The notes beneath the pieces were generated by a model. The model was not told the DNA's origin and ran no database searches. It saw nothing but the letters and a program-made list of their open reading frames with translations. This document shows positions 1 to 64,000 of a stretch of 64,000 nucleotides of DNA, piece by piece. The stretch is taken from the NCBI RefSeq assembly GCF_014084105.1, contig NZ_CP048289.1, forward strand, positions 1,063,922-1,127,921. Reading direction: 5' to 3'. Numbering within the stretch: position 1 is the first letter of the stretch; the number at the start of each line of letters is the position of its first letter. The DNA is from Streptacidiphilus sp. P02-A3a. GTDB lineage: Bacteria; Actinomycetota; Actinomycetes; Streptomycetales; Streptomycetaceae. The position numbers and the translations under genes are program-made.

Positions 1-1
1 G

Positions 2-1084
2 CGGCTGCTGGTCGTCGGCGCCGGGGTCTACGTACTCTTCCGAGTGGTGCAGACGCTGCACATCGTCGCCTTCGCCTTCATCGCCGCGCTGCTGATCAGC
101 GCCCTGCTCCAGCCCACCGTCGCCCGCCTGCAGCGGCTCGGCCTGCCCCGGGCGCTGGCGGCGGCGGTGACCTTCGTCGGCGGCCTGATCGGCATCGGCC
201 TGGTCGGCTGGTTCGTCGGCTGGCAGGTCAGCACGAACCTGGGCGAGGTCACCAACAAGGTGCAGTCGGGCATCGCGCAGATCCACGGCTGGCTGACGCA
301 CGGCCCCTTCCACCTGACGGACACCCAGATCAACCAGTTCGTCAAGCAGTTGCAGAACGCGGTGGGCACCAACAGCGACCAGATCACCTCCTTCGGCTTC
401 TCCACCGTCGGCATCGTGATCGAGATCCTGACCGGGGTCTTCCTGGCCGCCTTCTGCACCTTCTTCCTGATCTACGACGGCGCGCGGATCTGGGGCTGGC
501 TGCTGAAGCTGTTCCCGCCGACCGCGCGGATCGCCATGGCCGGGGCCGGTCCCCGGGCCTGGTCCACGCTCACCGCCTACGTGCGCGGGACGGTACTGGT
601 CGCCTTCATCGACTCGGTCTCCATCGGCATCGGGATCTTCCTGCTGGGGGTGCCGCTGGCGCTGCCGGTCTCGGTGCTGATCTTCCTCGGCGCGTTCGTG
701 CCGCTGGTCGGCGCACTGGTCACCGGCACCATCGCGGTACTGATCGCGCTGGTCACCAAGAGCGTGTTCACGGCGGCCATGGTGCTGGTGGTGCTGCTCG
801 CCGTGCAGCAGATCGAGGGGCACCTGCTACAGCCGCTGATCCTCGGCCGCGCGGTGCGGGTGCACCCGATCGCGGTGGTGCTCTCGGTGACCGTCGGCTC
901 GATCCTGGGCGGCATCGGCGGCGCGATCGTGGCCGTCCCGCTGGTCGCGGTGACCAACACCACGGTCGGCTACCTCAAGGCCCGGCAGCGCGCGGGCGAG
1001 GACGTCCGGGTCGCGCTGCTCACCGCCCAGGCCGAGGCCCGCGGCGGCGCGGAGACGCCCGAGGCCCCGCGCCCCGGGAGCTGA
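2..1084 (+). CDS. AI-2E family transporter (5' end outside window)
   Basis: Polytopic inner-membrane protein of the AI-2E transporter / PerM superfamily (PF01594), whose members export small molecules or exchange ions; the substrate cannot be told from sequence. The frame is open from the first bases of the window, so the true start lies upstream and only about 360 C-terminal residues are visible. What remains shows alternating long hydrophobic segments, the soluble mid-region typical of the family (around the TNLGEVTNKVQSG stretch), and the conserved C-terminal block with a gly-rich IVAVPLVAV helix. The tail after the last helix is charged and Ala/Glu-rich. The stop codon sits inside a strong hairpin shared with the convergent ahpD. 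The family call is confident; the substrate is unknown. Confidence 0.85.
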   Translation, partial: RLLVVGAGVYVLFRVVQTLHIVAFAFIAALLISALLQPTVARLQRLGLPRALAAAVTFVGGLIGIGLVGWFVGWQVSTNLGEVTNKVQSGIAQIHGWLTHGPFHLTDTQINQFVKQLQNAVGTNSDQITSFGFSTVGIVIEILTGVFLAAFCTFFLIYDGARIWGWLLKLFPPTARIAMAGAGPRAWSTLTAYVRGTVLVAFIDSVSIGIGIFLLGVPLALPVSVLIFLGAFVPLVGALVTGTIAVLIALVTKSVFTAAMVLVVLLAVQQIEGHLLQPLILGRAVRVHPIAVVLSVTVGSILGGIGGAIVAVPLVAVTNTTVGYLKARQRAGEDVRVALLTAQAEARGGAETPEAPRPGS

Positions 1085-1102
1085 ACTCCCGGCGCGCGGG
1101 GC
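1064..1102. terminator. Bidirectional hairpin terminator between transporter and ahpD
   Basis: Two 17-nt arms (1064-1080 and 1086-1102) are complementary at 16 of 17 positions around a 5-nt loop. The left arm overlaps the end of the transporter reading frame. It lies between convergent genes, so it can serve both strands; there is no U-tract, as is common in streptomycetes. Confidence 0.75.
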
Positions 1103-1116
1103 CCCCGGCGACCGGG

Positions 1117-1662
1117 CTACGCCTCGGTCGCGCCGCTGATCCGGTCCTCGGCCTCCAGGGTCACGCTGACCGCCTGGAGCACCGCCGCGATCCTGATCGC
1201 GGCCTGCACCGTCTCCCGTCCCACGCCCGCCTTGCGCAGCACCTGCTCGTGCGAGTCGAGGCACTGGCCGCAGCCGTTGACCGCGGAGACGGCCAGCGAC
1301 CACAGCTCGAAGTCGACCTTCGGCACGCCCGGGTTGCCGATGACGTTCATCCGCAGCCCGGCCCGCAGCGTCCCGTACTCCTTGTCGGAGAGCAGGTGCA
1401 GCGTCCGGTAGTAGACGTTGTTCATCGCCATCACGGCGGCGGCCGACTTCGCGGCGGTGTACGCCTCCGGGCTCAGCTCCGCCTTCGCCTGCGGCTCCAG
1501 CTCGGCCAGCACCCGCTCGCCGCGCGAGGCGATGGCGCAGGCCAGCACCGTGCCCCAGAGCTGCTGCGCGGGCAGTTCGGAGTTGCCTATGACCGAGCCC
1601 AGGTTCAGCTTCAGGTCCTTGGCGTACTCGGGCAGAGCCGCCTTCAGTTCGTCGAGGGCCAT
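1117..1662 (-). CDS. ahpD: Alkyl hydroperoxide reductase AhpD (AhpD-like carboxymuconolactone decarboxylase fold)
   Basis: Thiol-disulfide protein of 181 residues, the usual AhpD length. The redox motif CGQC with the following SHEQ places Cys131, Cys134 and His138, with Glu119 upstream; these match the Glu-Cys-Cys-His relay known for mycobacterial AhpD. In actinobacteria AhpD reduces oxidised AhpC, linking it to lipoamide-type donors. It starts 4 nt after the ahpC stop codon, so the two are one transcription unit and probably translationally coupled. It acts in the cytoplasm against organic and hydrogen peroxides. Confidence 0.95.
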
Positions 1663-1666
1663 CCGG

Positions 1667-2221
1667 TCACTCGCCCGCGAGCAGCGCGACCGGGTCCAGC
1701 GTGCTCTCGCCCTTGGTCCAGTTGCACGGGCACAGCTCGTCGGTCTGCAGCGCGTCGAGCACCCGCAGCACCTCCTTGGGGTTCCGGCCGACGGAACCGG
1801 CGGTCACCATCACGAACTGGATCTCGTTGTTCGGGTCCACGATGAACACGGCGCGCTGCGCGGTGCCGTCCTCGGCCTCGACCCCGCAGTCCCGCATCAG
1901 CTCGTGCTTGATGTCCGCGAGCATCGGGAAGGGCAGGTCGCGCAGGTCCTTGTGGTCCTTGCGCCAGGCGTGGTGCACGTACTCGGAGTCGCCGGAGACG
2001 CCCAGGACCTGCGCGTCGCGGTCGGCGAACTCCTCGTTCAGCTTGCCGAAGGCGGCGATCTCGGTGGGGCAGACGAAGGTGAAGTCCATCGGCCAGAAGA
2101 AGACGATCCGCCACTTGCCCTGGTAGGACTTCTGGTTGATCGTGGCGAACGCCTTGTCCGCGTCGAGGTCGACGCAGGCGTTCAGTTCGTACTCGGGGAA
2201 CTTGTCACCGATGGTGAGCAC
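1667..2221 (-). CDS. ahpC: Alkyl hydroperoxide reductase AhpC (2-Cys peroxiredoxin)
   Basis: Typical peroxiredoxin of 184 residues. The peroxidatic cysteine is in DFTFVCPTE (Cys51) and the resolving cysteine lies in the C-terminal DELCPCNW block. It reduces H2O2, organic hydroperoxides and peroxynitrite and is re-reduced through AhpD, encoded next. The start is a GTG at 2221 preceded by GAAGGAG at good spacing, giving the family-standard N-terminus [10 protein letters not shown]; a longer open frame upstream is not coding. It is divergently arranged with an OxyR homologue, which in Streptomyces is the known regulator of ahpCD, so peroxide induction is likely. Confidence 0.96.
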
Positions 2222-2362
2222 GTTCGCTCCTTCAGGGTTCCGAGGTGAGGGGTTTCGTCCGGTTCCGCTGGGTTCGCCAGCTCTGCGGATCTCCCATACG
2301 CTGACACATCGCATACTGATCAGTGAAATAGCCATACTTGATCTCATTGATCGGAGGCAGCT
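2222..2362. promoter_or_regulatory. ahpC-oxyR divergent control region
   Basis: The 141-bp spacer between divergent ahpC and oxyR has an A+T-rich patch (about 2293-2352) carrying TGATCA, several ATA/TAT clusters and a GATCTCATTGATC repeat. This is the expected site for OxyR binding and for both promoters. I cannot define an exact OxyR box by eye, so the operator position is inference. Confidence 0.5.
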
Positions 2363-3277
2363 ATCAGCAAGGCACGCACCCCCACCGTCTCCCAGCTCCG
2401 GGCGTTCACCGCGGTAGCCGAGCACCTGCACTTCAGGGATGCCGCGGCGGCGATCGGGATGAGCCAGCCGGCGCTGTCCGGCGCGGTCGCGGCGCTGGAG
2501 GAGGTCCTGGGCGTGCAGCTGGTCGAGCGGACCACCCGCCGGGTGATCATCACCCCCCTGGGCGAGCGCGTGGCCGCCCACGCGCGCGGTGTGCTGGCGG
2601 GGCTGCACGCCCTCAGCGAGGAGGTCGAGGCCTCCCGCCGCCCCTTCACCGGCCCGATGCACCTCGGCGTGATCCCCACCGTGGCGCCCTACCTGCTGCC
2701 CACCGTGCTCCAGTTGGCCCGGGACAGCTACCCCGACCTGGAGCTGCACATCCACGAGGAGCGCACCCCGAGGCTGCTGGAGGGCCTGGCCGCCGGGCGG
2801 CTTGACGTGCTGCTGCTGGCGCTGCCCAGCGTCCCCGGGATGCGCGACCTCCCGCTCTACGACGAGGACTTCGTCCTGATCACCCCGCCCGACCACGAGC
2901 TGGCCGGCCGCACCGACGTCCCCCGGGACCTGCTGCTCGATCTGGACGTGCTGCTGCTGGAGGAGGGCCACTGCCTGCGCGACCAGGCGCTGGAGCTGTG
3001 CCGCGAGGCCGCCGGCGGGACCCGCGCGGCCGGGCTGCCGACGCTGGTGCAGCTGGTCGCGGGCGGGCTCGGGGTGACCCTGCTGCCCGCCACCGCCGTC
3101 GCGGTGGAGACCGGCCGCGCCACCCACCTGGCCACCACCCGCTTCGCGGCCCCCGCCCCCGGCCGCCGGATCGGCCTCGCCCACCGCCCCGGATCGGCCC
3201 GCACCCCCGAGTACCAGCGGCTGGCGGACGCCCTGCGCGAGGCCCTCGCGCCGCTGCCGGTGCGGATAGTCTGCTGA
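2363..3277 (+). CDS. oxyR: LysR-type peroxide sensor OxyR, probably starting at an ATC codon
   Basis: LysR-family regulator of about 304 residues with an N-terminal winged helix-turn-helix (HLHFRDAAAAIGMSQPALSG) and a substrate-binding-like domain. The redox pair Cys204/Cys213 sits in EEGHCLRDQALELC, matching the 9-residue spacing of E. coli OxyR Cys199/Cys208. It is divergent from ahpCD. The start is odd. The frame is closed by TGA at 2348-2350, and there is no ATG, GTG or TTG between that stop and the HTH. The first ATG (2459) would delete the first half of the DNA-binding domain. An ATC at 2363 follows GGAGG (2353-2357) with 5-nt spacing and yields a full-length N-terminus. A non-canonical ATC start is therefore proposed; a sequence error or a pseudogene is the alternative. 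Confidence 0.85.
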   Translation: MSKARTPTVSQLRAFTAVAEHLHFRDAAAAIGMSQPALSGAVAALEEVLGVQLVERTTRRVIITPLGERVAAHARGVLAGLHALSEEVEASRRPFTGPMHLGVIPTVAPYLLPTVLQLARDSYPDLELHIHEERTPRLLEGLAAGRLDVLLLALPSVPGMRDLPLYDEDFVLITPPDHELAGRTDVPRDLLLDLDVLLLEEGHCLRDQALELCREAAGGTRAAGLPTLVQLVAGGLGVTLLPATAVAVETGRATHLATTRFAAPAPGRRIGLAHRPGSARTPEYQRLADALREALAPLPVRIVC

Positions 3278-3293
3278 CAGGAGGTGGGGCCGG

Positions 3294-4628
3294 GTGTACC
3301 TGTCGCGCGTACGCATCGACGGCATCAAGGGGTTCCAGGGCGAACGCGCGGTGGACCTGACGCTGACCCGCCCGGACGGCGGCCACGCCGGATGGACGGT
3401 GCTCGCGGGCCGCAACAGCTCCGGCAAGACGAGCCTGTTGCAGGCCGTCGCGGCGGCGCTGCTCACCCCGGTGCAGGCGTACGGGCTGGTGCCCGACCTG
3501 TCCGCCTGGCAATCGGCCGACCCGGGCCTGATCGAGCTGACCCTCACCGGCTCCGCCGCCGACCCGGCCGCCGCGCCGGGGAACCGGGTCGAAGGGGTGG
3601 CCCGGCGGGCGGACATCGAGGTCAGCTGCACCTGGCAGCTCCCGCCCGGGCGGGAGCACCTGCGCCCGCAGGTGGTCTGGCGGCGACGGCCCAGCGGCGG
3701 AGCCGACAGCGCCGAGGCGGATGCCCTGGCCGACTCGGAGTGGGAGTTCGCGCTGCTCGGCAGCATCGCCGGGTACGGCCCCTACCGCCGGATGAGCCGG
3801 TCCGCCGCCCGCCGCGACGACCGGGCCTTCCTCTCCCTCTTCGACGAGGAGGCGGCGCTGAACGACTGCGTCGCCTGGCTGGTGGACGCCGACCACCGGC
3901 GGCTGGAGGGCAGGCCCGGCGCGGCCGAGACGGTGGAGGCGGTACTCGGGCTGCTCGGCGACGGGCTGCTGCCGGACGGCCTGCGGGTGTCCGGGGTGTC
4001 CTCCGAAGGCCTCTCGGTCACCGACGGGAGCAGGGAGTTCCCGCTCATCGAGATGAGCCAGGGCGTGCGCACGGCGGTGGCGCTGGCGGTGTCGCTGATC
4101 TGGGAGCTGGCCCGGGAGGACCCGGCCGCCCACCTCCGGCGGCGCGACGGCCGGTTCGTGGTCAGCCGCCCCGGCATCGTGCTGATCGACGAGATCGACG
4201 CCCACCTGCACGTCACCTGGCAGCAGCGGATCGGCTACTGGCTCAAGGCGCACTTCCCCGAGATCCAGTTCCTGGTCACCACCCACAGCCCGTACATCTG
4301 CCAGGCCGCCGACCCGAACGGCCTGATCCGGCTCGGCGCCCCCGGCGACGGCACCGCCCCGGCGGTGGTGGACGAGGAGCTGTACCGCCGGGTCGTCTAC
4401 GGCAGCGGCGACGACGCGATCCTCTCCGAACTCTTCGGCCTGGAAAGCCCGTTCTCGGCGGAGGCGGAGCAACTGCGGCGTCGTGCGGGTGACCTGGAGG
4501 ACGCGATGCTCGACGGCGAGGCGACCGACAATGAGCGCAGGGAATTCGACGAACTGTCGGAGAAGCTGTCCAGCTCGCTGAGCACCAGGGCCGCCGAAGT
4601 CGCCGCGCGCCTGGGGCGGCCCACGTGA
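3294..4628 (+). CDS. ptuA: AAA/OLD-like ATPase, candidate Septu defence protein PtuA
   Basis: Soluble 444-residue ABC/OLD-class ATPase. Visible motifs are Walker A GRNSSGKT (residues 39-46), a signature-like MSQG (254-257), Walker B GIVLIDEIDAHLH (294-306) and an H-loop TTHSPY (329-334). There is a charged, helix-rich C-terminus after 385. The size, the DEID-x-HLH Walker B and an immediately following HNH nuclease gene overlapping by GTGA match the PtuA-PtuB arrangement of Septu anti-phage systems, where the ATPase assembles with and controls the nuclease. The GTG start at 3294 is preceded by AGGAGG. It lies 16 nt after oxyR but is unlikely to be functionally linked to it. Other OLD-like SMC-type ATPases paired with HNH proteins remain possible. 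Confidence 0.8.
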   Translation: MYLSRVRIDGIKGFQGERAVDLTLTRPDGGHAGWTVLAGRNSSGKTSLLQAVAAALLTPVQAYGLVPDLSAWQSADPGLIELTLTGSAADPAAAPGNRVEGVARRADIEVSCTWQLPPGREHLRPQVVWRRRPSGGADSAEADALADSEWEFALLGSIAGYGPYRRMSRSAARRDDRAFLSLFDEEAALNDCVAWLVDADHRRLEGRPGAAETVEAVLGLLGDGLLPDGLRVSGVSSEGLSVTDGSREFPLIEMSQGVRTAVALAVSLIWELAREDPAAHLRRRDGRFVVSRPGIVLIDEIDAHLHVTWQQRIGYWLKAHFPEIQFLVTTHSPYICQAADPNGLIRLGAPGDGTAPAVVDEELYRRVVYGSGDDAILSELFGLESPFSAEAEQLRRRAGDLEDAMLDGEATDNERREFDELSEKLSSSLSTRAAEVAARLGRPT

Positions 4629-5368
4629 TTCCACTGCGACGCCCGCCGCTGCCGGTCGAGTTGGGGGTTCGGTTGGGTGTCCAGCGGGAGCGTCTGGCGG
4701 CCCGGCCGCGGGTGGACGTGCCCACCGCCCGCGACGCCTGGCGCGGGGCGCGTACCGTCCGCCGGGACATCGGCGAACTGCTGGTGCTGATGGCTGCCGG
4801 ACATGCCCGGTGCATGTACTGCTGCGACAGCCAGGGGACCAGCGTCGACCACTTCGAGCCGATCATGCTGGCGCCGCTGCGGGCCTTCGACTGGTCCAAC
4901 CACCTGCTCGCCTGCTCCTACTGCAACAGCAATCAGAAGCGTGAGCTCTTCCCCCGCGACGACGTCACCCAGGAGTGCCTACTGGTGGACCCGACCGTCG
5001 ATCCGCCGGAGCGGCACCTGCGGCTGCGTCTCGGCGACGGCCGCTACCGGGGCCTGACCGAGAAGGGACGGCGCACCATCGAGGTCTTCGGCCTCAACAG
5101 CCGCCAGAGTCTCGTGCTCGGCCGACTCGATGCCGTGGCCCAGTGCCAGGGCATGCTGCGGGACAGCGTGCGGCAGACCGGCGGCGGGAACCTGGAGGGG
5201 GCCCGACGGATGCTGGCGGCGCTGAGCCGCAGGCCCAACGGCGACGTCCTCTACGCCATGCTGAGCCGCCGGGACCTGCCCGACGCCGCGCGCCTGCTCG
5301 GCGGGGACGACGTGGTGACGGCGCTCCACCAGTTGGCGGCCATGATCGACAAGGCCCGTCTAGTCTGA
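4625..5368 (+). CDS. ptuB: HNH endonuclease, candidate Septu defence protein PtuB
   Basis: Protein of 247 residues with a zinc-stabilised HNH nuclease core: CMYC (Cys63, Cys66), VDHFEPI with the catalytic-type Asp75-His76, Asn92, CSYCN (Cys97, Cys100, Asn101) and Lys105 before LFP. This C-x2-C...DH...N...C-x2-C-N layout is the one seen in PtuB-like and other phage-defence HNH proteins. The N-terminal 50 residues are basic and the C-terminal 100 residues show no recognised domain. The GTG start overlaps the ATPase stop by 4 nt (GTGA), implying coupled translation and a fixed stoichiometry. The predicted role is DNA cleavage or degradation on infection, gated by the ATPase. G+C is like the surroundings, so acquisition is not recent or came from another actinomycete. 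Confidence 0.8.
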   Translation: MIPLRRPPLPVELGVRLGVQRERLAARPRVDVPTARDAWRGARTVRRDIGELLVLMAAGHARCMYCCDSQGTSVDHFEPIMLAPLRAFDWSNHLLACSYCNSNQKRELFPRDDVTQECLLVDPTVDPPERHLRLRLGDGRYRGLTEKGRRTIEVFGLNSRQSLVLGRLDAVAQCQGMLRDSVRQTGGGNLEGARRMLAALSRRPNGDVLYAMLSRRDLPDAARLLGGDDVVTALHQLAAMIDKARLV

Positions 5369-5373
5369 TTCGC

Positions 5374-6339
5374 ATGAGCAACCTTGAGACCGCCCCGCGG
5401 GCACGGGTCTGCGGCGGCCGGGACGACGTCTCCGCCGCGCCGGTGCACGAGCTGCTGACCGGCAAGCGGGTGCCGCTCGGTGAGAGCACCGTGGTCCGCC
5501 GCCTGCTGCCGAACCTGGGCCGCCGGATGGTCGGTGCCTGGTGCTTCGTCGACCACTACGGGCCCGACGACATCGTCGACCGGCCCGGCATGCGGGTCGC
5601 CCCGCACCCGCACATCGGGCTGCAGACGGTGAGCTGGCTGCACGCGGGGGAGGTGACCCACCGGGACAGCCTCGGCAGCCTGGCCACCGTCCGGCCGCGC
5701 GAGCTCGGGCTGATGACGGCCGGGCGCGCCATCGCGCACTCGGAGGAGTCCCCGCTCGGTCACGGCCCGCTGCTGCACGGCGCGCAGTTGTGGGTCGCGC
5801 TCCCCGACGAGCACCGGCACACCGAGCCGCACTTCCAGCACCATCCGGTACTGCCCGAGGTCACCGCCCCCGGCCTGCGGGCCACCGTCATCCTCGGCGA
5901 GTGGGACGGCTCCCGCTCACCCGGCAGCACCTACTCGCCGCTGCTCGGCGCGGACCTGACGCTCACCGAGGGCGCGAGCGTCCGCGCGCCGCTCGACCCG
6001 GACTTCGAGTACGCGGTTCTGGCCGTGTCCGGTGCCGCCGACGTGGACGGGGTCCGGGTCGAGCCCGGTTCGATGCTCTACCTCGGCTGCGGGCGCCGCG
6101 AACTGCCGCTGTACGCCGCCACCGACAGCGCCCTGCTGCTGCTCGGCGGGGAGCCGTTCGCGGAGGAACTGGTGATGTGGTGGAACTTCGTCGGCCGGTC
6201 CGGGGAGGAGATCGCCCGGGCGCGTACCGAGTGGATGACCGGTTCCGGCTTCGGTGAGGTCCACGGGTACCACGGCGCGCGACTGCCCGCCCCGGAGCTC
6301 CCGCCGGTTCCGCTCAAGCCGCGCGGACGAGCCCGCTGA
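5374..6339 (+). CDS. Pirin family protein
   Basis: Bicupin of 321 residues. The N-terminal cupin has the pirin metal-site signature HPHIGLQTVSWL followed by EVTHRDSLGS, and a pirin C-terminal domain follows. Family members are cytoplasmic iron-binding proteins; some are quercetinases and others redox-dependent regulators, so the reaction is not predictable here. The ATG at 5374 is only 5 nt past the nuclease stop, and a much longer open frame upstream overlaps the nuclease gene and is not coding. The closeness suggests co-transcription with the ATPase/HNH pair, but a functional link is not implied. Confidence 0.88.
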   Translation: MSNLETAPRARVCGGRDDVSAAPVHELLTGKRVPLGESTVVRRLLPNLGRRMVGAWCFVDHYGPDDIVDRPGMRVAPHPHIGLQTVSWLHAGEVTHRDSLGSLATVRPRELGLMTAGRAIAHSEESPLGHGPLLHGAQLWVALPDEHRHTEPHFQHHPVLPEVTAPGLRATVILGEWDGSRSPGSTYSPLLGADLTLTEGASVRAPLDPDFEYAVLAVSGAADVDGVRVEPGSMLYLGCGRRELPLYAATDSALLLLGGEPFAEELVMWWNFVGRSGEEIARARTEWMTGSGFGEVHGYHGARLPAPELPPVPLKPRGRAR

Positions 6340-6540
6340 CCCGCCCGCCCGGGCGGCGGTCGCCGGGCCCCGGCCGCCGCCGGGGTGAGGGTAGGCATCC
6401 GGACAGCGACGGTGGTTCCGGCCTGGCCGGAACTCGTCGGTTTAGCCGAACCTGATGCGTTCCGGTCAAGATCGCGGATGGGTGGCGGCCTCGGAATCCC
6501 CGACTCCGGTGGCGGGTCGGAGCGGTGGGGACGGTGGTGC

Positions 6541-6768
6541 TCAGGACCAGAAGGCGGCGGTGGTGGAGTCCGGGCCTTCCGCGCTGTGGCCGACGATTCC
6601 GCGCACCTGGTCCAGCGGATCACCCAGGACGAGGGCGATCTGCTCCGCACTGGCACCGATGGTCGCAGCCTCACGCATCAATTCCGCCCGCTCCTGGGCC
6701 TGGCTGACCGCGAGTTGGTGCAGCCGGGCGAGTGCGCCCAAGACATCCCCCGCTGTCCCTGTTGTCAT
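6541..6768 (-). CDS. Small hypothetical protein (75 aa)
   Basis: Helix-rich, acidic 75-residue protein starting MTTGTAGDVL. The segment RAELMREAATIGASAEQIALVLGD has the spacing of a helix-turn-helix, so a small DNA- or protein-binding regulator is possible; no family is recognised. GAGGGAAG precedes the ATG at 6768, and a longer upstream open frame looks non-coding. It is divergent from the exported-peptide gene at 7045 and may share its control region. Confidence 0.55.
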   Translation of the reverse strand: MTTGTAGDVLGALARLHQLAVSQAQERAELMREAATIGASAEQIALVLGDPLDQVRGIVGHSAEGPDSTTAAFWS

Positions 6769-7044
6769 GTCTCCATCTTCCCTCAAGACAGCCCGTGGTA
6801 GGGAGGGTTCCACCTTGAGGAAAGCGTGAATTGCGGTGCGATCCACGCTGTCGCCGATGAACCGGGCGGCCACCCCCGGCCGGGCACAAGCTTGAGAACC
6901 GGTCAGATTCGTGACGGCCGAAGGAATCTGTGAGATGAGGGGGCAGCCGGGGAACATGAGCATGCCGTACCATCCATAGCGTACTTAAGCTAATCCGGAA
7001 CGTCAGTACGGAAGGCGGATGATCCCGCCCCGAGAGGAGCCGAG
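6769..7044. promoter_or_regulatory. Divergent control region upstream of the small exported peptide gene
   Basis: A spacer of 276 bp between two divergent small genes. It contains an unusually A+T-rich core (about 6965-6995, including CTTAAG) flanked by CGTAC/GTACG half-repeats at about 6980 and 7005. This is a plausible promoter/operator for the peptide gene; no consensus can be assigned. Confidence 0.4.
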
Positions 7045-7242
7045 ATGCGCGCACGGCGCGTTCGTACGGTGCTTGTGTCTCTGGGACTAGTTGCTGCTGC
7101 GGTCCTCACCGCCGTCGTGGCAAATGGCCCGGTCCGGAACGCCCAGCCGCGAAAGTCGGTCGCTGTCGACATCGTCTGGGACGCCCAGCGGGTCGGAACG
7201 GCGTCCCCCGCCGACATCGTCTGGGACGGCGCGAACGCATAG
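7045..7242 (+). CDS. Predicted exported peptide precursor with twin DIVWD motifs
   Basis: Precursor of 65 residues. A basic N-terminus (MRARRVRTV) is followed by one hydrophobic stretch (LVSLGLVAAAVLTAVVA), that is, a signal peptide or single membrane anchor. The remaining ~30 residues carry the pentapeptide DIVWD twice, in VAVDIVWDAQ and SPADIVWDGA, the second copy 5 residues from the end. GAGAGGAG lies upstream of the ATG. No family is recognised. The compact form and internal repeat resemble precursors of processed signalling peptides. It is convergent with a LuxR-type regulator gene across a long hairpin, a possible receptor partner (inference). A short membrane-anchored protein of unrelated function is the alternative. 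Confidence 0.65.
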   Translation: MRARRVRTVLVSLGLVAAAVLTAVVANGPVRNAQPRKSVAVDIVWDAQRVGTASPADIVWDGANA

Positions 7243-7317
7243 CGTTCAACCTGGCCGTCGGTCAGTTCGACGGCGATCCCTTGGACGATTGGCCTGGTAG
7301 ATGATGGGTTCGCCTCG

Positions 7318-7371
7318 TTCCGACGCGAGGGGCCTCGATCTCGGGGGTGATCGAGGTCCCTTCGCGCCGGA
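7318..7371. terminator. Long bidirectional hairpin between the peptide gene and the LuxR gene
   Basis: The core stem pairs 7329-7340 with 7349-7360 (11 of 12 bp) around an 8-nt loop. Pairing continues outward to about 7318 and 7371 with one bulge and one further mismatch, a stem of more than 20 bp. It lies between convergent genes, so it is probably a shared terminator. Confidence 0.75.
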
Positions 7372-7419
7372 ATGCGTCCGGCCGCCGGTGTCCGGCCCCT
7401 TGCCGGGCCGACGCACCAG

Positions 7420-8403
7420 TCACCAGTCCGCGGGCAGCCCGTCCGGGTATTCCCCCCGGATCCGGTAGGCGAGTTCCGCCAGCGAGTCCGCGTCGAAGAT
7501 CTTCCGGGTCTTCTCCAGATGCCGGTTGACGGTCCGCAGGGACATCGCCAACGCCGAGCCGATGGCCTCGGTGGTCATTCCGCTGACCAGCAGTCGGATG
7601 ATCCGCCGCTGCTCCCCGGACAACTGCTTTCCCCGCGCTATTTCCGGGCGCTCCTCGAACGGCGAGGCCCGTTCCCAATTCTGCTCGAACAGCCGGTTTA
7701 TGAACGCCACCATGGACGGCTCACGGTTGAACACCGCGATCTCGGTGTCGCCGTCCAGCGGGTACATCACCATGTCGTCGATCAGGAAGACCCGGTCCGG
7801 CAGGTGCGGCAGGGTCCGCACCTCGGCCCCGGCCTCGGTCACCGTCCGGACGAACTGCACGCTCGGGGCGTGGTGCCGCTGGGAGTCCTGGTAGAGCATC
7901 TGCCGCTGGATGCCCCGGCGGGCCATTTCGAGTTCCGAGGCGATCGTCGCCCTGATCAGCTCGGCCGGTCGCGGCCCGCCCGGCTGGATCGTCCGGAGCC
8001 GTTTCACCGGCCCGCTCAGCACCAGTTGGAGCTGCTGGCCGACGGCCTCCTTGCCGGCGACGTACTGCACCAGCGAGGTCTCGTCGTGCCAGGCGCGCTC
8101 CGCGCGGTAGGCGGTGGTCAGCGTCTGCCAGTGGCCGCGCAGCTCGGCCGCGCGCGCCAGTTGGGCCGCCGCGCGGCGCTCCTGCTGCGCGGCCGCGGTC
8201 TCCGGGTCCACCGGCACCAGCACCGGTCGCTTGACCCCGGGTTTGAGCAGTCCGAGATCGAGCAGACGCTGACGGTGGTCGGTCACCGGATCGGCGTCGT
8301 CCGCGGGCGGTGGCGGGGTGATCGGGATGGCTCCGCTCTCCACGGCCTGGAGGTAGAGCTCGACTGCCTCGGCGGGCAGTTCGCCGAGCAGGTCGTCGTT
8401 CAC
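7420..8403 (-). CDS. LuxR-family (GerE-type HTH) transcriptional regulator
   Basis: Regulator of 327 residues. The last ~65 residues form a LuxR/GerE helix-turn-helix (LSGEQRRIIRLLVSGMTTEA... then AMSLRTVNRHLEKTRKIFDA). The long N-terminal part has no phospho-acceptor or autoinducer-domain motif that I can recognise. It is helical at first (Ala/Arg-rich coiled region, about residues 65-110) and then alpha/beta (VFLIDDMVMYPLDGDTEIAVFN), which resembles the phospholipase-D-like effector domain of TrmB-type regulators; this is inference. The GTG start has a poor ribosome site but overlaps the stop of an upstream 52-codon ORF by GTGA, so it is probably coupled to it. A plausible ligand is the product of the adjacent peptide gene. 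Confidence 0.85.
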   Translation of the reverse strand: MNDDLLGELPAEAVELYLQAVESGAIPITPPPPADDADPVTDHRQRLLDLGLLKPGVKRPVLVPVDPETAAAQQERRAAAQLARAAELRGHWQTLTTAYRAERAWHDETSLVQYVAGKEAVGQQLQLVLSGPVKRLRTIQPGGPRPAELIRATIASELEMARRGIQRQMLYQDSQRHHAPSVQFVRTVTEAGAEVRTLPHLPDRVFLIDDMVMYPLDGDTEIAVFNREPSMVAFINRLFEQNWERASPFEERPEIARGKQLSGEQRRIIRLLVSGMTTEAIGSALAMSLRTVNRHLEKTRKIFDADSLAELAYRIRGEYPDGLPADW

Positions 8404-8558
8404 GGGGCCACGGTCCGGCCGGAGCGGCTCTCGTCGGCCCGGTGGCGCACGTGTGGCCCGGCGACGGAGGTCACCGGGCCGGGCTGCTGCGGGGGCCCTT
8501 CGGCCTGGAGTGTGAGGTCACGCCGTCGGTAGAGGTACGTATCCGCCATCCACTGCAT
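8400..8558 (-). CDS. Small ORF (52 aa) translationally coupled to the LuxR regulator
   Basis: An ATG at 8558 preceded by GGGAGG with 6-nt spacing opens a 52-codon frame (MQWMADTYLYRRRDLTLQ at the N-terminus). It ends in TGA overlapping the GTG start of the LuxR gene by 4 nt. The strong ribosome site together with the weak site of the next gene argues that it is translated, either as a real small protein or as a leader controlling the regulator. The product is basic, lacks a signal peptide and resembles no family known to me. Confidence 0.55.
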   Translation of the reverse strand: MQWMADTYLYRRRDLTLQAEGPPQQPGPVTSVAGPHVRHRADESRSGRTVAP

Positions 8559-8658
8559 CTGGGTCCTCCCGTCGCTCGGGGCAGCTGCCTGCTCATCCGA
8601 CCTACAAGGATTACCAGATGAACGCCATTCGGTGGCACCCTCCGCCCGGCAGCCGCGC

Positions 8659-9213
8659 TCAGGCGGACTCGGGGTAGGCCAGCGAGGTGTCCGCCCAGTC
8701 GAGTGCGGTGACCACGGCGTGCTGGAGGTTCTTGGCGGACCAGTTGGAGTCGAACTGGATCGGCAGCACCGGGCAGACCTCCTCCAGCGTGGAGATCATC
8801 GGGTTGTGCGACACGGCGTGGTCCACCAGCAGCACCAGCGGCTTGCGCAGCGCGGAGGCCCAGCCGAGCTCCATGCCGACCCCGGCCGAGAGCGGTGCCT
8901 CGACATAGGCGAAGGCCAGGTCGGCGGACTGCATGCCGCGGAACGCGGAGGGGACGCGGATTCCGGTGCCGAGGCCGCGGGTGGCCCAGCAGTCGTCGTG
9001 GTGCTGGCTGTAGACGGTGACACCCGCGTCCAGCAGGGCGTCGCGCAGGGCGGTGACCTTGCCGCGCAGGGCGAGCGGGAAGACCCCGTCCGCCGGTCCG
9101 GTGAGGCGCAGTGAAGGAGCAGCAAGGAAGACCCGCAGGCAACGGCGCGCGTCGGCGGCGAGATCGTCCTCGGTGGCGCGGCTCTTCTGGTCCACGCCGT
9201 AAAGCTCGCTCAT
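8659..9213 (-). CDS. Nucleoside 2-deoxyribosyltransferase-like protein
   Basis: Cytoplasmic alpha/beta protein of 184 residues. MQSADLAFAYVEAPLSAGVGMELGWASALRK follows the pattern ADL-x-hydrophobic...GxxxELGxAxAxxKP of the nucleoside 2-deoxyribosyltransferase/TIR-like (STIR) fold, with the catalytic-type Glu in the MELGWA block. Members exchange or hydrolyse N-glycosidic bonds, and related folds cleave NAD in defence or signalling. Here substrate and activity are unknown. The ATG at 9213 has GGAG at proper spacing; a second ATG 12 nt upstream does not. It faces the same way as the small ORF and LuxR gene (about 100 nt apart), suggesting one transcript. Confidence 0.65.
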   Translation of the reverse strand: MSELYGVDQKSRATEDDLAADARRCLRVFLAAPSLRLTGPADGVFPLALRGKVTALRDALLDAGVTVYSQHHDDCWATRGLGTGIRVPSAFRGMQSADLAFAYVEAPLSAGVGMELGWASALRKPLVLLVDHAVSHNPMISTLEEVCPVLPIQFDSNWSAKNLQHAVVTALDWADTSLAYPESA

Positions 9214-9686
9214 GTTCCGCTCCATCGAGATAGTTGACCTGGTAACATCAAGTCCCCTACGGGGACAGGGGCTTGACGTTCAGGCGGCCGGCGCCGGCGG
9301 CCCATCCGGGGGGATGTCCTGATCCTTGCCTGTGCGTCGTACAGGTGTCCATCAAAGTCCGGTGGCCTATACATGCCTGTCCGAACGGGACACCCCTGCG
9401 CCGTTCGAGGCCCGCGGTGATCACGGCTCGATGGCATAAGTGCATGTCAAAGCCGTCAATGCTGCTGCCTGCGGCAAAGGGTTCAGCGCTGCCGAACCGT
9501 CGCGGACATGCCCATTCGAACGGCAGCCGACGGCACCGGACCGGGGGTGGTGTCGCGAACGGTCAGCGTCCGCATTCCGGGACGATCGCACCCCGGCTGC
9601 GGAAAGCCCGGCCGGGACCGGGCGCGGACACTATTCTTCGGTGCGACGACTGCGACGACCACTTCGGCACGATAAGGATCCGACCT
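9214..9686. other. Intergenic region of about 470 bp, divergent control region
   Basis: This lies between the deoxyribosyltransferase-like gene (minus) and a membrane protein gene (plus). An open frame runs through it on the plus strand, but it has atypical composition, no ribosome site and no recognisable product, so I treat it as non-coding. A TAAGGAT close to 9675 fits the ribosome site of the downstream GTG. No terminator or repeat stands out. Confidence 0.5.
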
Positions 9687-10268
9687 GTGAGCACACCCCC
9701 CTGGAACGGGTCGACTCCGCCGCCGCCGAACTGGGGTCCGCCCACGCCGCCGCCGCTGCCCCCGGGCAACCCGTACGAGCAGCAGGGCAACCCGTACGAG
9801 CAGCAGGGCAATCCCTACGAGCAGCAGGGGAACCCGTACGGCCAGCCGGGGCAGCCCGGTCAGCCGTGGGGCTCCGGCATGCAGCCGATGCTCCAGCTGC
9901 CCTCGAACACGCTGGTGACCATCGGCGACATCGTCTGCACCCAGACCGAGGTGATCACCCCCAGCGGGCGCTGCCCGGTCGGCCAGGTCACCTGGTCCTT
10001 CACCGACATGTCGCGGACCACCAAGACGCTGCCGGTCTGGGCGATCGTCTGCGCGGTGATCTTCTTCTTCTTCTGCCTGCTCGGCCTGCTCTTCCTGCTC
10101 GCCAAGGAGGAGCGCACCGAGGGCTCGGTGCAGGTGGTCGTCCAGGGCCCCGGCCTGCTGCACCAGCTCCAGCTGCCGGTCACCTCGGTGGGGCAGGTCC
10201 AGGACTACAACGCCCGCGTCGGCTACGCCCGCTCGCTGTCGGCCTCGGCCGGGATGGCGGGCTACTGA
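9687..10268 (+). CDS. Proline-rich single-pass membrane protein
   Basis: Protein of 193 residues with an N-terminal Pro/Gly/Gln-rich cytoplasmic tail that includes four 7-residue repeats of the GNPYEQQ type (about residues 27-54). A folded ~50-residue segment (LVTIGDIVCTQTEVITPSGR) follows, then one transmembrane helix (WAIVCAVIFFFFCLLGLLFLL, about residues 117-137) and a ~55-residue C-terminal domain. This layout recurs in uncharacterised streptomycete membrane proteins; function unknown. The GTG at 9687 was chosen because proline-rich composition and codon bias begin there. Confidence 0.75.
   Translation: MSTPPWNGSTPPPPNWGPPTPPPLPPGNPYEQQGNPYEQQGNPYEQQGNPYGQPGQPGQPWGSGMQPMLQLPSNTLVTIGDIVCTQTEVITPSGRCPVGQVTWSFTDMSRTTKTLPVWAIVCAVIFFFFCLLGLLFLLAKEERTEGSVQVVVQGPGLLHQLQLPVTSVGQVQDYNARVGYARSLSASAGMAGY
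9765..9848 (+). repeat. Four tandem 21-bp coding repeats
   Basis: Units start at 9765, 9786, 9807 and 9828. The first two are identical, the third differs at two positions and the fourth more. Each encodes a variant of GNPYEQQ. This is a coding microsatellite-like array that can change length by slippage; it is not a CRISPR. Confidence 0.9.
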
Positions 10269-10283
10269 CCACCCCGGCCCGCT

Positions 10284-10322
10284 GACCCACCGCCGGGCCG
10301 CCGTCCGGCCACCGGCGGGTCC
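10284..10322. terminator. Probable hairpin between convergent genes
   Basis: An imperfect GC-rich inverted repeat (GACCCACCGCCGG... with ...CCACCGGCGGGTC) lies between the membrane protein stop and the fumC stop. Pairing is interrupted, so confidence is moderate. Confidence 0.4.
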
Positions 10323-10323
10323 G

Positions 10324-11709
10324 CTACGGCCGGGTCATCCGCAGCACGTCCAGGGCCTCGTCCAGCTGCTGCTCGGTGAGCTTCCCCTGGTCGACGTAGC
10401 CGCGCTCCAGGGCCACCTCGCGGATGGTCCGGCGCTCGGCCAGCGCCTGCTTGGCGGTCTTCGCGGCCTCCTCGTAGCCGATGTAGCGGTTCAGCGGGGT
10501 CACCACGGACGGGGAGGACTCGGCGTACTCGCGCAGCCGCTCGGTGTTGGCGGTGATCCCGTCGACCGTGCGGTCGGCGAGCAGCCGGGCGACGTTGGCC
10601 AGCAGCCGGATCGACTCCAGCAGGTTGCGGGCGATCACCGGCAGCATCACGTTCAGCTCGAAGTTCCCGGCCGCGCCCGCCGCGGCCACGGTCGCGTCGT
10701 TGCCCAGGACCTGCGCGGCGACCATCACCACCGCCTCCGGGATCACCGGGTTGACCTTGCCGGGCATGATCGAGGAGCCCGGCTGGAGGTCCGGGAGGTT
10801 GATCTCGCCCAGTCCGGTCCGGGGTCCCGAGCCCATCCAGCGGAGGTCGTTCGCGATCTTGGTGAAGCCCACCGCGACCGTCCGCAGCTGGCCGCTCAGC
10901 TCGACCAGGCCGTCCCGCGCGCCCTGGGCCTCGAAGTGGTTGCGGGCCTCGGTGAGCGGCAGCCCGGTGGCTCGGGCGACCTCGGCGATCACCGCGGCGG
11001 AGAACCCGGGCGGGGTGTTGATCCCGGTCCCGACGGCGGTGCCGCCCAGCGGCAGCTCCGCGACCCGGGGCAGGGTCGCCCGCAGCCGCTCCACCCCGTA
11101 CCGCACCTGGGCGGCGTAGCCGCCGAACTCCTGGCCGAGGGTCACCGGCGTGGCGTCCATCAGGTGCGTCCGGCCCGACTTCACCACCTCGGCGAACTCC
11201 TCGGCCTTGCGCTCCAGCGCCGCCGCGAGGTGTTCCAGCGCCGGTACCAGGTCCTGGCTGACGGCCGCCGTCGCCGCCACGTGAATGGAACTCGGAAAGA
11301 CATCGTTCGACGACTGACTGGCATTGACATCGTCATTGGGGTGGACCGCCCGGCCCAGTCGTTCGCCCGCCAAGGTGGCGATCACTTCGTTCGCGTTCAT
11401 GTTGGACGAGGTACCCGAGCCGGTCTGGAACACGTCCACCGGGAACTCGGCGTCCCAGCGCCCGGCCGCCACCTCCGCCGCCGCCGCCGCGATCGCCTCG
11501 GCCACCGGTCCGTCGAGCACCCCCAGCCGCGCGTTCACGGTCGCCGCGGCCGCCTTGATCCGGCCCAGTGCGGCGATGTGCGCGGCTTCGAGCCGCTGCC
11601 CCGACACCGGGAAGTTCTGCACCGCCCGCTGCGTCTGCGCACCCCACTTGGCCTCCTTGGGCACCTGTACCTCGCCCATGGAGTCGTGCTCGATCCGGAA
11701 CTCGCTCAT
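10324..11709 (-). CDS. fumC: Fumarate hydratase, class II
   Basis: Iron-independent fumarase of 461 residues that interconverts fumarate and L-malate in the TCA cycle; homotetramer, cytoplasmic. The superfamily signature [15 protein letters not shown] is present near residue 318. The substrate-site blocks [14 protein letters not shown] and [12 protein letters not shown], and the [14 protein letters not shown] block, are all intact, giving a full-length class II enzyme. The ATG at 11709 is preceded by GGAGGTGGG. It is followed upstream (same strand, about 240 nt apart) by a class I, iron-sulfur fumarase, so the organism keeps both types together. Confidence 0.97.
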
Positions 11710-11786
11710 GTCCCACCTCCACTGTCGTCAGCGACAGCAGCCTCCCCCCTGTTCCCACCCCCACCCCCGCTTCCCGCCCGCCGGGC

Positions 11787-11946
11787 GTGTCGGTCCGGAC
11801 GCGGACCGGCTGGGCGGTGACCGGCGACACCCAGCACCTGCCCGGGTACTGCCTGCCGCTGCACGGCCCGGTGCGGCGCTACGCCGCCCTGTCCGCCGTC
11901 CTCGCCGACGCCTACGGCGAGGACGGCCGGGGGCCCGGACCGGAGG

Positions 11947-11972
<26 letters not shown>
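11787..11972 (+). CDS. Doubtful small ORF between the two fumarase genes
   Basis: A GTG-initiated frame of 61 codons (start [14 protein letters not shown]) lies in the spacer between the two fumarase genes, on the opposite strand, and overlaps the 3' end of the class I gene by 26 nt. The middle ([24 protein letters not shown]) has protein-like composition, but there is no clear ribosome site. It may be a small gene or chance; listed for completeness. Confidence 0.2.
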
Positions 11973-13599
<1,627 letters not shown>

Positions 13600-13730
13600 G
13601 AGTGCATTCCTCACGGGTCGGGCGGGGGCGTCGTCGTCGGCGCGCACCGTTCAGGGTATGCAGTCGGCGCGGGCGTGTGGGCCCCGGGCGGGGCTGTCCC
13701 GGCACGCGCCCGAGTGACTATCCTCACGCT

Positions 13731-14441
13731 GTGGAAAACTCACCCCTCCCCGAGCCGCTGCCGGACCCGCTGAAGAAGGCCCCCGGCGGCGCCGAGCCCA
13801 GGCCGTACGCCGATCCGGCCCTGGAACTGCGGGCCTCCGACGCCGACCGGGAGCGGGTGGTCGAGGCGCTGCGCGAGGCCTACGCGGAGGGCAGGCTGAC
13901 CGCCGAGGAGCACTCGGAGCGGGTGGACTCGGTCTACGCGGCGAAGACCATGGGCGAACTGGTCCCGCTGACCAAGGACCTGCCGGCGCACTCCGAGGTC
14001 CACCGGTCGGCCCCGGCCGCCGCCCCCGCGCCGCGGCGGACGCAGCCGGAGCCGCCCGCGCGGCAGGAGAACCCGAGGATGATCGCGGTCTTCGGCGGGA
14101 CCGAGCGCAAGGGCCGGTTCCGGGTGGGCTCGCTGATCAAGGCGATCGTGGTCTTCGGCGGGGTGTCGATCGACCTGTCGGAGGCGGTCTTCGACGAGCC
14201 CGAACTGGTGATCGACTGCCGGGCGGTGTTCGGCGGTGTGGAGATCAAGGTGCCCCCGCACGTCACCCTGCGCGGCGGCGGGGTCAACGTCTTCGGCGGC
14301 TCGGACATCCAGGAGCAGGAGGGCGAGGGCCCGGCGGCTCCGGTGGTGACGGTGAAGACCGTCTGCGTCTTCGGCGGGGTCAGCGCGCAGCGCAAGAAGC
14401 CCGGAAAGGTGAAAGACGCACTGCGCAAGCACCTTGAGTAG
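13731..14441 (+). CDS. DUF1707 protein with LiaF-like C-terminal domain
   Basis: Protein of 236 residues. A DUF1707 module (ELRASDADRERVVEALREAYAEGRLTAEE, about residues 26-75) is followed by a Pro/Ala linker. The C-terminal beta-helical domain has repeated VFGG motifs (AVFGGTERKG, VFGGVSIDLSEA, VFGGVEIKVP, VFGGSDI, VFGGVSAQ) as in LiaF / cell-wall-active antibiotic response proteins. No transmembrane helix is visible, so it is probably a cytoplasmic or membrane-associated accessory of envelope stress signalling (inference). The start is the GTG at 13731, divergent from the class I fumarase. Confidence 0.85.
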   Translation: MENSPLPEPLPDPLKKAPGGAEPRPYADPALELRASDADRERVVEALREAYAEGRLTAEEHSERVDSVYAAKTMGELVPLTKDLPAHSEVHRSAPAAAPAPRRTQPEPPARQENPRMIAVFGGTERKGRFRVGSLIKAIVVFGGVSIDLSEAVFDEPELVIDCRAVFGGVEIKVPPHVTLRGGGVNVFGGSDIQEQEGEGPAAPVVTVKTVCVFGGVSAQRKKPGKVKDALRKHLE

Positions 14442-14604
14442 GAATGGTTCTGACTGTCCGTTGATTGGATTGTCTGTATCGCGCATGGATGGTTCGTCGG
14501 CGGGGTAGATCCTGGCTCACATCGCCTCGTCGTACGGCAGCGGCGTGCGTGCCGGGTCGTACGGCGGTGTGGACCCCTCCGAAGACTGCCGTCAGGAGTG
14601 CGCC

Positions 14605-14979
14605 GTGCTTCACCCGATAGAAGCCCGTCTGGACGCGAATCGTTCACACGTTCCCGCACGTAGCGGCGGCTCCACGGATGACACGCCCTGGCATTCCAAT
14701 GCCGCCTGTCGCCGGGACGAGGCGGGACTCTTCTTCGCCCCCTCCAAGGAGCCGACGGCCGCCCGGCTGTCCCGCGAGGAGCAGGCCAAGCGGGTCTGCG
14801 CCCGCTGCCCGGTGCTGCTGGAGTGCCGCGAGCACGCGCTGATCCAGCCGGAGCCGTACGGGGTGTGGGGCGGGCTCACCGCCGCCGAGCGCCGGGTGGT
14901 GCTGGCCCGGCGCCGCCGCCGGGAGCAGGAGCTCCGGGAGGCGGCGCGGGTCGGCGCCCAGGTCGCCGCCGCGGGCTGA
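14605..14979 (+). CDS. WhiB-like iron-sulfur transcription factor
   Basis: Actinobacteria-specific regulator of 124 residues. Four cluster cysteines are visible: Cys35, then Cys65 and Cys68 (CARC), then Cys74. The tight turn GVWGG (residues 86-90) is followed by the basic tail LARRRRREQELREA. It binds a redox- or NO-sensitive [4Fe-4S] cluster and usually works with the primary sigma factor. The GTG at 14605 has AGGAG upstream. The position between a DUF1707 gene and glpX is what I recall for Streptomyces wblI, but the symbol is left blank because this rests on memory of synteny. Confidence 0.93.
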   Translation: MLHPIEARLDANRSHVPARSGGSTDDTPWHSNAACRRDEAGLFFAPSKEPTAARLSREEQAKRVCARCPVLLECREHALIQPEPYGVWGGLTAAERRVVLARRRRREQELREAARVGAQVAAAG

Positions 14980-15020
14980 AACCGCCCGCGACGGCCTTGC
15001 GGCGACGGCCCCGGGCCGGG

Positions 15021-16070
15021 CTAGCGCGCCCGGTCGAAGTCGATCGCGCTGTAGGCGCGCAGCTTCGACAGCTTGTGCTCGCTCTCGATCCGCCGGATCG
15101 TCCCGCTCTTGGAGCGCATCACCAGGGAGCTGGTGGTGGCGGTCTCCGCCTTGTAGTGGACGCCGCGCAGCAGTTCGCCGTCGGTGATCCCGGTCGCGAC
15201 GAAGAACACGTTGTCGCCGCTCACCAGGTCGTCGGTGTGCAGTACCCGGCCCAGGTCGTGCCCGGCGTCCTGCGCCTTGCGCCGCTCCGCCTCGTCCTTG
15301 GGCCACAGGCGGCCCTGGATCACGCCGCCGAGGCATGTGATGGCACAGGCCGCGATGATCCCCTCGGGGGTGCCGCCGATGCCGAGCAGCAGGTCCACGC
15401 CGGTGCCTTCGCGCACCGCCATGACCGCGCCCGCGACGTCGCCGTCCGAGATGAACTTGATCCGCGCCCCGGTGGCCCGGATCTCGGCGGCCAGCTTCTC
15501 GTGCCGGGGCCGGTCCAGCAGCACCACGGTGACGTCCTCGGGCGCGCAGCCCTTGGCCCGGGCGACCGCCCGGACGTTGTGCTCGACCGGCGCGGTGATG
15601 TCGACCGCTCCGGCCGCCTCCGCCCCGGCGACCAGCTTGTCCATGTAGAAGACGGCGCTGGGGTCGAACATGGTGCCCCGGTCGGCCACGGCGAGTACCG
15701 CCACCGCGTTCGGCATGCCCTTGGCGGTCAGCGTGGTGCCGTCCACCGGGTCCACCGCGACGTCGCACTCGGGGCCGGTGCCGTCGCCGATCCGCTCCCC
15801 GTTGAAGAGCATGGGCGCGTCGTCCTTCTCGCCCTCGCCGATGACGACCACGCCGTTCATGGAGACGGTGTGGACGAGGGTCCGCATGGCGCGGACAGCG
15901 GCGCCGTCGGCACCGTTCTTGTCGCCGCGCCCGACCCAGCGACCGGCCGCCATGGCGGCGGCCTCGGTCACCCGGACGAGTTCGAGGGCGAGGTTGCGGT
16001 CTGGCGCCTCCGGGGCGACCTCCAGGGAAGAGGGCAGATTGTGCTGGTTGTGCGGGTGCTGCTCGGTCAT
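15021..16070 (-). CDS. glpX: Fructose-1,6-bisphosphatase, class II
   Basis: Enzyme of 349 residues that hydrolyses fructose 1,6-bisphosphate to fructose 6-phosphate in gluconeogenesis; metal-dependent, cytoplasmic. Motifs are [27 protein letters not shown] (the metal- and phosphate-binding DPVDGT block) and [14 protein letters not shown]. The ATG at 16070 is followed by a hydrophilic His/Gln-rich leader before [19 protein letters not shown], the conserved start of the fold. It is convergent with the WhiB-like gene and divergent from the DUF4245 gene. Confidence 0.96.
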
Positions 16071-16209
16071 CGGTCCCGTACCTCTCTGTACGACGACGGC
16101 CGGATGAGGGTGTGTTGATCGTATCCGCGACCTGCGAGTATGTCTGTGGCGCGCGGCACGTGGGACCCCGGTGCCGGGTTGCGCGAGGGCCATGGGCCAC
16201 CATGGACGG

Positions 16210-16791
16210 GTGGCAACAGAGAACGCGGTAGCGCAAGCCGGCACAGCTCCCACGACGACGCAGAAGCGTCCGGGCATGGGCGCCAAATCAGTCAAGGACA
16301 TGGTCCTGTCGCTGGCCGCCGTCATGCTGGCGGGCCTGGTCATCTACTACTTCATCCCGCACTCGGCCGGGAACGGCGTGCACGCGGTCCAGGGCGGCAT
16401 CACCTCCTCGGTGGAGTCCGCCCGGCGCGCGGCCCCCTATCCGGTGCTGGCGCCCAGCGGCCTGCCCAAGGGCTGGACCGCCACCGAGGTCAACTACGAC
16501 GGCATGGACGCGACGGACGCGCAGTGGTCGCTGGGCTACATCGACCCGAGCGGGCAGTACGTGTCGGTGCAGCAGAGCAACGGCGGGGCGGCCGACTTCA
16601 TCTCCAGTGTGACCACCAACGGGGTGAAGATCGGCGGGACCAGCGTCGTCAACGGCGTGACCTGGGCCCACTACCAGGGCACCAACTACCGGGCGCTGGT
16701 GCTGGAGACCCCGAAGGTGACCACGGTGGTGACCGGCACCGAGTCGTTCGCGGCGATGGAGACCTTCGCCGCGGCGCTCCGGAGCAGCTGA
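16210..16791 (+). CDS. DUF4245 family membrane-anchored protein
   Basis: Protein of 193 residues: a short Thr/Gln-rich N-terminus, one transmembrane helix ([19 protein letters not shown], about residues 34-52) and an extracytoplasmic domain starting at [20 protein letters not shown], typical of DUF4245. Function is unknown; it is conserved in actinobacteria next to glpX. The GTG at 16210 was taken as the start; an internal ATG just before the helix is an alternative. Confidence 0.85.
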
Positions 16792-16822
16792 GCGCCGGCG
16801 CTTCGCGCCCGCGCCCGCACCG

Positions 16823-16869
16823 ACCACAGCGCCCCCGACCGGATTCGATCCGGTCGGGGGCGCTGTGGT
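16823..16869. terminator. Perfect 22-bp inverted repeat, bidirectional terminator
   Basis: Arms 16823-16844 and 16848-16869 pair without mismatch around the 3-nt loop TCG. It sits between the convergent DUF4245 and nitroreductase genes and is by far the cleanest stem in the window. Confidence 0.9.
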
Positions 16870-16882
16870 GCGGAGCGGCGGC

Positions 16883-17488
16883 TCAGACGGTGGTGACGAC
16901 CTCGTCGTACTCCAGCCGCGGGGAGCGGGGGAACCAGGCGTTCTCGCCGGGCTTGCCGATGTTGATCACGGTCAGCACCGAGTGGTCGCCGTCGGGGAAG
17001 AAGTCCTTGTTGATGCCCTCGGCGTTGTAGCCGGTCATCGGGCCCGCGGCCAGGCCGGCCGCGCGGATGCCCAGGATGAAGTAGGCGACCTGGAGCGTGG
17101 CGTTCAGGTTCGAGGCGGCCTCACGGCCGGGACGCTCGGCGAAGAAGAGGTCCTTGGCCTGGGGGAAGTGCGGGAAGAGCTTCGGCAGCTCCTCGTGGAA
17201 CTCGTGGTCGGCGGCCAGGATGGCGACCAGCGGGGCCTTGCCGGTCTTCTCCTTGTTGCCGTCCGCCAGGTGCGAGACCAGCCGGGCGCGGGCGTCGTCG
17301 GAGCGGACCAGCAGCACCCGGAGCGGCGACATGTTCATCGAGGTCGGCGCGTACTTGACCAGGTCGTAGACGGCCTGGATCTGCTCGTCGGTGACCGGCT
17401 CGTCGGTGAAGCTGTTCGCGGTGCGGGCCTCGCGGAAGAGCAGGTCCTGGGCGGCGGGGTCGAGCACGAGCGCGTCGGCAGCAGTCAT
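16883..17488 (-). CDS. Malonic semialdehyde reductase / nitroreductase (RutE-like)
   Basis: FMN-dependent nitroreductase-fold protein of 201 residues. SFTDEPVTDEQIQAVYDLVKYAPTS followed by SPLRVLLVRSD matches the RutE/HadB subfamily start, and the C-terminal YNAEGINKDFFPDG and VINIGKPGENAWFPRSPRL blocks are diagnostic. RutE reduces malonic semialdehyde to 3-hydroxypropionate in the Rut pyrimidine pathway, but no other rut genes are near, so the substrate here may be another aldehyde, quinone or nitro compound. A MarR-like operator candidate lies about 65 nt upstream. Confidence 0.88.
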   Translation of the reverse strand: MTAADALVLDPAAQDLLFREARTANSFTDEPVTDEQIQAVYDLVKYAPTSMNMSPLRVLLVRSDDARARLVSHLADGNKEKTGKAPLVAILAADHEFHEELPKLFPHFPQAKDLFFAERPGREAASNLNATLQVAYFILGIRAAGLAAGPMTGYNAEGINKDFFPDGDHSVLTVINIGKPGENAWFPRSPRLEYDEVVTTV

Positions 17489-17551
17489 GGGTACACCTCA
17501 TGTGAAATCCGGAGCGGCGGTGGTGCCGCATGCCTCGATCAACATAGGTGA

Positions 17552-17561
17552 AGTTTCAACT
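17552..17561. promoter_or_regulatory. Possible MarR-type operator upstream of the nitroreductase
   Basis: AGTTTCAACT (AGTT-TC-AACT) lies in a markedly A+T-rich stretch about 65 nt upstream of the nitroreductase start. Short A+T-rich dyads of this type are common operators of MarR-family regulators. No regulator gene is adjacent, so this is tentative. Confidence 0.3.
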
Positions 17562-17610
17562 ATTTCCAAAGCAGACCAGAAGAGAGTGATTCACGTCACT
17601 GCTCCGGCGC

Positions 17611-17889
17611 TCAGTCCTCGGCGGCGTCGCCCTCGTCGCCCGCGCTCCCGTCCGCGTCGCCGCCCTCCGCCAGCGCGGCGTCCAACCGGGCCCGGGCGCC
17701 GTCCAGCCAGCGCTCGCACACCTTGGCCAGCTGCTCCCCGCGCTCCCACAGCGCCAGCGACTCCTCCAGCGAGACGCCCCCGGTCTCCAGCCTGCGGACG
17801 ACGTCGAGCAGGGCGTCCCGCGCCTGCTCGTAGCCCAGGGCGTCGTCCACCACCGCGGTCGCCGCGTCGCTCTCCTGCTGTTTCGTCAT
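17611..17889 (-). CDS. xseB: Exodeoxyribonuclease VII small subunit
   Basis: Protein of 92 residues with the family core [45 protein letters not shown] and an acidic Asp/Glu/Gly tail. It assembles in several copies on XseA to make exonuclease VII, which degrades single-stranded DNA in both directions. The ATG at 17889 overlaps the xseA stop by 4 nt (ATGA), so the two are coupled. Confidence 0.95.
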
Positions 17890-19127
17890 GACCCCAGAGT
17901 ATTCGTCAGAGTCGGGGCGACCTCCCGGACAGCCACGGTGAACTCCCCCTCCGCCACCCGCGCCCGCAGCGCGTCGCCGACGGCGACCTCGGCCGGGTCG
18001 CGGATCACCGAGCCGTCCTCGCGCCGCAGCACCGCGTACCCGCGCCGCAGCGTCGCGGCGGGCGACAGCGCGACCACCCGGGCGACGGTGTGCGCCAAGT
18101 CGTCGGTGGCCCGGTGCAGCCGGTGGTCCAGGGTCCGCCGGGAGCGGTCGAGCAGCGCCGAGACCTCCGCCGCCCGCTCGTCCACCATCCGCCGCGGCGC
18201 GGCCAGCACCGGGCGGCTGCGCAGCGCCGTCAGGCCGCTGAGCTCCCGGTCCAGCCGGGAGCCGATCCCGTACCTGGCCCGGTCGCGCAGCCCGTGCACC
18301 CGGGCCAGCTCCTCCCGGACGTCCGGGACCACGCGCTTGGCCGCGTCGGTCGGGGTCGACGCGCGCAGGTCGGCCACGTAGTCCAGCAGCGGCTGGTCCG
18401 GCTCGTGGCCGATGGCGCTGACGATCGGGGTCCGTGCCGCCGCGACCGCCCGCACCAGCTGCTCGTCCGAGAACGGCAGCAGGTCCTCGACGCTGCCGCC
18501 GCCCCGGGCGACGATGATCACGTCCACCTCGGGGTGCTCGTCCAGCTCCCTGACGGCGGCGATCACCTCCGGCACCGCGCGCACGCCCTGCACCGGGACG
18601 TTCCGCACCTCGAAGCGGACGGCGGGCCAGCGCCGCCGGGCGTTCTGCAGCACGTCGCGCTCGGCGGCCGAGGCGCGCCCGGTCACCAGGCCGACGCACC
18701 GCGGCAGGAACGGCAGCGGACGCTTGCGCTCGGCGGCGAACAGCCCCTCCGCGCCGAGGGTCCGCTTCAGCAGCTCCAGCCGCGCCAGCAGGTCGCCCAG
18801 GCCGACCAGCCGGATCTCGGCGGCGCGCAGCGACAGCGTCCCGCGCGGCCCGTACCACTCCGGCTTGGCGTGCACCACCACCCGCGAGCCCTCGGCCACC
18901 AGCTCCCGGACCGGGTCGAAGACCGTGCGGTAGCAGGTGACCGCGAGCGAGACGTCCTCCGAGGGGTCACGCAGCGTCAGGAACACCACGCCCGCCCCGG
19001 GCCGTCGGCTCAGCTGGGTGATCTGCCCCTCCACCCAGACCGCCCCGAGGCGGTTGATCCAGCCCCCGATCAGCCGGGAGACCCGGCCCACCGGGATCGC
19101 TGCTTCGGCGGAGCTGTCGACACCCAT
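17886..19127 (-). CDS. xseA: Exodeoxyribonuclease VII large subunit
   Basis: Catalytic subunit of 413 residues. An N-terminal OB-fold ([25 protein letters not shown]) is followed by the conserved catalytic block ([26 protein letters not shown]), [44 protein letters not shown], a coiled-coil arm and a C-terminal beta segment. It forms exonuclease VII with XseB for repair and clearance of single-stranded DNA. The ATG at 19127 gives the usual N-terminus for actinobacteria; it is divergent from ispH. Confidence 0.96.
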
Positions 19128-19236
19128 GAGCCGAGCGTAGCGGGCGGCTCCGACAGCGCCCCCGGAATCCGCCCCCCGCCCCCGGTTCCCGCTGTCGGCC
19201 CGGGGCGGGCGGCGCGGTGGCCGGTACGCTGGGCCC

Positions 19237-20211
19237 ATGCCTGCTGCTACCGCTCCCCGCCGTGTCCTGCTCGCCGCGCCGCGCGGCTACTGCGCCGGTG
19301 TCGACCGTGCCGTCATCGCCGTGGAAAAGGCCCTGGAGCAGTACGGGGCCCCGATCTACGTGCGCAAGGAGATCGTGCACAACAAGTACGTCGTGCAGAC
19401 CCTGGAGAAGAAGGGCGCCGTCTTCGTCGACGAGACGCAGGAGGTCCCCGAGGGCTCCATCGTGGTCTTCTCGGCGCACGGCGTCGCCCCCTCCGTCCAC
19501 GACGAGGCCGAGCGCGGCCGGCTCGCGACCATCGACGCGACCTGCCCGCTGGTGACCAAGGTCCACAAGGAGGCGCTGCGCTACGCCGACGAGGACTACG
19601 ACATCCTGCTGATCGGCCACGAGGGCCACGAGGAGGTCGTCGGCACCATGGGTGAGGCGCCCGAGCGCACCCATCTGGTCGACGGCCCGGCGGACGTCGC
19701 CGGGGTCCGGGTCCGGGACGAGTCCAAGGTGGTGTGGCTGTCGCAGACCACCCTCTCGGTGGACGAGACGATGGCCACCGTCGGCGCGCTCAAGCAGCGC
19801 TTCCCGCTGCTGACCAGCCCGCCCAGCGACGACATCTGCTACGCCACGCAGAACCGCCAGGTCGCCATCAAGCAGATCGCCGCCGAGGCCGACCTGGTGA
19901 TCGTGGTCGGCTCGCGCAACTCCTCCAACTCGGTCCGGCTGGTCGAGGTCTCGCTGGAGGCCGGGGCCAAGGCCGCCCACCTGGTGGACTTCGCCGACGA
20001 GATCGACGAGGCCTGGCTGGCGGGAGTCGCCACGGTCGGCCTGACCAGCGGCGCCTCCGTCCCGGAGATCCTGGTCGAGGGCGTGCTCGAATGGCTGGCC
20101 GAGCGCGGCTTCGGCGACGTCGAGCAGGTCCGCTCCAGCGAGGAGCACCTGCAGTTCTCGCTGCCCAAGGAGCTCCGCCGCGACCTGCGCGCCGAGGCTG
20201 CCGGAAAGTAG
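19237..20211 (+). CDS. ispH: 4-hydroxy-3-methylbut-2-enyl diphosphate reductase
   Basis: [4Fe-4S] enzyme of 324 residues for the last step of the MEP isoprenoid pathway, making IPP and DMAPP from HMBPP. The three cluster cysteines are in [12 protein letters not shown] (Cys19), [11 protein letters not shown] and [11 protein letters not shown]. The substrate-binding SSNSVRL and catalytic EIVHNKYVV blocks are intact. It is divergent from xseA. Being iron-sulfur dependent, it relies on oxidative-stress protection. Confidence 0.97.
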
Positions 20212-20277
20212 CGCGGGCACGCTGCCGAGGCCATACGTTGGACCTGCTGGTTCAACGACGAACAGGGGTATTGCGAC

Positions 20278-21018
20278 GTGAACGTCTTTGGCGTGGACAT
20301 CGGCGGCTCCGGGATCAAGGGTGCCCCGGCCGACCTCGACCGGGGTCAGCTCGCCCAGGAACGGCTCAAGGTACTCACCCCGCATCCGGCGGAACCGAAG
20401 ACCGTGGTCGAGGCGGTGCGGAAGGTCGTCACCCACTTCGACTGGAAGGGCCCGGTCGGGCTGACCTTCCCCGGCGTGATCGTCGACGGTCACACGCTGA
20501 CCGCCGCCAACGTCGACAAGGGCTGGGTCGGGCTGGACGCCCGGGCGCTGTTCTCCGACGCGCTCGGCCTGCCGGTGGCGCTGATCAACGACGCCGACGC
20601 GGCCGGTCTGGCGGAGATGGCCTACGGCGCGGGCAAGGACCGCAAGGGTGTGGTGCTGATGCACACCCTTGGCACCGGCATCGGCAGTGCGCTGTTCTCC
20701 GACGGGGTGCTGGTGCCCAACACCGAGCTCGGCCACCTGGAACTGAACGGCAAGGACGCGGAGAAGCACGCGTCGGCCGCCGCCCGGGAGGAGCACGACT
20801 GGAGCTGGCAGCACTGGGCCGAGCGGCTGGACGACTACTTCGCCCTGGTCGAACAGCTGTTCTCGCCGCAGTTGATCATCGTCGGCGGCGGGGTCAGCCG
20901 CAAGGCCGACAAGTTCCTGCCGCTGCTGAAGCCGCGGCGGGCGGAGATCGTCCCGGCGCAGCTGCAGAACGACGCGGGGATCGTCGGCGCGGCGATGGCC
21001 GCCGCCAAGCTCGGCTGA
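20278..21018 (+). CDS. ppgK: Polyphosphate glucokinase (ROK family)
   Basis: Glucokinase of 246 residues that uses inorganic polyphosphate (and ATP) to make glucose 6-phosphate. Motifs are GVDIGGSGIKGA (phosphate loop), LINDADAAGLAEM with the catalytic Asp, HTLGTGIGSAL, and an ELGHLELNGKDAE region in place of the zinc-binding CxCGxxGC of sugar repressors, as in PpgK. The GTG at 20278 follows AGGGG. It lies 66 nt after ispH on the same strand. Confidence 0.95.
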   Translation: MNVFGVDIGGSGIKGAPADLDRGQLAQERLKVLTPHPAEPKTVVEAVRKVVTHFDWKGPVGLTFPGVIVDGHTLTAANVDKGWVGLDARALFSDALGLPVALINDADAAGLAEMAYGAGKDRKGVVLMHTLGTGIGSALFSDGVLVPNTELGHLELNGKDAEKHASAAAREEHDWSWQHWAERLDDYFALVEQLFSPQLIIVGGGVSRKADKFLPLLKPRRAEIVPAQLQNDAGIVGAAMAAAKLG

Positions 21019-21052
21019 GCCGTCCCGGCGAGGGGTCCGCGGCGGCGGCGGT

Positions 21053-21586
21053 TCAGGCCGCCCGCCGCCGCGCCCGGCTCAGCGCGAAGTGGCGGGCGAG
21101 GGCGATCACGACGGACACCGCGGTACCGGTGAACAGCCAGCCCGCCCGCGTCGCCAGCGAGCTGGCCAGGCCGATGGCGTCCCCGGCCAGGCCGGGCGAG
21201 GGGGAGCTGCCGAAGCAGCCCAGGGTGATCGCGAACGAGATCGGCCCGCAGATCGGCGCGGCGGCCAGGTCGGCCGGCCGCACCCGGACCGCCACCTGGA
21301 AGCTCACCGCCACGTAGGCCAGCCCCAGCAGCACGCCGGAGCCGCCGAACAGCCAGCTGTCCAGCGCCCCGCCGGCGAAGGTGGCGCCGAGGGTGACCAC
21401 TCCGCCGCCGACCGCGGTCAGCCGCCGCGGGGCGCGCGTGCCGGGGCGCGGCTGCGCCCGGCCGTCGCCCCGGGAGCGGAGGCCGCCGCTCCGGGCCCCG
21501 CCGCTCCTGAGCCCGCCGCCGCGGACCGCACCGCTCCGGCTCGGCTCCGGGGAGCGCGCCGGACCGGGCACACCGGGGGCGTCCAT
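21053..21586 (-). CDS. DUF6542 membrane protein
   Basis: Protein of 177 residues: a basic Gly/Arg/Ser/Pro-rich cytoplasmic N-terminus (to about residue 55) and four hydrophobic helices, ending in a basic RARRRAA tail. The pattern matches the DUF6542 membrane proteins found between ppgK and ychF in streptomycetes; function unknown. The start is uncertain: ATG at 21586 is used here, but an in-frame GTG at 21625 is possible. Confidence 0.75.
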   Translation of the reverse strand: MDAPGVPGPARSPEPSRSGAVRGGGLRSGGARSGGLRSRGDGRAQPRPGTRAPRRLTAVGGGVVTLGATFAGGALDSWLFGGSGVLLGLAYVAVSFQVAVRVRPADLAAAPICGPISFAITLGCFGSSPSPGLAGDAIGLASSLATRAGWLFTGTAVSVVIALARHFALSRARRRAA

Positions 21587-21814
21587 GACGGAGGGGCGTT
21601 CGTCAGACCTGCGTTGGTACTCCACAGGACCAACGTACGGTCGGATGAACGTCACCCGTGGTGACGGACACGCCGGAGATTTTGCCCGACCACCCGTAAC
21701 CTGCCCGAACCCGCGCCGCCGCGGCCCGGTTCCGGGCGGTGCCGACCCCTCGGCGGACCTCCGTAGACTGGGGAACCGTCCGCCCGTCTCGCCTCCCCTC
21801 CAGGATCCCGCCAC

Positions 21815-22888
21815 ATGTCGCTTTCGATCGGAATCGTCGGCCTGCCGAACGTCGGCAAGTCCACGCTGTTCAACGCCCTGACCAAGAACGACGTGCTGGC
21901 AGCCAACTACCCGTTCGCCACCATCGAGCCCAACGTCGGCGTCGTTGGCGTGCCGGACGCGCGGCTCGCCGTGCTCGCCAAGATCTTCAACTCGCAGCGG
22001 GTGCTCCCGGCGACCGTCGACTTCGTCGACATCGCGGGCATCGTCCGCGGCGCGAGCGTGGGTGAGGGCCTGGGCAACAAGTTCCTCGCCAACATCCGCG
22101 AGTCGGACGCGATCTGCCAGGTCATCCGGGCCTTCGAGGACCCGGACGTGGTCCACGTCGACGGCAAGGTCTCGCCCAAGGACGACATCGAGACCATCAA
22201 CACCGAGCTGATCCTGGCGGACCTGCAGACCATCGAGAAGGTGCTGCCCCGGCTCCAGAAGGAGTCCCGGCTGAAGAAGGAGTCGGCGGTGGCGGCGGCT
22301 GCCGCCGAGGCGGCGGCCAAGGTGCTGGAGTCCGGCAAGACCCTGTTCGAGGTCGGCTTCGACAAGGAGTCCGTGCGCGACCTGCACCTGCTCACCACCA
22401 AGCCCTTCCTCTACGTCTTCAACGTGGACGAGGAGGAGCTGATGGACGAGGAGTTCAAGCAGGCCCAGCGCGACCTGGTCGCCCCGGCCGAGGCCATCTT
22501 CCTGAACGCGAAGATCGAGTCCGAGCTGATCGGCATGGACGAGGACGAGGCGCTGGAACTGCTCCAGTCCATGGGTCAGGAGGAGGCGGGCATGTCCACC
22601 CTCGGCCGCGTCGGCTTCGAGACCCTGGGCCTGCAGACCTACCTCACGGCCGGCCCGAAGGAGGTCCGCGCCTGGACCATCAAGAAGGGCGCGACCGCCC
22701 CGGAGGCCGCCGGTGTGATCCACACCGACTTCCAGAAGGGCTTCATCAAGGCCGAGATCGTCTCCTTCGAGGACCTGGTCGAGTGCGGCTCCATCCCCGA
22801 GGCCCGCGCCAAGGGCAAGTCCCGGATCGAGGGCAAGGAGTACGTCATGCAGGACGGCGACGTGGTCGAGTTCCGCTTCAACGTGTGA
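21815..22888 (+). CDS. ychF: Redox-regulated ATPase YchF
   Basis: Obg-related P-loop ATPase of 357 residues. G1 is [11 protein letters not shown], the switch region is [13 protein letters not shown] with [14 protein letters not shown], a coiled-coil helical insertion ([15 protein letters not shown]) follows, and the C-terminal TGS domain ends [17 protein letters not shown]. YchF binds ribosomes and modulates translation and oxidative stress responses; unlike other Obg proteins it prefers ATP. Confidence 0.96.
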
Positions 22889-23043
22889 GCGGATGAAATA
22901 ACACTACGTCGCTGGCGTGGCAAACATGCAGGTCAGATAGGGTCCACTTCTCCGGAGGTGGGCCCCTGGCCTTTCCCCGTGCTGGATGGGTGCTGGATCA
23001 GCTGAGTAACCAGCAGTCGGCTCCCCGCTCAGATGACACCAAG

Positions 23044-23067
23044 AGTGGCACGTTATTGAGTACCACT
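23044..23067. promoter_or_regulatory. Candidate operator of the Phd/YoeB pair
   Basis: The imperfect inverted repeat AGTGGCAC - 8 nt - GTACCACT (7 of 8 positions paired) lies 20 nt before the antitoxin ATG in an A+T-richer stretch. Phd/YefM antitoxins autoregulate by binding palindromes at exactly this position. Confidence 0.55.
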
Positions 23068-23086
23068 TGATGGGAGGGTTGAAGTC

Positions 23087-23368
23087 ATGTCCATAACTGC
23101 GAGTGAAGCGCGCAAGGAACTGTTTCCGCTGATCAAAAAGGTCAACGAGAACCATGAGGCCATCGAGATCGTCTCCAAGCACGGTAACGCGGTGCTTGTC
23201 TCGGCTGAGGACTACATGGCGCTGCGCGAAGGCTCCTACCTGCTGCGCTCGCCAGCGAACGCCCGGCGGTTGCTCAAGGCGTACGAGAACGCCCTGTCGC
23301 ACGTCAACGTGTCGGAGCGTGAGTTGATCGACCCCGAGTCGCCGGACGCAGGTGCGGGTGTCGCGTGA
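23087..23368 (+). CDS. Phd/YefM-family antitoxin
   Basis: Antitoxin of 93 residues. The N-terminal dimerisation/DNA-binding part is ITASEARKELFPLIKKVNENHEAIEIVSKHGNAVLVSAEDYMAL, the classic Phd/YefM signature. The C-terminal tail (ANARRLLKAYENALSH onward) should thread over the toxin. GGGAGG precedes the ATG. The reading frame overlaps the toxin start by GTGA. It neutralises the adjacent YoeB and represses the operon. Confidence 0.93.
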   Translation: MSITASEARKELFPLIKKVNENHEAIEIVSKHGNAVLVSAEDYMALREGSYLLRSPANARRLLKAYENALSHVNVSERELIDPESPDAGAGVA

Positions 23369-23619
23369 GGCTCGTATTCGAGGATCAGGGCTGGGAGGAC
23401 TACACGTCCTGGCTCAAGAGCGACCGTAAGATGCTCGCCCGGATCAACAAGCTCAACGAAGATGTCAGGCGTGACCCCTTCGCGGGCCTCGGCAAGCCGG
23501 AGCCGCTGAAGTATCACCTGCCTGGGGCCTGGTCGCGACGGATCGATGAAGAACACCGCCTCGTCTATCTGGTGACGGACAAGGAGATCGTCATCCTCGC
23601 TGCCCGGTATCATTACTGA
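23365..23619 (+). CDS. yoeB: YoeB/Txe-family mRNA interferase toxin
   Basis: Toxin of 84 residues with the full YoeB pattern: FEDQGWEDYTSWLKSDRKMLARINKL, DPFAGLGKPEPLKYHLPGAWSRRIDEEHRLVY and the C-terminal ARYHY. The Glu of the DEEHRL block, the Arg of SRRI and the terminal His-Tyr correspond to the catalytic set of E. coli YoeB. It cleaves mRNA at the ribosomal A-site when freed. The GTG start overlaps the antitoxin gene by 4 nt. Confidence 0.94.
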   Translation: MRLVFEDQGWEDYTSWLKSDRKMLARINKLNEDVRRDPFAGLGKPEPLKYHLPGAWSRRIDEEHRLVYLVTDKEIVILAARYHY

Positions 23620-23729
23620 TCGGTGAGTGTCCGGTGTGCTGGGACGTCTCTTCCATGCTGGGATAACCTACTTTAAACATCGGTTTTCGCACGTGGAATC
23701 CCTGAGTTCGACATTCAGCTCCGCCGTAG

Positions 23730-24011
23730 CTGAATTGTCGCAAGCAGACCTCGAAGATCTCACGCCTGCACCGCGACAAGGGATCGCGTGGGGATGGGTT
23801 TGAGCGGGCCGTTCACGAGGCGATTGTCGGCGGCGAGCCACGCGTTACCGATCTGGTCAGCGAAGCGCTCAGGAAGGTGAGCCCTAGGGCCTTCGCTGAC
23901 TTGGAAAGGCCTACGTCTCTGATGTTCGGGCACGAGCGGGCACGCCATCTCGGATTTACTGAGGCCCTCCTGGGTGCCGATCGCTGCTCGCGGTGTCGCC
24001 GCCGAACCTGA
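23730..24011 (+). pseudogene. Start-less protein fragment (remnant)
   Basis: An open frame runs from just after TAG (23727) to TGA (24009-24011). Part of it reads like real protein (FERAVHEAIVGGEPRVTDL, SEALRKVSPRAFADLERP, SLMFGHERARHLGF), but there is no usable start codon, and the last residues (CSRCRRRT) lose protein character from about 23975. The parent family is not recognised. I interpret it as the middle of a gene truncated at both ends. Confidence 0.35.
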
Positions 24012-24168
24012 TCTGCGGGAACGGGTATGTCCGGTCGATGATCTCGAAGTTGATTCTGAACCCGTCCATTGGCGCGCCGGTCGGACCCTTGTTCGCAGGA
24101 GGCTGAATATCCCGCGTCGCGAGGGATATCCGCGACCCGCCCCGCATCCCAGGGGCCGACTCGCGCAC
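23956..24168 (-). pseudogene. Possible second gene fragment, opposite strand
   Basis: The minus-strand frame holds a protein-like stretch (MDGFRINFEIIDRTYPFPQI then RFGGDTAS) that loses character just before its stop, close to where the plus-strand fragment ends. The upstream part of this frame is low quality. Two unrelated fragments abutting tail to tail would fit a rearrangement scar; a true small gene is not excluded. Confidence 0.25.
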
Positions 24169-24181
24169 GAGTCGGCCCCTG
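24150..24181. terminator. Perfect 14-bp hairpin terminator of the RelE-like gene
   Basis: Arms 24150-24163 and 24168-24181 pair perfectly around CGCA. It lies about 30 nt past the stop of the minus-strand RelE-like toxin gene. Confidence 0.8.
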
Positions 24182-24212
24182 CTGCTGCCCGCGTTGGTTT
24201 CCCGCGCCGGGA

Positions 24213-24476
24213 TCAGGTGTCGTAGACGTTGGAGCGGTGACCGCCAGGCACCACCCAGACGACCAGTTCACCGTTGTCGATGGTGTAGATGACGCGGTAG
24301 TCGCCGACCCGTAGGCGGCGGCGTTCCGGTTGGGACACGAGTGCGGTGGTGCTGAAGCCCAGCGGATCGCTCTCCAGCTTCGTCAGCTCGGCGAGGATGC
24401 GCAGCGCCATGTCTCTTGGAACTTTGCGCAGTTCGGCCTGTGCCTCGGGCCGGAAGACGGTGCGGTACTCACTCAC
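24213..24476 (-). CDS. RelE/ParE-family toxin
   Basis: Protein of 87 residues of the RelE superfamily: RTVFRPEAQAELRKVPRDMALRILAEL (two N-terminal helices), then QPERRRLRVGDYRVIYTIDNGELVVWVVPGGHRSNVY. The Arg-rich strand (RRRLRVGDYRVIY) is the usual RelE active-site/ribosome-contact strand, and the C-terminal His-Arg...Tyr agrees with a RelE-type RNase. The GTG at 24476 overlaps the end of the upstream antitoxin frame by 8 nt. Its antitoxin appears N-terminally truncated. Confidence 0.9.
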   Translation of the reverse strand: MSEYRTVFRPEAQAELRKVPRDMALRILAELTKLESDPLGFSTTALVSQPERRRLRVGDYRVIYTIDNGELVVWVVPGGHRSNVYDT

Positions 24477-24630
24477 TGCGCGCCAGCGTCTCCTTCATGA
24501 CGTCCTCGATGGGCGCTCCGGCTGAGCGGGTCGCCATTCGCTCATCGATGATGCGGTTGATCTCCTGCTCTTCCCACCGCTGGTACTTGCGCAGGACGTC
24601 GATCGAGACGACAGCGGCCGGTTGCGGGGC
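24469..24630 (-). pseudogene. N-terminally truncated Phd-type antitoxin for the RelE-like toxin
   Basis: The frame immediately upstream of and overlapping the toxin reads AVVSIDVLRKYQRWEEQEIN, then RIIDERMATRSAGAPIEDVM and KETLARSE before its stop, typical of the C-terminal half of a Phd/YefM antitoxin (end of the DNA-binding domain plus toxin-binding tail). No ATG, GTG or TTG gives the missing ~35-45 N-terminal residues. Upstream, the frame runs into the 3' end of the enzyme gene ending at 24650. The left boundary given is approximate. An internal ATG (in DERMATRS) could still produce a short toxin-binding tail. Confidence 0.6.
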
Positions 24631-24649
24631 GGTCCGGTTCGTCGGGAGG

Positions 24650-25525
24650 TCAGGACATCAGGGCGTTCAGGTCCGGGTAGGGGATCGCCTCGGTCAGGGC
24701 GCTGTAGCCGCCCTGCTCCGCGAGTTCCTGGGCGGCCCGGCGGACCACCGCGTAGGCGGCCTCGGCCACGGTCGCGCCGAGGCTGACCCGGGCGACGCCG
24801 AGCTTGCCCAGCTCGGCCACGGTGGGCAGCCCCGGGCGGCCGCTCACGTTCAGCGGGCCGGTGACCACCTCGGCCAGTGCCGCGATGACCAGCGGGTCGC
24901 TCAGCCCCGGGACGAAGATCCCGTCCGCGCCCGCCGCCAGGTAGGCCGCCGCCCGGGTCAGCGTGTCCTGCAGCCGGGTCTCCGGCTCGCCCGCGTCGTA
25001 CAGGTAGGTGTCCACCCGGGCATTGACGAACAGGGAGATCCCGGCCGCGTCCGCCGCCGCCCGGGCCGCCGCCAGCCGCTCGGCCTGCTCGGCCACCGGC
25101 CGCAGCGGGGAGTCCTCGGTCTGCTCCCCGGCCGCCAGCCCGTCCTCCAGGTTGACCCCGACCGCACCGGTCGCGAGCACGCCGCGGATGGTCTCGGCGA
25201 CCTCCGCCGGGGTCGCGCCGAAGCCGGTCTCGATGTCCGCCGTCACCGGGACCTCCACCGCGGCGACCACCCGGGCGAGCAGCGCCAGCGCGTCCTCCCG
25301 GCCGAGCCCGCCGCCGTCGGCGGCGCCCAGCCCCCAGGCCACCCCGGCACTGGTGGTGGCGATGGCCGGAGCCCCGGCCTGCTGGACCAGGCGGGCGCCG
25401 GCGACGTCCCAGACGTTGGCCAGCGCGAGCGGGGCGGCGGACGTGTGCAGCGAGTGGAAGAGCAGGGCCTTGTCCTGCTGGGCGGCGTTGGCGGCGGCAG
25501 TCGAGTTCGCAGTCATGGCGGTCAT
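24650..25525 (-). CDS. Isocitrate lyase/PEP mutase family protein
   Basis: TIM-barrel enzyme of 291 residues in the PEP mutase/isocitrate lyase superfamily: LANVWDVAGARLVQQAG (start of the barrel), VTADIETGFGATPAEV (metal-binding acidic block), GVNLEDG, FVNARVDTYL and GADGIFVPGL. It lacks the KKCGH loop of true isocitrate lyase, so a C-C or P-C lyase such as 2-methylisocitrate lyase-like or oxaloacetate-type activity is likelier; the substrate is unknown. Two ATGs 9 nt apart (25525, 25516) are possible starts with poor ribosome sites. Confidence 0.88.
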   Translation of the reverse strand: MTAMTANSTAAANAAQQDKALLFHSLHTSAAPLALANVWDVAGARLVQQAGAPAIATTSAGVAWGLGAADGGGLGREDALALLARVVAAVEVPVTADIETGFGATPAEVAETIRGVLATGAVGVNLEDGLAAGEQTEDSPLRPVAEQAERLAAARAAADAAGISLFVNARVDTYLYDAGEPETRLQDTLTRAAAYLAAGADGIFVPGLSDPLVIAALAEVVTGPLNVSGRPGLPTVAELGKLGVARVSLGATVAEAAYAVVRRAAQELAEQGGYSALTEAIPYPDLNALMS

Positions 25526-25785
25526 TCGATCAGTTACCGGCGGCTGTTCGCCGGTAATTTCCCGAGACCGTCGGCGACTGTCAACCGGTCGGCCCGATCC
25601 GCCCAAACCTGTCCCGGTGCCACTGAGGTGAAAATCACCACCGCCCGCCCAGGTCATCGGATCGAAACCGGACGGGAACGGCGGCGGAGCCTGCGACCGC
25701 TAACGTCCGGTGTGCGGCCGGTCCCGCCTCGCCCCCACGGAGGCGGGCCCGGCCCCCACCCCCGGCGGCCCTAGGCTGCTGACCC

Positions 25786-26250
25786 ATGACAGTGACCGGG
25801 CACGGCGGGGACGGCAGCGGCGGCAGGCGGATCGTGGTCGGCGGTGCGCTGCTGCACCGGGGCCGGGTGCTGGCGGCGCGGCGCAGCGCCCCCGCCGAGG
25901 TCGCCGGACGGTGGGAGTTCCCCGGCGGGAAGGCCGAGCCGGGGGAGACCCCGGCCGCCGCGCTGGAGCGCGAGCTGCGCGAGGAGCTGGGCGTGGAGAC
26001 CCGGGCGCTGGCCCGGCTCGCCGGGGCCTGGCCGGTCCGGGCGGACCTGGAGCTGCAGATCTGGACCGCCGAGCTGCTCGCGGGCGTCCCCGAGCCGCTG
26101 CAGGACCACTCCGAGCTGCGCTGGCTGACCGTCGCCGAGCTGCCCGAGGTGGACTGGCTGGACCAGGACCGGTTCGCGCTGCCGCAGGTCGCCGCCCTGC
26201 TCCGGGGCGAAGGTCCGGCTGCTCCCGACTTGACCAGTACGCCGGAGTAG
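25786..26250 (+). CDS. Nudix hydrolase, MutT/8-oxo-dGTP diphosphatase type
   Basis: Protein of 154 residues. The Nudix box is complete (GGKAEPGETPAAALEREL followed by REELGV), preceded by GRWEFPGGK and followed by LRWLTVAELPEVDWLDQD, which fits the MutT/8-oxo-dGTP pyrophosphatase group that sanitises oxidised nucleotides. It is cytoplasmic and monocistronic in appearance. Confidence 0.92.
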   Translation: MTVTGHGGDGSGGRRIVVGGALLHRGRVLAARRSAPAEVAGRWEFPGGKAEPGETPAAALERELREELGVETRALARLAGAWPVRADLELQIWTAELLAGVPEPLQDHSELRWLTVAELPEVDWLDQDRFALPQVAALLRGEGPAAPDLTSTPE

Positions 26251-26270
26251 GGGCAGTTTTGTTCGGGTAT

Positions 26271-26291
26271 GTGAGTATGAGGCTTACTCAC
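26271..26291. promoter_or_regulatory. Inverted repeat upstream of the first SpoIIE phosphatase gene
   Basis: GTGAGTA - 7 nt - TACTCAC is a perfect 7-bp dyad 39 nt before the GTG start at 26330, flanked by the similar octamers CGGAGTAG and CCGAGTAG. It is a candidate operator or leader hairpin for the phosphatase gene. Confidence 0.45.
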
Positions 26292-26329
26292 TCCGAGTAG
26301 TTGCCCATGACCCGGGACTGGGGACATAC

Positions 26330-29104
26330 GTGCGGGAGCCACGCCGAAAGCCGAGCGCCGACGCTCGTGCGCGCCTGCGGCGACTGAGCCGCGGCGTCGG
26401 GAACGCGGCGCGTTCCGGCGGGGCCGGGCGGGCGCGCCCCGGCGGGGTCGCGCCGGTGGCCGACGGCCTGGTCACCCCGTCCGGCACCCGGGGCCGTCCG
26501 CCCGCCCCGTTCCCGGCCGACCGGGCGGGGACCCTCCCGGTCGGCGGCGACCAGCCGCTGAACCGGATGGCCCCGCCGTCGGAGCCGGAGCCGGTGGGCG
26601 GCAGCATGCTGGACGCGGTCCGGGTCGCCATCGCGGTGCTGGACACGACCGGCCGGATCGTGCTCTGGAGCCCGGCGGCGGAGGAACTCCTCGGCTGGCC
26701 CAGCGAGTTGCTGATCGGCCGGGCGCTGGCGGAGTTCCTGAGCGAGGAGCAGCCGGTCGGCTCCGCCGCCGGTCCCCCGGCCGACCCCGCCGCCGCTGCC
26801 GCCACCGACCCTGCCGCCGCCGACCGCGCCCGGGTCCGCGGCGCCCGGATGCAGGAGATCCTGGACCAGGTGCAGCGCAGCGGCGGCTGGCGCGGTTCGG
26901 TCGCGCTGCGTGACAGCGAGGACGTGGCGATCACCGTGGACGTCCGGCTGTCCCGGCTGGTCGACGGCGACGGGGTGGCGTTCCTGCTGCTCCGGCTCGC
27001 GGACGCGCGGCGGCTGCGCGCGGTCGAGCACGACCTCGCGGTGCAGGACGCCCTGTTCGAGCAGTCGCCGCTGGGCATCGCCGTCTTCGACCGGGACCTG
27101 CGCTTCGTCCGGGTCAACGAGACGCTGGCGCGGATGAACGGCGTGTCGATGGAGGACCACCTCGGCCGGACCGCCGGGGAGACCCTGCCGGAGGCGTCCG
27201 CCGACGAGGTCACCGCGATCCAGCGGCAGGTCCTGGCCACCGGCGAACCGGTGGTCGACCTGACCGTGGCCGGTCCGCACCCGTTCAGCCCCGGCTTCCG
27301 CTCGGTCTCCTACGCGCGGCTGCACGACCGCGCCGGGCAGATCATCGGCATCACCGGCACCATCATGGACGTCACCGACCGCTACCGGGCGGTGGCCAAG
27401 GTCGAGTACGCCCGGCGTCGGCTGGCGCTGATGAACGAGCTCGGCGCCCGCATCGGCGACCTGCTGGACGCCGGGCGGATCGCCCAGGAGCTGGCCGACG
27501 CGCTGGTCCCGACCCTCGCCGACTACGCCGGGGTGGTGCTGCTCCAGGCCGTCGCGGACGGTGACGACCTGCCCCGGCACCCGCACCACCAGCTGATGCC
27601 GATGCTGCTGATGGGTACCTGTGGGATCACCCGCAACCCGGTCGCCGAGTCGCTGATCCGGCTCGGCGACCAGATCCCGATGCCCGAGGGCAGTGTCTTC
27701 GCCCGGGTGCTCGGCACCGGCGTGTCCGAGCTGCTGGACTCGCTGGAGGCGCTGGAGCAGGGCACCGAGGCGGACGACCCCCGGCTGGAGGCGGCGTACG
27801 AGCTGGGCCTGCACTCGATGCTGGTGGTGCCGCTGCGGGCGCGCGGGATCGTCCTCGGCTTCATGCTGCTCTGCCGCGCCGGGCGGCGCGAGGGCTTCGA
27901 CCGGGACGAGATGGCCTTCGCCGACGAGATCGCCGACCGGGCCGGGGCCTCGCTGGACAACGCCCGGCTGTACGCCCGCGAGCGCGCGGCGGCGCTGATG
28001 CTGCAACGCACCCTGCTGCCGCGCACCGTGCCCCGCCCGCCCGGCGTGGAGATCTCCTACCGGTACATCCCCGGCAGCAGCGGTACCGAGGTCGGCGGCG
28101 ACTGGTTCGACGTGGTGCCGCTGCCGGACGGCCGGACCGCCCTGGTCGTCGGCGACGTGATGGGCCACGGCCTGCGGGCCGCCGCGACCATGGGTCGGCT
28201 GCGGACCGCGGTGCGCACCCTGGCCGGGCTCGGCATGCCGCCGGAGACGCTGCTCCAGCACGTCCACGACCTGGCCGACGACCTGGCCCCGGGCCCGGAC
28301 GAGGCACTGATCGCGACCTGCGTCTACGCCGTCTACGACCCGCTCACCCGGCGGCTGACGTTGGCCAAGGCGGGGCACACCGCCCCGGTGCTGGCGGTCC
28401 CGGGCGAGCCGGTCCGGCTGCTCGACCTGCCCTCGGGCACACCGCTGGGGGTCGGCGGGGTGCCGTTCGAGTCGGTCGAGCTGACCGTGCCCGAGGGCAC
28501 CCTGCTGCTGCTCTACACCGACGGCCTGGTCGAATCCCGGACGGCGGACATCGACGTCGGCACCCAGCGACTGGTCGACGTCTTCAACCACCCCTTCGAC
28601 TCGATCGAGGACGCCTGCGAGCGGATCGTGGACACCCTGGAGCGCGGGCAGGAGCCGGACGACGTGGCGCTGCTGCTGGCCCGCCTCGGCACCGCCGAGC
28701 CGTCCCCCTCCGCCCGCAGCGCCGAGTGGACGCTGACCGCCGACCCCTCGGCCCCCGGACGGGCCCGGCGGCTGGTCCGCTCCACGCTGTCCGAGTGGGG
28801 CGTCCCGGACCTCTCCGACATCGCCGAGCTGCTGGTCAGCGAGCTGGTCACGAACGCCGTCCGGTACTCGCAGGCACCGATCGGGCTGCGGCTGCTCCAG
28901 GACCGGATGCTGCTGGTGGAGGTCTCCGACCCGCTGCCGGACCCGCCCCGGCAGCGCCAGGCGGCCCGGACCGACGAGGGCGGACGCGGGCTGGAGCTGG
29001 TCCACCGGCTCGCCGACAGCTGGGGGACCAGGGTGGAGGGCGACGGCAAGGTGGTCTGGTTCGAGCAGAGCCTCCCGCCCGCCCCTCCCGCTTCGGCGGG
29101 TTGA
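26330..29104 (+). CDS. PAS-PAS-GAF-SpoIIE phosphatase with C-terminal anti-sigma-type HATPase
   Basis: Soluble multidomain regulator of 924 residues. The basic N-terminal extension runs to about residue 90. PAS1 starts at MLDAVRVAIAVLDTTG (about 93) and PAS2 at LFEQSPLGIAVFDRDLRF (about 242). The GAF domain is about 371-552. The PP2C SpoIIE domain (about 582-789) has GTEVGGDWFDVVPL, GDVMGHGLRAA, a FESVEL segment and YTDGLVESR; the HATPase_c domain (about 804-920) has LLVSELVTNAVRYS and DEGGRGLELVHRLADSWGT. Such proteins dephosphorylate anti-sigma antagonists, while the HATPase resembles the anti-sigma kinase itself. The GTG at 26330 has a modest GGGGA site. The ligands are unknown. Confidence 0.9.
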   Translation: MREPRRKPSADARARLRRLSRGVGNAARSGGAGRARPGGVAPVADGLVTPSGTRGRPPAPFPADRAGTLPVGGDQPLNRMAPPSEPEPVGGSMLDAVRVAIAVLDTTGRIVLWSPAAEELLGWPSELLIGRALAEFLSEEQPVGSAAGPPADPAAAAATDPAAADRARVRGARMQEILDQVQRSGGWRGSVALRDSEDVAITVDVRLSRLVDGDGVAFLLLRLADARRLRAVEHDLAVQDALFEQSPLGIAVFDRDLRFVRVNETLARMNGVSMEDHLGRTAGETLPEASADEVTAIQRQVLATGEPVVDLTVAGPHPFSPGFRSVSYARLHDRAGQIIGITGTIMDVTDRYRAVAKVEYARRRLALMNELGARIGDLLDAGRIAQELADALVPTLADYAGVVLLQAVADGDDLPRHPHHQLMPMLLMGTCGITRNPVAESLIRLGDQIPMPEGSVFARVLGTGVSELLDSLEALEQGTEADDPRLEAAYELGLHSMLVVPLRARGIVLGFMLLCRAGRREGFDRDEMAFADEIADRAGASLDNARLYARERAAALMLQRTLLPRTVPRPPGVEISYRYIPGSSGTEVGGDWFDVVPLPDGRTALVVGDVMGHGLRAAATMGRLRTAVRTLAGLGMPPETLLQHVHDLADDLAPGPDEALIATCVYAVYDPLTRRLTLAKAGHTAPVLAVPGEPVRLLDLPSGTPLGVGGVPFESVELTVPEGTLLLLYTDGLVESRTADIDVGTQRLVDVFNHPFDSIEDACERIVDTLERGQEPDDVALLLARLGTAEPSPSARSAEWTLTADPSAPGRARRLVRSTLSEWGVPDLSDIAELLVSELVTNAVRYSQAPIGLRLLQDRMLLVEVSDPLPDPPRQRQAARTDEGGRGLELVHRLADSWGTRVEGDGKVVWFEQSLPPAPPASAG

Positions 29105-29370
29105 GGCGTAGGGTTCCGATTCCCACCAGCGATGACTGCCTGCTCAGAGCGGTGCCGGAGCCGGGCGGGACCGGCGGGACGGCTGCGGTCCGAGTGGTCG
29201 GCGGGCTTGGTGGTGGGGGTGTGGTCATCGGGGGGCCCGCCGAAGCGGAAACGGCAATTCATTACCTCGATTTGATGTTGTGTACTCCTGGGACGTGTGC
29301 GGTCGCGCCGAGATGATGAATACTCGGAGCAGGCGACATCCAGGTGCCGAAGGCTGGAGGAGTCGGGCAG

Positions 29371-32037
29371 TTGAGTGACATGCCGACACACAGAGCGTCG
29401 TTGGATCCGGAGACGGGACCGGCGCTCGACCCGACCGCGCCCGCGTACGAGGCGGTCCCCGAGCCGCGCGCCGAGCTGCCCGCCGGCGGGCAGCCCGCCG
29501 CGGCGCCCGCCGACGCGGGGGCGCCCCCCGGGCACGCCCTCGGCGACCCCGTGTTCGACGGCCGGTCCGGTGACGACCTGGCCGCCGCCTGGGGCCACGG
29601 CGAGCCCGGCTCGATCTACGACTACATACGGGTGGCCGCCTTCGCGATCGGTCCCGACGGCCGGATCAGCCAGTGGAGCGACCGCGCCGCCGAGTTCTTC
29701 GGCATCACCGCCGACGAGGCCGTCGGCTGCGACCCGGTGACCACCTTCACGCCGCGCGAGCTGTGGCGCCGCGGCCAGGACCGGATGACCGAGATCCTGG
29801 GCGGCCAGGAGTGGGTCGGCACCGCGCCCTACCGCGACAGCGACGGCAAGGAGGGCGTCGCCGAGCTGTACCTGATGCCCGCGCTCGGCGAGGACGGCCG
29901 CCGGGGCGTCGTCTGCATGGCGGTGGACCTGCGCAAGCTGCGCCGGATCGAGACCGACCTGGCCGCCTCGGAGGCGGTCTTCGGCCAGGCCCCGACCGGC
30001 TTCGTACTGTTCGACCGGGCGCTCACCGTGCAGCGGGTCAACGAGAGCTTCGCCGAGGGCCTCGGCCTGACCCCGGCCGACCTGAACGGGATGACCGCCG
30101 TCGACCTGCTGCCGCGCCCGGAGGCGGAGCGGCTGCAGCAGGCCCTGCACCGGGTGCTGGAGACCGGCGACCCGGTCGTCGACCTGCGCTTCAACGGCAC
30201 CCTGCCGACCAAGCCGGGCCGCCGCCGCTGGTCCATCTCGCTCTACCGGCTGCTCAGTTCGAACAACCGGACGATGGGCGTGGCCGGGCAGGTGATAGAC
30301 GTCACCGGCCGCCAGCGCGCCGAGCGCGAGGCCGCCAGTGCCCGCCGCAGCCTGGCACTGCTCAACGAGGCCGGGGCGCACATCGGTTCCACCCTCGACC
30401 TGGAGGTCACCGCCAAGGAGCTGCTGGACGTCGCCGTCCCCGGCTTCTGCGACATCGCCACGGTGGACCTCTACAGCGGGGTGCTCGCCGACACCGACCT
30501 CGGCCCCGGCCACCCCTCCGCCCGCACCGACGGCGCGGGGGAGCTGCGCCGGGTCGCCTCCGCCAGCACCGTCGGCTACCACGCGGTGCCCGGCGTCCTG
30601 CCGGGGCCGCGCGCCGAGGTCGGCGGCTCCTTCTGCTACCCGCCGCGCTCCCCGTACGCCAAGGCGCTGCGCACCGGGCGCAGCCTCACGCTCAACTCGC
30701 CGGGCAACCCGGACCCGGACCCGATGGTCCAGGGCACCGTGGTCGTGCCGATGGTCGCCCGGGACACCGTGCTCGGCCTGGTGCAGCTGTCCCGCACCAA
30801 GGGCAGCGAGCCGTTCGACTCCCGCGACGTCGCCATCGCCACCGAGCTGGTCGCCCGCGCCGCCGTCTGCATCGACAACGCCCGGCTGTACCGGCGCGAG
30901 CACGAGCGCGCGCTGATCCTGCAGCGCAGCCTGCTGCCCCCGGGCAACCCGGCCGCGTCCGGCCTGGAGATCGCCTGCCGCTACCGCCCGGGCAGCAGCG
31001 GCACCGAGGTCGGCGGCGACTGGTTCGACGTCATCCAGCTCCCCGGCAACCGCACCGCGCTGGTGATCGGCGACGTCATGGGGCGCGGCCTGCGCGCCGC
31101 CGTGGCCATGGGCCAACTCCGCACCGCGGTACGCACGCTGGCGATGCTCGACCTGGACCCGGCGGAGGTGCTGACCGCCCTGGACGAGATCGCCCGGGGC
31201 CTGAACGACGGCACCAACCCGGACTCCGACCCGGACTCGGGCCTGGACGAGCTCTACCTGGCCACCTGCGTCTACGCGGTCTACGACGCGGTGACCCTGC
31301 GCTGCACCTTCGCCAACGCCGGGCACCTGCCGCCGGTGCTGGTGAGCCCGGGCGGCGAGGCACGGATGCTGGACGAGTTCCAGCCCGGCCTGCCGCTGGG
31401 CGTCGGCGGCGAGCCGTTCGAGGAGTTCACCGTGGACATCCCGGACGGCGCGCTGCTCAGCCTCTACACCGACGGCCTGGTCGAGTCCCGCAAGCACCAG
31501 CTGGAGGAGGGCCTCTCGGCGCTGCGGCGGACCCTCTCCGGGCCGACCACCCGGCCGCTGGAGAACCTCTGCGACCACCTGCTCACCGCGCTGGACCCGC
31601 ACCACGGCGAGGACGACATCGCGCTGCTGATGGCCAGGGTGCACGCGCTGCCGGAGGACGCGGTCGGTGACTGGACACTGCCGTCCGAGCCCACGTCGGT
31701 GGCCCGGGCCCGGGAACTGGCCTGCGCCTGGCTGCTGGCCCGGGGCCTGGACGACCTGATCGACACCACCGAGCTGCTGGTCAGCGAGCTGGCCACGAAC
31801 GCGCTGCGGCACGGCCGGGGCGACATCAGGCTGCGGCTGCTGCGCGACACCACCCTGGTCTGCGAGGTCTGGGACAACGGCTACGCCCAGCCCCGGCAGC
31901 GCCGGGCCCGGGACACCGACGAGGGCGGACGCGGGCTACAGCTGGTCAGCATGCTGGCCGACCGCTGGGGCTCGCGGCGCACGCCGTCCGGCAAGACCGT
32001 CTGGTTCGAGCTGGCGCTGCCCGCGGTACGCCAGTAG
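29371..32037 (+). CDS. PAS-PAS-GAF-SpoIIE-HATPase regulator, tandem paralogue
   Basis: Paralogue of the preceding gene (888 residues) with the same domain order. A Pro/Ala-rich N-terminus is followed by PAS1 (about 86, VAAFAIGPDGRISQWSDRA), PAS2 (about 204, FGQAPTGFVLFDRALTVQRV) and GAF (about 329-507). SpoIIE (about 539-755) has GTEVGGDWFDVIQL, GDVMGRGLRAAVAM and YTDGLVESR; HATPase (about 771-884) has LLVSELATNALRHG and DEGGRGLQLVSMLADRWG. The metal-binding Asp residues are present in both copies. A TTG at 29371, 8 nt after GGAGGAG, is the best start; a GTG at 29344 is in frame. It probably arose by duplication and diverged mostly in the sensor domains. Confidence 0.9.
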   Translation: MSDMPTHRASLDPETGPALDPTAPAYEAVPEPRAELPAGGQPAAAPADAGAPPGHALGDPVFDGRSGDDLAAAWGHGEPGSIYDYIRVAAFAIGPDGRISQWSDRAAEFFGITADEAVGCDPVTTFTPRELWRRGQDRMTEILGGQEWVGTAPYRDSDGKEGVAELYLMPALGEDGRRGVVCMAVDLRKLRRIETDLAASEAVFGQAPTGFVLFDRALTVQRVNESFAEGLGLTPADLNGMTAVDLLPRPEAERLQQALHRVLETGDPVVDLRFNGTLPTKPGRRRWSISLYRLLSSNNRTMGVAGQVIDVTGRQRAEREAASARRSLALLNEAGAHIGSTLDLEVTAKELLDVAVPGFCDIATVDLYSGVLADTDLGPGHPSARTDGAGELRRVASASTVGYHAVPGVLPGPRAEVGGSFCYPPRSPYAKALRTGRSLTLNSPGNPDPDPMVQGTVVVPMVARDTVLGLVQLSRTKGSEPFDSRDVAIATELVARAAVCIDNARLYRREHERALILQRSLLPPGNPAASGLEIACRYRPGSSGTEVGGDWFDVIQLPGNRTALVIGDVMGRGLRAAVAMGQLRTAVRTLAMLDLDPAEVLTALDEIARGLNDGTNPDSDPDSGLDELYLATCVYAVYDAVTLRCTFANAGHLPPVLVSPGGEARMLDEFQPGLPLGVGGEPFEEFTVDIPDGALLSLYTDGLVESRKHQLEEGLSALRRTLSGPTTRPLENLCDHLLTALDPHHGEDDIALLMARVHALPEDAVGDWTLPSEPTSVARARELACAWLLARGLDDLIDTTELLVSELATNALRHGRGDIRLRLLRDTTLVCEVWDNGYAQPRQRRARDTDEGGRGLQLVSMLADRWGSRRTPSGKTVWFELALPAVRQ

Positions 32038-32048
32038 CCGGCGGTACG

Positions 32049-32086
32049 CCAGTGGTCCGCCCCCCGGCGGGGGCGGACCGCACTGG
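32049..32086. terminator. Bidirectional terminator between the SpoIIE gene and sdhB
   Basis: The stem pairs 32049-32064 with 32069-32086 with a 2-nt bulge and a CGGC loop, between convergent genes. A 13-bp direct repeat (GCGGTACGCCAGT) spans the end of the SpoIIE gene and the left arm. Confidence 0.75.
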
Positions 32087-32092
32087 CCGCGA

Positions 32093-32854
32093 TCAGCGGC
32101 GGCGGATCTTCGAACCGAGCCAGACCAGCGGGTCGTACTTGCGGTCGGCGGCCCGCTCCTTCAGCGGGATCAGCGCGTTGTCGGTGATCTTGATGTGCTC
32201 CGGGCAGACCTCGGTGCAGCACTTGGTGATGTTGCACAGGCCGAGCCCGTGCTCCTCCTGGGCGCTGCCCTTGCGGTCCAGCCCGCTGTCCTCGGCGGCG
32301 TCCAGCGGGTGCATGTCCAGCTCGGCGATCCGCATCAGGAAGCGCGGCCCGGAGAACGCCTGCTTGTTCTCCTCGTGGTCGCGGACCGCGTGGCAGGTGT
32401 TCTGGCAGAGGAAGCACTCGATGCACTTGCGGAACTCCTGCGAGCGGTTCACGTCCGCCTGCTGCATCCGGTACTCGCCGGGCGCCAGCCCCGGCGGCGG
32501 CACGAACGCCGGGACCTCCCTGGCCTTCGCGTAGTTGAAGGACACGTCGGTCACCAGGTCGCGCTGCATCGGGAAGGTCCGCATCGGGGTGATGGTGACC
32601 GGCTGGTCCGGCGGCAGCACCGACATCCGGGTCATGCACATCAGCCGCGGCCGCCCGTTGATCTCGGCGCTGCACGAACCGCACTTGCCCGCCTTGCAGT
32701 TCCAGCGGACCGCGAGGTCGGGCGCCTGCGTCGCCTGGAGCCGGTGCACGATGTCCAGCACCACCTCGCCCTCGTTCACCTCCACCGTGTAGTCCTTCAG
32801 GCCGCCGCCCGAGGAGTCGCCGCGCCAGACGCGGAATTGGGCCTGGTAGCTCAC
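32093..32854 (-). CDS. sdhB: Succinate dehydrogenase iron-sulfur subunit
   Basis: Subunit of 253 residues that carries electrons from FAD to the membrane quinone site. [2Fe-2S] ligands are in CKAGKCGSC with a distal Cys (RLMC); the second and third cluster motifs are CIECFLCQNTC and CNITKCCTEVCPEHI. The GTG at 32854 overlaps the sdhA stop by GTGA. It is the last gene of the sdhC-sdhA-sdhB operon. Confidence 0.95.
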   Translation of the reverse strand: MSYQAQFRVWRGDSSGGGLKDYTVEVNEGEVVLDIVHRLQATQAPDLAVRWNCKAGKCGSCSAEINGRPRLMCMTRMSVLPPDQPVTITPMRTFPMQRDLVTDVSFNYAKAREVPAFVPPPGLAPGEYRMQQADVNRSQEFRKCIECFLCQNTCHAVRDHEENKQAFSGPRFLMRIAELDMHPLDAAEDSGLDRKGSAQEEHGLGLCNITKCCTEVCPEHIKITDNALIPLKERAADRKYDPLVWLGSKIRRR

Positions 32855-34845
32855 TGGTCGGCTCCTGTCGACGGGTCGGTGGCGCTGTCGGCGGCGGAGG
32901 CGCCGCCGGGGGCGGTGCCCGCGGTGCGCGGCCCGGGGACCGCCGGGGCGTCGGGCAGTTCCTCGTCCGTCAGGTACTTCCGCAGCTCGTCCAGCCCGAA
33001 CAGCGCCAGCAGGTCGGCCCGGATCGGCGGGTTGGGCTGCCGGTGGACGTCGATCCGGGCGTCCGCCGAGGACTTGTCGGCCAGCGAGCAGACCAGGTTG
33101 ACCCGCCGCCAGTCGTGGTCCATCGCCGGGTGGTCCTCGCGGGTGTGCCCGCCCCGGCTCTCGGTGCGCTCCAGCGCGGCCCGCGCCACGCACTCGCTGA
33201 CCAGCAGCATGTTCCGCAGGTCCAGCGCCAGGTGCCAGCCGGGGTTGAACTGCCGGTGGCCCTCGACCACCGCCCGCTGCGAACGCTCCCGCAGGTCGGC
33301 GAGACGCTTCAGCGCCTCCGCCATCTCGCCCTCCCGGCGGATGATGCCGACCAGGTCGTTCATCGACTGCTGGAGCTCCTGGTGCAGGGTGTACGGGTTC
33401 TCCAGCGGGCCGGGGGCCCCGGAGCCCTCGAACGGGGCCACCGCCTCGGCCGCGGCGGCGGTGATCTGCTCCTCGTCCGGTACCGGGTGCGCGGCCAGCG
33501 CCGCCGAGTACAGCGCCGCGTGCAGCCCGGCGCGGCGGCCGAAGACCAGCAGGTCGGACAGCGAGTTGCCGCCCAGCCGGTTGGAGCCGTGCATCCCGCC
33601 CGCCACCTCGCCCGCCGCGTACAGGCCGGGGACCTTCGAGGCGGCGGTGTCCGGGTCGACCTCGACCCCGCCCATGACGTAGTGGCAGGTCGGGCCGACC
33701 TCCATCGGCTCGGCGGTGATGTCGACGTCCGCCAGCTCCTTGAACTGGTGGTGCATGGACGGCAGTCGGCGGCGGATCTGCTCGGCCGGGAGCCGGGTGG
33801 AGACGTCCAGGTAGACCCCGCCGTGCGGGGTCCCGCGCCCGGCCTTGACCTCGGAGTTGATCGCCCGGGCCACCTCGTCCCTGGGCAGCAGCTCCGGCGG
33901 GCGGCGGTTGTTGGCCTGGTCGGTGTACCAGCGGTCGCCCTCGGCCTCGGTCTGCGCGTACTTCTCCCGGAACACGTCCGGGATGTAGTCGAACATGAAC
34001 CGCTTGCCCTCGCTGTTGCGGAGCACCCCGCCGTCGCCCCGGACCGACTCGGTGACCAGGATCCCCTTCACCGACGGCGGCCAGACCATCCCGGTCGGGT
34101 GGAACTGGACGAACTCCATGTTCAGCAGGGTCGCCCCGGCCAGCAGCGCCAGCGCGTGGCCGTCCCCGGTGTACTCCCAGGAGTTCGAGGTGACCTTGAA
34201 CGACTTGCCGATGCCGCCGGTGGCCAGCACCACCGCCGGGGCCGCGATGGTGAAGAACCGCCCGGACTCCCGCTGGTAGCCGAAGACCCCGCTGACCCGC
34301 TCACGATCCTTCAGGACGCGCGTGACGGTGTACTCCTGGAAGACCCGGATCCGGGCCTCGTGGTCGCCGTACTCCTTGAAGTCCTGCTGCTGGAGCTGCA
34401 CCACCTTCTGCTGGAGGGTGCGGATCAGCTCCAGCCCGGTACGGTCGCCGACGTGCGCCAGCCGCGGGTACTCGTGGCCGCCGAAGTTGCGCTGCGAGAT
34501 CCGGCCGTCCTTGGTCCGGTCGAACAGCGCCCCCCAGGACTCCAGCTCCCAGACCCGGTCCGGGGCCTCCTTGGCGTGCAGTTCGGCCATCCGCCAGTGG
34601 TTCAGGAACTTCCCGCCGCGCATGGTGTCGCGGAAGTGCGTCTGCCAGTTGTCGTCGGAGTTGACGTTGCCCATGCTGGCGGCGATGCCGCCCTCCGCCA
34701 TCACGGTGTGGGCCTTGCCGAACAGGGACTTGCAGATGATCGCCGTCCGCATGCCCTGCTCGCGGGCCTCGATCGCCGCCCGCAGTCCGGCGCCCCCGGC
34801 GCCGACCACGACGACGTCGTACGAGTGGCGCTCCACCTCGGTCAT
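32851..34845 (-). CDS. sdhA: Succinate dehydrogenase flavoprotein subunit
   Basis: Subunit of 664 residues that oxidises succinate to fumarate on covalent FAD. The dinucleotide motif is VVVVGAGGAGLRAAIEA; the flavinylated His lies in FGKAHTVMAEGGIA; active-site blocks are HPTGMVWPP and GPTCHYVMGGVEVDPD; and NRLGGNSLSDLLVFGR closes the FAD domain. The length and the LFGKAHT variant fit the fumarate-reductase-like branch used by actinobacteria. The ATG at 34845 follows GAGGA; a longer frame upstream overlaps sdhC. Confidence 0.95.
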   Translation of the reverse strand: MTEVERHSYDVVVVGAGGAGLRAAIEAREQGMRTAIICKSLFGKAHTVMAEGGIAASMGNVNSDDNWQTHFRDTMRGGKFLNHWRMAELHAKEAPDRVWELESWGALFDRTKDGRISQRNFGGHEYPRLAHVGDRTGLELIRTLQQKVVQLQQQDFKEYGDHEARIRVFQEYTVTRVLKDRERVSGVFGYQRESGRFFTIAAPAVVLATGGIGKSFKVTSNSWEYTGDGHALALLAGATLLNMEFVQFHPTGMVWPPSVKGILVTESVRGDGGVLRNSEGKRFMFDYIPDVFREKYAQTEAEGDRWYTDQANNRRPPELLPRDEVARAINSEVKAGRGTPHGGVYLDVSTRLPAEQIRRRLPSMHHQFKELADVDITAEPMEVGPTCHYVMGGVEVDPDTAASKVPGLYAAGEVAGGMHGSNRLGGNSLSDLLVFGRRAGLHAALYSAALAAHPVPDEEQITAAAAEAVAPFEGSGAPGPLENPYTLHQELQQSMNDLVGIIRREGEMAEALKRLADLRERSQRAVVEGHRQFNPGWHLALDLRNMLLVSECVARAALERTESRGGHTREDHPAMDHDWRRVNLVCSLADKSSADARIDVHRQPNPPIRADLLALFGLDELRKYLTDEELPDAPAVPGPRTAGTAPGGASAADSATDPSTGADQ

Positions 34846-34867
34846 TGCGAAGTCCTCACTGGTGGTG

Positions 34868-35704
34868 TCAGAAGAAGCGCGGATCGCTGAAGGCGCCGCT
34901 GGCGAGCAGATAGACATAGAGGTCGGCGCAGCCGACGCTGATCAGCGAGGCCCAGGCGAGCTGCATGTGCCGGGCGTTCAGCCGGCCGACCAGGCTCCAC
35001 AGCCGGTACCGCACCGGGTGCTTGGAGAAGTGCCTGAGCCGCCCGCCGACGATGTGCCGGCAGGAGTGGCAGGAGAGGGTGTAGGCCCAGATCAGCGTGA
35101 TGTTGACGAGGAAGACCAGGGTGCCGAGGCCCGCGTGGCCCCAGTGCCCGGCGGCGTTCCGGAAGCTGAGCACGGTGTCGTAGCTGAGCACCCAGGCGAC
35201 CAGCACCGCGAAGTAGAAGAAGTAGCGGTGCAGGTTCTGCAGGATCAGCGGGAAGCGGGTCTCGCCGGTGTAGCTCGCGTGCGGCTCGGCGACCGCGCAG
35301 GCCGGGGGCGAGGACCAGAACGAGCGGTAGTAGCTCTTGCGGTAGTAGTAGCAGGTGGCCCGGAAGCCCAACGGGAAGACCAGCACGATCAGCGCCGGGG
35401 ACAGCCGCCACCAGCTGCCGAACAGCGCCCAGTCGGCGCCGTCGGCGATCTTCGGGCAGTTCGCGGCCAGGCAGGGGGAGTAGAACGGCGACAGGTAGGG
35501 CGCGGCATAGGAGGTGTGCAGCCCCCAGAAGGCCCGCCAGGTCGAGTACCCGATGAAGGCCAGCAGGCCCAGTGCGGTGGTCAGTTGCGGCAGCCACCAG
35601 CGGTCGGTGCGCAGGTGGCGGGCGGGGATGTCGGCCCGGCCGGGGGCGTTGACGCCCCGCCCGGCAGGTCGTCGACTCTCCGGGGGCCGGATCTCGGTGG
35701 TCAC
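34868..35704 (-). CDS. sdhC: Succinate dehydrogenase membrane anchor subunit (actinobacterial Sdh1 type)
   Basis: Membrane subunit of 278 residues with about five hydrophobic helices (LPQLTTALGLLAFIGY; LIVLVFPLGF; YFFYFAVLVAWVLSY; GTLVFLVNITLIWAYTL; a C-terminal helix). The motif SCHSCRHIVGG on a membrane helix edge supplies a C-x2-C-x-H set. Mycobacterial Sdh1 of this kind has a membrane-embedded Rieske-type FeS cluster in place of heme, and this motif may be its counterpart (inference). The GTG at 35704 follows GAGGA. It is the first of sdhC-sdhA-sdhB, 22 nt before sdhA. Confidence 0.85.
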   Translation of the reverse strand: MTTEIRPPESRRPAGRGVNAPGRADIPARHLRTDRWWLPQLTTALGLLAFIGYSTWRAFWGLHTSYAAPYLSPFYSPCLAANCPKIADGADWALFGSWWRLSPALIVLVFPLGFRATCYYYRKSYYRSFWSSPPACAVAEPHASYTGETRFPLILQNLHRYFFYFAVLVAWVLSYDTVLSFRNAAGHWGHAGLGTLVFLVNITLIWAYTLSCHSCRHIVGGRLRHFSKHPVRYRLWSLVGRLNARHMQLAWASLISVGCADLYVYLLASGAFSDPRFF

Positions 35705-35765
35705 GCTGTCCTCGTCCTTCCTGCGGGGGACGGCCGCTGCGGGCCGCTGCCGGGCGCCGGGCCTG

Positions 35766-35801
35766 GGGCGTGTCGTAGGGCCGGTCTTTCGGATCACGCC
35801 C
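35766..35801. terminator. Hairpin between the small upstream gene and sdhC
   Basis: GGGCGTG (35766-35772) pairs with CACGCCC (35795-35801), directly after the stop of the 95-residue gene on the minus strand and about 60 nt before the sdhC start. It may be an intra-operon attenuator or terminator. Confidence 0.45.
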
Positions 35802-36088
35802 TAGTGGTGCCGACAGCCGATGCCCTCGTCGTCGATGCCGCGCCACATCTCCGGGTCGTACGGGGTGTCGTCGATCTCGACGATCTCGGTCGCCGAGCCG
35901 TCGGCGGCGCGCGCGGCGACCGCCTCGGTCAGCAGCGCGAGGCTCTCGCGCAGGTGGTCGAGGTCGGTCCGGACCCGGCGGACGTCCAGGCCGCCGCCGA
36001 GCCGCCGCTGCGCGGCACGCAGGGCGCGGTCCAGGGCGTCCAGCCGGCTCCGGGCTTCGGCCAGGGTGCTCGCGGGTGCTGAGGGCAT
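35801..36088 (-). CDS. Small conserved-looking protein upstream of sdhC
   Basis: Helical, soluble protein of 95 residues with an Arg/Leu heptad-like region (LAEARSRLDALDRALRAAQR, then LDHLRESLALLTEAVAAR), suggestive of a coiled coil, and an acidic tail ending DEGIGCRHH. The ATG at 36088 has a perfect GGAGGTGAG at 7 nt; a GTG 12 nt upstream overlaps that site and is unlikely. It lies in the same direction as sdhCAB (96 nt before sdhC). The C-terminal Cys-Arg-His-His might bind metal (speculation). Confidence 0.65.
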   Translation of the reverse strand: MPSAPASTLAEARSRLDALDRALRAAQRRLGGGLDVRRVRTDLDHLRESLALLTEAVAARAADGSATEIVEIDDTPYDPEMWRGIDDEGIGCRHH

Positions 36089-36396
36089 GGCTGTGCTCAC
36101 CTCCGCGCGGTCGGGCGATCAAGATCCTGATGGTGCGTCAGGGATGGCGCGCGGAAGCGAGTGTGTCTCCGATCACAGGGACTTGGGAAGGGTGTGGACA
36201 GTATTGGCGGGATTTCCCGGCTCCCGCGCGCCCCTCGGCGGGCGCGCCCGCTGCCCCGAACGAGTGACGCCGGGCCTGGCAGCGGCCGTGTCGGCGGCCG
36301 TCCGCGGGCGCGGTGGCCTTCAGTGGGCGGGAAGGTGGGCGGTGAATACGTCCGAAATCCCCCCAAGTGCGTATGCACCAGACGTGCGGAGGCCCT
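36089..36396. other. Divergent intergenic region, about 310 bp
   Basis: This lies between the sdh-side small gene (minus) and a binding-lipoprotein gene (plus). It presumably holds both promoters; no clear operator, hairpin with functional position, or coding sequence was seen. Confidence 0.5.
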
Positions 36397-38169
36397 GTGT
36401 CCGGCAGCCCAGTGAGGACCACCGCGGCCGGGACGCTGGTCGCGCTCGCCGCCTGCGCCGCGCTGACGGCCTGCTCGTCGGGCGGCCCCGCGCCCACCTC
36501 CGACGACGTGGCGCAGGCGGGCCGCGGCCGGGTGCTCACCGGCGGCACGCTGCACTGGGCGGTGGACGCCGTCCCGCCCACCCTGAACGCCTACCGGGCG
36601 GACGCCACCGACGCCACCGCCCTGGTCGATTCCGCGCTGCTGCCGGCCATGTTCACCCTGGACGGGCACGCCAGGCCCACCCCGGACGCCGACTACCTGA
36701 CCGGCGCCGAGGTCACCTCGCGGCAGCCGCAGACCGTGGTCTACCACCTCAACCCGAAGGCGGTCTGGAGCACCGGCGCGCCGCTGTCCGCCGCCGACTT
36801 CGCCGCCCAGTGGAAGGCCCTGAGCGGCCGGGGCGGCGCCTTCGGCGGCACCGGGACCGAGGGCTACGACGACATCGGCGACGTCCGCCAGGGGGCCACC
36901 CCGAGGGACGTCCAGGTGACCTTCAGCACGCCGTACGCCCCCTGGCGGCGGCTGTTCAGCCCGCTCCTCCCGACGGCCGTGACCAGCACCCCGGCCGCCT
37001 TCGGCGAGGGCACCGGCACCGCCCTGGCCGCCGACGCGGGACCGTTCACGCTCAAGTCCGAGCAGCCGGACCAGGTGCTGGTGGTCCGCAACCCGCGCTG
37101 GTGGGGCGCCCGGGCCAAGCTGGACGGGATCGCCTTCACCGCGGTCGCCCCCCGGGCGCGCGTCGACGCGCTGCGCGCCGGTCGGCTGGACGTCGCCGAC
37201 GTCAGCCGCGCGGTCGGCGACGGCGGCACCGGCATCAGCGCCTCGGCCGCCTCCGACGCCGCCGCCTCCGCCGAGTCCCGCAGCTACGCGCAGGTCCAGT
37301 CACTGTCCGGGATCACCCTGCACCGGGCCTCCGCCCCCGGCTACCTCGGGCTCACCCTGAACGGCGGCCGCGGCCCGCTGGCCGACCCGGCGCTGCGCCG
37401 GGCGGTGGCCGCCGCGGTGAACCGGCAGCGGATCGCCGACGCGGTGCTGACCCCGCTGGGCCTGCCCGCCGTCCCGCTCGGCAACCACCTGGTGATGGCC
37501 GACCAGGACGGCTACCGGGACGACAGCGACGCGCTGGACGCGAGCCCCGGCAGCGCGGCCCGGCAGCTGGACGCGGACGGCTGGCAGGCCCCGGCCAAGG
37601 GGGGAGCCAGGACCAAGGGCGGCCACCCGCTGTCGCTGCGGCTGCTCACCCGCGCCGGTTCGGCGGTGGACACCCAGGTGGCCGCGCTGGTCACGGCGCA
37701 GCTGGCCGCGGTGGGCGTGCCGGTGGTCACCGAGGCCGTCCCGGAGGCGTCCTTCTTCACCGACCACGTCGCCCCCGGGGCCTACGACCTGGCGCTGTTC
37801 AGCTGGCCCGGCTCGGCCTTCCCGGTGGCCGGGGAGCTGCCGCTGTACGCCAAGCCCGGGGTCGACCCGGACGGCGCCCCGGTCGACGGCGCGAACCTGT
37901 CCGGTACCGGTACCGACGAGATCGACCAACTGCTGACCCAGGCCGGTTCGGCACTGGACCAGGGCGCGGCGACCCGGTTGGCGGCCGAGGCCGACACCCG
38001 GATCTGGGAGCTGGCGCCGTCCGTCCCGCTGTTCCAGAACCCGCAGCTGGTGGCGGTGCGGAACACCGTCAGCAACGCCGGGGCCTTCGGTTTCGCGGCC
38101 CCGCGCTTCGCCGACCTCGGCTTCACCGCACTGCCCGGGACGGCCGCGAACCGGCCCGCCAAGGGCTGA
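36397..38169 (+). CDS. Family 5 extracellular solute-binding lipoprotein (peptide/oligopeptide type)
   Basis: Lipoprotein of 590 residues. The signal sequence ends in the lipobox LTAC followed by SSGG. The body has the SBP_bac_5 layout (GGTLHWAVDAVPPTLNAY at the start; a VYHLNPKAVWSTGAPLSAADF block; VRNPRWWG; a C-terminal lobe ending RFADLGFTALPG). It should bind peptides or similar solutes outside the cell. No permease or ATPase genes adjoin it; typA follows. It probably borrows a Dpp-type permease such as those at 40.5-52.6 kb. The GTG at 36397 with GCGGAGG upstream is preferred over GTG 36367. Confidence 0.88.
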   Translation: MSGSPVRTTAAGTLVALAACAALTACSSGGPAPTSDDVAQAGRGRVLTGGTLHWAVDAVPPTLNAYRADATDATALVDSALLPAMFTLDGHARPTPDADYLTGAEVTSRQPQTVVYHLNPKAVWSTGAPLSAADFAAQWKALSGRGGAFGGTGTEGYDDIGDVRQGATPRDVQVTFSTPYAPWRRLFSPLLPTAVTSTPAAFGEGTGTALAADAGPFTLKSEQPDQVLVVRNPRWWGARAKLDGIAFTAVAPRARVDALRAGRLDVADVSRAVGDGGTGISASAASDAAASAESRSYAQVQSLSGITLHRASAPGYLGLTLNGGRGPLADPALRRAVAAAVNRQRIADAVLTPLGLPAVPLGNHLVMADQDGYRDDSDALDASPGSAARQLDADGWQAPAKGGARTKGGHPLSLRLLTRAGSAVDTQVAALVTAQLAAVGVPVVTEAVPEASFFTDHVAPGAYDLALFSWPGSAFPVAGELPLYAKPGVDPDGAPVDGANLSGTGTDEIDQLLTQAGSALDQGAATRLAAEADTRIWELAPSVPLFQNPQLVAVRNTVSNAGAFGFAAPRFADLGFTALPGTAANRPAKG

Positions 38170-38340
38170 CCCGAGGGCCCGAGTCGGTGCAGGTACGCCG
38201 AGCCACGTACCATGGGGGTAAGCCGTGGCATGTGGTGCCCGGCAGGTGGACCGGCGGCAGGTGGCGCGAACGGCTCGGGAGAGTCGGCGGACCAAGGCGG
38301 CGGATACCACGAACCTCGATTCGGGAGAACCGTACTCCGC

Positions 38341-40206
38341 ATGCCCACGCGTAATGACATCCGCAACGTCGCCATCGTCGCCCACGTCGACCATGGCAAG
38401 ACCACCCTCGTCGATGCCATGCTCAAGCAGGCGGGTGCCTTCGCCGCTCACCAGCACCTCGACGACCGCATGATGGACTCGAACGACCTGGAGCGCGAGA
38501 AGGGCATCACCATTCTCGCGAAGAACACGGCCGTCCACTACCACCCCAAGGGTGGTGGCGACATGGTCACCATCAACATCATCGACACCCCCGGCCACGC
38601 CGACTTCGGCGGTGAGGTCGAGCGCGGCCTCTCCATGGTCGACGCGGTCGTGCTGCTGGTCGACGCCTCCGAGGGGCCGCTGCCGCAGACCCGCTTCGTG
38701 CTGCGCAAGGCGCTGACCGCGAACCTGCCGGTCATCCTCTGCATCAACAAGACCGACCGTCCGGACGCCCGGATCGACGAGGTCATCAACGAGACCTACG
38801 ACCTGTTCCTGGACCTGGACGCGACCGAGGAGCAGATCGAGTTCCCGATCGTCTACGCCTGCGCGCGTGACGGCGTGGCCTCGCTGACCAAGCCGGAGAA
38901 CGGCACGGTTCCGGCCGACAGCGACAACCTGGAGCCGTTCTTCTCGACCATCCTGGCGCACGTCCCGGCCCCGACCTACACCGAGGGCGCGCCGCTCCAG
39001 GCGCACGTGACCAACCTGGACGCGGACAACTTCCTCGGCCGGATCGCCCTGTGCCGGGTGGAGGAGGGCGAGCTGCGCAAGGGCCAGCAGGTGGCCTGGA
39101 TCCAGCGGGACGGCACGATCAAGCAGGTCAAGATCACCGAGCTGCTGATGACCGAGGCGCTCACCCGCAAGCCGGTCGAGCTGGCCGGCCCCGGCGACAT
39201 CTGCGCCGTCGCCGGCATCCCGGAGATCATGATCGGCGAGACCCTGGCCGACCTGGAGAACCCGATCGCGCTGCCGCTGATCTCGGTGGACGAGCCGGCC
39301 ATCTCGATGACCATCGGCACCAACACCTCGCCGCTGGTCGGCAAGGGCGGCAAGGGCCACAAGGTCACCGCCCGCCTGGTGAAGGACCGGCTGGACCGGG
39401 AGCTGATCGGTAACGTCTCGCTCCGGGTGCTGCCGACCGAGCGTCCGGACACCTGGGAGGTCCAGGGCCGTGGCGAGCTGGCGCTGGCGATCCTGGTGGA
39501 GACCATGCGCCGGGAGGGCTTCGAGCTCACCGTCGGCAAGCCCGAGGTGGTCACCAAGGAGATCAACGGCAAGCTGCACGAGCCGATCGAGCGGATGACC
39601 ATCGACTCCCCCGAGGAGCACCTGGGGGCGATCACCCAGCTGATGGCCACCCGCAAGGGCCGCATGGAGACGATGACCAACCACGGCTCCGGCTGGATCC
39701 GGATGGAGTGGATCGTCCCGTCCCGCGGGCTGATCGGCTTCCGGACCGAGTTCCTGACCCAGACCCGCGGCACCGGCATCGCGCACAGCATCTTCGAGGG
39801 CCACGAGCCGTGGTTCGGCGAGCTGCGCACCCGCAACAACGGCTCGCTGGTGGCCGACCGCTCGGGCGTGGTGACCCCGTTCGCGATGATCAACCTGCAG
39901 GAGCGCGGGGTGCTCTTCGTGGAGCCCACCACCGAGGTGTACGAGGGCATGATCGTCGGCGAGAACTCGCGCGCCGACGACATGGACGTCAACATCACCA
40001 AGGAGAAGAAGCTCACCAACATGCGCGCGGCCTCCTCCGACACCACCGAGAACCTGGTGCCGCCGCGCAAGCTCTCGCTGGAGCAGTCGCTGGAGTTCTG
40101 CCGCGACGACGAGTGCATCGAGGTCACCCCGCAGACCGTGCGGATCCGCAAGGTGATCCTGGAGGCCCAGGTCCGCGGCCGCATGCGCGGGCGCGCCAAG
40201 GGCTGA
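38341..40206 (+). CDS. typA: Translational GTPase TypA/BipA
   Basis: Ribosome-associated GTPase of 621 residues. G-domain motifs are [14 protein letters not shown], the effector region ([16 protein letters not shown]), [12 protein letters not shown] and NKTDRPDA. Elongation-factor-like domains and the TypA C-terminal domain follow ([44 protein letters not shown]). It acts in 50S assembly and stress adaptation. The ATG at 38341 gives the canonical [20 protein letters not shown]; it ends in a strong terminator. Confidence 0.97.
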
Positions 40207-40224
40207 CCAGCGGCTGACGGCCGA

Positions 40225-40269
40225 CCGCCGCCCGGCCCCCTGAACGGGGGAGCCGGGCGGCGGTTTTTT
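40225..40269 (+). terminator. Rho-independent terminator of typA
   Basis: Long GC stem (12 bp plus 5 bp with a single-A bulge, loop TGAAC) from 40225 to 40263, followed by six T residues. It is a textbook terminator and the only one in the window with a real T-tract. Confidence 0.95.
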
Positions 40270-40549
40270 CTTACCCAAATTGACTACTGACAGTAGTCAC
40301 CGCTGGGGCGAGTGTCAGTCCCGAGGTGTACGGATAGCGGTGACATCCTGTGCGGTGGTGGGTCACTGTGTCCGATTGCTCACCGCTTGCACCCACATGG
40401 ACACGTCCGGGTTGCGAGACATGACTCACAGGCGTGTGATCAAACCGAAATCTATTTTGGCCAGAAGCATCGCTATGGGTGACCGATAGTAGGAAAAGCG
40501 ATTGGTGCCCGGATCAGCGACAGCACCCGCCTTGAGGAGGCACGTTCAT
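40270..40549. promoter_or_regulatory. Control region of the first peptide-transporter operon
   Basis: Some 280 bp, A+T-richer than the genome, between the typA terminator and the binding-protein start. It contains a 19-bp palindrome (40281-40299), a further A+T-rich stretch (about 40436-40500) that should hold the promoter, and GAGGAGG before the ATG. A short open frame across it (from 40280) has no ribosome site or recognisable product and is treated as non-coding. Confidence 0.55.
40281..40299. promoter_or_regulatory. Perfect 19-bp palindrome, candidate operator
   Basis: TGACTACTG - A - CAGTAGTCA, two perfect 9-bp arms around one central base, lies 12 nt past the typA T-tract and about 250 bp upstream of the binding-protein ATG. 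The size and symmetry suit a dimeric repressor such as a GntR- or TetR-family protein. Confidence 0.5.
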
Positions 40550-42178
40550 ATGCGTGGAGCCACGCGCGCCAAGTTCGTCGTCGGGGCGATCTCCATCGCC
40601 CTCGCGGCCACCGCCTGCAGTAGCGGGAGCAGCAGCAGCTCCGGTGGCTCCAGCGGCAATGGGGTCGTCTCGGCGCTGTGGGGCATCCCGCAGAACTCGC
40701 TGATGCCCGGCAACACCAACGAGATCAACGGCAGCAAGGTCATCCAGAACATCCTGACCGGCCTGATCTCCTACGACCCGAAGACCAACGCCCCGGTCAA
40801 GGAGAACGAGGACTCGATCACCACGACCGACCAGCAGAACTTCACGGTGAAGATCAAGCCGAACCTGAAGTTCAGCGACGGTACGCCGGTGACCGCCTCC
40901 TCCTACGTGGACGCCTGGAACTACGCCGCGCTGTCCACCAACAAGCAGCTGAACGGCTCCTACTTCGACATCGTCCAGGGCTACCCGGCGGTGGCCCCCG
41001 CCACCGGCAACCCGACGGCGACCACGATGTCCGGCCTGAAGGTGGTCAACGACACCACCTTCACCGTGGCGCTGACCGCCAAGAACTCCACCTGGCCGCA
41101 GTCGCTGGGCTTCCTCGGCTTCGACCCGCTGCCCACCTCCTTCTTCAAGGACCCGGCGGCCTGGGCGAAGAACCCGATCGGCAACGGCCCGTACAAGATC
41201 TCCTCGTACACGGTCAACCAGGAGATGGACCTGGTCCCCAACCCGGAGTACACCGGCGCGCAGACCGCGCAGAACAAGGGCCTGGCGCTGAAGGTCTACA
41301 CCGACCCGACGGCGGCCTACGCCGACCTCCAGTCCGGCAAGCTGGACGTGGACGACACCATCCCCACCTCGGACCTGCCGAACGTCAAGTCCGACCTCAA
41401 CGGCCGCTTCATCAACACCCCCTCGGGCACCACCGCGTACATCGGCTTCCCGCTGTACCGGGCGGACTGGAGCACGGCCAACGCCCGCCAGGTGCGGGTC
41501 GGCCTGTCGATGGCGATCGACCGGGCCACCATCTCCCAGAAGATCTTCAACAGCACGGTCACCCCGGCCACCGAGTTCACCAACCCGGTGCTCGGCGACG
41601 CGGGCGGCTACAAGGCCAACCTCTGCGGCTCCAGCTGCGACTACAACCCGACCAAGGCCAAGCAGCTGATCGACTCGGCCGGCGGCCTGCCCGGCGGGCA
41701 GATGAGCATCGCGTACAACAGCGACGGCGGCAACGCCGACTGGGTCAACGCGGTGTGCAACAGCATCAACAACGCGCTGAGCAACAACAACGCCTGCGTC
41801 GGCAAGCCCACCACCAACTTCGCCGACCTGCGCAACCAGATCACCAACAAGCAGGTGACCAGTGCCTTCCGGACCGCCTGGTCGATGGACTGGCCGCTCG
41901 CGGTGGACTTCCTGCAGCCGCTGTTCAGCACCAACGGCGCGGCCAACGACTCGCACTACAGCAACGCCCACTTCGACTCGCTGATCAACCAGGCGAACTC
42001 GGCGAGCAGCACCACCGCCGCCAACACCCTGCTCCAGCAGGCCGAGGCGCAGCTGGTGACCGACATGCCGAACATCCCGCTGTGGTACTCGAACAGCACC
42101 GCTGGCTACTCCGCCAACGTCTCCAACGTCCAGATGGACGGCTTCAAGGTGCCCGTGTACTGGGCCGTCAAGAAGTAG
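40550..42178 (+). CDS. Peptide ABC transporter substrate-binding lipoprotein (operon 1)
   Basis: Lipoprotein of 542 residues. The signal peptide has lipobox LAATAC followed by a Ser/Gly-rich tether (SSGSSSSSGGSSG). The SBP_bac_5 body includes NEINGSKVIQNILTGL, FSDGTPVTASSYVDAWNY, NPIGNGPYKI and an Asn/Thr/Ser-rich C-terminal lobe. It binds di/oligopeptides outside the membrane and delivers them to the permease encoded next. The ATG at 40550 follows GAGGAGG. First gene of a five-gene operon. Confidence 0.94.
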   Translation: MRGATRAKFVVGAISIALAATACSSGSSSSSGGSSGNGVVSALWGIPQNSLMPGNTNEINGSKVIQNILTGLISYDPKTNAPVKENEDSITTTDQQNFTVKIKPNLKFSDGTPVTASSYVDAWNYAALSTNKQLNGSYFDIVQGYPAVAPATGNPTATTMSGLKVVNDTTFTVALTAKNSTWPQSLGFLGFDPLPTSFFKDPAAWAKNPIGNGPYKISSYTVNQEMDLVPNPEYTGAQTAQNKGLALKVYTDPTAAYADLQSGKLDVDDTIPTSDLPNVKSDLNGRFINTPSGTTAYIGFPLYRADWSTANARQVRVGLSMAIDRATISQKIFNSTVTPATEFTNPVLGDAGGYKANLCGSSCDYNPTKAKQLIDSAGGLPGGQMSIAYNSDGGNADWVNAVCNSINNALSNNNACVGKPTTNFADLRNQITNKQVTSAFRTAWSMDWPLAVDFLQPLFSTNGAANDSHYSNAHFDSLINQANSASSTTAANTLLQQAEAQLVTDMPNIPLWYSNSTAGYSANVSNVQMDGFKVPVYWAVKK

Positions 42179-42304
42179 GCGTCGGCGGGAGCCACCCGCA
42201 GACCAGCACGACACAGCAAGCAAGCACATCCAAACGGAGGGGCGGTCGACCGGGGTCCCGAACGGACACCCGACGACCGCCCCCCCGGACTACCTGGAGG
42301 CCGC

Positions 42305-43228
42305 ATGGGGCGCTACGTCATTCGACGCCTGCTCCAGATGATCCCGGTGTTCATCGGGACCACCTTTCTGATCTTCTACATGGTGTACGCCCTCGGTGAC
42401 CCCGTGAACGCCATGTTCGCCGGCAAGGCCGTCGACCCGGCCGTCGCCGCGCAGATCAGACACCAGCTCTGGCTGGACCGGCCCCTGTGGGCGCAGTACC
42501 TGCACTACATGGGCAACATCTTCCAGGGGAACTTCGGCACCGCCTACAACGGCGAGCCGGTGACCACCCTGATGGGAACCGCCTTCCCGAACACGCTGAA
42601 GCTGACCACGGTCGCCTTCAGCATCGAGTGCGTGCTCGGCATCCTGCTGGGTGTCTTCAGCGGCCTCAAGCGGGGACGGCTGGTGGACACCCTGGTGCTG
42701 GTGCTCACCCTGCTGGTGATCTCCATCCCGGTGTTCGTCATCGGCCTGGTGGCCCAGTACTTCGTCGCGGTGAAGTGGGGGCTGGTCAATCCCTCGGTGG
42801 CCTACGGCTCGCCCTGGCAGGACCTGATCCTGCCCGGAGCGGTGCTGGCCTCGGTGTCGTTGGCGTACGTCGCCCGCCTCACCCGGACCAGCGTCGCCGA
42901 GAACGTGCGCGCCGACTACGTCCGCACCGCCGTCGCCAAGGGGCTGCCGCGCCGCCGGGTGGTCACCAACCACCTGCTGCGGAACTCGCTGATCCCGGTG
43001 GTGACCTTCCTCGGTACCGACCTCGGAGCCCTGATGGGCGGTGCGCTGGTGACCGAGCGCATCTTCAACATCCAGGGCGTCGGCTACTACCTGTACCAGG
43101 GCATCCTGCAGCAGAACAGCCCGACCGTGGTCGGTTTCGTAACCATCCTGGTGATCGTGTACCTGGTGGCCAACCTGCTCGTCGACCTGCTCTACGCGGT
43201 CCTGGACCCGAGGATCCGTTATGCGTGA
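42305..43228 (+). CDS. Peptide ABC transporter permease, DppB type (operon 1)
   Basis: Permease of 307 residues with six transmembrane helices. The N-terminus MGRYVIRRLLQMIPVFIGTT and the cytoplasmic EAA-like loop (DYVRTAVAKGLPRRRVVTNH) are typical of DppB/OppB. It forms a heterodimeric channel with the next product. It lies 126 nt after the binding-protein gene with GGAGG before the ATG, and overlaps the next gene by 8 nt. Confidence 0.95.
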   Translation: MGRYVIRRLLQMIPVFIGTTFLIFYMVYALGDPVNAMFAGKAVDPAVAAQIRHQLWLDRPLWAQYLHYMGNIFQGNFGTAYNGEPVTTLMGTAFPNTLKLTTVAFSIECVLGILLGVFSGLKRGRLVDTLVLVLTLLVISIPVFVIGLVAQYFVAVKWGLVNPSVAYGSPWQDLILPGAVLASVSLAYVARLTRTSVAENVRADYVRTAVAKGLPRRRVVTNHLLRNSLIPVVTFLGTDLGALMGGALVTERIFNIQGVGYYLYQGILQQNSPTVVGFVTILVIVYLVANLLVDLLYAVLDPRIRYA

Positions 43229-44234
43229 CCAGAACAACGACCCCGCCGACGATCCGATGGGCACCGAGGTCCACAGTGCCTTCGCCACGCCGACACCGAA
43301 TCTCGCCTCCATGGAGTCCGAACAGCTGATCGAGCGCGAGCAGCTGGGGGCCGAGGGCCCCGAGCTGGCCGAGGGCCGGGAGCGGGAGAAGCCCCGCAGC
43401 CTGTGGCAGGACGCCTGGCGTGACCTGCGCGGCAACTGGATCTTCTGGGTCTCCTCGCTGGTGATCCTGTTCCTGCTGGTGGTGGCCATCTGGCCGGGCC
43501 TGTTCACCAGCACCAGCCCGCTGGCCTGCAACCTGTCCAACTCGCTCCAGGGCAGCTCCTCGGCGCACCCCTTCGGCACCGACAACCAGGGCTGCGACAT
43601 CTACTCGCGGACCCTGCACGGGGCCCGGGCCTCGGTCACCGTCGGTGTCTTCGCCACCCTCGGCTCGGTCATCCTCGGCGCCGTGCTCGGCGGCCTGGCC
43701 GGGTTCTTCGGCGGCTGGTGGGACGCGATCCTGTCGCGGATCACCGACATCTTCTTCGGCATCCCGCTGCTGCTCGGCGCGATGGTCTTCCTGACCGCGA
43801 TCAACAGCCACTCGGTCTGGATCGTGGTGGCCTTCCTGGTGATCCTCGGCTGGCCGCAGATCGCCCGCATCGCCCGCGGTTCGGTGATCACCGCCAAGCA
43901 GCAGGACTACGTGACCGCCGCCCGCGCCCTGGGCGCCGGCAACACCCGGATGCTGGTGCGGCACATCCTGCCGAACGCGGTCGCGCCGATCATCGTCGTC
44001 GGCACCATCGCCCTGGGGTCGTACATCTCGCTGGAGGCGACGCTGTCCTTCCTCGGCGTCGGGCTGGCCCCGCCGACCGTCTCCTGGGGCATCGACCTGT
44101 CCAACGCGGTCCAGGTCTTCCGCAACGCGCCGGGCACGCTGTTCTACCCGGCCGCCGCGCTGAGCATCACCGTCCTCGCCTTCATCATGCTCGGCGACGC
44201 GGTACGCGAAGCCCTCGACCCCAAGCTGCGCTGA
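43221..44234 (+). CDS. Peptide ABC transporter permease, DppC type (operon 1)
   Basis: Permease of 337 residues with a long acidic cytoplasmic N-terminus (about 60 residues, EREQLGAEGPELAEG), then six helices and the EAA loop QQDYVTAARALGAGNTRMLVRHILPN. An extracytoplasmic loop with two Cys (LACNLSN...NQGCDIYSR) could be disulfide-bonded. It partners DppB in the channel. Confidence 0.95.
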   Translation: MRDQNNDPADDPMGTEVHSAFATPTPNLASMESEQLIEREQLGAEGPELAEGREREKPRSLWQDAWRDLRGNWIFWVSSLVILFLLVVAIWPGLFTSTSPLACNLSNSLQGSSSAHPFGTDNQGCDIYSRTLHGARASVTVGVFATLGSVILGAVLGGLAGFFGGWWDAILSRITDIFFGIPLLLGAMVFLTAINSHSVWIVVAFLVILGWPQIARIARGSVITAKQQDYVTAARALGAGNTRMLVRHILPNAVAPIIVVGTIALGSYISLEATLSFLGVGLAPPTVSWGIDLSNAVQVFRNAPGTLFYPAAALSITVLAFIMLGDAVREALDPKLR

Positions 44235-44247
44235 GAAAGGCGGAAGC

Positions 44248-45294
44248 ATGAGTACTGCATCCTCTGCACGATCAACAACCGCCGACTCGGCGGAGGCGCC
44301 GCTGCTCCAGGTCCGCGACCTGCACGTGGAGTTCCGCACCCGGGAGGGCGTGGCCCGGGCGGTCAACGGCGTCAACTACAGCGTCCGGGCCGGGGAGACC
44401 CTGGCCATCCTGGGCGAGTCGGGCTCCGGCAAGTCGGTGTCCTCGCAGGCGGTCATGGGCATCCTGGACAGCCCGCCGGGGTTCATCACCGGCGGCGAGA
44501 TCCTGTTCAAGGGCCAGAACCTGCTGGACGTCGGCCGCGAGGAGCGGCGGAAGATCCGCGGCGCGCAGATGGCCATGGTCTTCCAGGACGCCCTGTCGGC
44601 GCTGAACCCGGTGCTCACCGTCGGTTACCAGCTCGGTGAGATGTACCGCACGCACAAGGGCACCAGCCGCAAGGAGGCCAAGGCCAAGGCCGTCGAGCTG
44701 ATGGAGCGGGTCGGCATCCCCGGGGCGAAGGAGCGGGTCAACCAGTACCCGCACCAGTTCTCCGGCGGTATGCGGCAGCGCGTGATGATCGCCATGGCGC
44801 TGGCCCTGGAGCCGGACCTGATCATCGCCGACGAGCCCACCACCGCGCTGGACGTCACCGTCCAGGCCCAGGTGATGGAGCTGCTGGCGGACCTCCAGCG
44901 CGAGTACAACATGGGTCTGATCCTGATCACCCACGACCTCGGCGTGGTCGCCGACGTCGCGGACAAGATCGCGGTCATGTACGCGGGACGGATCGTCGAG
45001 ACGGCCCCTGTCCACGAGCTCTACGCCCGTCCCGCGCACCCCTACACCAAGGGCCTGCTGGCCTCGATCCCGCGGCTCGACCAGAAGGGCCAGGACCTCT
45101 ACGCGATCAAGGGCCTGCCGCCGAACCTGCTGCACATCCCCGGCGGCTGCGCGTTCAACCCGCGCTGCCCGATGGCCCAGGAGGTCTGCCGGGCGGAGGT
45201 CCCGCCGCTGAACGCGGTGGCCGAGGAGGACGGCACCGAGCTGGTCGGCCGCGGCAGCGCCTGCCACTTCTGGAAGGAGACCCTCCATGGCTGA
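44248..45294 (+). CDS. Peptide ABC transporter ATPase, DppD type (operon 1)
   Basis: Nucleotide-binding subunit of 348 residues: Walker A GESGSGKS, Q-loop FQDALSAL, signature FSGGMRQRVMIA, Walker B LIIADEPT, H-loop ITHDLG. The C-terminal oligopeptide-type domain has a cysteine cluster (CAFNPRCPMAQEVC...ACHFW), the kind that holds a [4Fe-4S] cluster in mycobacterial DppD (known of the family; inferred here). It powers import with the next product, whose gene overlaps by 8 nt. Confidence 0.95.
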   Translation: MSTASSARSTTADSAEAPLLQVRDLHVEFRTREGVARAVNGVNYSVRAGETLAILGESGSGKSVSSQAVMGILDSPPGFITGGEILFKGQNLLDVGREERRKIRGAQMAMVFQDALSALNPVLTVGYQLGEMYRTHKGTSRKEAKAKAVELMERVGIPGAKERVNQYPHQFSGGMRQRVMIAMALALEPDLIIADEPTTALDVTVQAQVMELLADLQREYNMGLILITHDLGVVADVADKIAVMYAGRIVETAPVHELYARPAHPYTKGLLASIPRLDQKGQDLYAIKGLPPNLLHIPGGCAFNPRCPMAQEVCRAEVPPLNAVAEEDGTELVGRGSACHFWKETLHG

Positions 45295-46384
45295 GGACCG
45301 CGAACCCACCCCCGCGGAGTCCCGGATCGAGGCCGCGCTGGAGAAGCCGGTACAGCGGGGCGAACCGATCCTGCAGATCCGGAACCTGGAGAAGCACTTC
45401 CCGCTGACCCAGGGCATCGTGTTCAAGAAGCAGGTCGGCGCGGTGCGGGCGGTCGACGGCGTGACCTTCGACCTGTACCAGGGCGAGACCCTGGGCATCG
45501 TCGGCGAGTCGGGCTGTGGCAAGTCCACCCTGGCCAAGGTGCTGATGAACCTGGAGCGGGCGACCGCGGGCGAGGTGCTGTACAAGGGCGAGGACATCTC
45601 CCGGGTGACCGGGCGGGCGCTGAAGGCGATCCGCCGGAACATCCAGATGGTCTTCCAGGACCCGTACACCTCGCTGAACCCCCGGATGACGGTGGGCGAC
45701 ATCATCGGCGAGCCGTACGAGATCCACCCCGAGGTGGCGCCCAAGGGCGACCGCCGCCGGGCCGTGCAGGACCTGCTGGACGTGGTCGGGCTCAACCCCG
45801 AGTACATCAACCGGTACCCGCACCAGTTCTCCGGCGGCCAGCGGCAGCGCATCGGCATCGCCCGGGGGCTGGCGCTGCGGCCCGAGGTGATCATCTGCGA
45901 CGAGCCGGTGTCGGCGCTGGACGTCTCGGTCCAGGCCCAGGTGATCAACCTGCTGGGCGGGCTGCAGAAGGAGTTCAACCTCTCCTACATGTTCATCGCG
46001 CACGACCTCTCCATCGTCCGGCACATCTCCGACCGGGTCGGCGTGATGTACCTGGGCAAGGTCATGGAGATCGGCAGCGACGAGCAGATCTACGAGCACC
46101 CGACGCACCCGTACACCCAGGCGCTGCTGTCGGCGGTGCCGGTGCCGGACCCGTCCGGGCGCGAGGGCCGGGAGCGGATCATCCTCTCCGGGGACATCCC
46201 CTCCCCGGCCAACCCGCCGTCCGGCTGCCGGTTCCGTACCCGCTGCTGGAAGGCGCAGGAGAAGTGCGCGCAGGAGGAGCCGCTGCTGGCGGTGCCGCAG
46301 GTGTTCCTGGGCCTGCCGACCCCGGCGGCGCACGACTCGGCCTGCCACTTCGCCGAGGACGTGGACATCGTCGGCGCCGGCTGA
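45287..46384 (+). CDS. Peptide ABC transporter ATPase, DppF type (operon 1)
   Basis: Second nucleotide-binding subunit, 365 residues: Walker [11 protein letters not shown]-loop FQDPYTSLNP, signature [12 protein letters not shown], Walker [14 protein letters not shown]-loop AHDLS, and a C-terminal cysteine cluster (CRFRTRCWKAQEKC...ACHF). A ~20-residue charged N-terminal leader precedes the fold. Last gene of operon 1, closed by a hairpin it shares with operon 2. Confidence 0.95.
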   Translation: MAEDREPTPAESRIEAALEKPVQRGEPILQIRNLEKHFPLTQGIVFKKQVGAVRAVDGVTFDLYQGETLGIVGESGCGKSTLAKVLMNLERATAGEVLYKGEDISRVTGRALKAIRRNIQMVFQDPYTSLNPRMTVGDIIGEPYEIHPEVAPKGDRRRAVQDLLDVVGLNPEYINRYPHQFSGGQRQRIGIARGLALRPEVIICDEPVSALDVSVQAQVINLLGGLQKEFNLSYMFIAHDLSIVRHISDRVGVMYLGKVMEIGSDEQIYEHPTHPYTQALLSAVPVPDPSGREGRERIILSGDIPSPANPPSGCRFRTRCWKAQEKCAQEEPLLAVPQVFLGLPTPAAHDSACHFAEDVDIVGAG

Positions 46385-46399
46385 ACACCGGGGTTGCGC

Positions 46400-46437
46400 C
46401 GAAGGGGCCCGACGGCGACTGCCGCCGGGCCCCTTCG
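46400..46437. terminator. Shared terminator of the two convergent peptide-transporter operons
   Basis: Arms 46400-46416 and 46421-46437 pair at all but one position around GACT. It lies 16 nt after the operon 1 stop and 16 nt after the operon 2 stop, between convergent genes. Confidence 0.9.
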
Positions 46438-46452
46438 TCCTGGTCGTGACCG

Positions 46453-48582
46453 TCAGACCGCAGCGGTCTCCTCACCGGTGCCGGTGCCGACCGGCGGGGT
46501 GTCCGCCGAGGTGATGTCCGCGGTGGTGGTGTCAGCGGCCACTACGGTGACCACGGCGTCCGACAGCGGCGTCTGCAGCGGGAAGTGGCAGGCGGCGGCG
46601 TGGCCGGTGCCGAACAGCCGCAGCGCGGGCTCCTCCTCGGCGCACTTCTCCTGCGCCAGCGGGCAGCGGGTGCGGAAGCGGCAGCCCGAGGGCGGCGCGA
46701 CCGGGCTGGGCAGCTCGCCCTTGATGCCGCCGCCGCGCTTGGAGCGCTCCGTGGCCGGCTCGGGTACCGGGATGGCCTCCAGCAGACCGGCGGTGTACGG
46801 GTGCGCGGCCCGCTGGTAGATGTCCTCGCCGCTGCCGACCTCGACCATCTTGCCGAGGTACATCACGCCGATCCGGTCCGCCAGGTACTTCACCACGGCC
46901 AGGTCGTGCGAGATGACCACGTACGACAGGTCGTGCGAGGCCTGGAGCCGCTTCATCAGGTTGAGCACCTGCGCGCGGATCGAGACGTCCAGCGCGGAGA
47001 CCGGCTCGTCGGCGACGATCACCTTGGGGTTCAGCGTGAACGCCCGGGCGAGCCCGAGCCGCTGGCGCTGACCGCCGGAGAACTCGTGCGGGAAGCGCTC
47101 CAGGGCGTTCTTCGGCAGGCCGACCTCGCCCAGCAGCTCGGCGACCCGGTCCATCTGCTCCTTGGTCGAGCCGATGCCCTGGATCTGAAGCGGCTCGCGG
47201 AGGATGCTGCTGACCCGCATCCGGGGGTCGAGCGAGCTCATCGGGTCCTGGAACATCATCTGGAGGTCGCGCCGGTGGCGGCGGAGCTCGCGCCCGCGAA
47301 GGGTGCTGATGTCCCTGCCGTCCAGCGTGACCGAGCCCGCGTTCGGCTTGTCCAGGCCGACGATCATGCGGCCCAGGGTCGTCTTGCCGCAGCCGGACTC
47401 GCCGACCAGGCCGAAGGTCTCTCCGTAGCCGAGCGAGAGGGACACGCCGGAGACGGCGTGCACCACGTGCTTGTCCCGGCCGAGGAAGCCGGTGCTGCCG
47501 ACCGGGAACTCCTTGACCAGGTCCTTCACCTCAAGCAGCGGCTTGGCCGCGGCCTTCTCCGGCTCATCCGCGGAACGCTGCTTCACCACGGTGCTCGAGG
47601 TCAGGTCCACCGGGCCGTTGGTGGGGTGCCAGCAGGCGAAGGAGTGCCCCGCCGGGCCGGTGAGCTGCGGCTCCTCCTCACGGCACTGGTCCGTGGCGTA
47701 GCTGCACCGGTCGGCGAAGCGGCAGCCGGTCGGCGGGTGGGAGAGGTCCGGCGGCAGACCGGGGACGGTGAACAGCCGCTGGGTGTTGTCCTGGGCCAGC
47801 CGCGGGATGGAGGCCAGCAGACCCTGGGTGTAGGGGTGCCGCATCTCCGAGAACAGCTCGTCGGTCCCGGTGGACTCGGCGATCTTGCCCGCGTACATGA
47901 CGTTGATGCGGTCGGCGTGACCGGCCACCACGCCCATGTCGTGGGTGATCAGGATCATCGCCATGCCGAGGCGTTCCTTGAGGTCCGCCAGCAGGGTGAG
48001 GATCTGCGCCTGGATGGTGACGTCGAGTGCGGTGGTGGGCTCGTCCGCGATCAGCACCTTGGGCTCGTTGGCGAGCGCCATGGCGATCATCACGCGCTGC
48101 CGCAGGCCGCCGGAGAGCTGGTGCGGGTAGTCCTTCAGGCGCTCCTTGGGGTGCGGCAGACCGACCAGGCCCAGCACCTCGGCCGCCCGGTCCATCGCCT
48201 CGGCCTTGGTGCAGCCCTTGTGCAGCAGCACCGGCTCGGCGACCTGGTAGCCGATGGTCTTGGTCGGGTCCAGCGAGCTCATCGGGTCCTGGAAGACCAT
48301 CGCGATGTCGTTGCCGCGCACCTTGCGCATCTCGCGCTCGGGCAGGCCGACCAGTTCGCGTCCGTCGAGCAGGACCGACGAGTTGTTGACCAGCGCGCCG
48401 CCGGGGGGCAGCAGCCCCATCAGCGACAGGCCGGTCATCGACTTGCCGCAGCCGGACTCGCCGACCAGGCCCAGGGTCTCGCCGGGCTCCAGGTGGAAGG
48501 AGACGCCGTCGACGGCCTGGACCACGCCCCGGCTGATCTGGATGTGGGTGGTGAGGTCCTTGACCTCAAGAATGGGAGCCAT
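46453..48582 (-). CDS. Fused peptide ABC transporter ATPase (DppD-DppF in one chain, operon 2)
   Basis: Protein of 709 residues with two complete ATPase domains. NBD1 has Walker [10 protein letters not shown] (about 41-49), signature [12 protein letters not shown], Walker [13 protein letters not shown] and a Cys cluster [14 protein letters not shown]. After a linker (about 330-350), NBD2 has Walker [10 protein letters not shown] (about 395-403), [24 protein letters not shown] and [14 protein letters not shown]. It replaces the two separate ATPases of operon 1. The Thr/Ala-rich C-terminal tail is unstructured. It is the last gene of operon 2; GAGGAAG precedes the ATG. Confidence 0.94.
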
Positions 48583-48615
48583 TGTTCTTCCTCGATTCCG
48601 TCGCAGTCTCGGCCG

Positions 48616-49542
48616 TCAGCGCTTGCGCAGTCGGACGTCGACGGCGTCTCGGAGTCCGTCACCGATCAAGTTGAATGCCATCACGACCAGGACCAGGCAG
48701 ATGCCGACGGGGTAGACCAGCCACCAGTAGCCGGCGGTCAGCGAGTCCTCGGCGTTGCCCAGCTGGGAGCCCCAGTCGGTGCCGGGGTACTTGATGCCGA
48801 ACGAGAGGAAGCCCAGGGTGGACAGGGCCAGGATCGCGTCGGCGATCTGGAAGGTGACGTTGACGATCACCGTGCCCATGGCGTTGGGGAGCAGGTGGCG
48901 GTAGATCAGCCGGGAGTTGCCCGCGCCCATGACCTTGGCGGCGGAGACGAAGTCGCGCACCCGCAGGGTCAGCACCTCACCGCGCACCAGACGGGCCGGG
49001 ACCAGCCAGGAGAAGACACCGAGGATCAGGCTGAGGTTCCACATGTTCGAGCCGTACTGGTGCGCCACGATGAGCACGACCAGCAGGAACGGCACGGACA
49101 GCAGCACGTCGACGATGCGCATCATGATCGCGTCGACGATGCCGCCGATCAGGCCCGCAACCGCGCCCCAGAGGGTGCCGATGACGCTCGCGATGAAGGC
49201 GGCCAGGAAGCCGATCTCCAGCGAGGTCTGGCCGCCCAGCATGATCCGGCCGAGCACGTCGAAGCCGTTGTCGTCGCTGCCGAGCGGGTTGCCCGCCTGC
49301 GGCGGGCTGTCGATGTTGTCGAGGTTCGTGACCTGCTGCGACGAGTGGTAGAAGTACGGCCCGAGGAAGCAGAAGAGGACGAAGAACACCAGGATCGCGA
49401 TCCCGGCCAGGGCCAGCTTGTTGCTGGCGAACTCCTTCAGGGTCAGCTTCCAGCCGGTGGCCGTGGGCTCCGACAGGGCGCCGGCGTCGGCCTTGGCGGG
49501 TTCGTTCGCGGGCGGGACCGGCGACTGAAGAGTGGTACTCAC
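48616..49542 (-). CDS. Peptide ABC transporter permease, DppC type (operon 2)
   Basis: Permease of 308 residues: a Pro/Ala-rich N-terminal tail of about 30 residues, then six helices (LALAGIAILVFFVLFCFL first), the extracytoplasmic loop NPLGSDDNGFDVLGR typical of DppC/OppC, and the EAA loop DFVSAAKVMGAGNSRLIYRH. The GTG at 49542 follows GGAGG. It lies between dppB-type and fused ATPase genes of the same operon. Confidence 0.94.
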   Translation of the reverse strand: MSTTLQSPVPPANEPAKADAGALSEPTATGWKLTLKEFASNKLALAGIAILVFFVLFCFLGPYFYHSSQQVTNLDNIDSPPQAGNPLGSDDNGFDVLGRIMLGGQTSLEIGFLAAFIASVIGTLWGAVAGLIGGIVDAIMMRIVDVLLSVPFLLVVLIVAHQYGSNMWNLSLILGVFSWLVPARLVRGEVLTLRVRDFVSAAKVMGAGNSRLIYRHLLPNAMGTVIVNVTFQIADAILALSTLGFLSFGIKYPGTDWGSQLGNAEDSLTAGYWWLVYPVGICLVLVVMAFNLIGDGLRDAVDVRLRKR

Positions 49543-49609
49543 TTCGACTCCTCCGGACGGTCCGGGGTGGTGCGGGGCTGGGACGGGTTCGGTGTGGTCG
49601 CGGTCATGA

Positions 49610-50557
49610 TCACACCAGCCTGATGCGCGGGTCGGTGAGGGACAGCGCGATGTCGGCGACCAGGTTGCCGACCACGGTGAGCACCGCCGTGATCAGCGTG
49701 TAGCCGACCAGGACGTCGTAGTCGTCGCCGGTCAGCGAGTTGATGAAGGTGAGGCCCAGACCGTCGATGTTGAAGACGCTCTCGATCAGCAGGTTTCCGG
49801 CCACCAGCGCCGGGATCGACAGACCGATCAGGGTGACCATCGGCAGCGAGGCGTTGCGGATCAGGTGGCGGCTGTAGATCATCCGCTCGGAGAGGCCCTT
49901 GGCCCGGGCGACCTTGATGTAGTCCTGGGCCAGCACGTCCAGCGCCGAGGAGCGCTGGAACCGGGAGAAGGAGGCGATGTTGGTCACCGAGAGCGTCACC
50001 AGCGGCAGGATCAGGTTCTTCGGCACCTCCAACGCCTGGGTGAGCGACTGGTTGCCGGAGATCGTCGGGCTGACCCACTTCAGGTCCAGCGCGAAGAGGT
50101 CGACCAGGACCAGCGCGAACAGGAACAGCGGCATCGAGTAGAAGATGAAGGTCAGCGCGGTCGCGGTGATGTCACCGACGCTGTTGCGCTTGACCGCCTG
50201 GTAGATGCCCAGCGGCAGCGCGATCACGATCGACAGGACGAGGGAGGTCCCGGACAGGAAGATGCTCAGCGGCCCGCGTTCGCTGAAGATGGCGTCCACC
50301 GACTGGTTGAGCTTGTAGGACCAGCCGAAGTTGCCGTGCAGCAGGTTCCCCAGGTAGGTGAGGAACTGCTCCCAGATCGGCTTGTCGTAGCCGGCCTGGT
50401 GGTTGAACGCCTTGATGGCGGCGGGGGGAGCCTTCGGGCCCAACTGCATGAGTCCTGGTGACGGCGCGATGATGTGCAGCATCGCGAACGTCATCAGCGT
50501 GACGCCCAGGACAACAATGATGGCCGTGCCCAGGCGCCGGATGAGATAGCCCGTCAT
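49610..50557 (-). CDS. Peptide ABC transporter permease, DppB type (operon 2)
   Basis: Permease of 315 residues starting MTGYLIRRLGTAIIVVLGVT, with six helices and the EAA loop DYIKVARAKGLSERMIYSRH. It forms the channel with the next product. The ATG at 50557 has GGAGGAG 8 nt upstream; an upstream in-frame ATG at 50578 lies before that site. It is separated from the binding-protein gene by two strong hairpins. Confidence 0.94.
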   Translation of the reverse strand: MTGYLIRRLGTAIIVVLGVTLMTFAMLHIIAPSPGLMQLGPKAPPAAIKAFNHQAGYDKPIWEQFLTYLGNLLHGNFGWSYKLNQSVDAIFSERGPLSIFLSGTSLVLSIVIALPLGIYQAVKRNSVGDITATALTFIFYSMPLFLFALVLVDLFALDLKWVSPTISGNQSLTQALEVPKNLILPLVTLSVTNIASFSRFQRSSALDVLAQDYIKVARAKGLSERMIYSRHLIRNASLPMVTLIGLSIPALVAGNLLIESVFNIDGLGLTFINSLTGDDYDVLVGYTLITAVLTVVGNLVADIALSLTDPRIRLV

Positions 50558-50600
50558 ATCCGGGATCTCCTCCTTCATAGTGATTCGGGGGGAAGGAAGG

Positions 50601-50685
50601 GGGCGCCGGGGGATCGGCGGCGCCCGGGTGCGACGCCAGCCCACCCGGCCCCGAAGGGATGAACCGGATGGGCTGGCGTCGCACC
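50601..50685 (-). terminator. Double hairpin between the binding-protein and permease genes of operon 2
   Basis: The larger stem has perfect 17-bp arms (50627-50643 with 50669-50685) extended inward by CCGG/CCGG after one mismatch. A second 8-bp stem (50601-50608 with 50618-50625) follows in the direction of transcription. Both lie inside the operon, 40 nt after the binding-protein stop and 45 nt before the permease ATG. They probably attenuate transcription or protect the upstream mRNA so that binding protein exceeds permease. Confidence 0.8.
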
Positions 50686-50730
50686 GAAGGCTGGGGGGAC
50701 GTCAGCGGTCGCCCCCCAGCGCTCCCGGAC

Positions 50731-52635
50731 TTACTGCTGGGTGAGGAACCATTCCTCGGGCTCGATCTGGAACTGCGTCATGGCGCCGAAGGACGAGGCC
50801 GGGCCGGAGATGGTGTTCTTCCAGGCGTAGACGTAGTCAGGCGAGGCGGTGAACAGCACCGGGAGGTCCGTGGTCACCGCGGCGAGCTCCTTGGTGATCG
50901 CGGTGGGGTCGGACGACTCGTAGTCGTTCTTGATCAGCTGGTCCATGTTCGGGTCGCTGTAGCCACCCGCGTTGAACGAACCGCCCGTGTTGAACAGGTT
51001 GTTGGTGCTGGGGTAGATCCCGTTGGTCATACCGCCGAACTGCGCCAGGCCCCACTTGTTGTCGTACTTCGGGGTGCTGGTGACGTTGGCGTTGGCCGAG
51101 ACGTTGGCGTCGGTGTCCTGGACCAGGTTCACCTTGATGCCGAGGCTGTCCAGGTTGGAGGCCAGGTCGGTGGCCAGCTGGCCGGTCGCCTTGGGGTCGT
51201 TCCCGTAGTAGTACGTGAACGTGATGTCCTGGCCCTTGGTGATGCCCGCGCCGCACTGGGTCGGGCCGGTGCCCGGGTCGGTGCAGGTGGTCGGGGTGCC
51301 GGCGCTGCCCACCGTCCAGCCGTGGCTGGTCAGCTGCTGCTTCGCCGAGGCGAGCGAGAACGGGTAGGGGTTGCTCAGCGCGACCGCCGGGGTGTAGGGC
51401 GAGACCGGCGCGACGCCGACCGAGCTGTACTCCGGAGCAGCGGCACCTTGGAAGATGCCCTTGATCTCGCCCGCCTCGTCCTGCGAGTAGGCGAGCACCT
51501 CACGGAAGTACTGCTTGTCGATGATGTTGTTGAAGTCGTCGGCCTTGTCTTCGAAGTTGAAGATCACGTCGTTGAAGCCGAAGTCGGGCAGACCGTAGTA
51601 GGCGAAGCCCTGGGCCTTCAGCGCGGCCAGCTGGTTGACCTGCGACGAGTCGACGTTGAAGACGTCGAGGTTGCCCGCCTTCATGTCGTTGAACTCGGCC
51701 GTGGTGCTGGTGTAGGACTTCTCGTCGAAGTTCTGGATCTTCGCCGGGTCCGTGCCGGTGTAGGCGGAGTTCTTGGTGAAGTTGACCGCGTTGTTGGTCG
51801 CGTTGTACATCGAGATCTTGAACGGACCGTCGACGTCCTGCCACAGCGGGTTCGACTGGTAGGTCGACAGGCTCTTCGACTGGGTGATCAGGTAGTCGTA
51901 GATCGCCTTGGCGTTCGCGGGCTTGGTGAAGTCGAGCTGCGCGCCGGCGGTGGAGGACTTCGCCCAGGTCTTGGAGGGCAGCGGGACGATCTGGTCGAGC
52001 TCGACAGCCTGGATCCACGCGGGGTTGTACACCGCGTTGAAGGTGAAGGAGACCGTCTGCGGGTCGACGACCTGAACGTTGCTCAGGTTGTCGGGGAACT
52101 GGCTCGGGGTGTAGTTGCCGTCGTTGGCGGCGCTCTCCTTGACGGCGGCCTTGAGCAGGTCGACGTAGAACAGCACGTCGTTGGCGGAGACCTTGCTGCC
52201 GTCGCTCCAGGTGTACTGGCCGTTGAGCTTGACGGTGAAGGTCTTGCCGCCGTTGGAGATGACCGGGGCACCGGCGGTGAGCGACTTGGAGTAGTCGTAC
52301 GTCGGGACCGAGCCCTGCGGGCTCCAGTACAGCGGACGCCAGCTCAGGTACTGGAACTGGTCGATGTTGAACACGTTGGCCTGGGCGGTCGGCGTGATCG
52401 GGAAGATCCAGTTGGGGTTGAAGCCAGGAGTCTCGCCGAAGCTGATCGTGCCACCAGTGGTCTGCGTGCCCGACTCCGCCGGAATGGCGCCGTAGGAGTA
52501 GTCCGTAGCCAGCTTCGACCCAGCCTTGGGGGCGCTGCCCTTGCTGCTGCTACTGCTGCTGCACGCGGTCAGTGCCATGGCGCCAGCTGCGGCAATTGCC
52601 ACGCACTGAACAGCCCGGAGGCTCCTTCTGCTCAT
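50731..52635 (-). CDS. Peptide ABC transporter substrate-binding lipoprotein (operon 2)
   Basis: Lipoprotein of 634 residues; signal peptide MSRRSLRAVQCVAIAAAGAM ending in lipobox LTAC, Ser-rich tether, and SBP_bac_5 body (GGTISFGETPGFNPNWIFPI; YTWSDGSKVSANDVLFYVDL; a C-terminal lobe with GGSFNAGGYSDPNMDQLI). It binds peptides for operon 2. It differs enough from the operon 1 protein that a distinct specificity is likely. The ATG at 52635 follows GTGGGGAAC; an in-frame upstream extension contains the leader. Confidence 0.93.
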   Translation of the reverse strand: MSRRSLRAVQCVAIAAAGAMALTACSSSSSSKGSAPKAGSKLATDYSYGAIPAESGTQTTGGTISFGETPGFNPNWIFPITPTAQANVFNIDQFQYLSWRPLYWSPQGSVPTYDYSKSLTAGAPVISNGGKTFTVKLNGQYTWSDGSKVSANDVLFYVDLLKAAVKESAANDGNYTPSQFPDNLSNVQVVDPQTVSFTFNAVYNPAWIQAVELDQIVPLPSKTWAKSSTAGAQLDFTKPANAKAIYDYLITQSKSLSTYQSNPLWQDVDGPFKISMYNATNNAVNFTKNSAYTGTDPAKIQNFDEKSYTSTTAEFNDMKAGNLDVFNVDSSQVNQLAALKAQGFAYYGLPDFGFNDVIFNFEDKADDFNNIIDKQYFREVLAYSQDEAGEIKGIFQGAAAPEYSSVGVAPVSPYTPAVALSNPYPFSLASAKQQLTSHGWTVGSAGTPTTCTDPGTGPTQCGAGITKGQDITFTYYYGNDPKATGQLATDLASNLDSLGIKVNLVQDTDANVSANANVTSTPKYDNKWGLAQFGGMTNGIYPSTNNLFNTGGSFNAGGYSDPNMDQLIKNDYESSDPTAITKELAAVTTDLPVLFTASPDYVYAWKNTISGPASSFGAMTQFQIEPEEWFLTQQ

Positions 52636-53144
52636 CTGTTCCCCACTCCCGAAAGTGACAGGCTGTCTGCCAGAGATCACGTTGTGCCGCAAATGCTTTT
52701 TGACTCGCTTGGGGACTCATCCTGATGGGATGAGCAGGTCATGTCGACAGATCGCTGATCAAAGATTGGTAACGCTCTAATCGTCGGTAATGGCTCTGAT
52801 CCTCAGGCGGTCCTTACCGTGCCACCACTGGCCTCGGTGACATGCAGTTTTGCTGAGCGAGGCAGCAAAGGGGGGCAGTGTCCGATATTCGGACGCGGAA
52901 AGCTAATGAAAGCTGCCAAAGCGGACATTAGCCGCATTGAGTGGCAATTCACATAAAGCTCACATAAAGGGCGGGAAGTTCAGTTTTGAATTCTCATAAC
53001 TGAAACAATTTCCGGGAAGCACGGTGGAACTCAGCCGTCTCGGCGGTCGCTTCTCGGGGCGAGTGGCGGAAGCAAGCGAGCGGGCCGGGACCGTTGTCGG
53101 TCCCGGCCCGCCCGGGGGTTGAGTTGTTGTGTTCGCGTCAGTAA
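52636..53144. promoter_or_regulatory. Long control region of operon 2, about 510 bp
   Basis: This is the most A+T-rich non-coding stretch of the window (about 52680-53030). It holds a hairpin with 7-bp arms (CTCATCC 52716-52722 with GGATGAG 52728-52734), two tandem copies of TCACATAAAG (52949-52958 and 52960-52969), and at the right end a terminator for the next gene. The promoter(s) of operon 2 should be here; no coding sequence is seen. Confidence 0.6.
53080..53111 (-). terminator. Perfect 14-bp hairpin terminator
   Basis: Arms 53080-53093 and 53098-53111 pair perfectly around TTGT, about 35 nt past the stop of the minus-strand gene at 53145. Confidence 0.85.
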
Positions 53145-55583
53145 CTACAGGGTGATCGAGGTCGCCCCACCCGGCTTGCTCAGCAGTTGGACCAGCGCCC
53201 CGGCGATGTCCTGCGGGGTGACCGGGCCGAGCACGCCGTTGTGCTTGACCTCCACGTTGGCGAAGGTGGGCCCGTACACGTCGGCGAGCTTGCCCAGGTC
53301 GAAGACCGGCACCATCGTGCCCGAGGCGTCCGGCTGGAGCGACAGCGCCTTGCTGAAGGTGATCCGCCCGAACTCCTCGGGGATGCCCTGGACGGTCACG
53401 GTGAAGTGGTGCGCCATCGCCCACTTGCCGATGCCGTCCGCCGCCGCCTGCACCGCCGTGGCCGAGGCCTTGGGCTGGGCGGCGGTCAGCGCGAGCTGGA
53501 CCGGCTTGTCCGCGACCCCGTTCGCGCGGGCCTGGTAGGCCTGCTGCACAGCCGTCATGGCGGCGTTCACGTCCAGGCTCTGCCCCGGCTGCGGCAGCGT
53601 CGTCACCACCGTCCCGTCGGCGCTGAAGTGGACGCTGCCCTCGCGGGGGCTGCCGGAGCCGGTGGAGATCTGCTGGAGCGCGTAGCGCAGCTTGTCCGGG
53701 TCGACCACCACCACCGGGGCGATCGGGTGGGTCCCGCCGAAGAGCGACTCGACCACGGTGACCGGGCTGTAGCTGTGGTGGGTGGCCGCCTGCACCGTCG
53801 CCGTGGTGTCGATGGTCAGCCCCGCCATCACCGGGTCCAGGGCGATCGTCCTGCTGCCCAGGGCCAGCTGCAGCGGCTGCGTGGCCAGCTTGCCGACCGT
53901 GCCGTTCAGCGTGTTCACGGCGCTGTCGCGGGTGTCCCCGCCGATGCTGTAGCCGAGGACGGTGGTGCCCTTGGGCACGTCCGCCTGGTTGAGCATCAGC
54001 CCGGCGCCGTAGGCGACCGCGCCGACCAGCACCAGCGTGCCTATGCCGGTCATCAGCAGCTTGCGCGCCTTGCCGCCGCGCCTGGGCTTGGCCTTCGTCG
54101 CGGCCTTCGGCTGGGTCTCCGCCTCCGCCTCCGCCTCGGCCTCGGTGCCGGGCTTGCGCGGCGGCGCGCCCGCGCCGCCGGTCCCGCCCGCGTACCCGGC
54201 CGGGACCGGCGCGGGGGTCGGCACCGGCGGTGTCTTCTCGGCGCCGCCGGGCTGGCCCGCGCCGCCCTTCTTGGCGTTCTTCTGGGCACCGCCCTTGGGA
54301 GTGCCGCCCTTCGGGGCGTTCCCCTTCGGGGTGTTCCTGTTCTGGGCGTTCCTGTTCGGGGTGTTGCTGGGCGCGGCCTCGGCCGGGGCCTGCGGCTGGG
54401 CCTGCTGGGCCGGAGCCGGGGGGGCCTCGTCGCGGAACAGCGGCAGCGCGGCGGTGGCCTCGAAGGCGTCCTCGGGCTGCGGCGCGCGCGGCGCGGCGGC
54501 GGGGCCGCCGGCGGCGTTGGCGGCGGTCAGGCCACCGGTGAAGCCGGGGAGCTGCGAGTACGTCCGGTCCGGGGCGGGCGGCTGCGGCGGCAGCGCCGTC
54601 TGCTCGGTCTGCTCGTACTCCGGCTGCTGGTAGTCGGCCTGCGGGTACCCGCCGCTCTGCTCGTGACCCGGCTGCTCGAACTGGCCGGTCTGCTCGAACT
54701 GGCTCGGCTGCTCGAACGCGCCGGTCTGCTCGTAACCGGGCTGCTGGTAGCCGCCGGGCTGCTCGTAACCGGGCTGCTCGTACCCGAACGCGTCCGGCTG
54801 GGGCGCGAACTGCGCCTCGAAGCGCGGGTCGAACTGCTGCGGGTCGAACGGCTGCGGGTCGAACGGCTGGGCCTCGAACGGCGGTGGGGCGGCCGGGGGC
54901 TCGAACGGCTGCTGCTCGAACTGCGGCGCGGCGGCCTGCGGCGGAGCCGCCTGCGGTGCCGCCTGCGGGTCGAACTGCGGCGGGAGCGCCTGCTCCGGCT
55001 GCTCCGGCTGCTGGTGGGCCGGGAACGGCGGCTCGAACGGGGCCTGGGTCGGCGCCGTCGGGCGGCCCTTCTTCCGCGGCACGAACCAGGTGCCGGTACC
55101 GCCCGCCTCCGGTGCGCCCTCGGCCGCCCCGGCCGGGGCGGCGGGTGCCGCCGGGGCGGCCGCCGCGCGGTTCTGGGTCTGCCACTCCGCCGGCAGGTCG
55201 GGCGGGGTGACCGTGCCGGAGCCGCCCTCCATCACCCCGAGCACCGGCGAACCGGTCGCGTCGGAGCGGTGTCGCCGCTTCGGCAGCGGTGGCGGAGGCG
55301 CCTCGGCGGCGGTCTGCTCCTCCGCCTCCCCCTCCGACGGCTGCGCGTCGGCCACCGGGCTGCGGACGACCACCGGCGGGATCGGCCGGGAACCCGGGAT
55401 GTTGATCCGGATCCTGGTGGTCAGCGTCTGCTCGGTACGAGGCTCCTCGGCGGAGTCCTGCGGCTGCCCGGCTCGGGAGAAGGCAGGGTCGCTGGGCATG
55501 CCGTAGGGCGGTGTCCCCGACGGATACGCGCCGCCGCTGGGGCGGGGCGGAGTCGGCGACGGGTTGTCAGTTTCTCGGCTCAC
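53145..55583 (-). CDS. Large Pro/Gln-rich single-pass membrane protein with peptidoglycan-binding-like domain
   Basis: Protein of 812 residues. The first ~500 are disordered and cytoplasmic: a Pro-rich start, a Gln/Phe/Tyr-rich tract (about 198-330, with repeated YEQPG, FEQ, FDPQ) and an Asn/Lys/Gly tract (NRNTPKGNAPKGGTPKGG). One transmembrane helix (about 512-532, LLMTGIGTLVLVGAVAYGAG) leads to an extracytoplasmic C-terminus. This has PG_binding_4-like repeats of the type found before L,D-transpeptidase domains (TTVLGYSIGGDTRDSAVNTL; a QPGQSLDVNAAMTAV block), but no catalytic L,D-transpeptidase domain. It probably senses or tethers cell wall. The GTG at 55583 is chosen because composition changes there. 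Confidence 0.8.
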   Translation of the reverse strand: MSRETDNPSPTPPRPSGGAYPSGTPPYGMPSDPAFSRAGQPQDSAEEPRTEQTLTTRIRINIPGSRPIPPVVVRSPVADAQPSEGEAEEQTAAEAPPPPLPKRRHRSDATGSPVLGVMEGGSGTVTPPDLPAEWQTQNRAAAAPAAPAAPAGAAEGAPEAGGTGTWFVPRKKGRPTAPTQAPFEPPFPAHQQPEQPEQALPPQFDPQAAPQAAPPQAAAPQFEQQPFEPPAAPPPFEAQPFDPQPFDPQQFDPRFEAQFAPQPDAFGYEQPGYEQPGGYQQPGYEQTGAFEQPSQFEQTGQFEQPGHEQSGGYPQADYQQPEYEQTEQTALPPQPPAPDRTYSQLPGFTGGLTAANAAGGPAAAPRAPQPEDAFEATAALPLFRDEAPPAPAQQAQPQAPAEAAPSNTPNRNAQNRNTPKGNAPKGGTPKGGAQKNAKKGGAGQPGGAEKTPPVPTPAPVPAGYAGGTGGAGAPPRKPGTEAEAEAEAETQPKAATKAKPRRGGKARKLLMTGIGTLVLVGAVAYGAGLMLNQADVPKGTTVLGYSIGGDTRDSAVNTLNGTVGKLATQPLQLALGSRTIALDPVMAGLTIDTTATVQAATHHSYSPVTVVESLFGGTHPIAPVVVVDPDKLRYALQQISTGSGSPREGSVHFSADGTVVTTLPQPGQSLDVNAAMTAVQQAYQARANGVADKPVQLALTAAQPKASATAVQAAADGIGKWAMAHHFTVTVQGIPEEFGRITFSKALSLQPDASGTMVPVFDLGKLADVYGPTFANVEVKHNGVLGPVTPQDIAGALVQLLSKPGGATSITL

Positions 55584-55729
55584 TGGCTCTGCTCCGGTTC
55601 GCTCCACCGCCTGTGGGGACGGGGTGCGGTCGTGGATCGTGCGTCCTAGGCGAATCGTGCGCCCCCGCGCTGCGAGCACTACCTTACTGGGCCTGCATCT
55701 GCCCCGGATCGCATCCCGGAATCAGCTGC

Positions 55730-56176
55730 TCAACGCTTCGGTTGCAGGATCCGCGGCAGCGAGCGCATCGTGGCGGTCACCACCGACAGGACCATCCCGC
55801 CGAGCAGGAAGAGGTAGCTGCCCGCGTCGGAGACCAGCAGGAAGTCGCCCTCGGGCCGCGGCGACAGCGCGATCATCTGCACCGCGAACCAGCCGACGGC
55901 GGGCAGCGCCGCCCCCGGCCGGGTGCCGGTGAGCAGTCGGCCGCCGCAGCAGAGCGCGACCAGCCCGGCCAGCGCCAGCAGCAGCCCGCCGGGGAACCAC
56001 AGCGGCTGCACGAAGACCCCGGCCACGCCGACGGCCACGCCCAGCACGGTCAGCAGCAGGTAGGCCGCCCCCCGGGCCTGCGCGCCCAGCGGGTACTCGG
56101 CCCGGGGCGGCTGCGGGGAGGCGGAGCGCGGGGCGGGGACCACGGCCCGGCCGAGCCGGTTCTCGGGGTGCCTCAT
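55730..56176 (-). CDS. DUF6113 family membrane protein
   Basis: Protein of 148 residues with four hydrophobic helices ([36 protein letters not shown]; a third weak one; [18 protein letters not shown]) and a Pro/Arg-rich N-terminus. It is conserved beside mshB in streptomycetes; function unknown. The ATG overlaps the mshB stop by 4 nt (ATGA). Confidence 0.8.
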
Positions 56177-57135
56177 CGGGCCGCCTCCGGCTGCCGCGCC
56201 GCCGGGGCGGGCTCGCCGTCGGCCGGGCCCAGCCCGGCGAAGAGGTCGCCCTCCCAGCCGTCGGCGCCGCGCGGCCCGGCCTCGCCGTGCACCAGCCGGT
56301 AGTACTCGGTGACCGGCATCGGCTGGCCCAGGTCGTTCGACAGCGCGAAGAAGGGGCCGTCCACCGCGATCTGGGTGGCGTGCGCCCGCATCGCGGCGCT
56401 CTTGTTCCGGGCGAAGGCGCTGCCGTCGACGGCGGCGGTGACCTGGTCGTCGTCGACCACGCCGGGGACGTCCTCGGCGGAGGCGATCCCCGGGAAGGGG
56501 GACTCCTTGCCCGCCGCGCGCAGCGCCGCGAAGCCCGCCTCGACCACCGAGCGCGGCATGCAGTTCCAGTAGACCTTGGCGATGGCGTGGACCTCGCCGA
56601 GCTCCGGCCGGAACGCCGGGTCGGCGGCCAGCTCGCGGGCCCGCATCGCGACCCGGTGCGCCTGGATGTGGTCCGGGTGGCCGTAGCCGCCGTCGGGGTC
56701 GTAGGTCACCAGCACCTGCGGGCGCACCTCGCGGACCACGGCGACCAGGTGCGCGGCGGCCTCGTCCAGGTCGGCCCGCCAGAAGGAGTCCGGACGGCGG
56801 TTGCTCTCCACGCCCATCATCCCGGAGTCCCGGTAGCGCCCGGGGCCGCCCAGGAAGCGGTGGTCGGTCACACCCAACTCGCGCATGGCCGCCGCGAGTT
56901 CACCGATACGCCAGGCGCCGAGGGAGTCCTCCCGGTCGGCGGCCAGATGCGCCAGCCCGGCACCGATCACTTCACCCTCCTCACCGAGGGTGCAGGTGAC
57001 GAGGGTGACGTGGTCCCCCTCCGCCGCGTAGCGGGCCATGGTGGCGCCGTTGCCGATCGACTCGTCGTCCGGGTGGGCGTGGACGAGGAGCAGGCGGCGG
57101 GCGGCCGAGGGGGATTCGGGCGGCTGGGCAGTCAT
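56173..57135 (-). CDS. mshB: N-acetyl-GlcN-Ins deacetylase, mycothiol biosynthesis
   Basis: Zinc-dependent LmbE-fold enzyme of 320 residues: [18 protein letters not shown] (Asp/His/Asp metal and catalytic site) and [14 protein letters not shown] (third metal ligand). It deacetylates 1-D-myo-inositol 2-acetamido-2-deoxy-glucopyranoside to GlcN-Ins, the second committed step to mycothiol, the actinobacterial low-molecular-weight thiol. [15 protein letters not shown] is typical of MshB and not of the amidase Mca. ATG at 57135. Confidence 0.95.
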
Positions 57136-57172
57136 GGCATCAGCGTACGTGCCGGGACTGACGGCCGACTCC

Positions 57173-57367
57173 TCAGAGCTTGATGCCCGACAGCATCCCG
57201 GCGACGTTGGTCGTCAGGGTGTGGATGGACGGGGCGATCGAGGTGGACGCCAGGTAGAAGCCAAGCAGGGTGCAGGCGAAGGCGTGCCACATCTTGAGTC
57301 CGGAGCGCCGGACCAGTAGGACCACCACGACGAGCATCAGGACTGCGGCGGAAATCGGCAGAATCAT
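57173..57367 (-). CDS. Small two-helix membrane protein (64 aa)
   Basis: Two hydrophobic helices ([29 protein letters not shown]), a basic loop (RRSGLKMW), and a short C-terminal part ([17 protein letters not shown]-like). AGAGGTGAG lies upstream of the ATG, and mshB begins 37 nt further on in the same direction, so it is probably the first gene of the mshB operon. Function unknown. Confidence 0.7.
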
Positions 57368-57481
57368 CTCGACTCACCTCTCAGCAGCGGTACGGCTGGG
57401 ACGGCCGACCGACGGGCGGGGCGGGTATCGGGCGCTGGTTTCGACCCCGCGCCGGAACGGCTCGATTGATCGATACCCATC

Positions 57482-57501
57482 GAGTGACCGAGAAGTCACT
57501 C
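57482..57501. promoter_or_regulatory. Inverted repeat upstream of the peptidase gene
   Basis: GAGTGAC - 6 nt - GTCACTC, a perfect 7-bp dyad in the divergent region between the small membrane protein and the peptidase, about 160 bp before the peptidase ATG. Possible operator; the rest of the 290-bp spacer shows nothing else clear. Confidence 0.35.
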
Positions 57502-57658
57502 CTGGTCATCATGCATATGCCCACGCCTTCCCGCACGGCAGGAGGCCGTTTGGACACGCTGCGTCACAGTTGGCCGGTGGCTGAACGGGCGAGCGGATCC
57601 TGTGAAGCGTTTCGAATGGATCTTCCAGCTGGGGCCGGGGCCGGACTAGGGTCGAAGG

Positions 57659-59785
57659 ATGACCACGGAGATCTCCTTCCCCCGCCAGCACTCGCGGACG
57701 CAGCGCTTCACGCTCGGCGCACCCCGCTCGTTCACCGTCTCACCGGACGGCCGCAGGGTGGTCTTCCTGCGCTCCGCCGGTGGGGCCGAACGGGCGAACC
57801 TGCTCCAGGTCCTCGATCTGCCCGAGGGAGGTGCTCCATCCGAGCGAGTCGCGGCCGACCCGGTGGCGCTGCTGGGCGGCGGCGGCGAGCAGCTGACCGC
57901 CGAGGAGCGGGCCCGCCGCGAGCGCAGCCGGGAGAGCTCCTCCGGCGTCGTCGGCTACGCCACGGACGGTGACGTGCGGCTGGCGGCGTTCGCGCTGTCC
58001 GGGCGGCTGTTCACGGCCGGGCTGCTGGCCGAGGACACCGCCCGCGAGCTGCCCGCGACCGGACCGGTGCTGGACCCGCGCCCGTCGCCGGACGGCCGCC
58101 ACATCGCGTACGCCACCACCGGAGGCGAGCTGCGGGTGATCTCCGCCGACGGCGGCGGCGACCGGGTGCTCGGCCTGCCGGACGGACCCGAGGTGACCTG
58201 GGGCCAGGCGGAGTTCATCGCGCAGGAGGAGATGGACCGCAGCCGGGGCTACTGGTGGGCCCCGGAGGGGGACCGGCTGCTCGCCGCCCGGGTCGACAAC
58301 AGCCCGGTCCAGCGCTGGTGGATCGCCGACCCGGCCAACCCGGAGCGCCCGGCCGCCGAGGTCGCCTACCCGCGGGCCGGCAGCCCGAACGCCGAGGTCA
58401 CCCTGGCCGTGCTGGGCCTGGACGGCAGCCGGGTCGAGGTCGCCTGGGACCGGGCGGCGTACCCCTACGTGGCCCGCGCCCACTGGTCGGCCGGCGGCCC
58501 CCCGGTGCTGCTGGTGCAGGCCCGGGACCAGCGCAGCCAGCTGTTCCTGATGGTGAACCCGGCGAACGGGGTGACCACCCCGCTGCACGCCGAGGAGGAC
58601 GCGGTCTGGCTGGACCTCTTCGGCGGGGTCCCCGCCTGGACCCCCGGCGGCGGGCGGCTGGTGCGGATCTCCGACGAGGCCGGGGTGCGCAGCCTGGTCG
58701 TCGGCACCCGGGTGCTCACCTCGGCCGCGCTGCACGTCCGCTCGGTGCTGGACATCGGCGCGGAGGACGTGCTGGTCGCGGCCTCGGCCGGGGAGGCGGC
58801 GGCCGATCCGGAGATCGGCGAGGTGCACCTGTACCGGGTGTCCGACGAGGGCGTCACCCGGGTCACCGCCGAGCCCGGCTACCACTCCGGCGTGCGCGCC
58901 GGGGCGGTCACCGTGCTGGTGTCCGCCTCCCTGCGGCACTCGGGGTCCCGGGTCGTGGTGCTGCGCGACGGCCGGGAGGTGGCCCGGATCGCCTCCCTGG
59001 CGCAGGCCCCGGTGATCACCGCCCGGCCGGTGCTGACCTCGGCCGGGCGCGGCCGGATCCCCGCGGCGGTGCTGCTGCCCACCGGCTACGACCGGGCGCG
59101 GGACGGCCTGCTGCCGGTGCTGATGAGCCCGTACGGCGGTCCGCACGGCCAGGTGGTGCTGGCGGCGCAGAACCCGCACCTGACCTCCCAGTGGTTCGCC
59201 GACCAGGGCTTCGCGGTGGTGGTCGCGGACGGCCGGGGCACCCCGGGGCGCAGCCCGGCCTGGGAGAAGTCGATCGCCTTCGACTTCGCCGGGGTCACCC
59301 TCGACGACCAGGTCGAGGCGCTGCGGGCACTGGCCGAGGAGTTCCCGCTGGACCTGGAGCGGGTCGCCATCCGCGGCTGGTCCTACGGCGGCTACCTGGC
59401 CGCGCTGGCCGTGCTGCGCCGCCCGGACGTCTTCCACGCGGCGGTCGCCGGGGCCCCGGTCACCGAGTGGGAGCTGTACGACACCCACTACACGGAGCGC
59501 TACCTGGGCGACCCGGCGGTACGTCCGGAGGTCTACGCGGCGAACTCGCTGACCGCCGACGCGGCCAAGCTGAGCCGCCCGCTGCAACTGATCCACGGCC
59601 TGGCGGACGACAACGTGGTGGTCGCGCACAGCCTGCGGCTGTCCTCGGCGCTGCTGGCGGCGGGCCGCCCGCACGAGGTGCTGCCGCTGTCCGGGGTCAC
59701 CCACATGACTCCGCAGGAGGAGGTCGCGGAGAACCTGCTGCTGCTCCAGGTGGACTTCCTGCGGCGGTCGCTGGGCCTGGGCTGA
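57659..59785 (+). CDS. Dipeptidyl-peptidase IV-like serine peptidase (S9B)
   Basis: Protein of 708 residues with an N-terminal beta-propeller (DPP-IV N-terminal region, residues about 20-450; WGQAEFIAQEEMDRSRGYWW is the double-Glu loop that fixes the substrate amino terminus in DPP-IV) and a C-terminal alpha/beta hydrolase domain. The nucleophile is in GWSYGGYLA, the Asp in HGLADDNVV and the His in SGVTHM. It releases dipeptides with Pro or Ala at position 2. No signal peptide, so probably intracellular use of imported peptides, or release by another route. The ATG at 57659 has only GAAGG close by; the start is family-consistent. Confidence 0.93.
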   Translation: MTTEISFPRQHSRTQRFTLGAPRSFTVSPDGRRVVFLRSAGGAERANLLQVLDLPEGGAPSERVAADPVALLGGGGEQLTAEERARRERSRESSSGVVGYATDGDVRLAAFALSGRLFTAGLLAEDTARELPATGPVLDPRPSPDGRHIAYATTGGELRVISADGGGDRVLGLPDGPEVTWGQAEFIAQEEMDRSRGYWWAPEGDRLLAARVDNSPVQRWWIADPANPERPAAEVAYPRAGSPNAEVTLAVLGLDGSRVEVAWDRAAYPYVARAHWSAGGPPVLLVQARDQRSQLFLMVNPANGVTTPLHAEEDAVWLDLFGGVPAWTPGGGRLVRISDEAGVRSLVVGTRVLTSAALHVRSVLDIGAEDVLVAASAGEAAADPEIGEVHLYRVSDEGVTRVTAEPGYHSGVRAGAVTVLVSASLRHSGSRVVVLRDGREVARIASLAQAPVITARPVLTSAGRGRIPAAVLLPTGYDRARDGLLPVLMSPYGGPHGQVVLAAQNPHLTSQWFADQGFAVVVADGRGTPGRSPAWEKSIAFDFAGVTLDDQVEALRALAEEFPLDLERVAIRGWSYGGYLAALAVLRRPDVFHAAVAGAPVTEWELYDTHYTERYLGDPAVRPEVYAANSLTADAAKLSRPLQLIHGLADDNVVVAHSLRLSSALLAAGRPHEVLPLSGVTHMTPQEEVAENLLLLQVDFLRRSLGLG

Positions 59786-59831
59786 CGGTGCGGCGGCGGG
59801 CGGGGTCCACCGCCCGCCGCCGCACCCCGGT

Positions 59832-62270
59832 TCAGTGCGTCGGCAGCGCGATCAGCTGGGTGCCGATCGCGAAGTAGACGCCGGAGCCGTCCGCCACCAG
59901 CGACAGGTTCTGGTTGTTGGCCGCGGCCGGGTTGCTGTAGGACCAGTTGCAGGCGCCGGTGGCCGCGTTCACCGCGTACAGCACGCCCTTCTCGTCGACC
60001 ACGTAGACCATGCCGTTGGCGGCCACCACCCCGCCGCCGATGGAGAACCCGTTGGCGGCGGCGGTCTGCCACAGCTTGTCGCCGTTGGCGGGGTTGAAGC
60101 AGTACAGGGTGTTGTCGCCGCAGACGAAGGCGCGGCCCTGGCCGTCGGTGCTGGGCGCGTAGTAGCCCAGGTTGTCCGGGTCGTAGGTGACGGCCTGCCA
60201 GGCCGGTCGGCCGCTGGCGACGTCGTAGGCGTTCACCTCGTTGCCGCCGGTGTAGAAGACGCTGCCGACCAGGCAGCCGTCGGTGCCGCCGGGACCGTCG
60301 AAGGTCGCGCTGTTCGGGGTGACCGACCAGGTCCTGGCGCCGGTGGCGACGTCGATGCCGCTGGCGACACCGCTGTCGTTCTGCTCGTTCAGGCTGACCA
60401 CGGTGCTGCCGCCGGCCGGTACCAGCAGCGAACCGATGTACGAGCCGGTCTTGGTGTAGAGGGTCTGGTGGGTGTTGATGTCCACCGCCCACAGGCCGTT
60501 GACGCCGACGCCCTGGGTGGTGTTGGCGGTGATCAGCAGGGTGCTGCCGGTGATGCCGTAGGCGCCCTGGAGCTCCCAGCCGTTCTGCTGGAAGGTGATC
60601 GACCACTTGGTGGCGCCGCTGGCGAGGTCCACCACCAGCAGCACGGTGGTGCCCTGGGAGGTGGTCCCGACCAGGTAGCCGGTGTCGCCGACGAGCAGCG
60701 GGATGGTGGAGATGGTGCCGCTCTGGACGTCGGCGGAGCCGGGCCACCGGGAGCTGCCGTCGCTGGTCTTCAGGCCCTTGGTGGAGTTGGTGCAGACGGC
60801 GACCACGGTGCCGTTGCTGACGCCGAGGTCGTACACGGTGTCGTTCAGCACCTGCGTCCACAGCGGCTTGGCGGCCGGACCGGCCAGCGTGCCCGGGGCG
60901 TTCGCCGGGGCCACCGGGGCGCCGCCGGTGGGGCTGACGCTGGGGGCGGCGGTGGCCGAGGGGGTGCCGCTGGGGGTGGGGCTCGCGCCGCCGCTGGCGC
61001 TGGCGCTGGGGCTGGTGCTGGGGCCCGGCTGGGGCTTGCCGCCGCCGCTGAGCGCCATGGCGGTGGCCGCGCCGCCGAGCACCACCACGCCGCCGCCGAT
61101 CAGACCGATCAGGCCGCGTCGGCTCAGCCCGGAGCCCTTCGGCGGCAGCGGCCGGGTCGGCGTGCCGCCCTGGCCCTGCTGCGGGCCCTGCTGCTGGACC
61201 GGTCCCGGCTGGCCCTGCTGCGGGCCGTAGGCGGGCGGGTAGGCGGGCGGGAACGGCGGCGTGGCCGGGGGGTAGCCCTGCTGCTGGCCCTGCTGCGGCG
61301 GGTACTGCGGCGCCGCGAACGGCGGCGGGGTGGGCGGGCCGAAGCCCTGCGGCGGCGCGGTCGGGGCGGTGGTCGGGACCGGGGGCACGGCCACGCCGGT
61401 CAGCACCGAGTTGGCCCCGGCGATGTCGGCCAGGACCGCCGGGGGCAGCCAGCCGCCGGTGAAGGCCGGGGCGTTCTCGCTGAGCGCGGAGACCAGCTGC
61501 GCGGGGGTCGGCCGGTTCGCCGGGTCCTTGGCCAGGCAGGCGCGGACGGCGTCACGCAGCGACTCGGGCACCCCCGACAGGTCGGGCTCCTGGCTGACCA
61601 CCCGGTACAGCAGGGCGGGTGTCGGACCGTCACCGAAGGGGCCGTTGCCGTTGGCGGCGAAGGCCAGGGTCGCGCCGAGCGCGAAGACGTCGGTGGCGGG
61701 CACCACCTGGTTGCCCATGGCCTGCTCGGGGGAGAGGAAGCCGGGGGAGCCGACCACGAAGCCGGTGGAGGTCAGCGCGGTGCCCTCGACCGCCCGGCTG
61801 ATGCCGAAGTCGATGACGTGCGGGCCGTCCGCGGCCAGCATCACGTTCGCGGGCTTGAGGTCGCGGTGGATCACTCCGGCGCGGTGGATCTCCTGCAGCG
61901 CCTCGGCCAGGCCGACGCCGAGCGCGCGCAGCACCGGCTCGCCGAAGCCGCCGTGCTTGCGCACCGCCGCGCTGAGCGGGACGCCGGGGACGAAGGTGGT
62001 GGCCAGCCAGGGCATGGCGGCCTCGGTGTCGGCGTCCACGACCGAGGCGGTGAACGCGCCGGAGACGGCGCGGGCGGCCTCCACCTCGCGGCGGAAGCGG
62101 GCACGGAAGTCCTCGTCGGCGGCGAACTCGCGCCTGACGAGCTTGACCGCCACCGTCCGGCCACCGGCCGAGCGTCCCAGGTACACCGCTCCCATTCCGC
62201 CCGCGCCCAGCCGCCCGAGCAGCGTGTACGGACCAGCCTGGCGTGGATCGTCGGCTTCGAGCGGTTCCAT
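59832..62270 (-). CDS. Serine/threonine protein kinase with extracytoplasmic PQQ-type beta-propeller
   Basis: Protein of 812 residues. The Hanks-type kinase (residues about 14-270) has GAGGMGAVY, the Lys of VAVKLV, HRDLKPANV, IDFGISRA and SPEQAMG, all intact. A Pro/Gln-rich juxtamembrane linker (about 290-380, repeats of PQQGQ) is followed by one transmembrane helix (about 383-405, GLIGLIGGGVVVLGGAATAMA), a Ser/Thr/Pro/Ala linker (about 410-455), and then repeated WQ/W-S-x-T blades of a PQQ-like beta-propeller to the end. It is a transmembrane sensor kinase; the ligand is unknown. The ATG at 62270 gives MEPLEADDPRQAGPYTLLGR. Confidence 0.94.
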   Translation of the reverse strand: MEPLEADDPRQAGPYTLLGRLGAGGMGAVYLGRSAGGRTVAVKLVRREFAADEDFRARFRREVEAARAVSGAFTASVVDADTEAAMPWLATTFVPGVPLSAAVRKHGGFGEPVLRALGVGLAEALQEIHRAGVIHRDLKPANVMLAADGPHVIDFGISRAVEGTALTSTGFVVGSPGFLSPEQAMGNQVVPATDVFALGATLAFAANGNGPFGDGPTPALLYRVVSQEPDLSGVPESLRDAVRACLAKDPANRPTPAQLVSALSENAPAFTGGWLPPAVLADIAGANSVLTGVAVPPVPTTAPTAPPQGFGPPTPPPFAAPQYPPQQGQQQGYPPATPPFPPAYPPAYGPQQGQPGPVQQQGPQQGQGGTPTRPLPPKGSGLSRRGLIGLIGGGVVVLGGAATAMALSGGGKPQPGPSTSPSASASGGASPTPSGTPSATAAPSVSPTGGAPVAPANAPGTLAGPAAKPLWTQVLNDTVYDLGVSNGTVVAVCTNSTKGLKTSDGSSRWPGSADVQSGTISTIPLLVGDTGYLVGTTSQGTTVLLVVDLASGATKWSITFQQNGWELQGAYGITGSTLLITANTTQGVGVNGLWAVDINTHQTLYTKTGSYIGSLLVPAGGSTVVSLNEQNDSGVASGIDVATGARTWSVTPNSATFDGPGGTDGCLVGSVFYTGGNEVNAYDVASGRPAWQAVTYDPDNLGYYAPSTDGQGRAFVCGDNTLYCFNPANGDKLWQTAAANGFSIGGGVVAANGMVYVVDEKGVLYAVNAATGACNWSYSNPAAANNQNLSLVADGSGVYFAIGTQLIALPTH

Positions 62271-62494
62271 GGTTCTGTTCCCCCATCGGAAAGTGGTGCG
62301 GACGCGCTGAGGTTAGTCCACCCAGAAGGAATGATGGGCACCACCAGCCCCACAGGTATCAGCCTGTGATACGGCCCGCCATGACATCCGTCATGCCGGG
62401 TGCAGGAGCGCCGGCACTGCCGCCGCCACCCGGCCTTCCGGCACTGTGGACACCGTCAGCACGACGGGATCAGGTCGAGGAAGCAGAGGAAGCG
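62271..62494. other. Divergent spacer between the kinase and ABC exporter genes
   Basis: Some 224 bp between divergent genes, presumably containing both promoters. A short dyad, CAGCCTG with neighbouring sequence near 62360 (ATCAGCCTGTGAT), is the only visible structure. No coding sequence is supported. Confidence 0.35.
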
Positions 62495-63493
62495 ATGAGC
62501 ACGTCCGTAGAGCAGCGCACGGGGGCGGGTCGAACGGGCCCGGGCTCCGGGGAAGTGGCGGCCTTCCGCAACGTCAGCAAGCACTTCGGGGCGGTGAAGG
62601 CGGTCAACGACATCAGCCTGACCCTGCACCCGGGGGAGACCGTGGCCTTCCTCGGCCGCAACGGGGCGGGCAAGTCCACCAGCATCGACATGCTGCTGGG
62701 CCTGCGTGACCCCTCGTCAGGCAGCATCACCCTGTTCGGCGGGACCCCGCGCCAGGCCATCGTGAACGGCCGGGTCGGCGTGATGCTGCAGAGCGGCGGC
62801 CTGATGCCGGACGTCAAGGTCCGCGAGCTGGTCGACCTCGCCTGCAAGGTCCACCCGCGCGGCTACCAGGTCGACCAGGTGCTGGAGACCGCCGGGATCA
62901 CCGAGATCGCCGACCGCATGGTCGACAAGCTCTCCGGCGGCCAGGAGCAGCGGGTCCGCTTCGCCATCGCCACCGCCGGGGACAGCGACCTGATCGTCCT
63001 GGACGAGCCCACCACCGGCATGGACGTCAAGGCCCGGCAGGCCTTCTGGGCGGTGATGCGGGCCCAGGCCGACGCGGGCCGCACCGTCCTGTTCGCCACC
63101 CACTACCTGGAGGAGGCGGACTCCATCGCCGACCGGGTGCTGGTCATGCACAACGGTCGGCTGATCGCCGACGGCACGGCGGCGGAGATCAAGGCCCGGG
63201 CCGGGCTGCGCAAGATCTCCTTCGACGTCCACCCGGAGGACGGCGCGGACCTGTCGCTGCTGAGGTCCCTCCCGGCGCTCTCCGCGCTGGACGTCAGCGG
63301 CCACACCGTCCGGATCAGCAGCGACGACGCCGACGCGACCGTCGCCGCGATCTACCGGGCCGGTTTCTACCCGCGCGGCCTTGAGGTCGCCGGGGTGGGC
63401 CTGGAGCAGGCCTTCATCGCCATCACCGGTGAGCAGGACGCCGCCGACGAGTCCGCCGCGCACGCCACGTTCGACAAGGGGAACGCACGATGA
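62495..63493 (+). CDS. ABC-2-type exporter ATPase
   Basis: ATPase of 332 residues of the daunorubicin/drug-resistance (DrrA-like) class: Walker A GRNGAGKST, Q-loop LQSGGLMPD, signature LSGGQEQRVRFAI, Walker B LIVLDEPTTGMD, H-loop ATHYLEEAD, and a ~90-residue C-terminal domain. It pairs with the membrane protein encoded next, overlapping by ATGA. Probably exports a lipid or drug-like molecule. The ATG at 62495 is preceded by AGAGGAAG. Confidence 0.93.
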   Translation: MSTSVEQRTGAGRTGPGSGEVAAFRNVSKHFGAVKAVNDISLTLHPGETVAFLGRNGAGKSTSIDMLLGLRDPSSGSITLFGGTPRQAIVNGRVGVMLQSGGLMPDVKVRELVDLACKVHPRGYQVDQVLETAGITEIADRMVDKLSGGQEQRVRFAIATAGDSDLIVLDEPTTGMDVKARQAFWAVMRAQADAGRTVLFATHYLEEADSIADRVLVMHNGRLIADGTAAEIKARAGLRKISFDVHPEDGADLSLLRSLPALSALDVSGHTVRISSDDADATVAAIYRAGFYPRGLEVAGVGLEQAFIAITGEQDAADESAAHATFDKGNAR

Positions 63494-64000
63494 TCACGCT
63501 GATCAAGCTGGAGGTCCTGCGGGTCCTCCGCAACCGCCGCTACCTGGTCTTCACGCTCGTCCTCCCGGTCGTCCTCTACAGCGTGATGGTCGGCGCCTAC
63601 GGCAAGGCCGGCTCGCTGGACGGGGTGTCGGTCAAGGAGTACTTCATGGTCGCCATGGCGACCCTGGGCACCGTCTCCGCCTCGATGACCACCAACGCCA
63701 ACCGGATCGCGCTGGAGCGCAAGAGCGGCTGGGCCCGCCAGCTGCGGCTGACCGCGCTGCCCGGCTACGGCTACGTGGTCGCCAAGATCGCCTCCACCGC
63801 CGCCTCCACCCTGCCCGCGATCCTGGTGGTCTTCGCCCTCGCCTACGGCCAGGGCGTGCGGCTCTCCGTGAGCGAGTGGCTGCTGCTCGGGCTGACCCTG
63901 TGGCTGGGCGGCTTCGTCTTCGCGGGGCTCGGCGTGGCCCTCGGCTACTCCGCCGCCCCGGACTCGATCCAGCCGATCATCATGATCGTCTACACCGTGA
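63490..64000 (+). CDS. ABC-2-type exporter permease (3' end outside window)
   Basis: 170 residues visible: MITLIKLEVLRVLRNRRYLV, a first helix (FTLVLPVVLYSVMVG), a long loop, a cytoplasmic coupling region (IALERKSGWARQLRLTALPG) and two more helices, the ABC-2 permease pattern. It is truncated by the window edge. It starts by ATGA overlap with the ATPase gene and forms an exporter with it. Confidence 0.92.
   Translation, partial: MITLIKLEVLRVLRNRRYLVFTLVLPVVLYSVMVGAYGKAGSLDGVSVKEYFMVAMATLGTVSASMTTNANRIALERKSGWARQLRLTALPGYGYVVAKIASTAASTLPAILVVFALAYGQGVRLSVSEWLLLGLTLWLGGFVFAGLGVALGYSAAPDSIQPIIMIVYTV

What the first reader, a model, noticed from the sequence alone, without database searches (positions are those of the whole stretch)
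2348..2461. oxyR appears to start at ATC
Seen: in-frame TGA at 2348-2350; no ATG/GTG/TTG/CTG-with-site before the HTH; ATC at 2363 placed 5 nt after GGAGG; the first ATG (2459) would cut the DNA-binding domain in half. Non-canonical AUU/AUC starts are known but rare (for example AUU in infC) and usually mean low, IF3-sensitive translation. A peroxide regulator kept deliberately low by its start codon would be notable.
Basis: seen in the sequence. Interest (0 to 1): 0.55.

Follow-up and report, generated by a model that had tools for sequence, protein, structure and literature searches.

The report
Peroxide regulator starting at AUC codon
A bacterial gene for a hydrogen-peroxide sensor appears to begin at the very rare start codon AUC, and the same odd start is kept across many related soil bacteria, perhaps because it sits inside a stretch of DNA that the sensor protein itself is thought to bind.

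Summary
Between the in-frame TGA (2348-2350) and the DNA-binding domain, oxyR has no ATG, GTG or TTG; ATC 2363-2365 follows GGAGG by 5 nt. It is neither an error nor a private mutation. The 11 orthologues found in 14 genomes of the genus all have TGA-SD-ATC, as do 57 of 58 loci of the main Kitasatospora set and loci of several other genera and of a second family. Among 272 non-redundant loci, 42 carry the site and leave no canonical start before the domain: 41 read ATC, one GTC. The 25 LysR paralogues read in the same genome all offer a canonical codon.

ATC is one arm of a conserved TGAT-N11-ATCA palindrome (2348-2366), a probable OxyR operator that also holds the Shine-Dalgarno and supplies the in-frame TGA. 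Streptomyces keeps the palindrome but mostly starts at GTG in another frame; a Kitasatospora subclade keeps it but starts at GTG about 50 nt on. Operator constraint, selection for weak translation, or both could explain ATC. The genome also has the ATC of infC and the GTC of sigR, a start that IF3 represses in Streptomyces; IF3 control of oxyR is plausible but untested. New variant of a known kind.

The parts
2363..3277 (+). oxyR coding sequence from ATC to stop (304 aa)
   Evidence: Open frame; LysR HTH and substrate domains; OxyR best hit in NCBIfam and PDB sequences
2363..2365 (+). inferred AUC start codon
   Evidence: Only near-cognate codon that recurs at this place after an SD; no canonical alternative
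2353..2357 (+). Shine-Dalgarno GGAGG, 5 nt before ATC
   Evidence: Sequence; SD-like words at similar spacing in relatives
2348..2366 (.). TGAT-N11-ATCA palindrome, probable OxyR operator; contains the in-frame TGA, the SD and the ATC
   Evidence: Conserved also where it is not the start codon; binding not tested
2348..2350 (+). in-frame TGA five codons before ATC, part of the palindrome
   Evidence: a stop at this position in 93 of 101 loci with in-frame NTC
2317..2332 (.). second conserved box TGATCAGTGAAATAGC upstream, possibly part of the same regulator site
   Evidence: Conserved in three start-codon classes
1667..2221 (-). divergent ahpC (peroxiredoxin)
   Evidence: AhpC-TSA, TIGR03137 best hit, below its cut-off
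1117..1662 (-). ahpD
   Evidence: TIGR00777 above cut-off

Best explanation
oxyR is translated from an AUC codon read by initiator tRNA with the help of the GGAGG 5 nt upstream (strongly inferred). The codon is AUC because the translation start lies inside an OxyR operator, TGAT-N11-ATCA: the left arm gives the in-frame TGA, the spacer holds the Shine-Dalgarno, the right arm gives ATC; ATG or GTG there would break the right arm (inferred). A consequence, not shown, is that OxyR is made at a low, IF3-limited rate, as for infC (ATC) and sigR (GTC). Odds per step: AUC start 0.93; palindrome is an OxyR operator 0.8; operator constraint is the main reason for ATC 0.6; IF3-limited translation 0.65.
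For: 11 of 11 genus orthologues found: TGA, SD, ATC. 42 of 272 non-redundant loci carry the palindrome and have no canonical codon before the HTH; 41 ATC, 1 GTC, eight groups, two families. ATC-to-HTH distance takes 12 values in 57 Kitasatospora-type loci and stays in frame. In the no-canonical set 26 synonymous against 23 non-synonymous codon changes after ATC, but 1 against 37 upstream in the same phase (12 pairs). 25 of 25 LysR paralogues read have canonical codons. Palindrome with at most one mismatch in 93 of 98 Streptomyces-type loci against 2.7 expected in mononucleotide shuffles, though the start there is elsewhere. Twelve of 12 loci of a Kitasatospora subclade keep the palindrome and have GTG 48-57 nt after its ATC.
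Against: No proteomics or ribosome data. OxyR binding to the palindrome is not tested. In 31 long Kitasatospora loci with an internal GTG the coding signature between ATC and GTG is weak (217 synonymous to 547 non-synonymous, against 83 to 756 upstream), so some may start at GTG. Several f17 loci have a GTG inside the SD-like GAGGTG. In 20 of the 42 no-canonical loci a canonical codon lies within 8 codons after the first HTH residue, a poor but not impossible start. GTC in L144, and a probable GTC start in L140/L141 away from the palindrome, suggest that weak starts can be kept without the operator's need. Sites of 13 f17 loci were not found.
Confidence: 0.75

Rival explanations
1. Translational brake: AUC is selected because weak, IF3-sensitive initiation keeps OxyR low; the overlap with the palindrome is incidental.
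For: infC ATC and sigR GTC are present in this genome; in Streptomyces coelicolor a GTC start is repressed by IF3 and changing it to a canonical codon deregulates the response (PMC5472188). GTC at the homologous codon in L144 and probable GTC in L140/L141.
Against: Streptomyces (78 of 98 loci with GTG at +4) and the Kitasatospora GTG subclade (12 of 12) use canonical codons once off the palindrome.
Confidence: 0.3
2. Translation starts at a canonical codon inside the HTH (ATG 2459 in the window) and gives a truncated protein.
For: It is the first canonical in-frame codon after the TGA.
Against: Removes the first part of the HTH_1 domain; this Met is replaced by Thr in most Kitasatospora loci printed; codons before it evolve as coding sequence in the no-canonical set.
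Confidence: 0.03
3. Translation begins out of frame upstream (for example TTG 2347) and a frameshift joins the oxyR frame.
For: A TTG overlaps the TGA at 2347-2349.
Against: Kitasatospora loci often have CTG there, and the SD lies downstream of it.
Confidence: 0.02
4. Sequencing error or a mutant, decaying copy.
For: Only the odd codon.
Against: The same codon in 10 other species of the genus and in other genera; frame intact over 304 codons.
Confidence: 0.01

Closest known systems
infC (IF3 gene), ATT in E. coli and ATC in Streptomyces (passages of PMC5472188)
   Same: ATC start with AGC as second codon after a GGAGG-type SD, in this very genome
   Different: infC is autoregulated by its own product at translation; no operator overlap was looked for there
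sigR of Streptomyces, GTC start repressed by IF3 (Feeney et al. 2017, PMC5472188; abstract, section 6, Discussion and passages read)
   Same: Oxidative-stress regulator with a non-canonical start after a strong SD; canonical-looking GTG inside the SD is a decoy
   Different: Different codon and gene; IF3 effect shown there, not here; the paper does not speak of an operator at the start codon in the parts I read
OxyR operators of LysR type; Corynebacterium diphtheriae OxyR footprint with T-N11-A motifs (passages of PMC3306370)
   Same: T-N11-A motif with short inverted repeat near a translation start
   Different: That footprint, at another gene (cat), ends 10 nt before the start codon; here the palindrome contains it
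ATC start proposed for ribosomal protein L12ae of the archaeon Staphylothermus marinus (passage of PMC2678158)
   Same: ATC start inferred from alignment
   Different: A single archaeal gene, no conservation or operator described in the passage

Membership tests
OxyR (LysR-type peroxide regulator) | LysR HTH and substrate domains | tested here: met
   PF00126 and PF03466 above cut-offs
OxyR (LysR-type peroxide regulator) | Two redox cysteines in GHCLRDQ...C | tested here: met
   Residues 204 and 213 align with the two cysteines of PDB 6g1b
OxyR (LysR-type peroxide regulator) | Score above the NCBIfam OxyR equivalog cut-off (NF008361; enterobacterial type, recalled) | tested here: not met
   Best hit but 237.7 bits against 329; a cut-off of the model, not a biological property, so I still call the protein OxyR-like by cysteines, neighbours and PDB match
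OxyR (LysR-type peroxide regulator) | Gene next to peroxidase genes | tested here: met
   Divergent ahpC and ahpD
OxyR (LysR-type peroxide regulator) | Activation by hydrogen peroxide | not testable with these tools
   Needs experiment
Genes with a conserved non-canonical, IF3-sensitive start codon | No canonical codon between in-frame stop and conserved domain | tested here: met
   Window; 42 of 272 loci
Genes with a conserved non-canonical, IF3-sensitive start codon | Codon conserved among relatives, with SD | tested here: met
Genes with a conserved non-canonical, IF3-sensitive start codon | Translation repressed by IF3 | not testable with these tools
   Needs reporter and infC alleles
LysR-type operator (T-N11-A) | T-N11-A core with inverted repeat, conserved | tested here: met
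   TGAT-N11-ATCA; 93 of 98 Streptomyces-type loci against 2.7 in shuffles
LysR-type operator (T-N11-A) | Bound by OxyR | not testable with these tools
   Needs a footprint

The most novel reading that the evidence does not exclude
A translation start is built inside its own product's operator, so that one 19-bp palindrome is at once OxyR binding site, ribosome binding site, stop codon and AUC start. OxyR output would be set by DNA binding and by IF3 together, and because infC is a SigR target in Streptomyces (PMC5472188), IF3 would link the SigR and OxyR arms of the oxidative-stress response.
Probability: 0.3. Interest if true: 0.8.

Novelty: new variant of a known kind. Interest (0 to 1): 0.62.

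Why it matters
Very few non-canonical bacterial start codons have been characterised by experiment (so PMC5472188 states). This would add a stress regulator, kept over many genera and two families, give a concrete reason why such a codon can persist (a shared operator), and offer a ready natural experiment: sister lineages in which start and operator are coupled (ATC) or uncoupled (GTG). It also suggests that automatic annotation may misplace the oxyR start in such genomes; I did not check annotations.

Tried and rejected
Sequence error or mutant copy: rejected by relatives. Internal ATG 2459: cuts the HTH, not conserved. Upstream TTG 2347 with frameshift: not conserved. Internal GTG in long Kitasatospora N-termini: not excluded, since the coding signature between ATC and GTG is weak and frame +1 is as free of stops as frame 0. 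GTG or ATG inside GGAGGTG or GGAGATG: judged decoys, by the argument Feeney et al. made for sigR, but not excluded, above all in f17. g4 loci were not counted as decoupled because a GTG lies in an SD-like stretch just before their ATC.

Mended after a recount: one search had mixed five loci of the Kitasatospora GTG subclade, in frame by chance, into the Kitasatospora set; one search repeats the counts without them and those are the numbers given. Dropped rows: loci with identical start regions and L098 (its alignment fell in another frame; read in the N-terminal frame it has ATC) were left out of the 272; one outclass locus with in-frame NTC was left out of the 101; L201 lay beyond the 160-nt scan but has CTATCA in frame 49 codons before the HTH residue. 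The 9-of-13 against 2-of-18 table for f17 was read by eye and typed into.

Literature: ten searches. Listed were 15 of 64, 5 of 5, 12 of 23, 8 of 8, 15 of 55, 12 of 90, 15 of 22, 20 of 44, 7 of 7 and 20 of 36 papers. No listing that I saw reported a non-canonical oxyR start. Most hits for ATC or AUC starts were mitochondrial or off topic. The library lacks most subscription papers.

Full report
What was claimed and what is there. The sequence agrees: TGA 2348-2350 in frame, GGAGG 2353-2357, ATC 2363-2365, no ATG, GTG or TTG before the HTH, first ATG at 2459-2461, codon 33. The frame from ATC gives 304 aa with HTH_1 and LysR_substrate domains, two cysteines (204 and 213) that align with those of the solved regulator 6g1b, and OxyR as best NCBIfam hit, though below that model's cut-off. 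ahpC and ahpD lie divergently, the arrangement I recall for Streptomyces coelicolor (Hahn et al. 2002, not held).

Is it more than chance. The protein search of the same 9.33-Mb genome listed 27 LysR places including this one. I could read 25 of the 26 others; all 25 have at least one canonical codon in the open frame before the same residue. infC in this genome reads GGAGGATCC-ATC-AGC and sigR reads CAGGAGGTGAGTCCC-GTC; ATC for infC and GTC for sigR are the starts that Feeney et al. give for Streptomyces (PMC5472188: abstract, section 6, Discussion and passages read). The two starts in this genome are inferred from that match.

Relatives. In the genus, 11 of 14 genomes gave an orthologue at E <= 1e-60, and all 11 have TGA, an SD, then ATC followed by AGC, AGT or AAT. 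Group g14 is Kitasatospora-like (L202 lies on a contig of 138782 bases, the length of the named K. purpeofusca contig of L001). Of its 58 non-redundant loci outside one subclade, 57 have the palindrome's ATC in frame and open to the HTH, 22 of them with no canonical codon at all; the 58th, L201, lay beyond the scan and has it too. No-canonical ATC loci also occur in g2, g6, g11, g17 and in a second family, f17; ATC-in-frame loci that also have a canonical codon occur in g3, g12 and g13. Of the 257 loci first read, 44 have no canonical codon between the in-frame stop and the HTH: 41 show ATC at this place (39 within the palindrome, plus L020 and L125), L144 shows GTC, L141 neither, and L098 was mis-anchored. 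With 30 f17 loci added and duplicates removed, 42 of 272 are of the no-canonical type with the palindrome: 41 ATC and 1 GTC, from eight groups. Ordinary codons exist at the homologous place too: ATG in L145, in f17 loci L267 and L283, and in outgroup loci L231 and L233-L236.

Coding evidence. In the 57 Kitasatospora-type loci the ATC-to-HTH distance takes 12 values, all whole codons. For the no-canonical set (30 loci, 12 close pairs) changed codons after ATC are 26 synonymous to 23 non-synonymous, and 1 to 37 upstream read in the same phase. For 31 loci with an internal GTG 57 or 69 nt after ATC the signature between ATC and GTG is weak: 217 to 547, against 83 to 756 upstream; frame 0 holds no stops, but neither does frame +1. 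Those loci may start at GTG, although an SD-like word is more often found before ATC.

The palindrome. ATC is the right arm of TGAT-N11-ATCA, 2348-2366. The geometry puts TGA exactly five codons before ATC, so the site itself shuts off longer N-termini; a stop stands there in 93 of 101 loci with in-frame NTC. The site is kept where it is not the start: 93 of 98 Streptomyces-type loci have it with at most one mismatch against 2.7 expected in mononucleotide shuffles, 78 of the 98 with GTG 4 nt after the A of ATC. In 78 such GTG(+4) loci its eight fixed positions average 0.981 agreement, against 0.722 for the 75 upstream bases. In 12 of 12 loci of the Kitasatospora subclade it is kept with AGGCAA in place of the SD, and a GTG lies 48-57 nt after its ATC. 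A second conserved box, TGATCAGTGAAATAGC at 2317-2332, lies upstream in the three sets compared. This looks like a LysR-type site; binding by OxyR is inferred.

Why ATC. Two readings compete and need not exclude each other. Constraint: the codon must read ATC to keep the arm, and most lineages that uncouple start and site use GTG or ATG. In f17 a canonical codon at, or two codons before, the homologous place is commoner where the site was not found (9 of 13 against 2 of 18, Fisher p = 0.0017, counted by eye), but these loci cluster on the tree, so this is few events. Brake: weak IF3-limited initiation is selected, as for sigR; GTC in L144, and GTC after GGGGAG or AGGGAG in L141 and L140 away from the site, support this. 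On a FastTree tree of 108 proteins (a sample of the loci) the presence of in-frame NTC at the palindrome needs 18 changes (L125 was scored as lacking it because its palindrome is degenerate), so it came or went repeatedly; the direction was not inferred. One Streptomyces-type locus, L170, has ATC in frame.

Verdict. Closest known cases are infC and sigR; what differs is the overlap with a probable operator of the gene's own product. In ten literature searches I saw no report of this oxyR start, in a library that lacks most subscription papers and with several listings capped.

Noticed in passing
window 3294-5365 (+): Directly downstream of oxyR lies a pair with overlapping GTGA: an ATPase matching PADLOC PtuA (2.3e-132) and a second gene matching PtuB (3.2e-80), also close to mREase_IV models: a Septu-like defence pair.
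   Followed up: partly
L295 and L296 (own genome, near G000:C1:2954460 and 1215886): infC with ATC and sigR with GTC starts are readable in the window's genome.
   Followed up: yes
L140 and L141 (g16): oxyR shows GTC-AAA after AGGGAG or GGGGAG, away from the palindrome; L141 has no canonical codon in the open frame.
   Followed up: partly
L144 (g8): GTC instead of ATC at the homologous codon, no canonical codon; the palindrome's right arm reads GTCA.
   Followed up: partly
L170 (g9): A Streptomyces-type oxyR with ATC in frame and no GTG at +4.
   Followed up: no
L098 (g1, genome of 76% completeness): oxyR matches only over residues 137-303 in one frame, so its frame is broken after the N-terminus; error or decay not told apart.
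   Followed up: no
G003, G005, G011 (same genus): Three of 14 genus genomes, each at least 99% complete, gave no OxyR match at E <= 1e-60: possible loss.
   Followed up: no

Follow-up and report, generated by a model that had tools for sequence, protein, structure and literature searches.

What is encoded by a frame of only 65 amino acids in which the pentapeptide DIVWD occurs twice, and does its product act as a signal? The frame lies at 7045-7242 (+) of the 64,000-nucleotide stretch of the Streptacidiphilus sp. P02-A3a genome analyzed here (the window), convergent to a LuxR-type regulator gene at 7420-8403 (-). The original prediction was that of an exported precursor, processed to signalling peptides that carry DIVWD and linked to the LuxR-type gene. 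Our preferred reading, held at a probability of about 0.8, is that the precursor gives rise to a linear pentapeptide pheromone, DIVWD, which would be exported, re-imported and bound by the cognate TrmB-LuxR regulator.

Translation of this putative peptide-signal precursor gene, stop codon included in the coordinates, gives MRARRVRTVLVSLGLVAAAVLTAVVANGPVRNAQPRKSVAVDIVWDAQRVGTASPADIVWDGANA*. The predicted layout of 65 residues with a basic, hydrophobic leader and two DIVWD copies, the second near the C-terminus, held: residues 1-27 (7045-7125) resemble a signal sequence with basic N-terminus and hydrophobic stretch, the first core occupies residues 42-46 (7168-7182) and the second residues 58-62 (7216-7230), ending three residues short of the C-terminus. 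The claim of a strong ribosome site held as well, as the purine-rich GAGAGGAG (7032-7039, +) is located 5 nt 5' of the ATG, is identical before the ortholog in genome G013 and recurs, in alignment with it, 5' of the peptide genes in two additional relatives. That the exact repeat is not expected by chance was confirmed, with an exact 5-mer repeat of any kind arising in 248 of 200,000 shuffles of the precursor tail (about 0.1%), but comparative evidence is the stronger argument. At the DNA level the two cores do not differ, and hence their identity in this gene could stem from recent duplication or gene conversion. Neither Pfam nor NCBIfam yielded a family match for the window precursor, and none of their families covers the related precursors described below. 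An inverted-repeat search detected 13-nt arms with an 8-nt loop between the two convergent genes (7328-7361), possibly a shared terminator; a scan for T-tract terminators at the peptide locus found none, nor was a sigma-70 promoter found where one was looked for at this locus. A palindrome bound by the regulator 5' of the peptide gene was also considered, and only a weak inverted repeat (76%) was seen.

A protein search with the 65-residue precursor retrieved a single true relative, which belongs to another genome of the genus, G013 (74% identity, E 5.8e-24). This ortholog is syntenic and keeps frame, leader and both core copies in the form DIVWN. Loss of the repeat in relatives had been named as an observation that would refute the prediction; the repeat is kept in the ortholog, and multi-copy precursors proved common. 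Between the two genes the D, I, V and W residues of both cores are unchanged (8/8), as are their codons and the first 14 codons of the gene; outside leader and cores 11 of 28 residues differ. The change from D to N at position 5 in both copies cannot be weighed alone, because the cores of the window pair are DNA-identical. Further matches of the protein search (E 3.7e-4 or weaker) were rejected as relatives, lying mostly in larger open frames and looking like matches of leader composition, and a search of genome contigs with the same protein found no relative. Of 395 family genomes, G000 and G013 alone contain the literal double DIVW pattern and the other 393 lack it, so that it was too narrow as a family query and the conserved unit has to be sought in D-x-x-W-x instead of DIVWD. 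DIVWD as the motif was thus only partly upheld: it is one version of the general signature D-x-x-W-x, and the exact spelling is rare. A codon-string pattern of the C-terminal core was uninformative, with four matches, one of them beside a LuxR gene, versus three with reversed-pattern controls.

The family was assembled not from the precursor, but by fetching homologues of the LuxR-type gene and seeking adjacent short ORFs. In total, 102 distinct short D-x-x-W precursors were found within 420 bp of a homologous regulator in Streptomyces and relatives, 72 of them divergent, 27 convergent and three co-directional (99 on the opposite strand). Contigs were scanned with a 6-sequence LuxR alignment, since one of 18 sequences was too diverse, and the set of named loci is consequently biased to one clade. 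In 43 of the 78 testable loci (80 were named) an ORF ending in D-x-x-W lay immediately upstream of the regulator on the opposite strand, versus 0.4 expected from dinucleotide shuffles, which answers positively the co-occurrence check proposed with the original prediction; across the 80 named loci the signature did not occur on the other strand of the upstream segment and occurred at most twice in any other segment. Among the 33 signal-like short ORFs of 49 LuxR loci, 27 carried D-x-x-W tails (3.0 expected from shuffles), versus none of the three in 48 control loci.

The precursors beside the homologues share a plan of basic start, hydrophobic stretch and D-x-x-W-x, and are otherwise dissimilar. 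Cores beside regulator homologues include DLGWT (three copies), DLGWQ and DSAWT (two each) and DSVWD, as well as DSAWG, DSQWG and DPEWG at the C-terminus, and some precursors of Streptomycetaceae (loci L204-L211) hold five to ten copies. The clearest members, in which DVGWG, DSGWT or DSTW-x is repeated 7-10 times, are L204 973-1335, L206 977-1339, L209 2747-2989 and L211 2606-2962. The window genome itself possesses 13 regulator homologues, and five of the pairs found there have five different cores; besides the pair studied here these are L069 2641-2832 (DPAWG), L083 1013-1174 (DLGWG), L108 1363-1527 (DQTWG) and L110 3300-3494 (DLAWG). In the gene table of a Streptomyces plasmid one family peptide (L235 3237-3371) is annotated as hypothetical protein. 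No peptide partner was detectable at several named loci and at the plasmid loci L234, L236 and L237; at L234 (1848-2885, Streptomyces plasmid) the homologous regulator stands between AfsA-related genes. In the tandem LuxR arrays L117, L118 and L119 a single peptide gene is found amid several closely spaced homologous regulators, and cross-talk or decoy receptors are conceivable there. A LuxR locus of another genome of the genus, G006 (L082, L120), is identical to one in Streptacidiphilus jiangxiensis.

Which part of the precursor is the functional unit was inferred from its repeats, bearing in mind that D at position 1 and W at position 4 were fixed by the search definition. For positions 2-3, identity within 21 multi-copy precursors was 0.96, versus 0.26 between precursors; for position 5 it was 0.86 versus 0.31. 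The flanks after the core agreed within multi-copy precursors at only 0.34. At 26 of 72 identical residue positions the copies used different synonymous codons, including AGC versus TCC for serine, which indicates that selection on the peptide, and not only recent duplication, keeps the copies alike; this argument is not applicable to the window gene itself, whose cores are DNA-identical. Exactly one residue separates the last W from the stop in 57 of the 102 precursors (zero, two, three and four residues in one, four, two and three precursors, respectively), so the product is probably a pentapeptide; for DIVWD the calculated monoisotopic mass is 646.30 Da. Position 5 varies within a few multi-copy precursors (DSTWV, DSTWA, DSTWT), which makes D-x-x-W the minimum unit.

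A chance ORF without function can be all but excluded. It could be argued for by the single close ortholog found in direct sequence searches and by a codon-position G+C of 0.77, 0.54 and 0.75, less skewed than in the regulator gene. It is contradicted by the comparative data, namely the position-specific enrichment upstream of the regulators, the synonymous variation between identical repeats in relatives and the conserved ribosome site.

The proposed receptor is a protein of 327 residues (7420-8403, -). Its C-terminus matches Pfam GerE (PF00196, 28.7 bits versus a cut-off of 23.5), and the LuxR/GerE helix-turn-helix at residues 255-320 (7444-7641) is supported by Pfam, profile search and fold match. 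A profile search matched TrmBL2 over profile positions 25-260 (E 6e-10), and in the AlphaFold model (pLDDT 88) residues 4-250 match the TrmBL2 fold (Z about 15), with a large overall rmsd; the sensor part of the model resembles the folds of archaeal TrmBL2 and phospholipase D, and its C-terminal part resembles GerE proteins. With an N-terminal winged-helix part and a phospholipase-D-fold, TrmB-like sensor domain at residues 106-246 (7666-8088), the protein meets the architecture of TrmB. Pfam found neither a TPR nor an acyl-homoserine-lactone (autoinducer-binding) domain in it.

Receptor similarity and core similarity were correlated (Mantel r 0.37, reached in 0 of 2000 permutations), which could possibly result from common descent alone. 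Two controls bear on this objection. When receptors were thinned to below 75% identity (67 left) and cores shuffled only inside clades, the observed value was not reached in any of 500 permutations, whichever of three clustering levels was used. When mock labels were taken from 109 non-sensor columns, none of the 109 was as strong as peptide positions 2 and 5 versus the sensor domain; for position 3 the covariation excess was weak and was reached by 2 and 8 of the 109 control columns. The sensor residues covarying with the peptide are L129, Q140, P144, L149, T153, E157, I208 and D219. Most of the covarying positions (129, 140, 144, 149, 152/153 and 157) fall within residues 129-157 (7933-8019, -), and the top ones, 140, 144, 149, 152/153 and 157, belong to the QPGG loop and one face of helix 147-162 of the model, although they were not placed on model coordinates. 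With Ser at position 2 of the peptide, most receptors carry D157; with other residues at that position, several carry A or S; and the window receptor has E157 with Ile at position 2 of its peptide. The covariation between the sensor and the variable positions of the peptide, stronger than in the controls, goes further than the evidence of the original prediction and is the sole support for the inferred binding.

The neighbourhood of the pairs bears on a further explanation, according to which the precursor belongs to a ribosomally synthesized and modified peptide (RiPP): the D-x-x-W-x core would be enzymatically modified and the LuxR protein merely a cluster regulator, as with the repeat-core thiovarsolins or tiny precursors of the biarylitide type. 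In its favour, the NCBIfam entry for thiovarsolin matches the multi-copy precursor L211, though below threshold (E 6e-4, 20 bits versus a cut-off of 35), and short Trp-containing cores are known as RiPP substrates. However, genes for a modifying enzyme, a protease or a permease are not recurrent neighbours of the pairs within about 1.5-2 kb in 159 LuxR loci, although distant enzymes are not excluded, and the only gene that recurs in most loci is the regulator (144/159). Furthermore, a regulator that merely governed the cluster, without sensing its product, would leave the covariation of core and sensor domain unexplained; the window precursor matches no known precursor family and L211 stays under the thiovarsolin cut-off. 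The RiPP reading is hence considered unlikely.

Other genes near the locus were noted. Upstream of the regulator, a nucleoside-deoxyribosyltransferase-like protein is encoded at 8659-9225 (-), with a Pfam match just below the cut-off; a related ORF adjoins the LuxR homologue in 20 of the 159 loci, and a link to the peptide system is unproven. Close to the peptide locus, two overlapping genes at 3294-5368 (+) match PtuA (E 2e-132) and PtuB (E 3e-80), a Septu anti-phage defence pair. A small ORF at 6541-6801 (-) without known family is conserved next to the peptide gene in the G013 locus.

Shown by computation are thus the conservation of the gene pair, the constrained pentapeptide unit, the multi-copy precursors, the domain architecture of the receptor and the receptor-peptide covariation; translation, export, cleavage, import, binding and transcriptional effect are all inferred without expression, peptide or binding data. 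In the mechanism proposed, the precursor would be exported via its signal-sequence-like leader, and outside the cell signal peptidase and other proteases would free the D-x-x-W-x cores, two identical ones in this case. Re-uptake, for which an oligopeptide permease is the simplest candidate, would bring the peptide to the LuxR-type regulator encoded convergently with it; binding to the TrmB-like sensor domain of this protein would alter the control of its target genes. Core residues 2, 3 and 5 would serve as the address and D1 and W4 as constant anchors, so that paralogous pairs in one genome could act as separate channels. The original idea that the peptide is exported and processed as a signal, with a link to the LuxR-type gene, was in this way supported and extended, with cleavage, export, re-import and binding remaining inferences.

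Alternatively, the peptide might act ahead of any re-import, or without it, staying in the cytoplasm or at the membrane as a co-factor or antagonist of the regulator inside the producer, without any intercellular role. About 12 of the 102 precursors lack a clear hydrophobic segment, e.g., the 29-residue MYRTVSAAHTCFSERTRHGKRARKDSAWG, so export may not be universal, and some of these, 28-29 residues long, have the same DSAWG end; moreover, the regulator has a DNA-binding domain and is therefore presumably cytoplasmic. Precursors of 29 residues without hydrophobic leader, still ending in DSAWG, are L138 1645-1734, L145 1644-1733, L154 1644-1733 and L126 1643-1732. Against intracellular action, 90 of the 102 precursors have a hydrophobic segment or leader (judged by hydropathy only), an [AVSG]-x-A triad resembling a signal-peptidase site directly precedes a core in 33 precursors, and amplified core copies suit extracellular processing. 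We thus doubt this alternative. Even less probable is a small secreted surface protein that uses D-x-x-W for binding, e.g., to wall or carbohydrate, or as a structural element, and whose expression the regulator only controls. Repeated Trp motifs do occur in surface proteins, and TrmB-family sensors can bind sugars (title of PDB 2f5t); however, conservation does not extend to the rest of the protein, the core often forms the very C-terminus with exactly one residue after W, and core identity covaries with the sensor domain.

The pheromone reading, in its role as intercellular signal, rests on analogy with the RRNPP and Rgg systems. RRNPP systems of the Bacillota (Rap-Phr, PlcR-PapR, NprR, PrgX) and the phage arbitrium system AimR-AimP likewise have adjacent genes for a short exported propeptide and a cytosolic receptor, and small linear peptides, often C-terminal and sometimes in several copies, which vary specifically from pair to pair. 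An adjacent propeptide gene is present in the 102 pairs within 420 bp, and hydropathy supports an export signal in the window propeptide and in 90 of the 102. In contrast, the receptor here combines a TrmB/phospholipase-D-fold sensor with a LuxR helix-turn-helix and has no TPR match, and the core is D-x-x-W-x, in Actinomycetota. In the streptococcal Rgg-SHP and ComR-XIP systems a small peptide gene also lies by, and often opposite to, its regulator. Their pheromones contain Trp like the D-x-x-W-x cores; Rgg and ComR are XRE plus TPR proteins, unlike the TrmB-LuxR regulator, and no sequence relationship was found for regulator or peptide. Archaeal TrmB and TrmBL2 resemble the regulator in sequence and fold over the sensor and N-terminal parts, but PDB titles describe TrmB as sugar-binding and TrmBL2 as a chromatin protein, and neither has a C-terminal GerE domain; to our knowledge no peptide gene is linked to them. 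The LuxR-type quorum receptors LasR, CviR and VqmA share the C-terminal GerE helix-turn-helix, whereas the sensor domain of the regulator is unrelated to theirs in fold and in proposed ligand class. By analogy, the D-x-x-W-x/TrmB-LuxR pairs would work like RRNPP and Rgg systems without sharing components and belong, by component, to none of these families.

Literature searches on the motif, on Streptomyces peptide signals with LuxR and on TrmB-LuxR proteins found no description; as coverage was incomplete, a prior description of the peptide family cannot be excluded. Streptomyces coelicolor imports an extracellular signalling oligopeptide in a BldK-dependent manner (PMC11303876). This signal differs in belonging to a named developmental cascade, and a gene for it is not known to have been identified.

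Signals of Actinomycetota are typically enzyme-made small molecules (PMC10075063), and communication in Streptomyces and relatives has been described mainly via such compounds, e.g., gamma-butyrolactones. As we infer, the window gene probably belongs to a large family of short peptide signals, so far undescribed, in which the regulator encoded beside each peptide senses it. With less confidence, though we lean towards it, DIVWD may be one address in a phylum-wide peptide language of many D-x-x-W-x pheromones, each with its own TrmB-LuxR receptor and with several private channels per genome, that is, a peptide quorum sensing with intracellular receptor of an origin independent of that in Bacillota. 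It becomes testable whether peptides imported by oligopeptide permeases of Streptomyces, such as the BldK-dependent signal, belong to the D-x-x-W-x family. If the reading is true, the many pentapeptides encoded in these genomes, together with the receptors predicted for them, would offer a simple switch of regulators by synthetic peptides, and could help to find the controls of silent gene clusters or of development.
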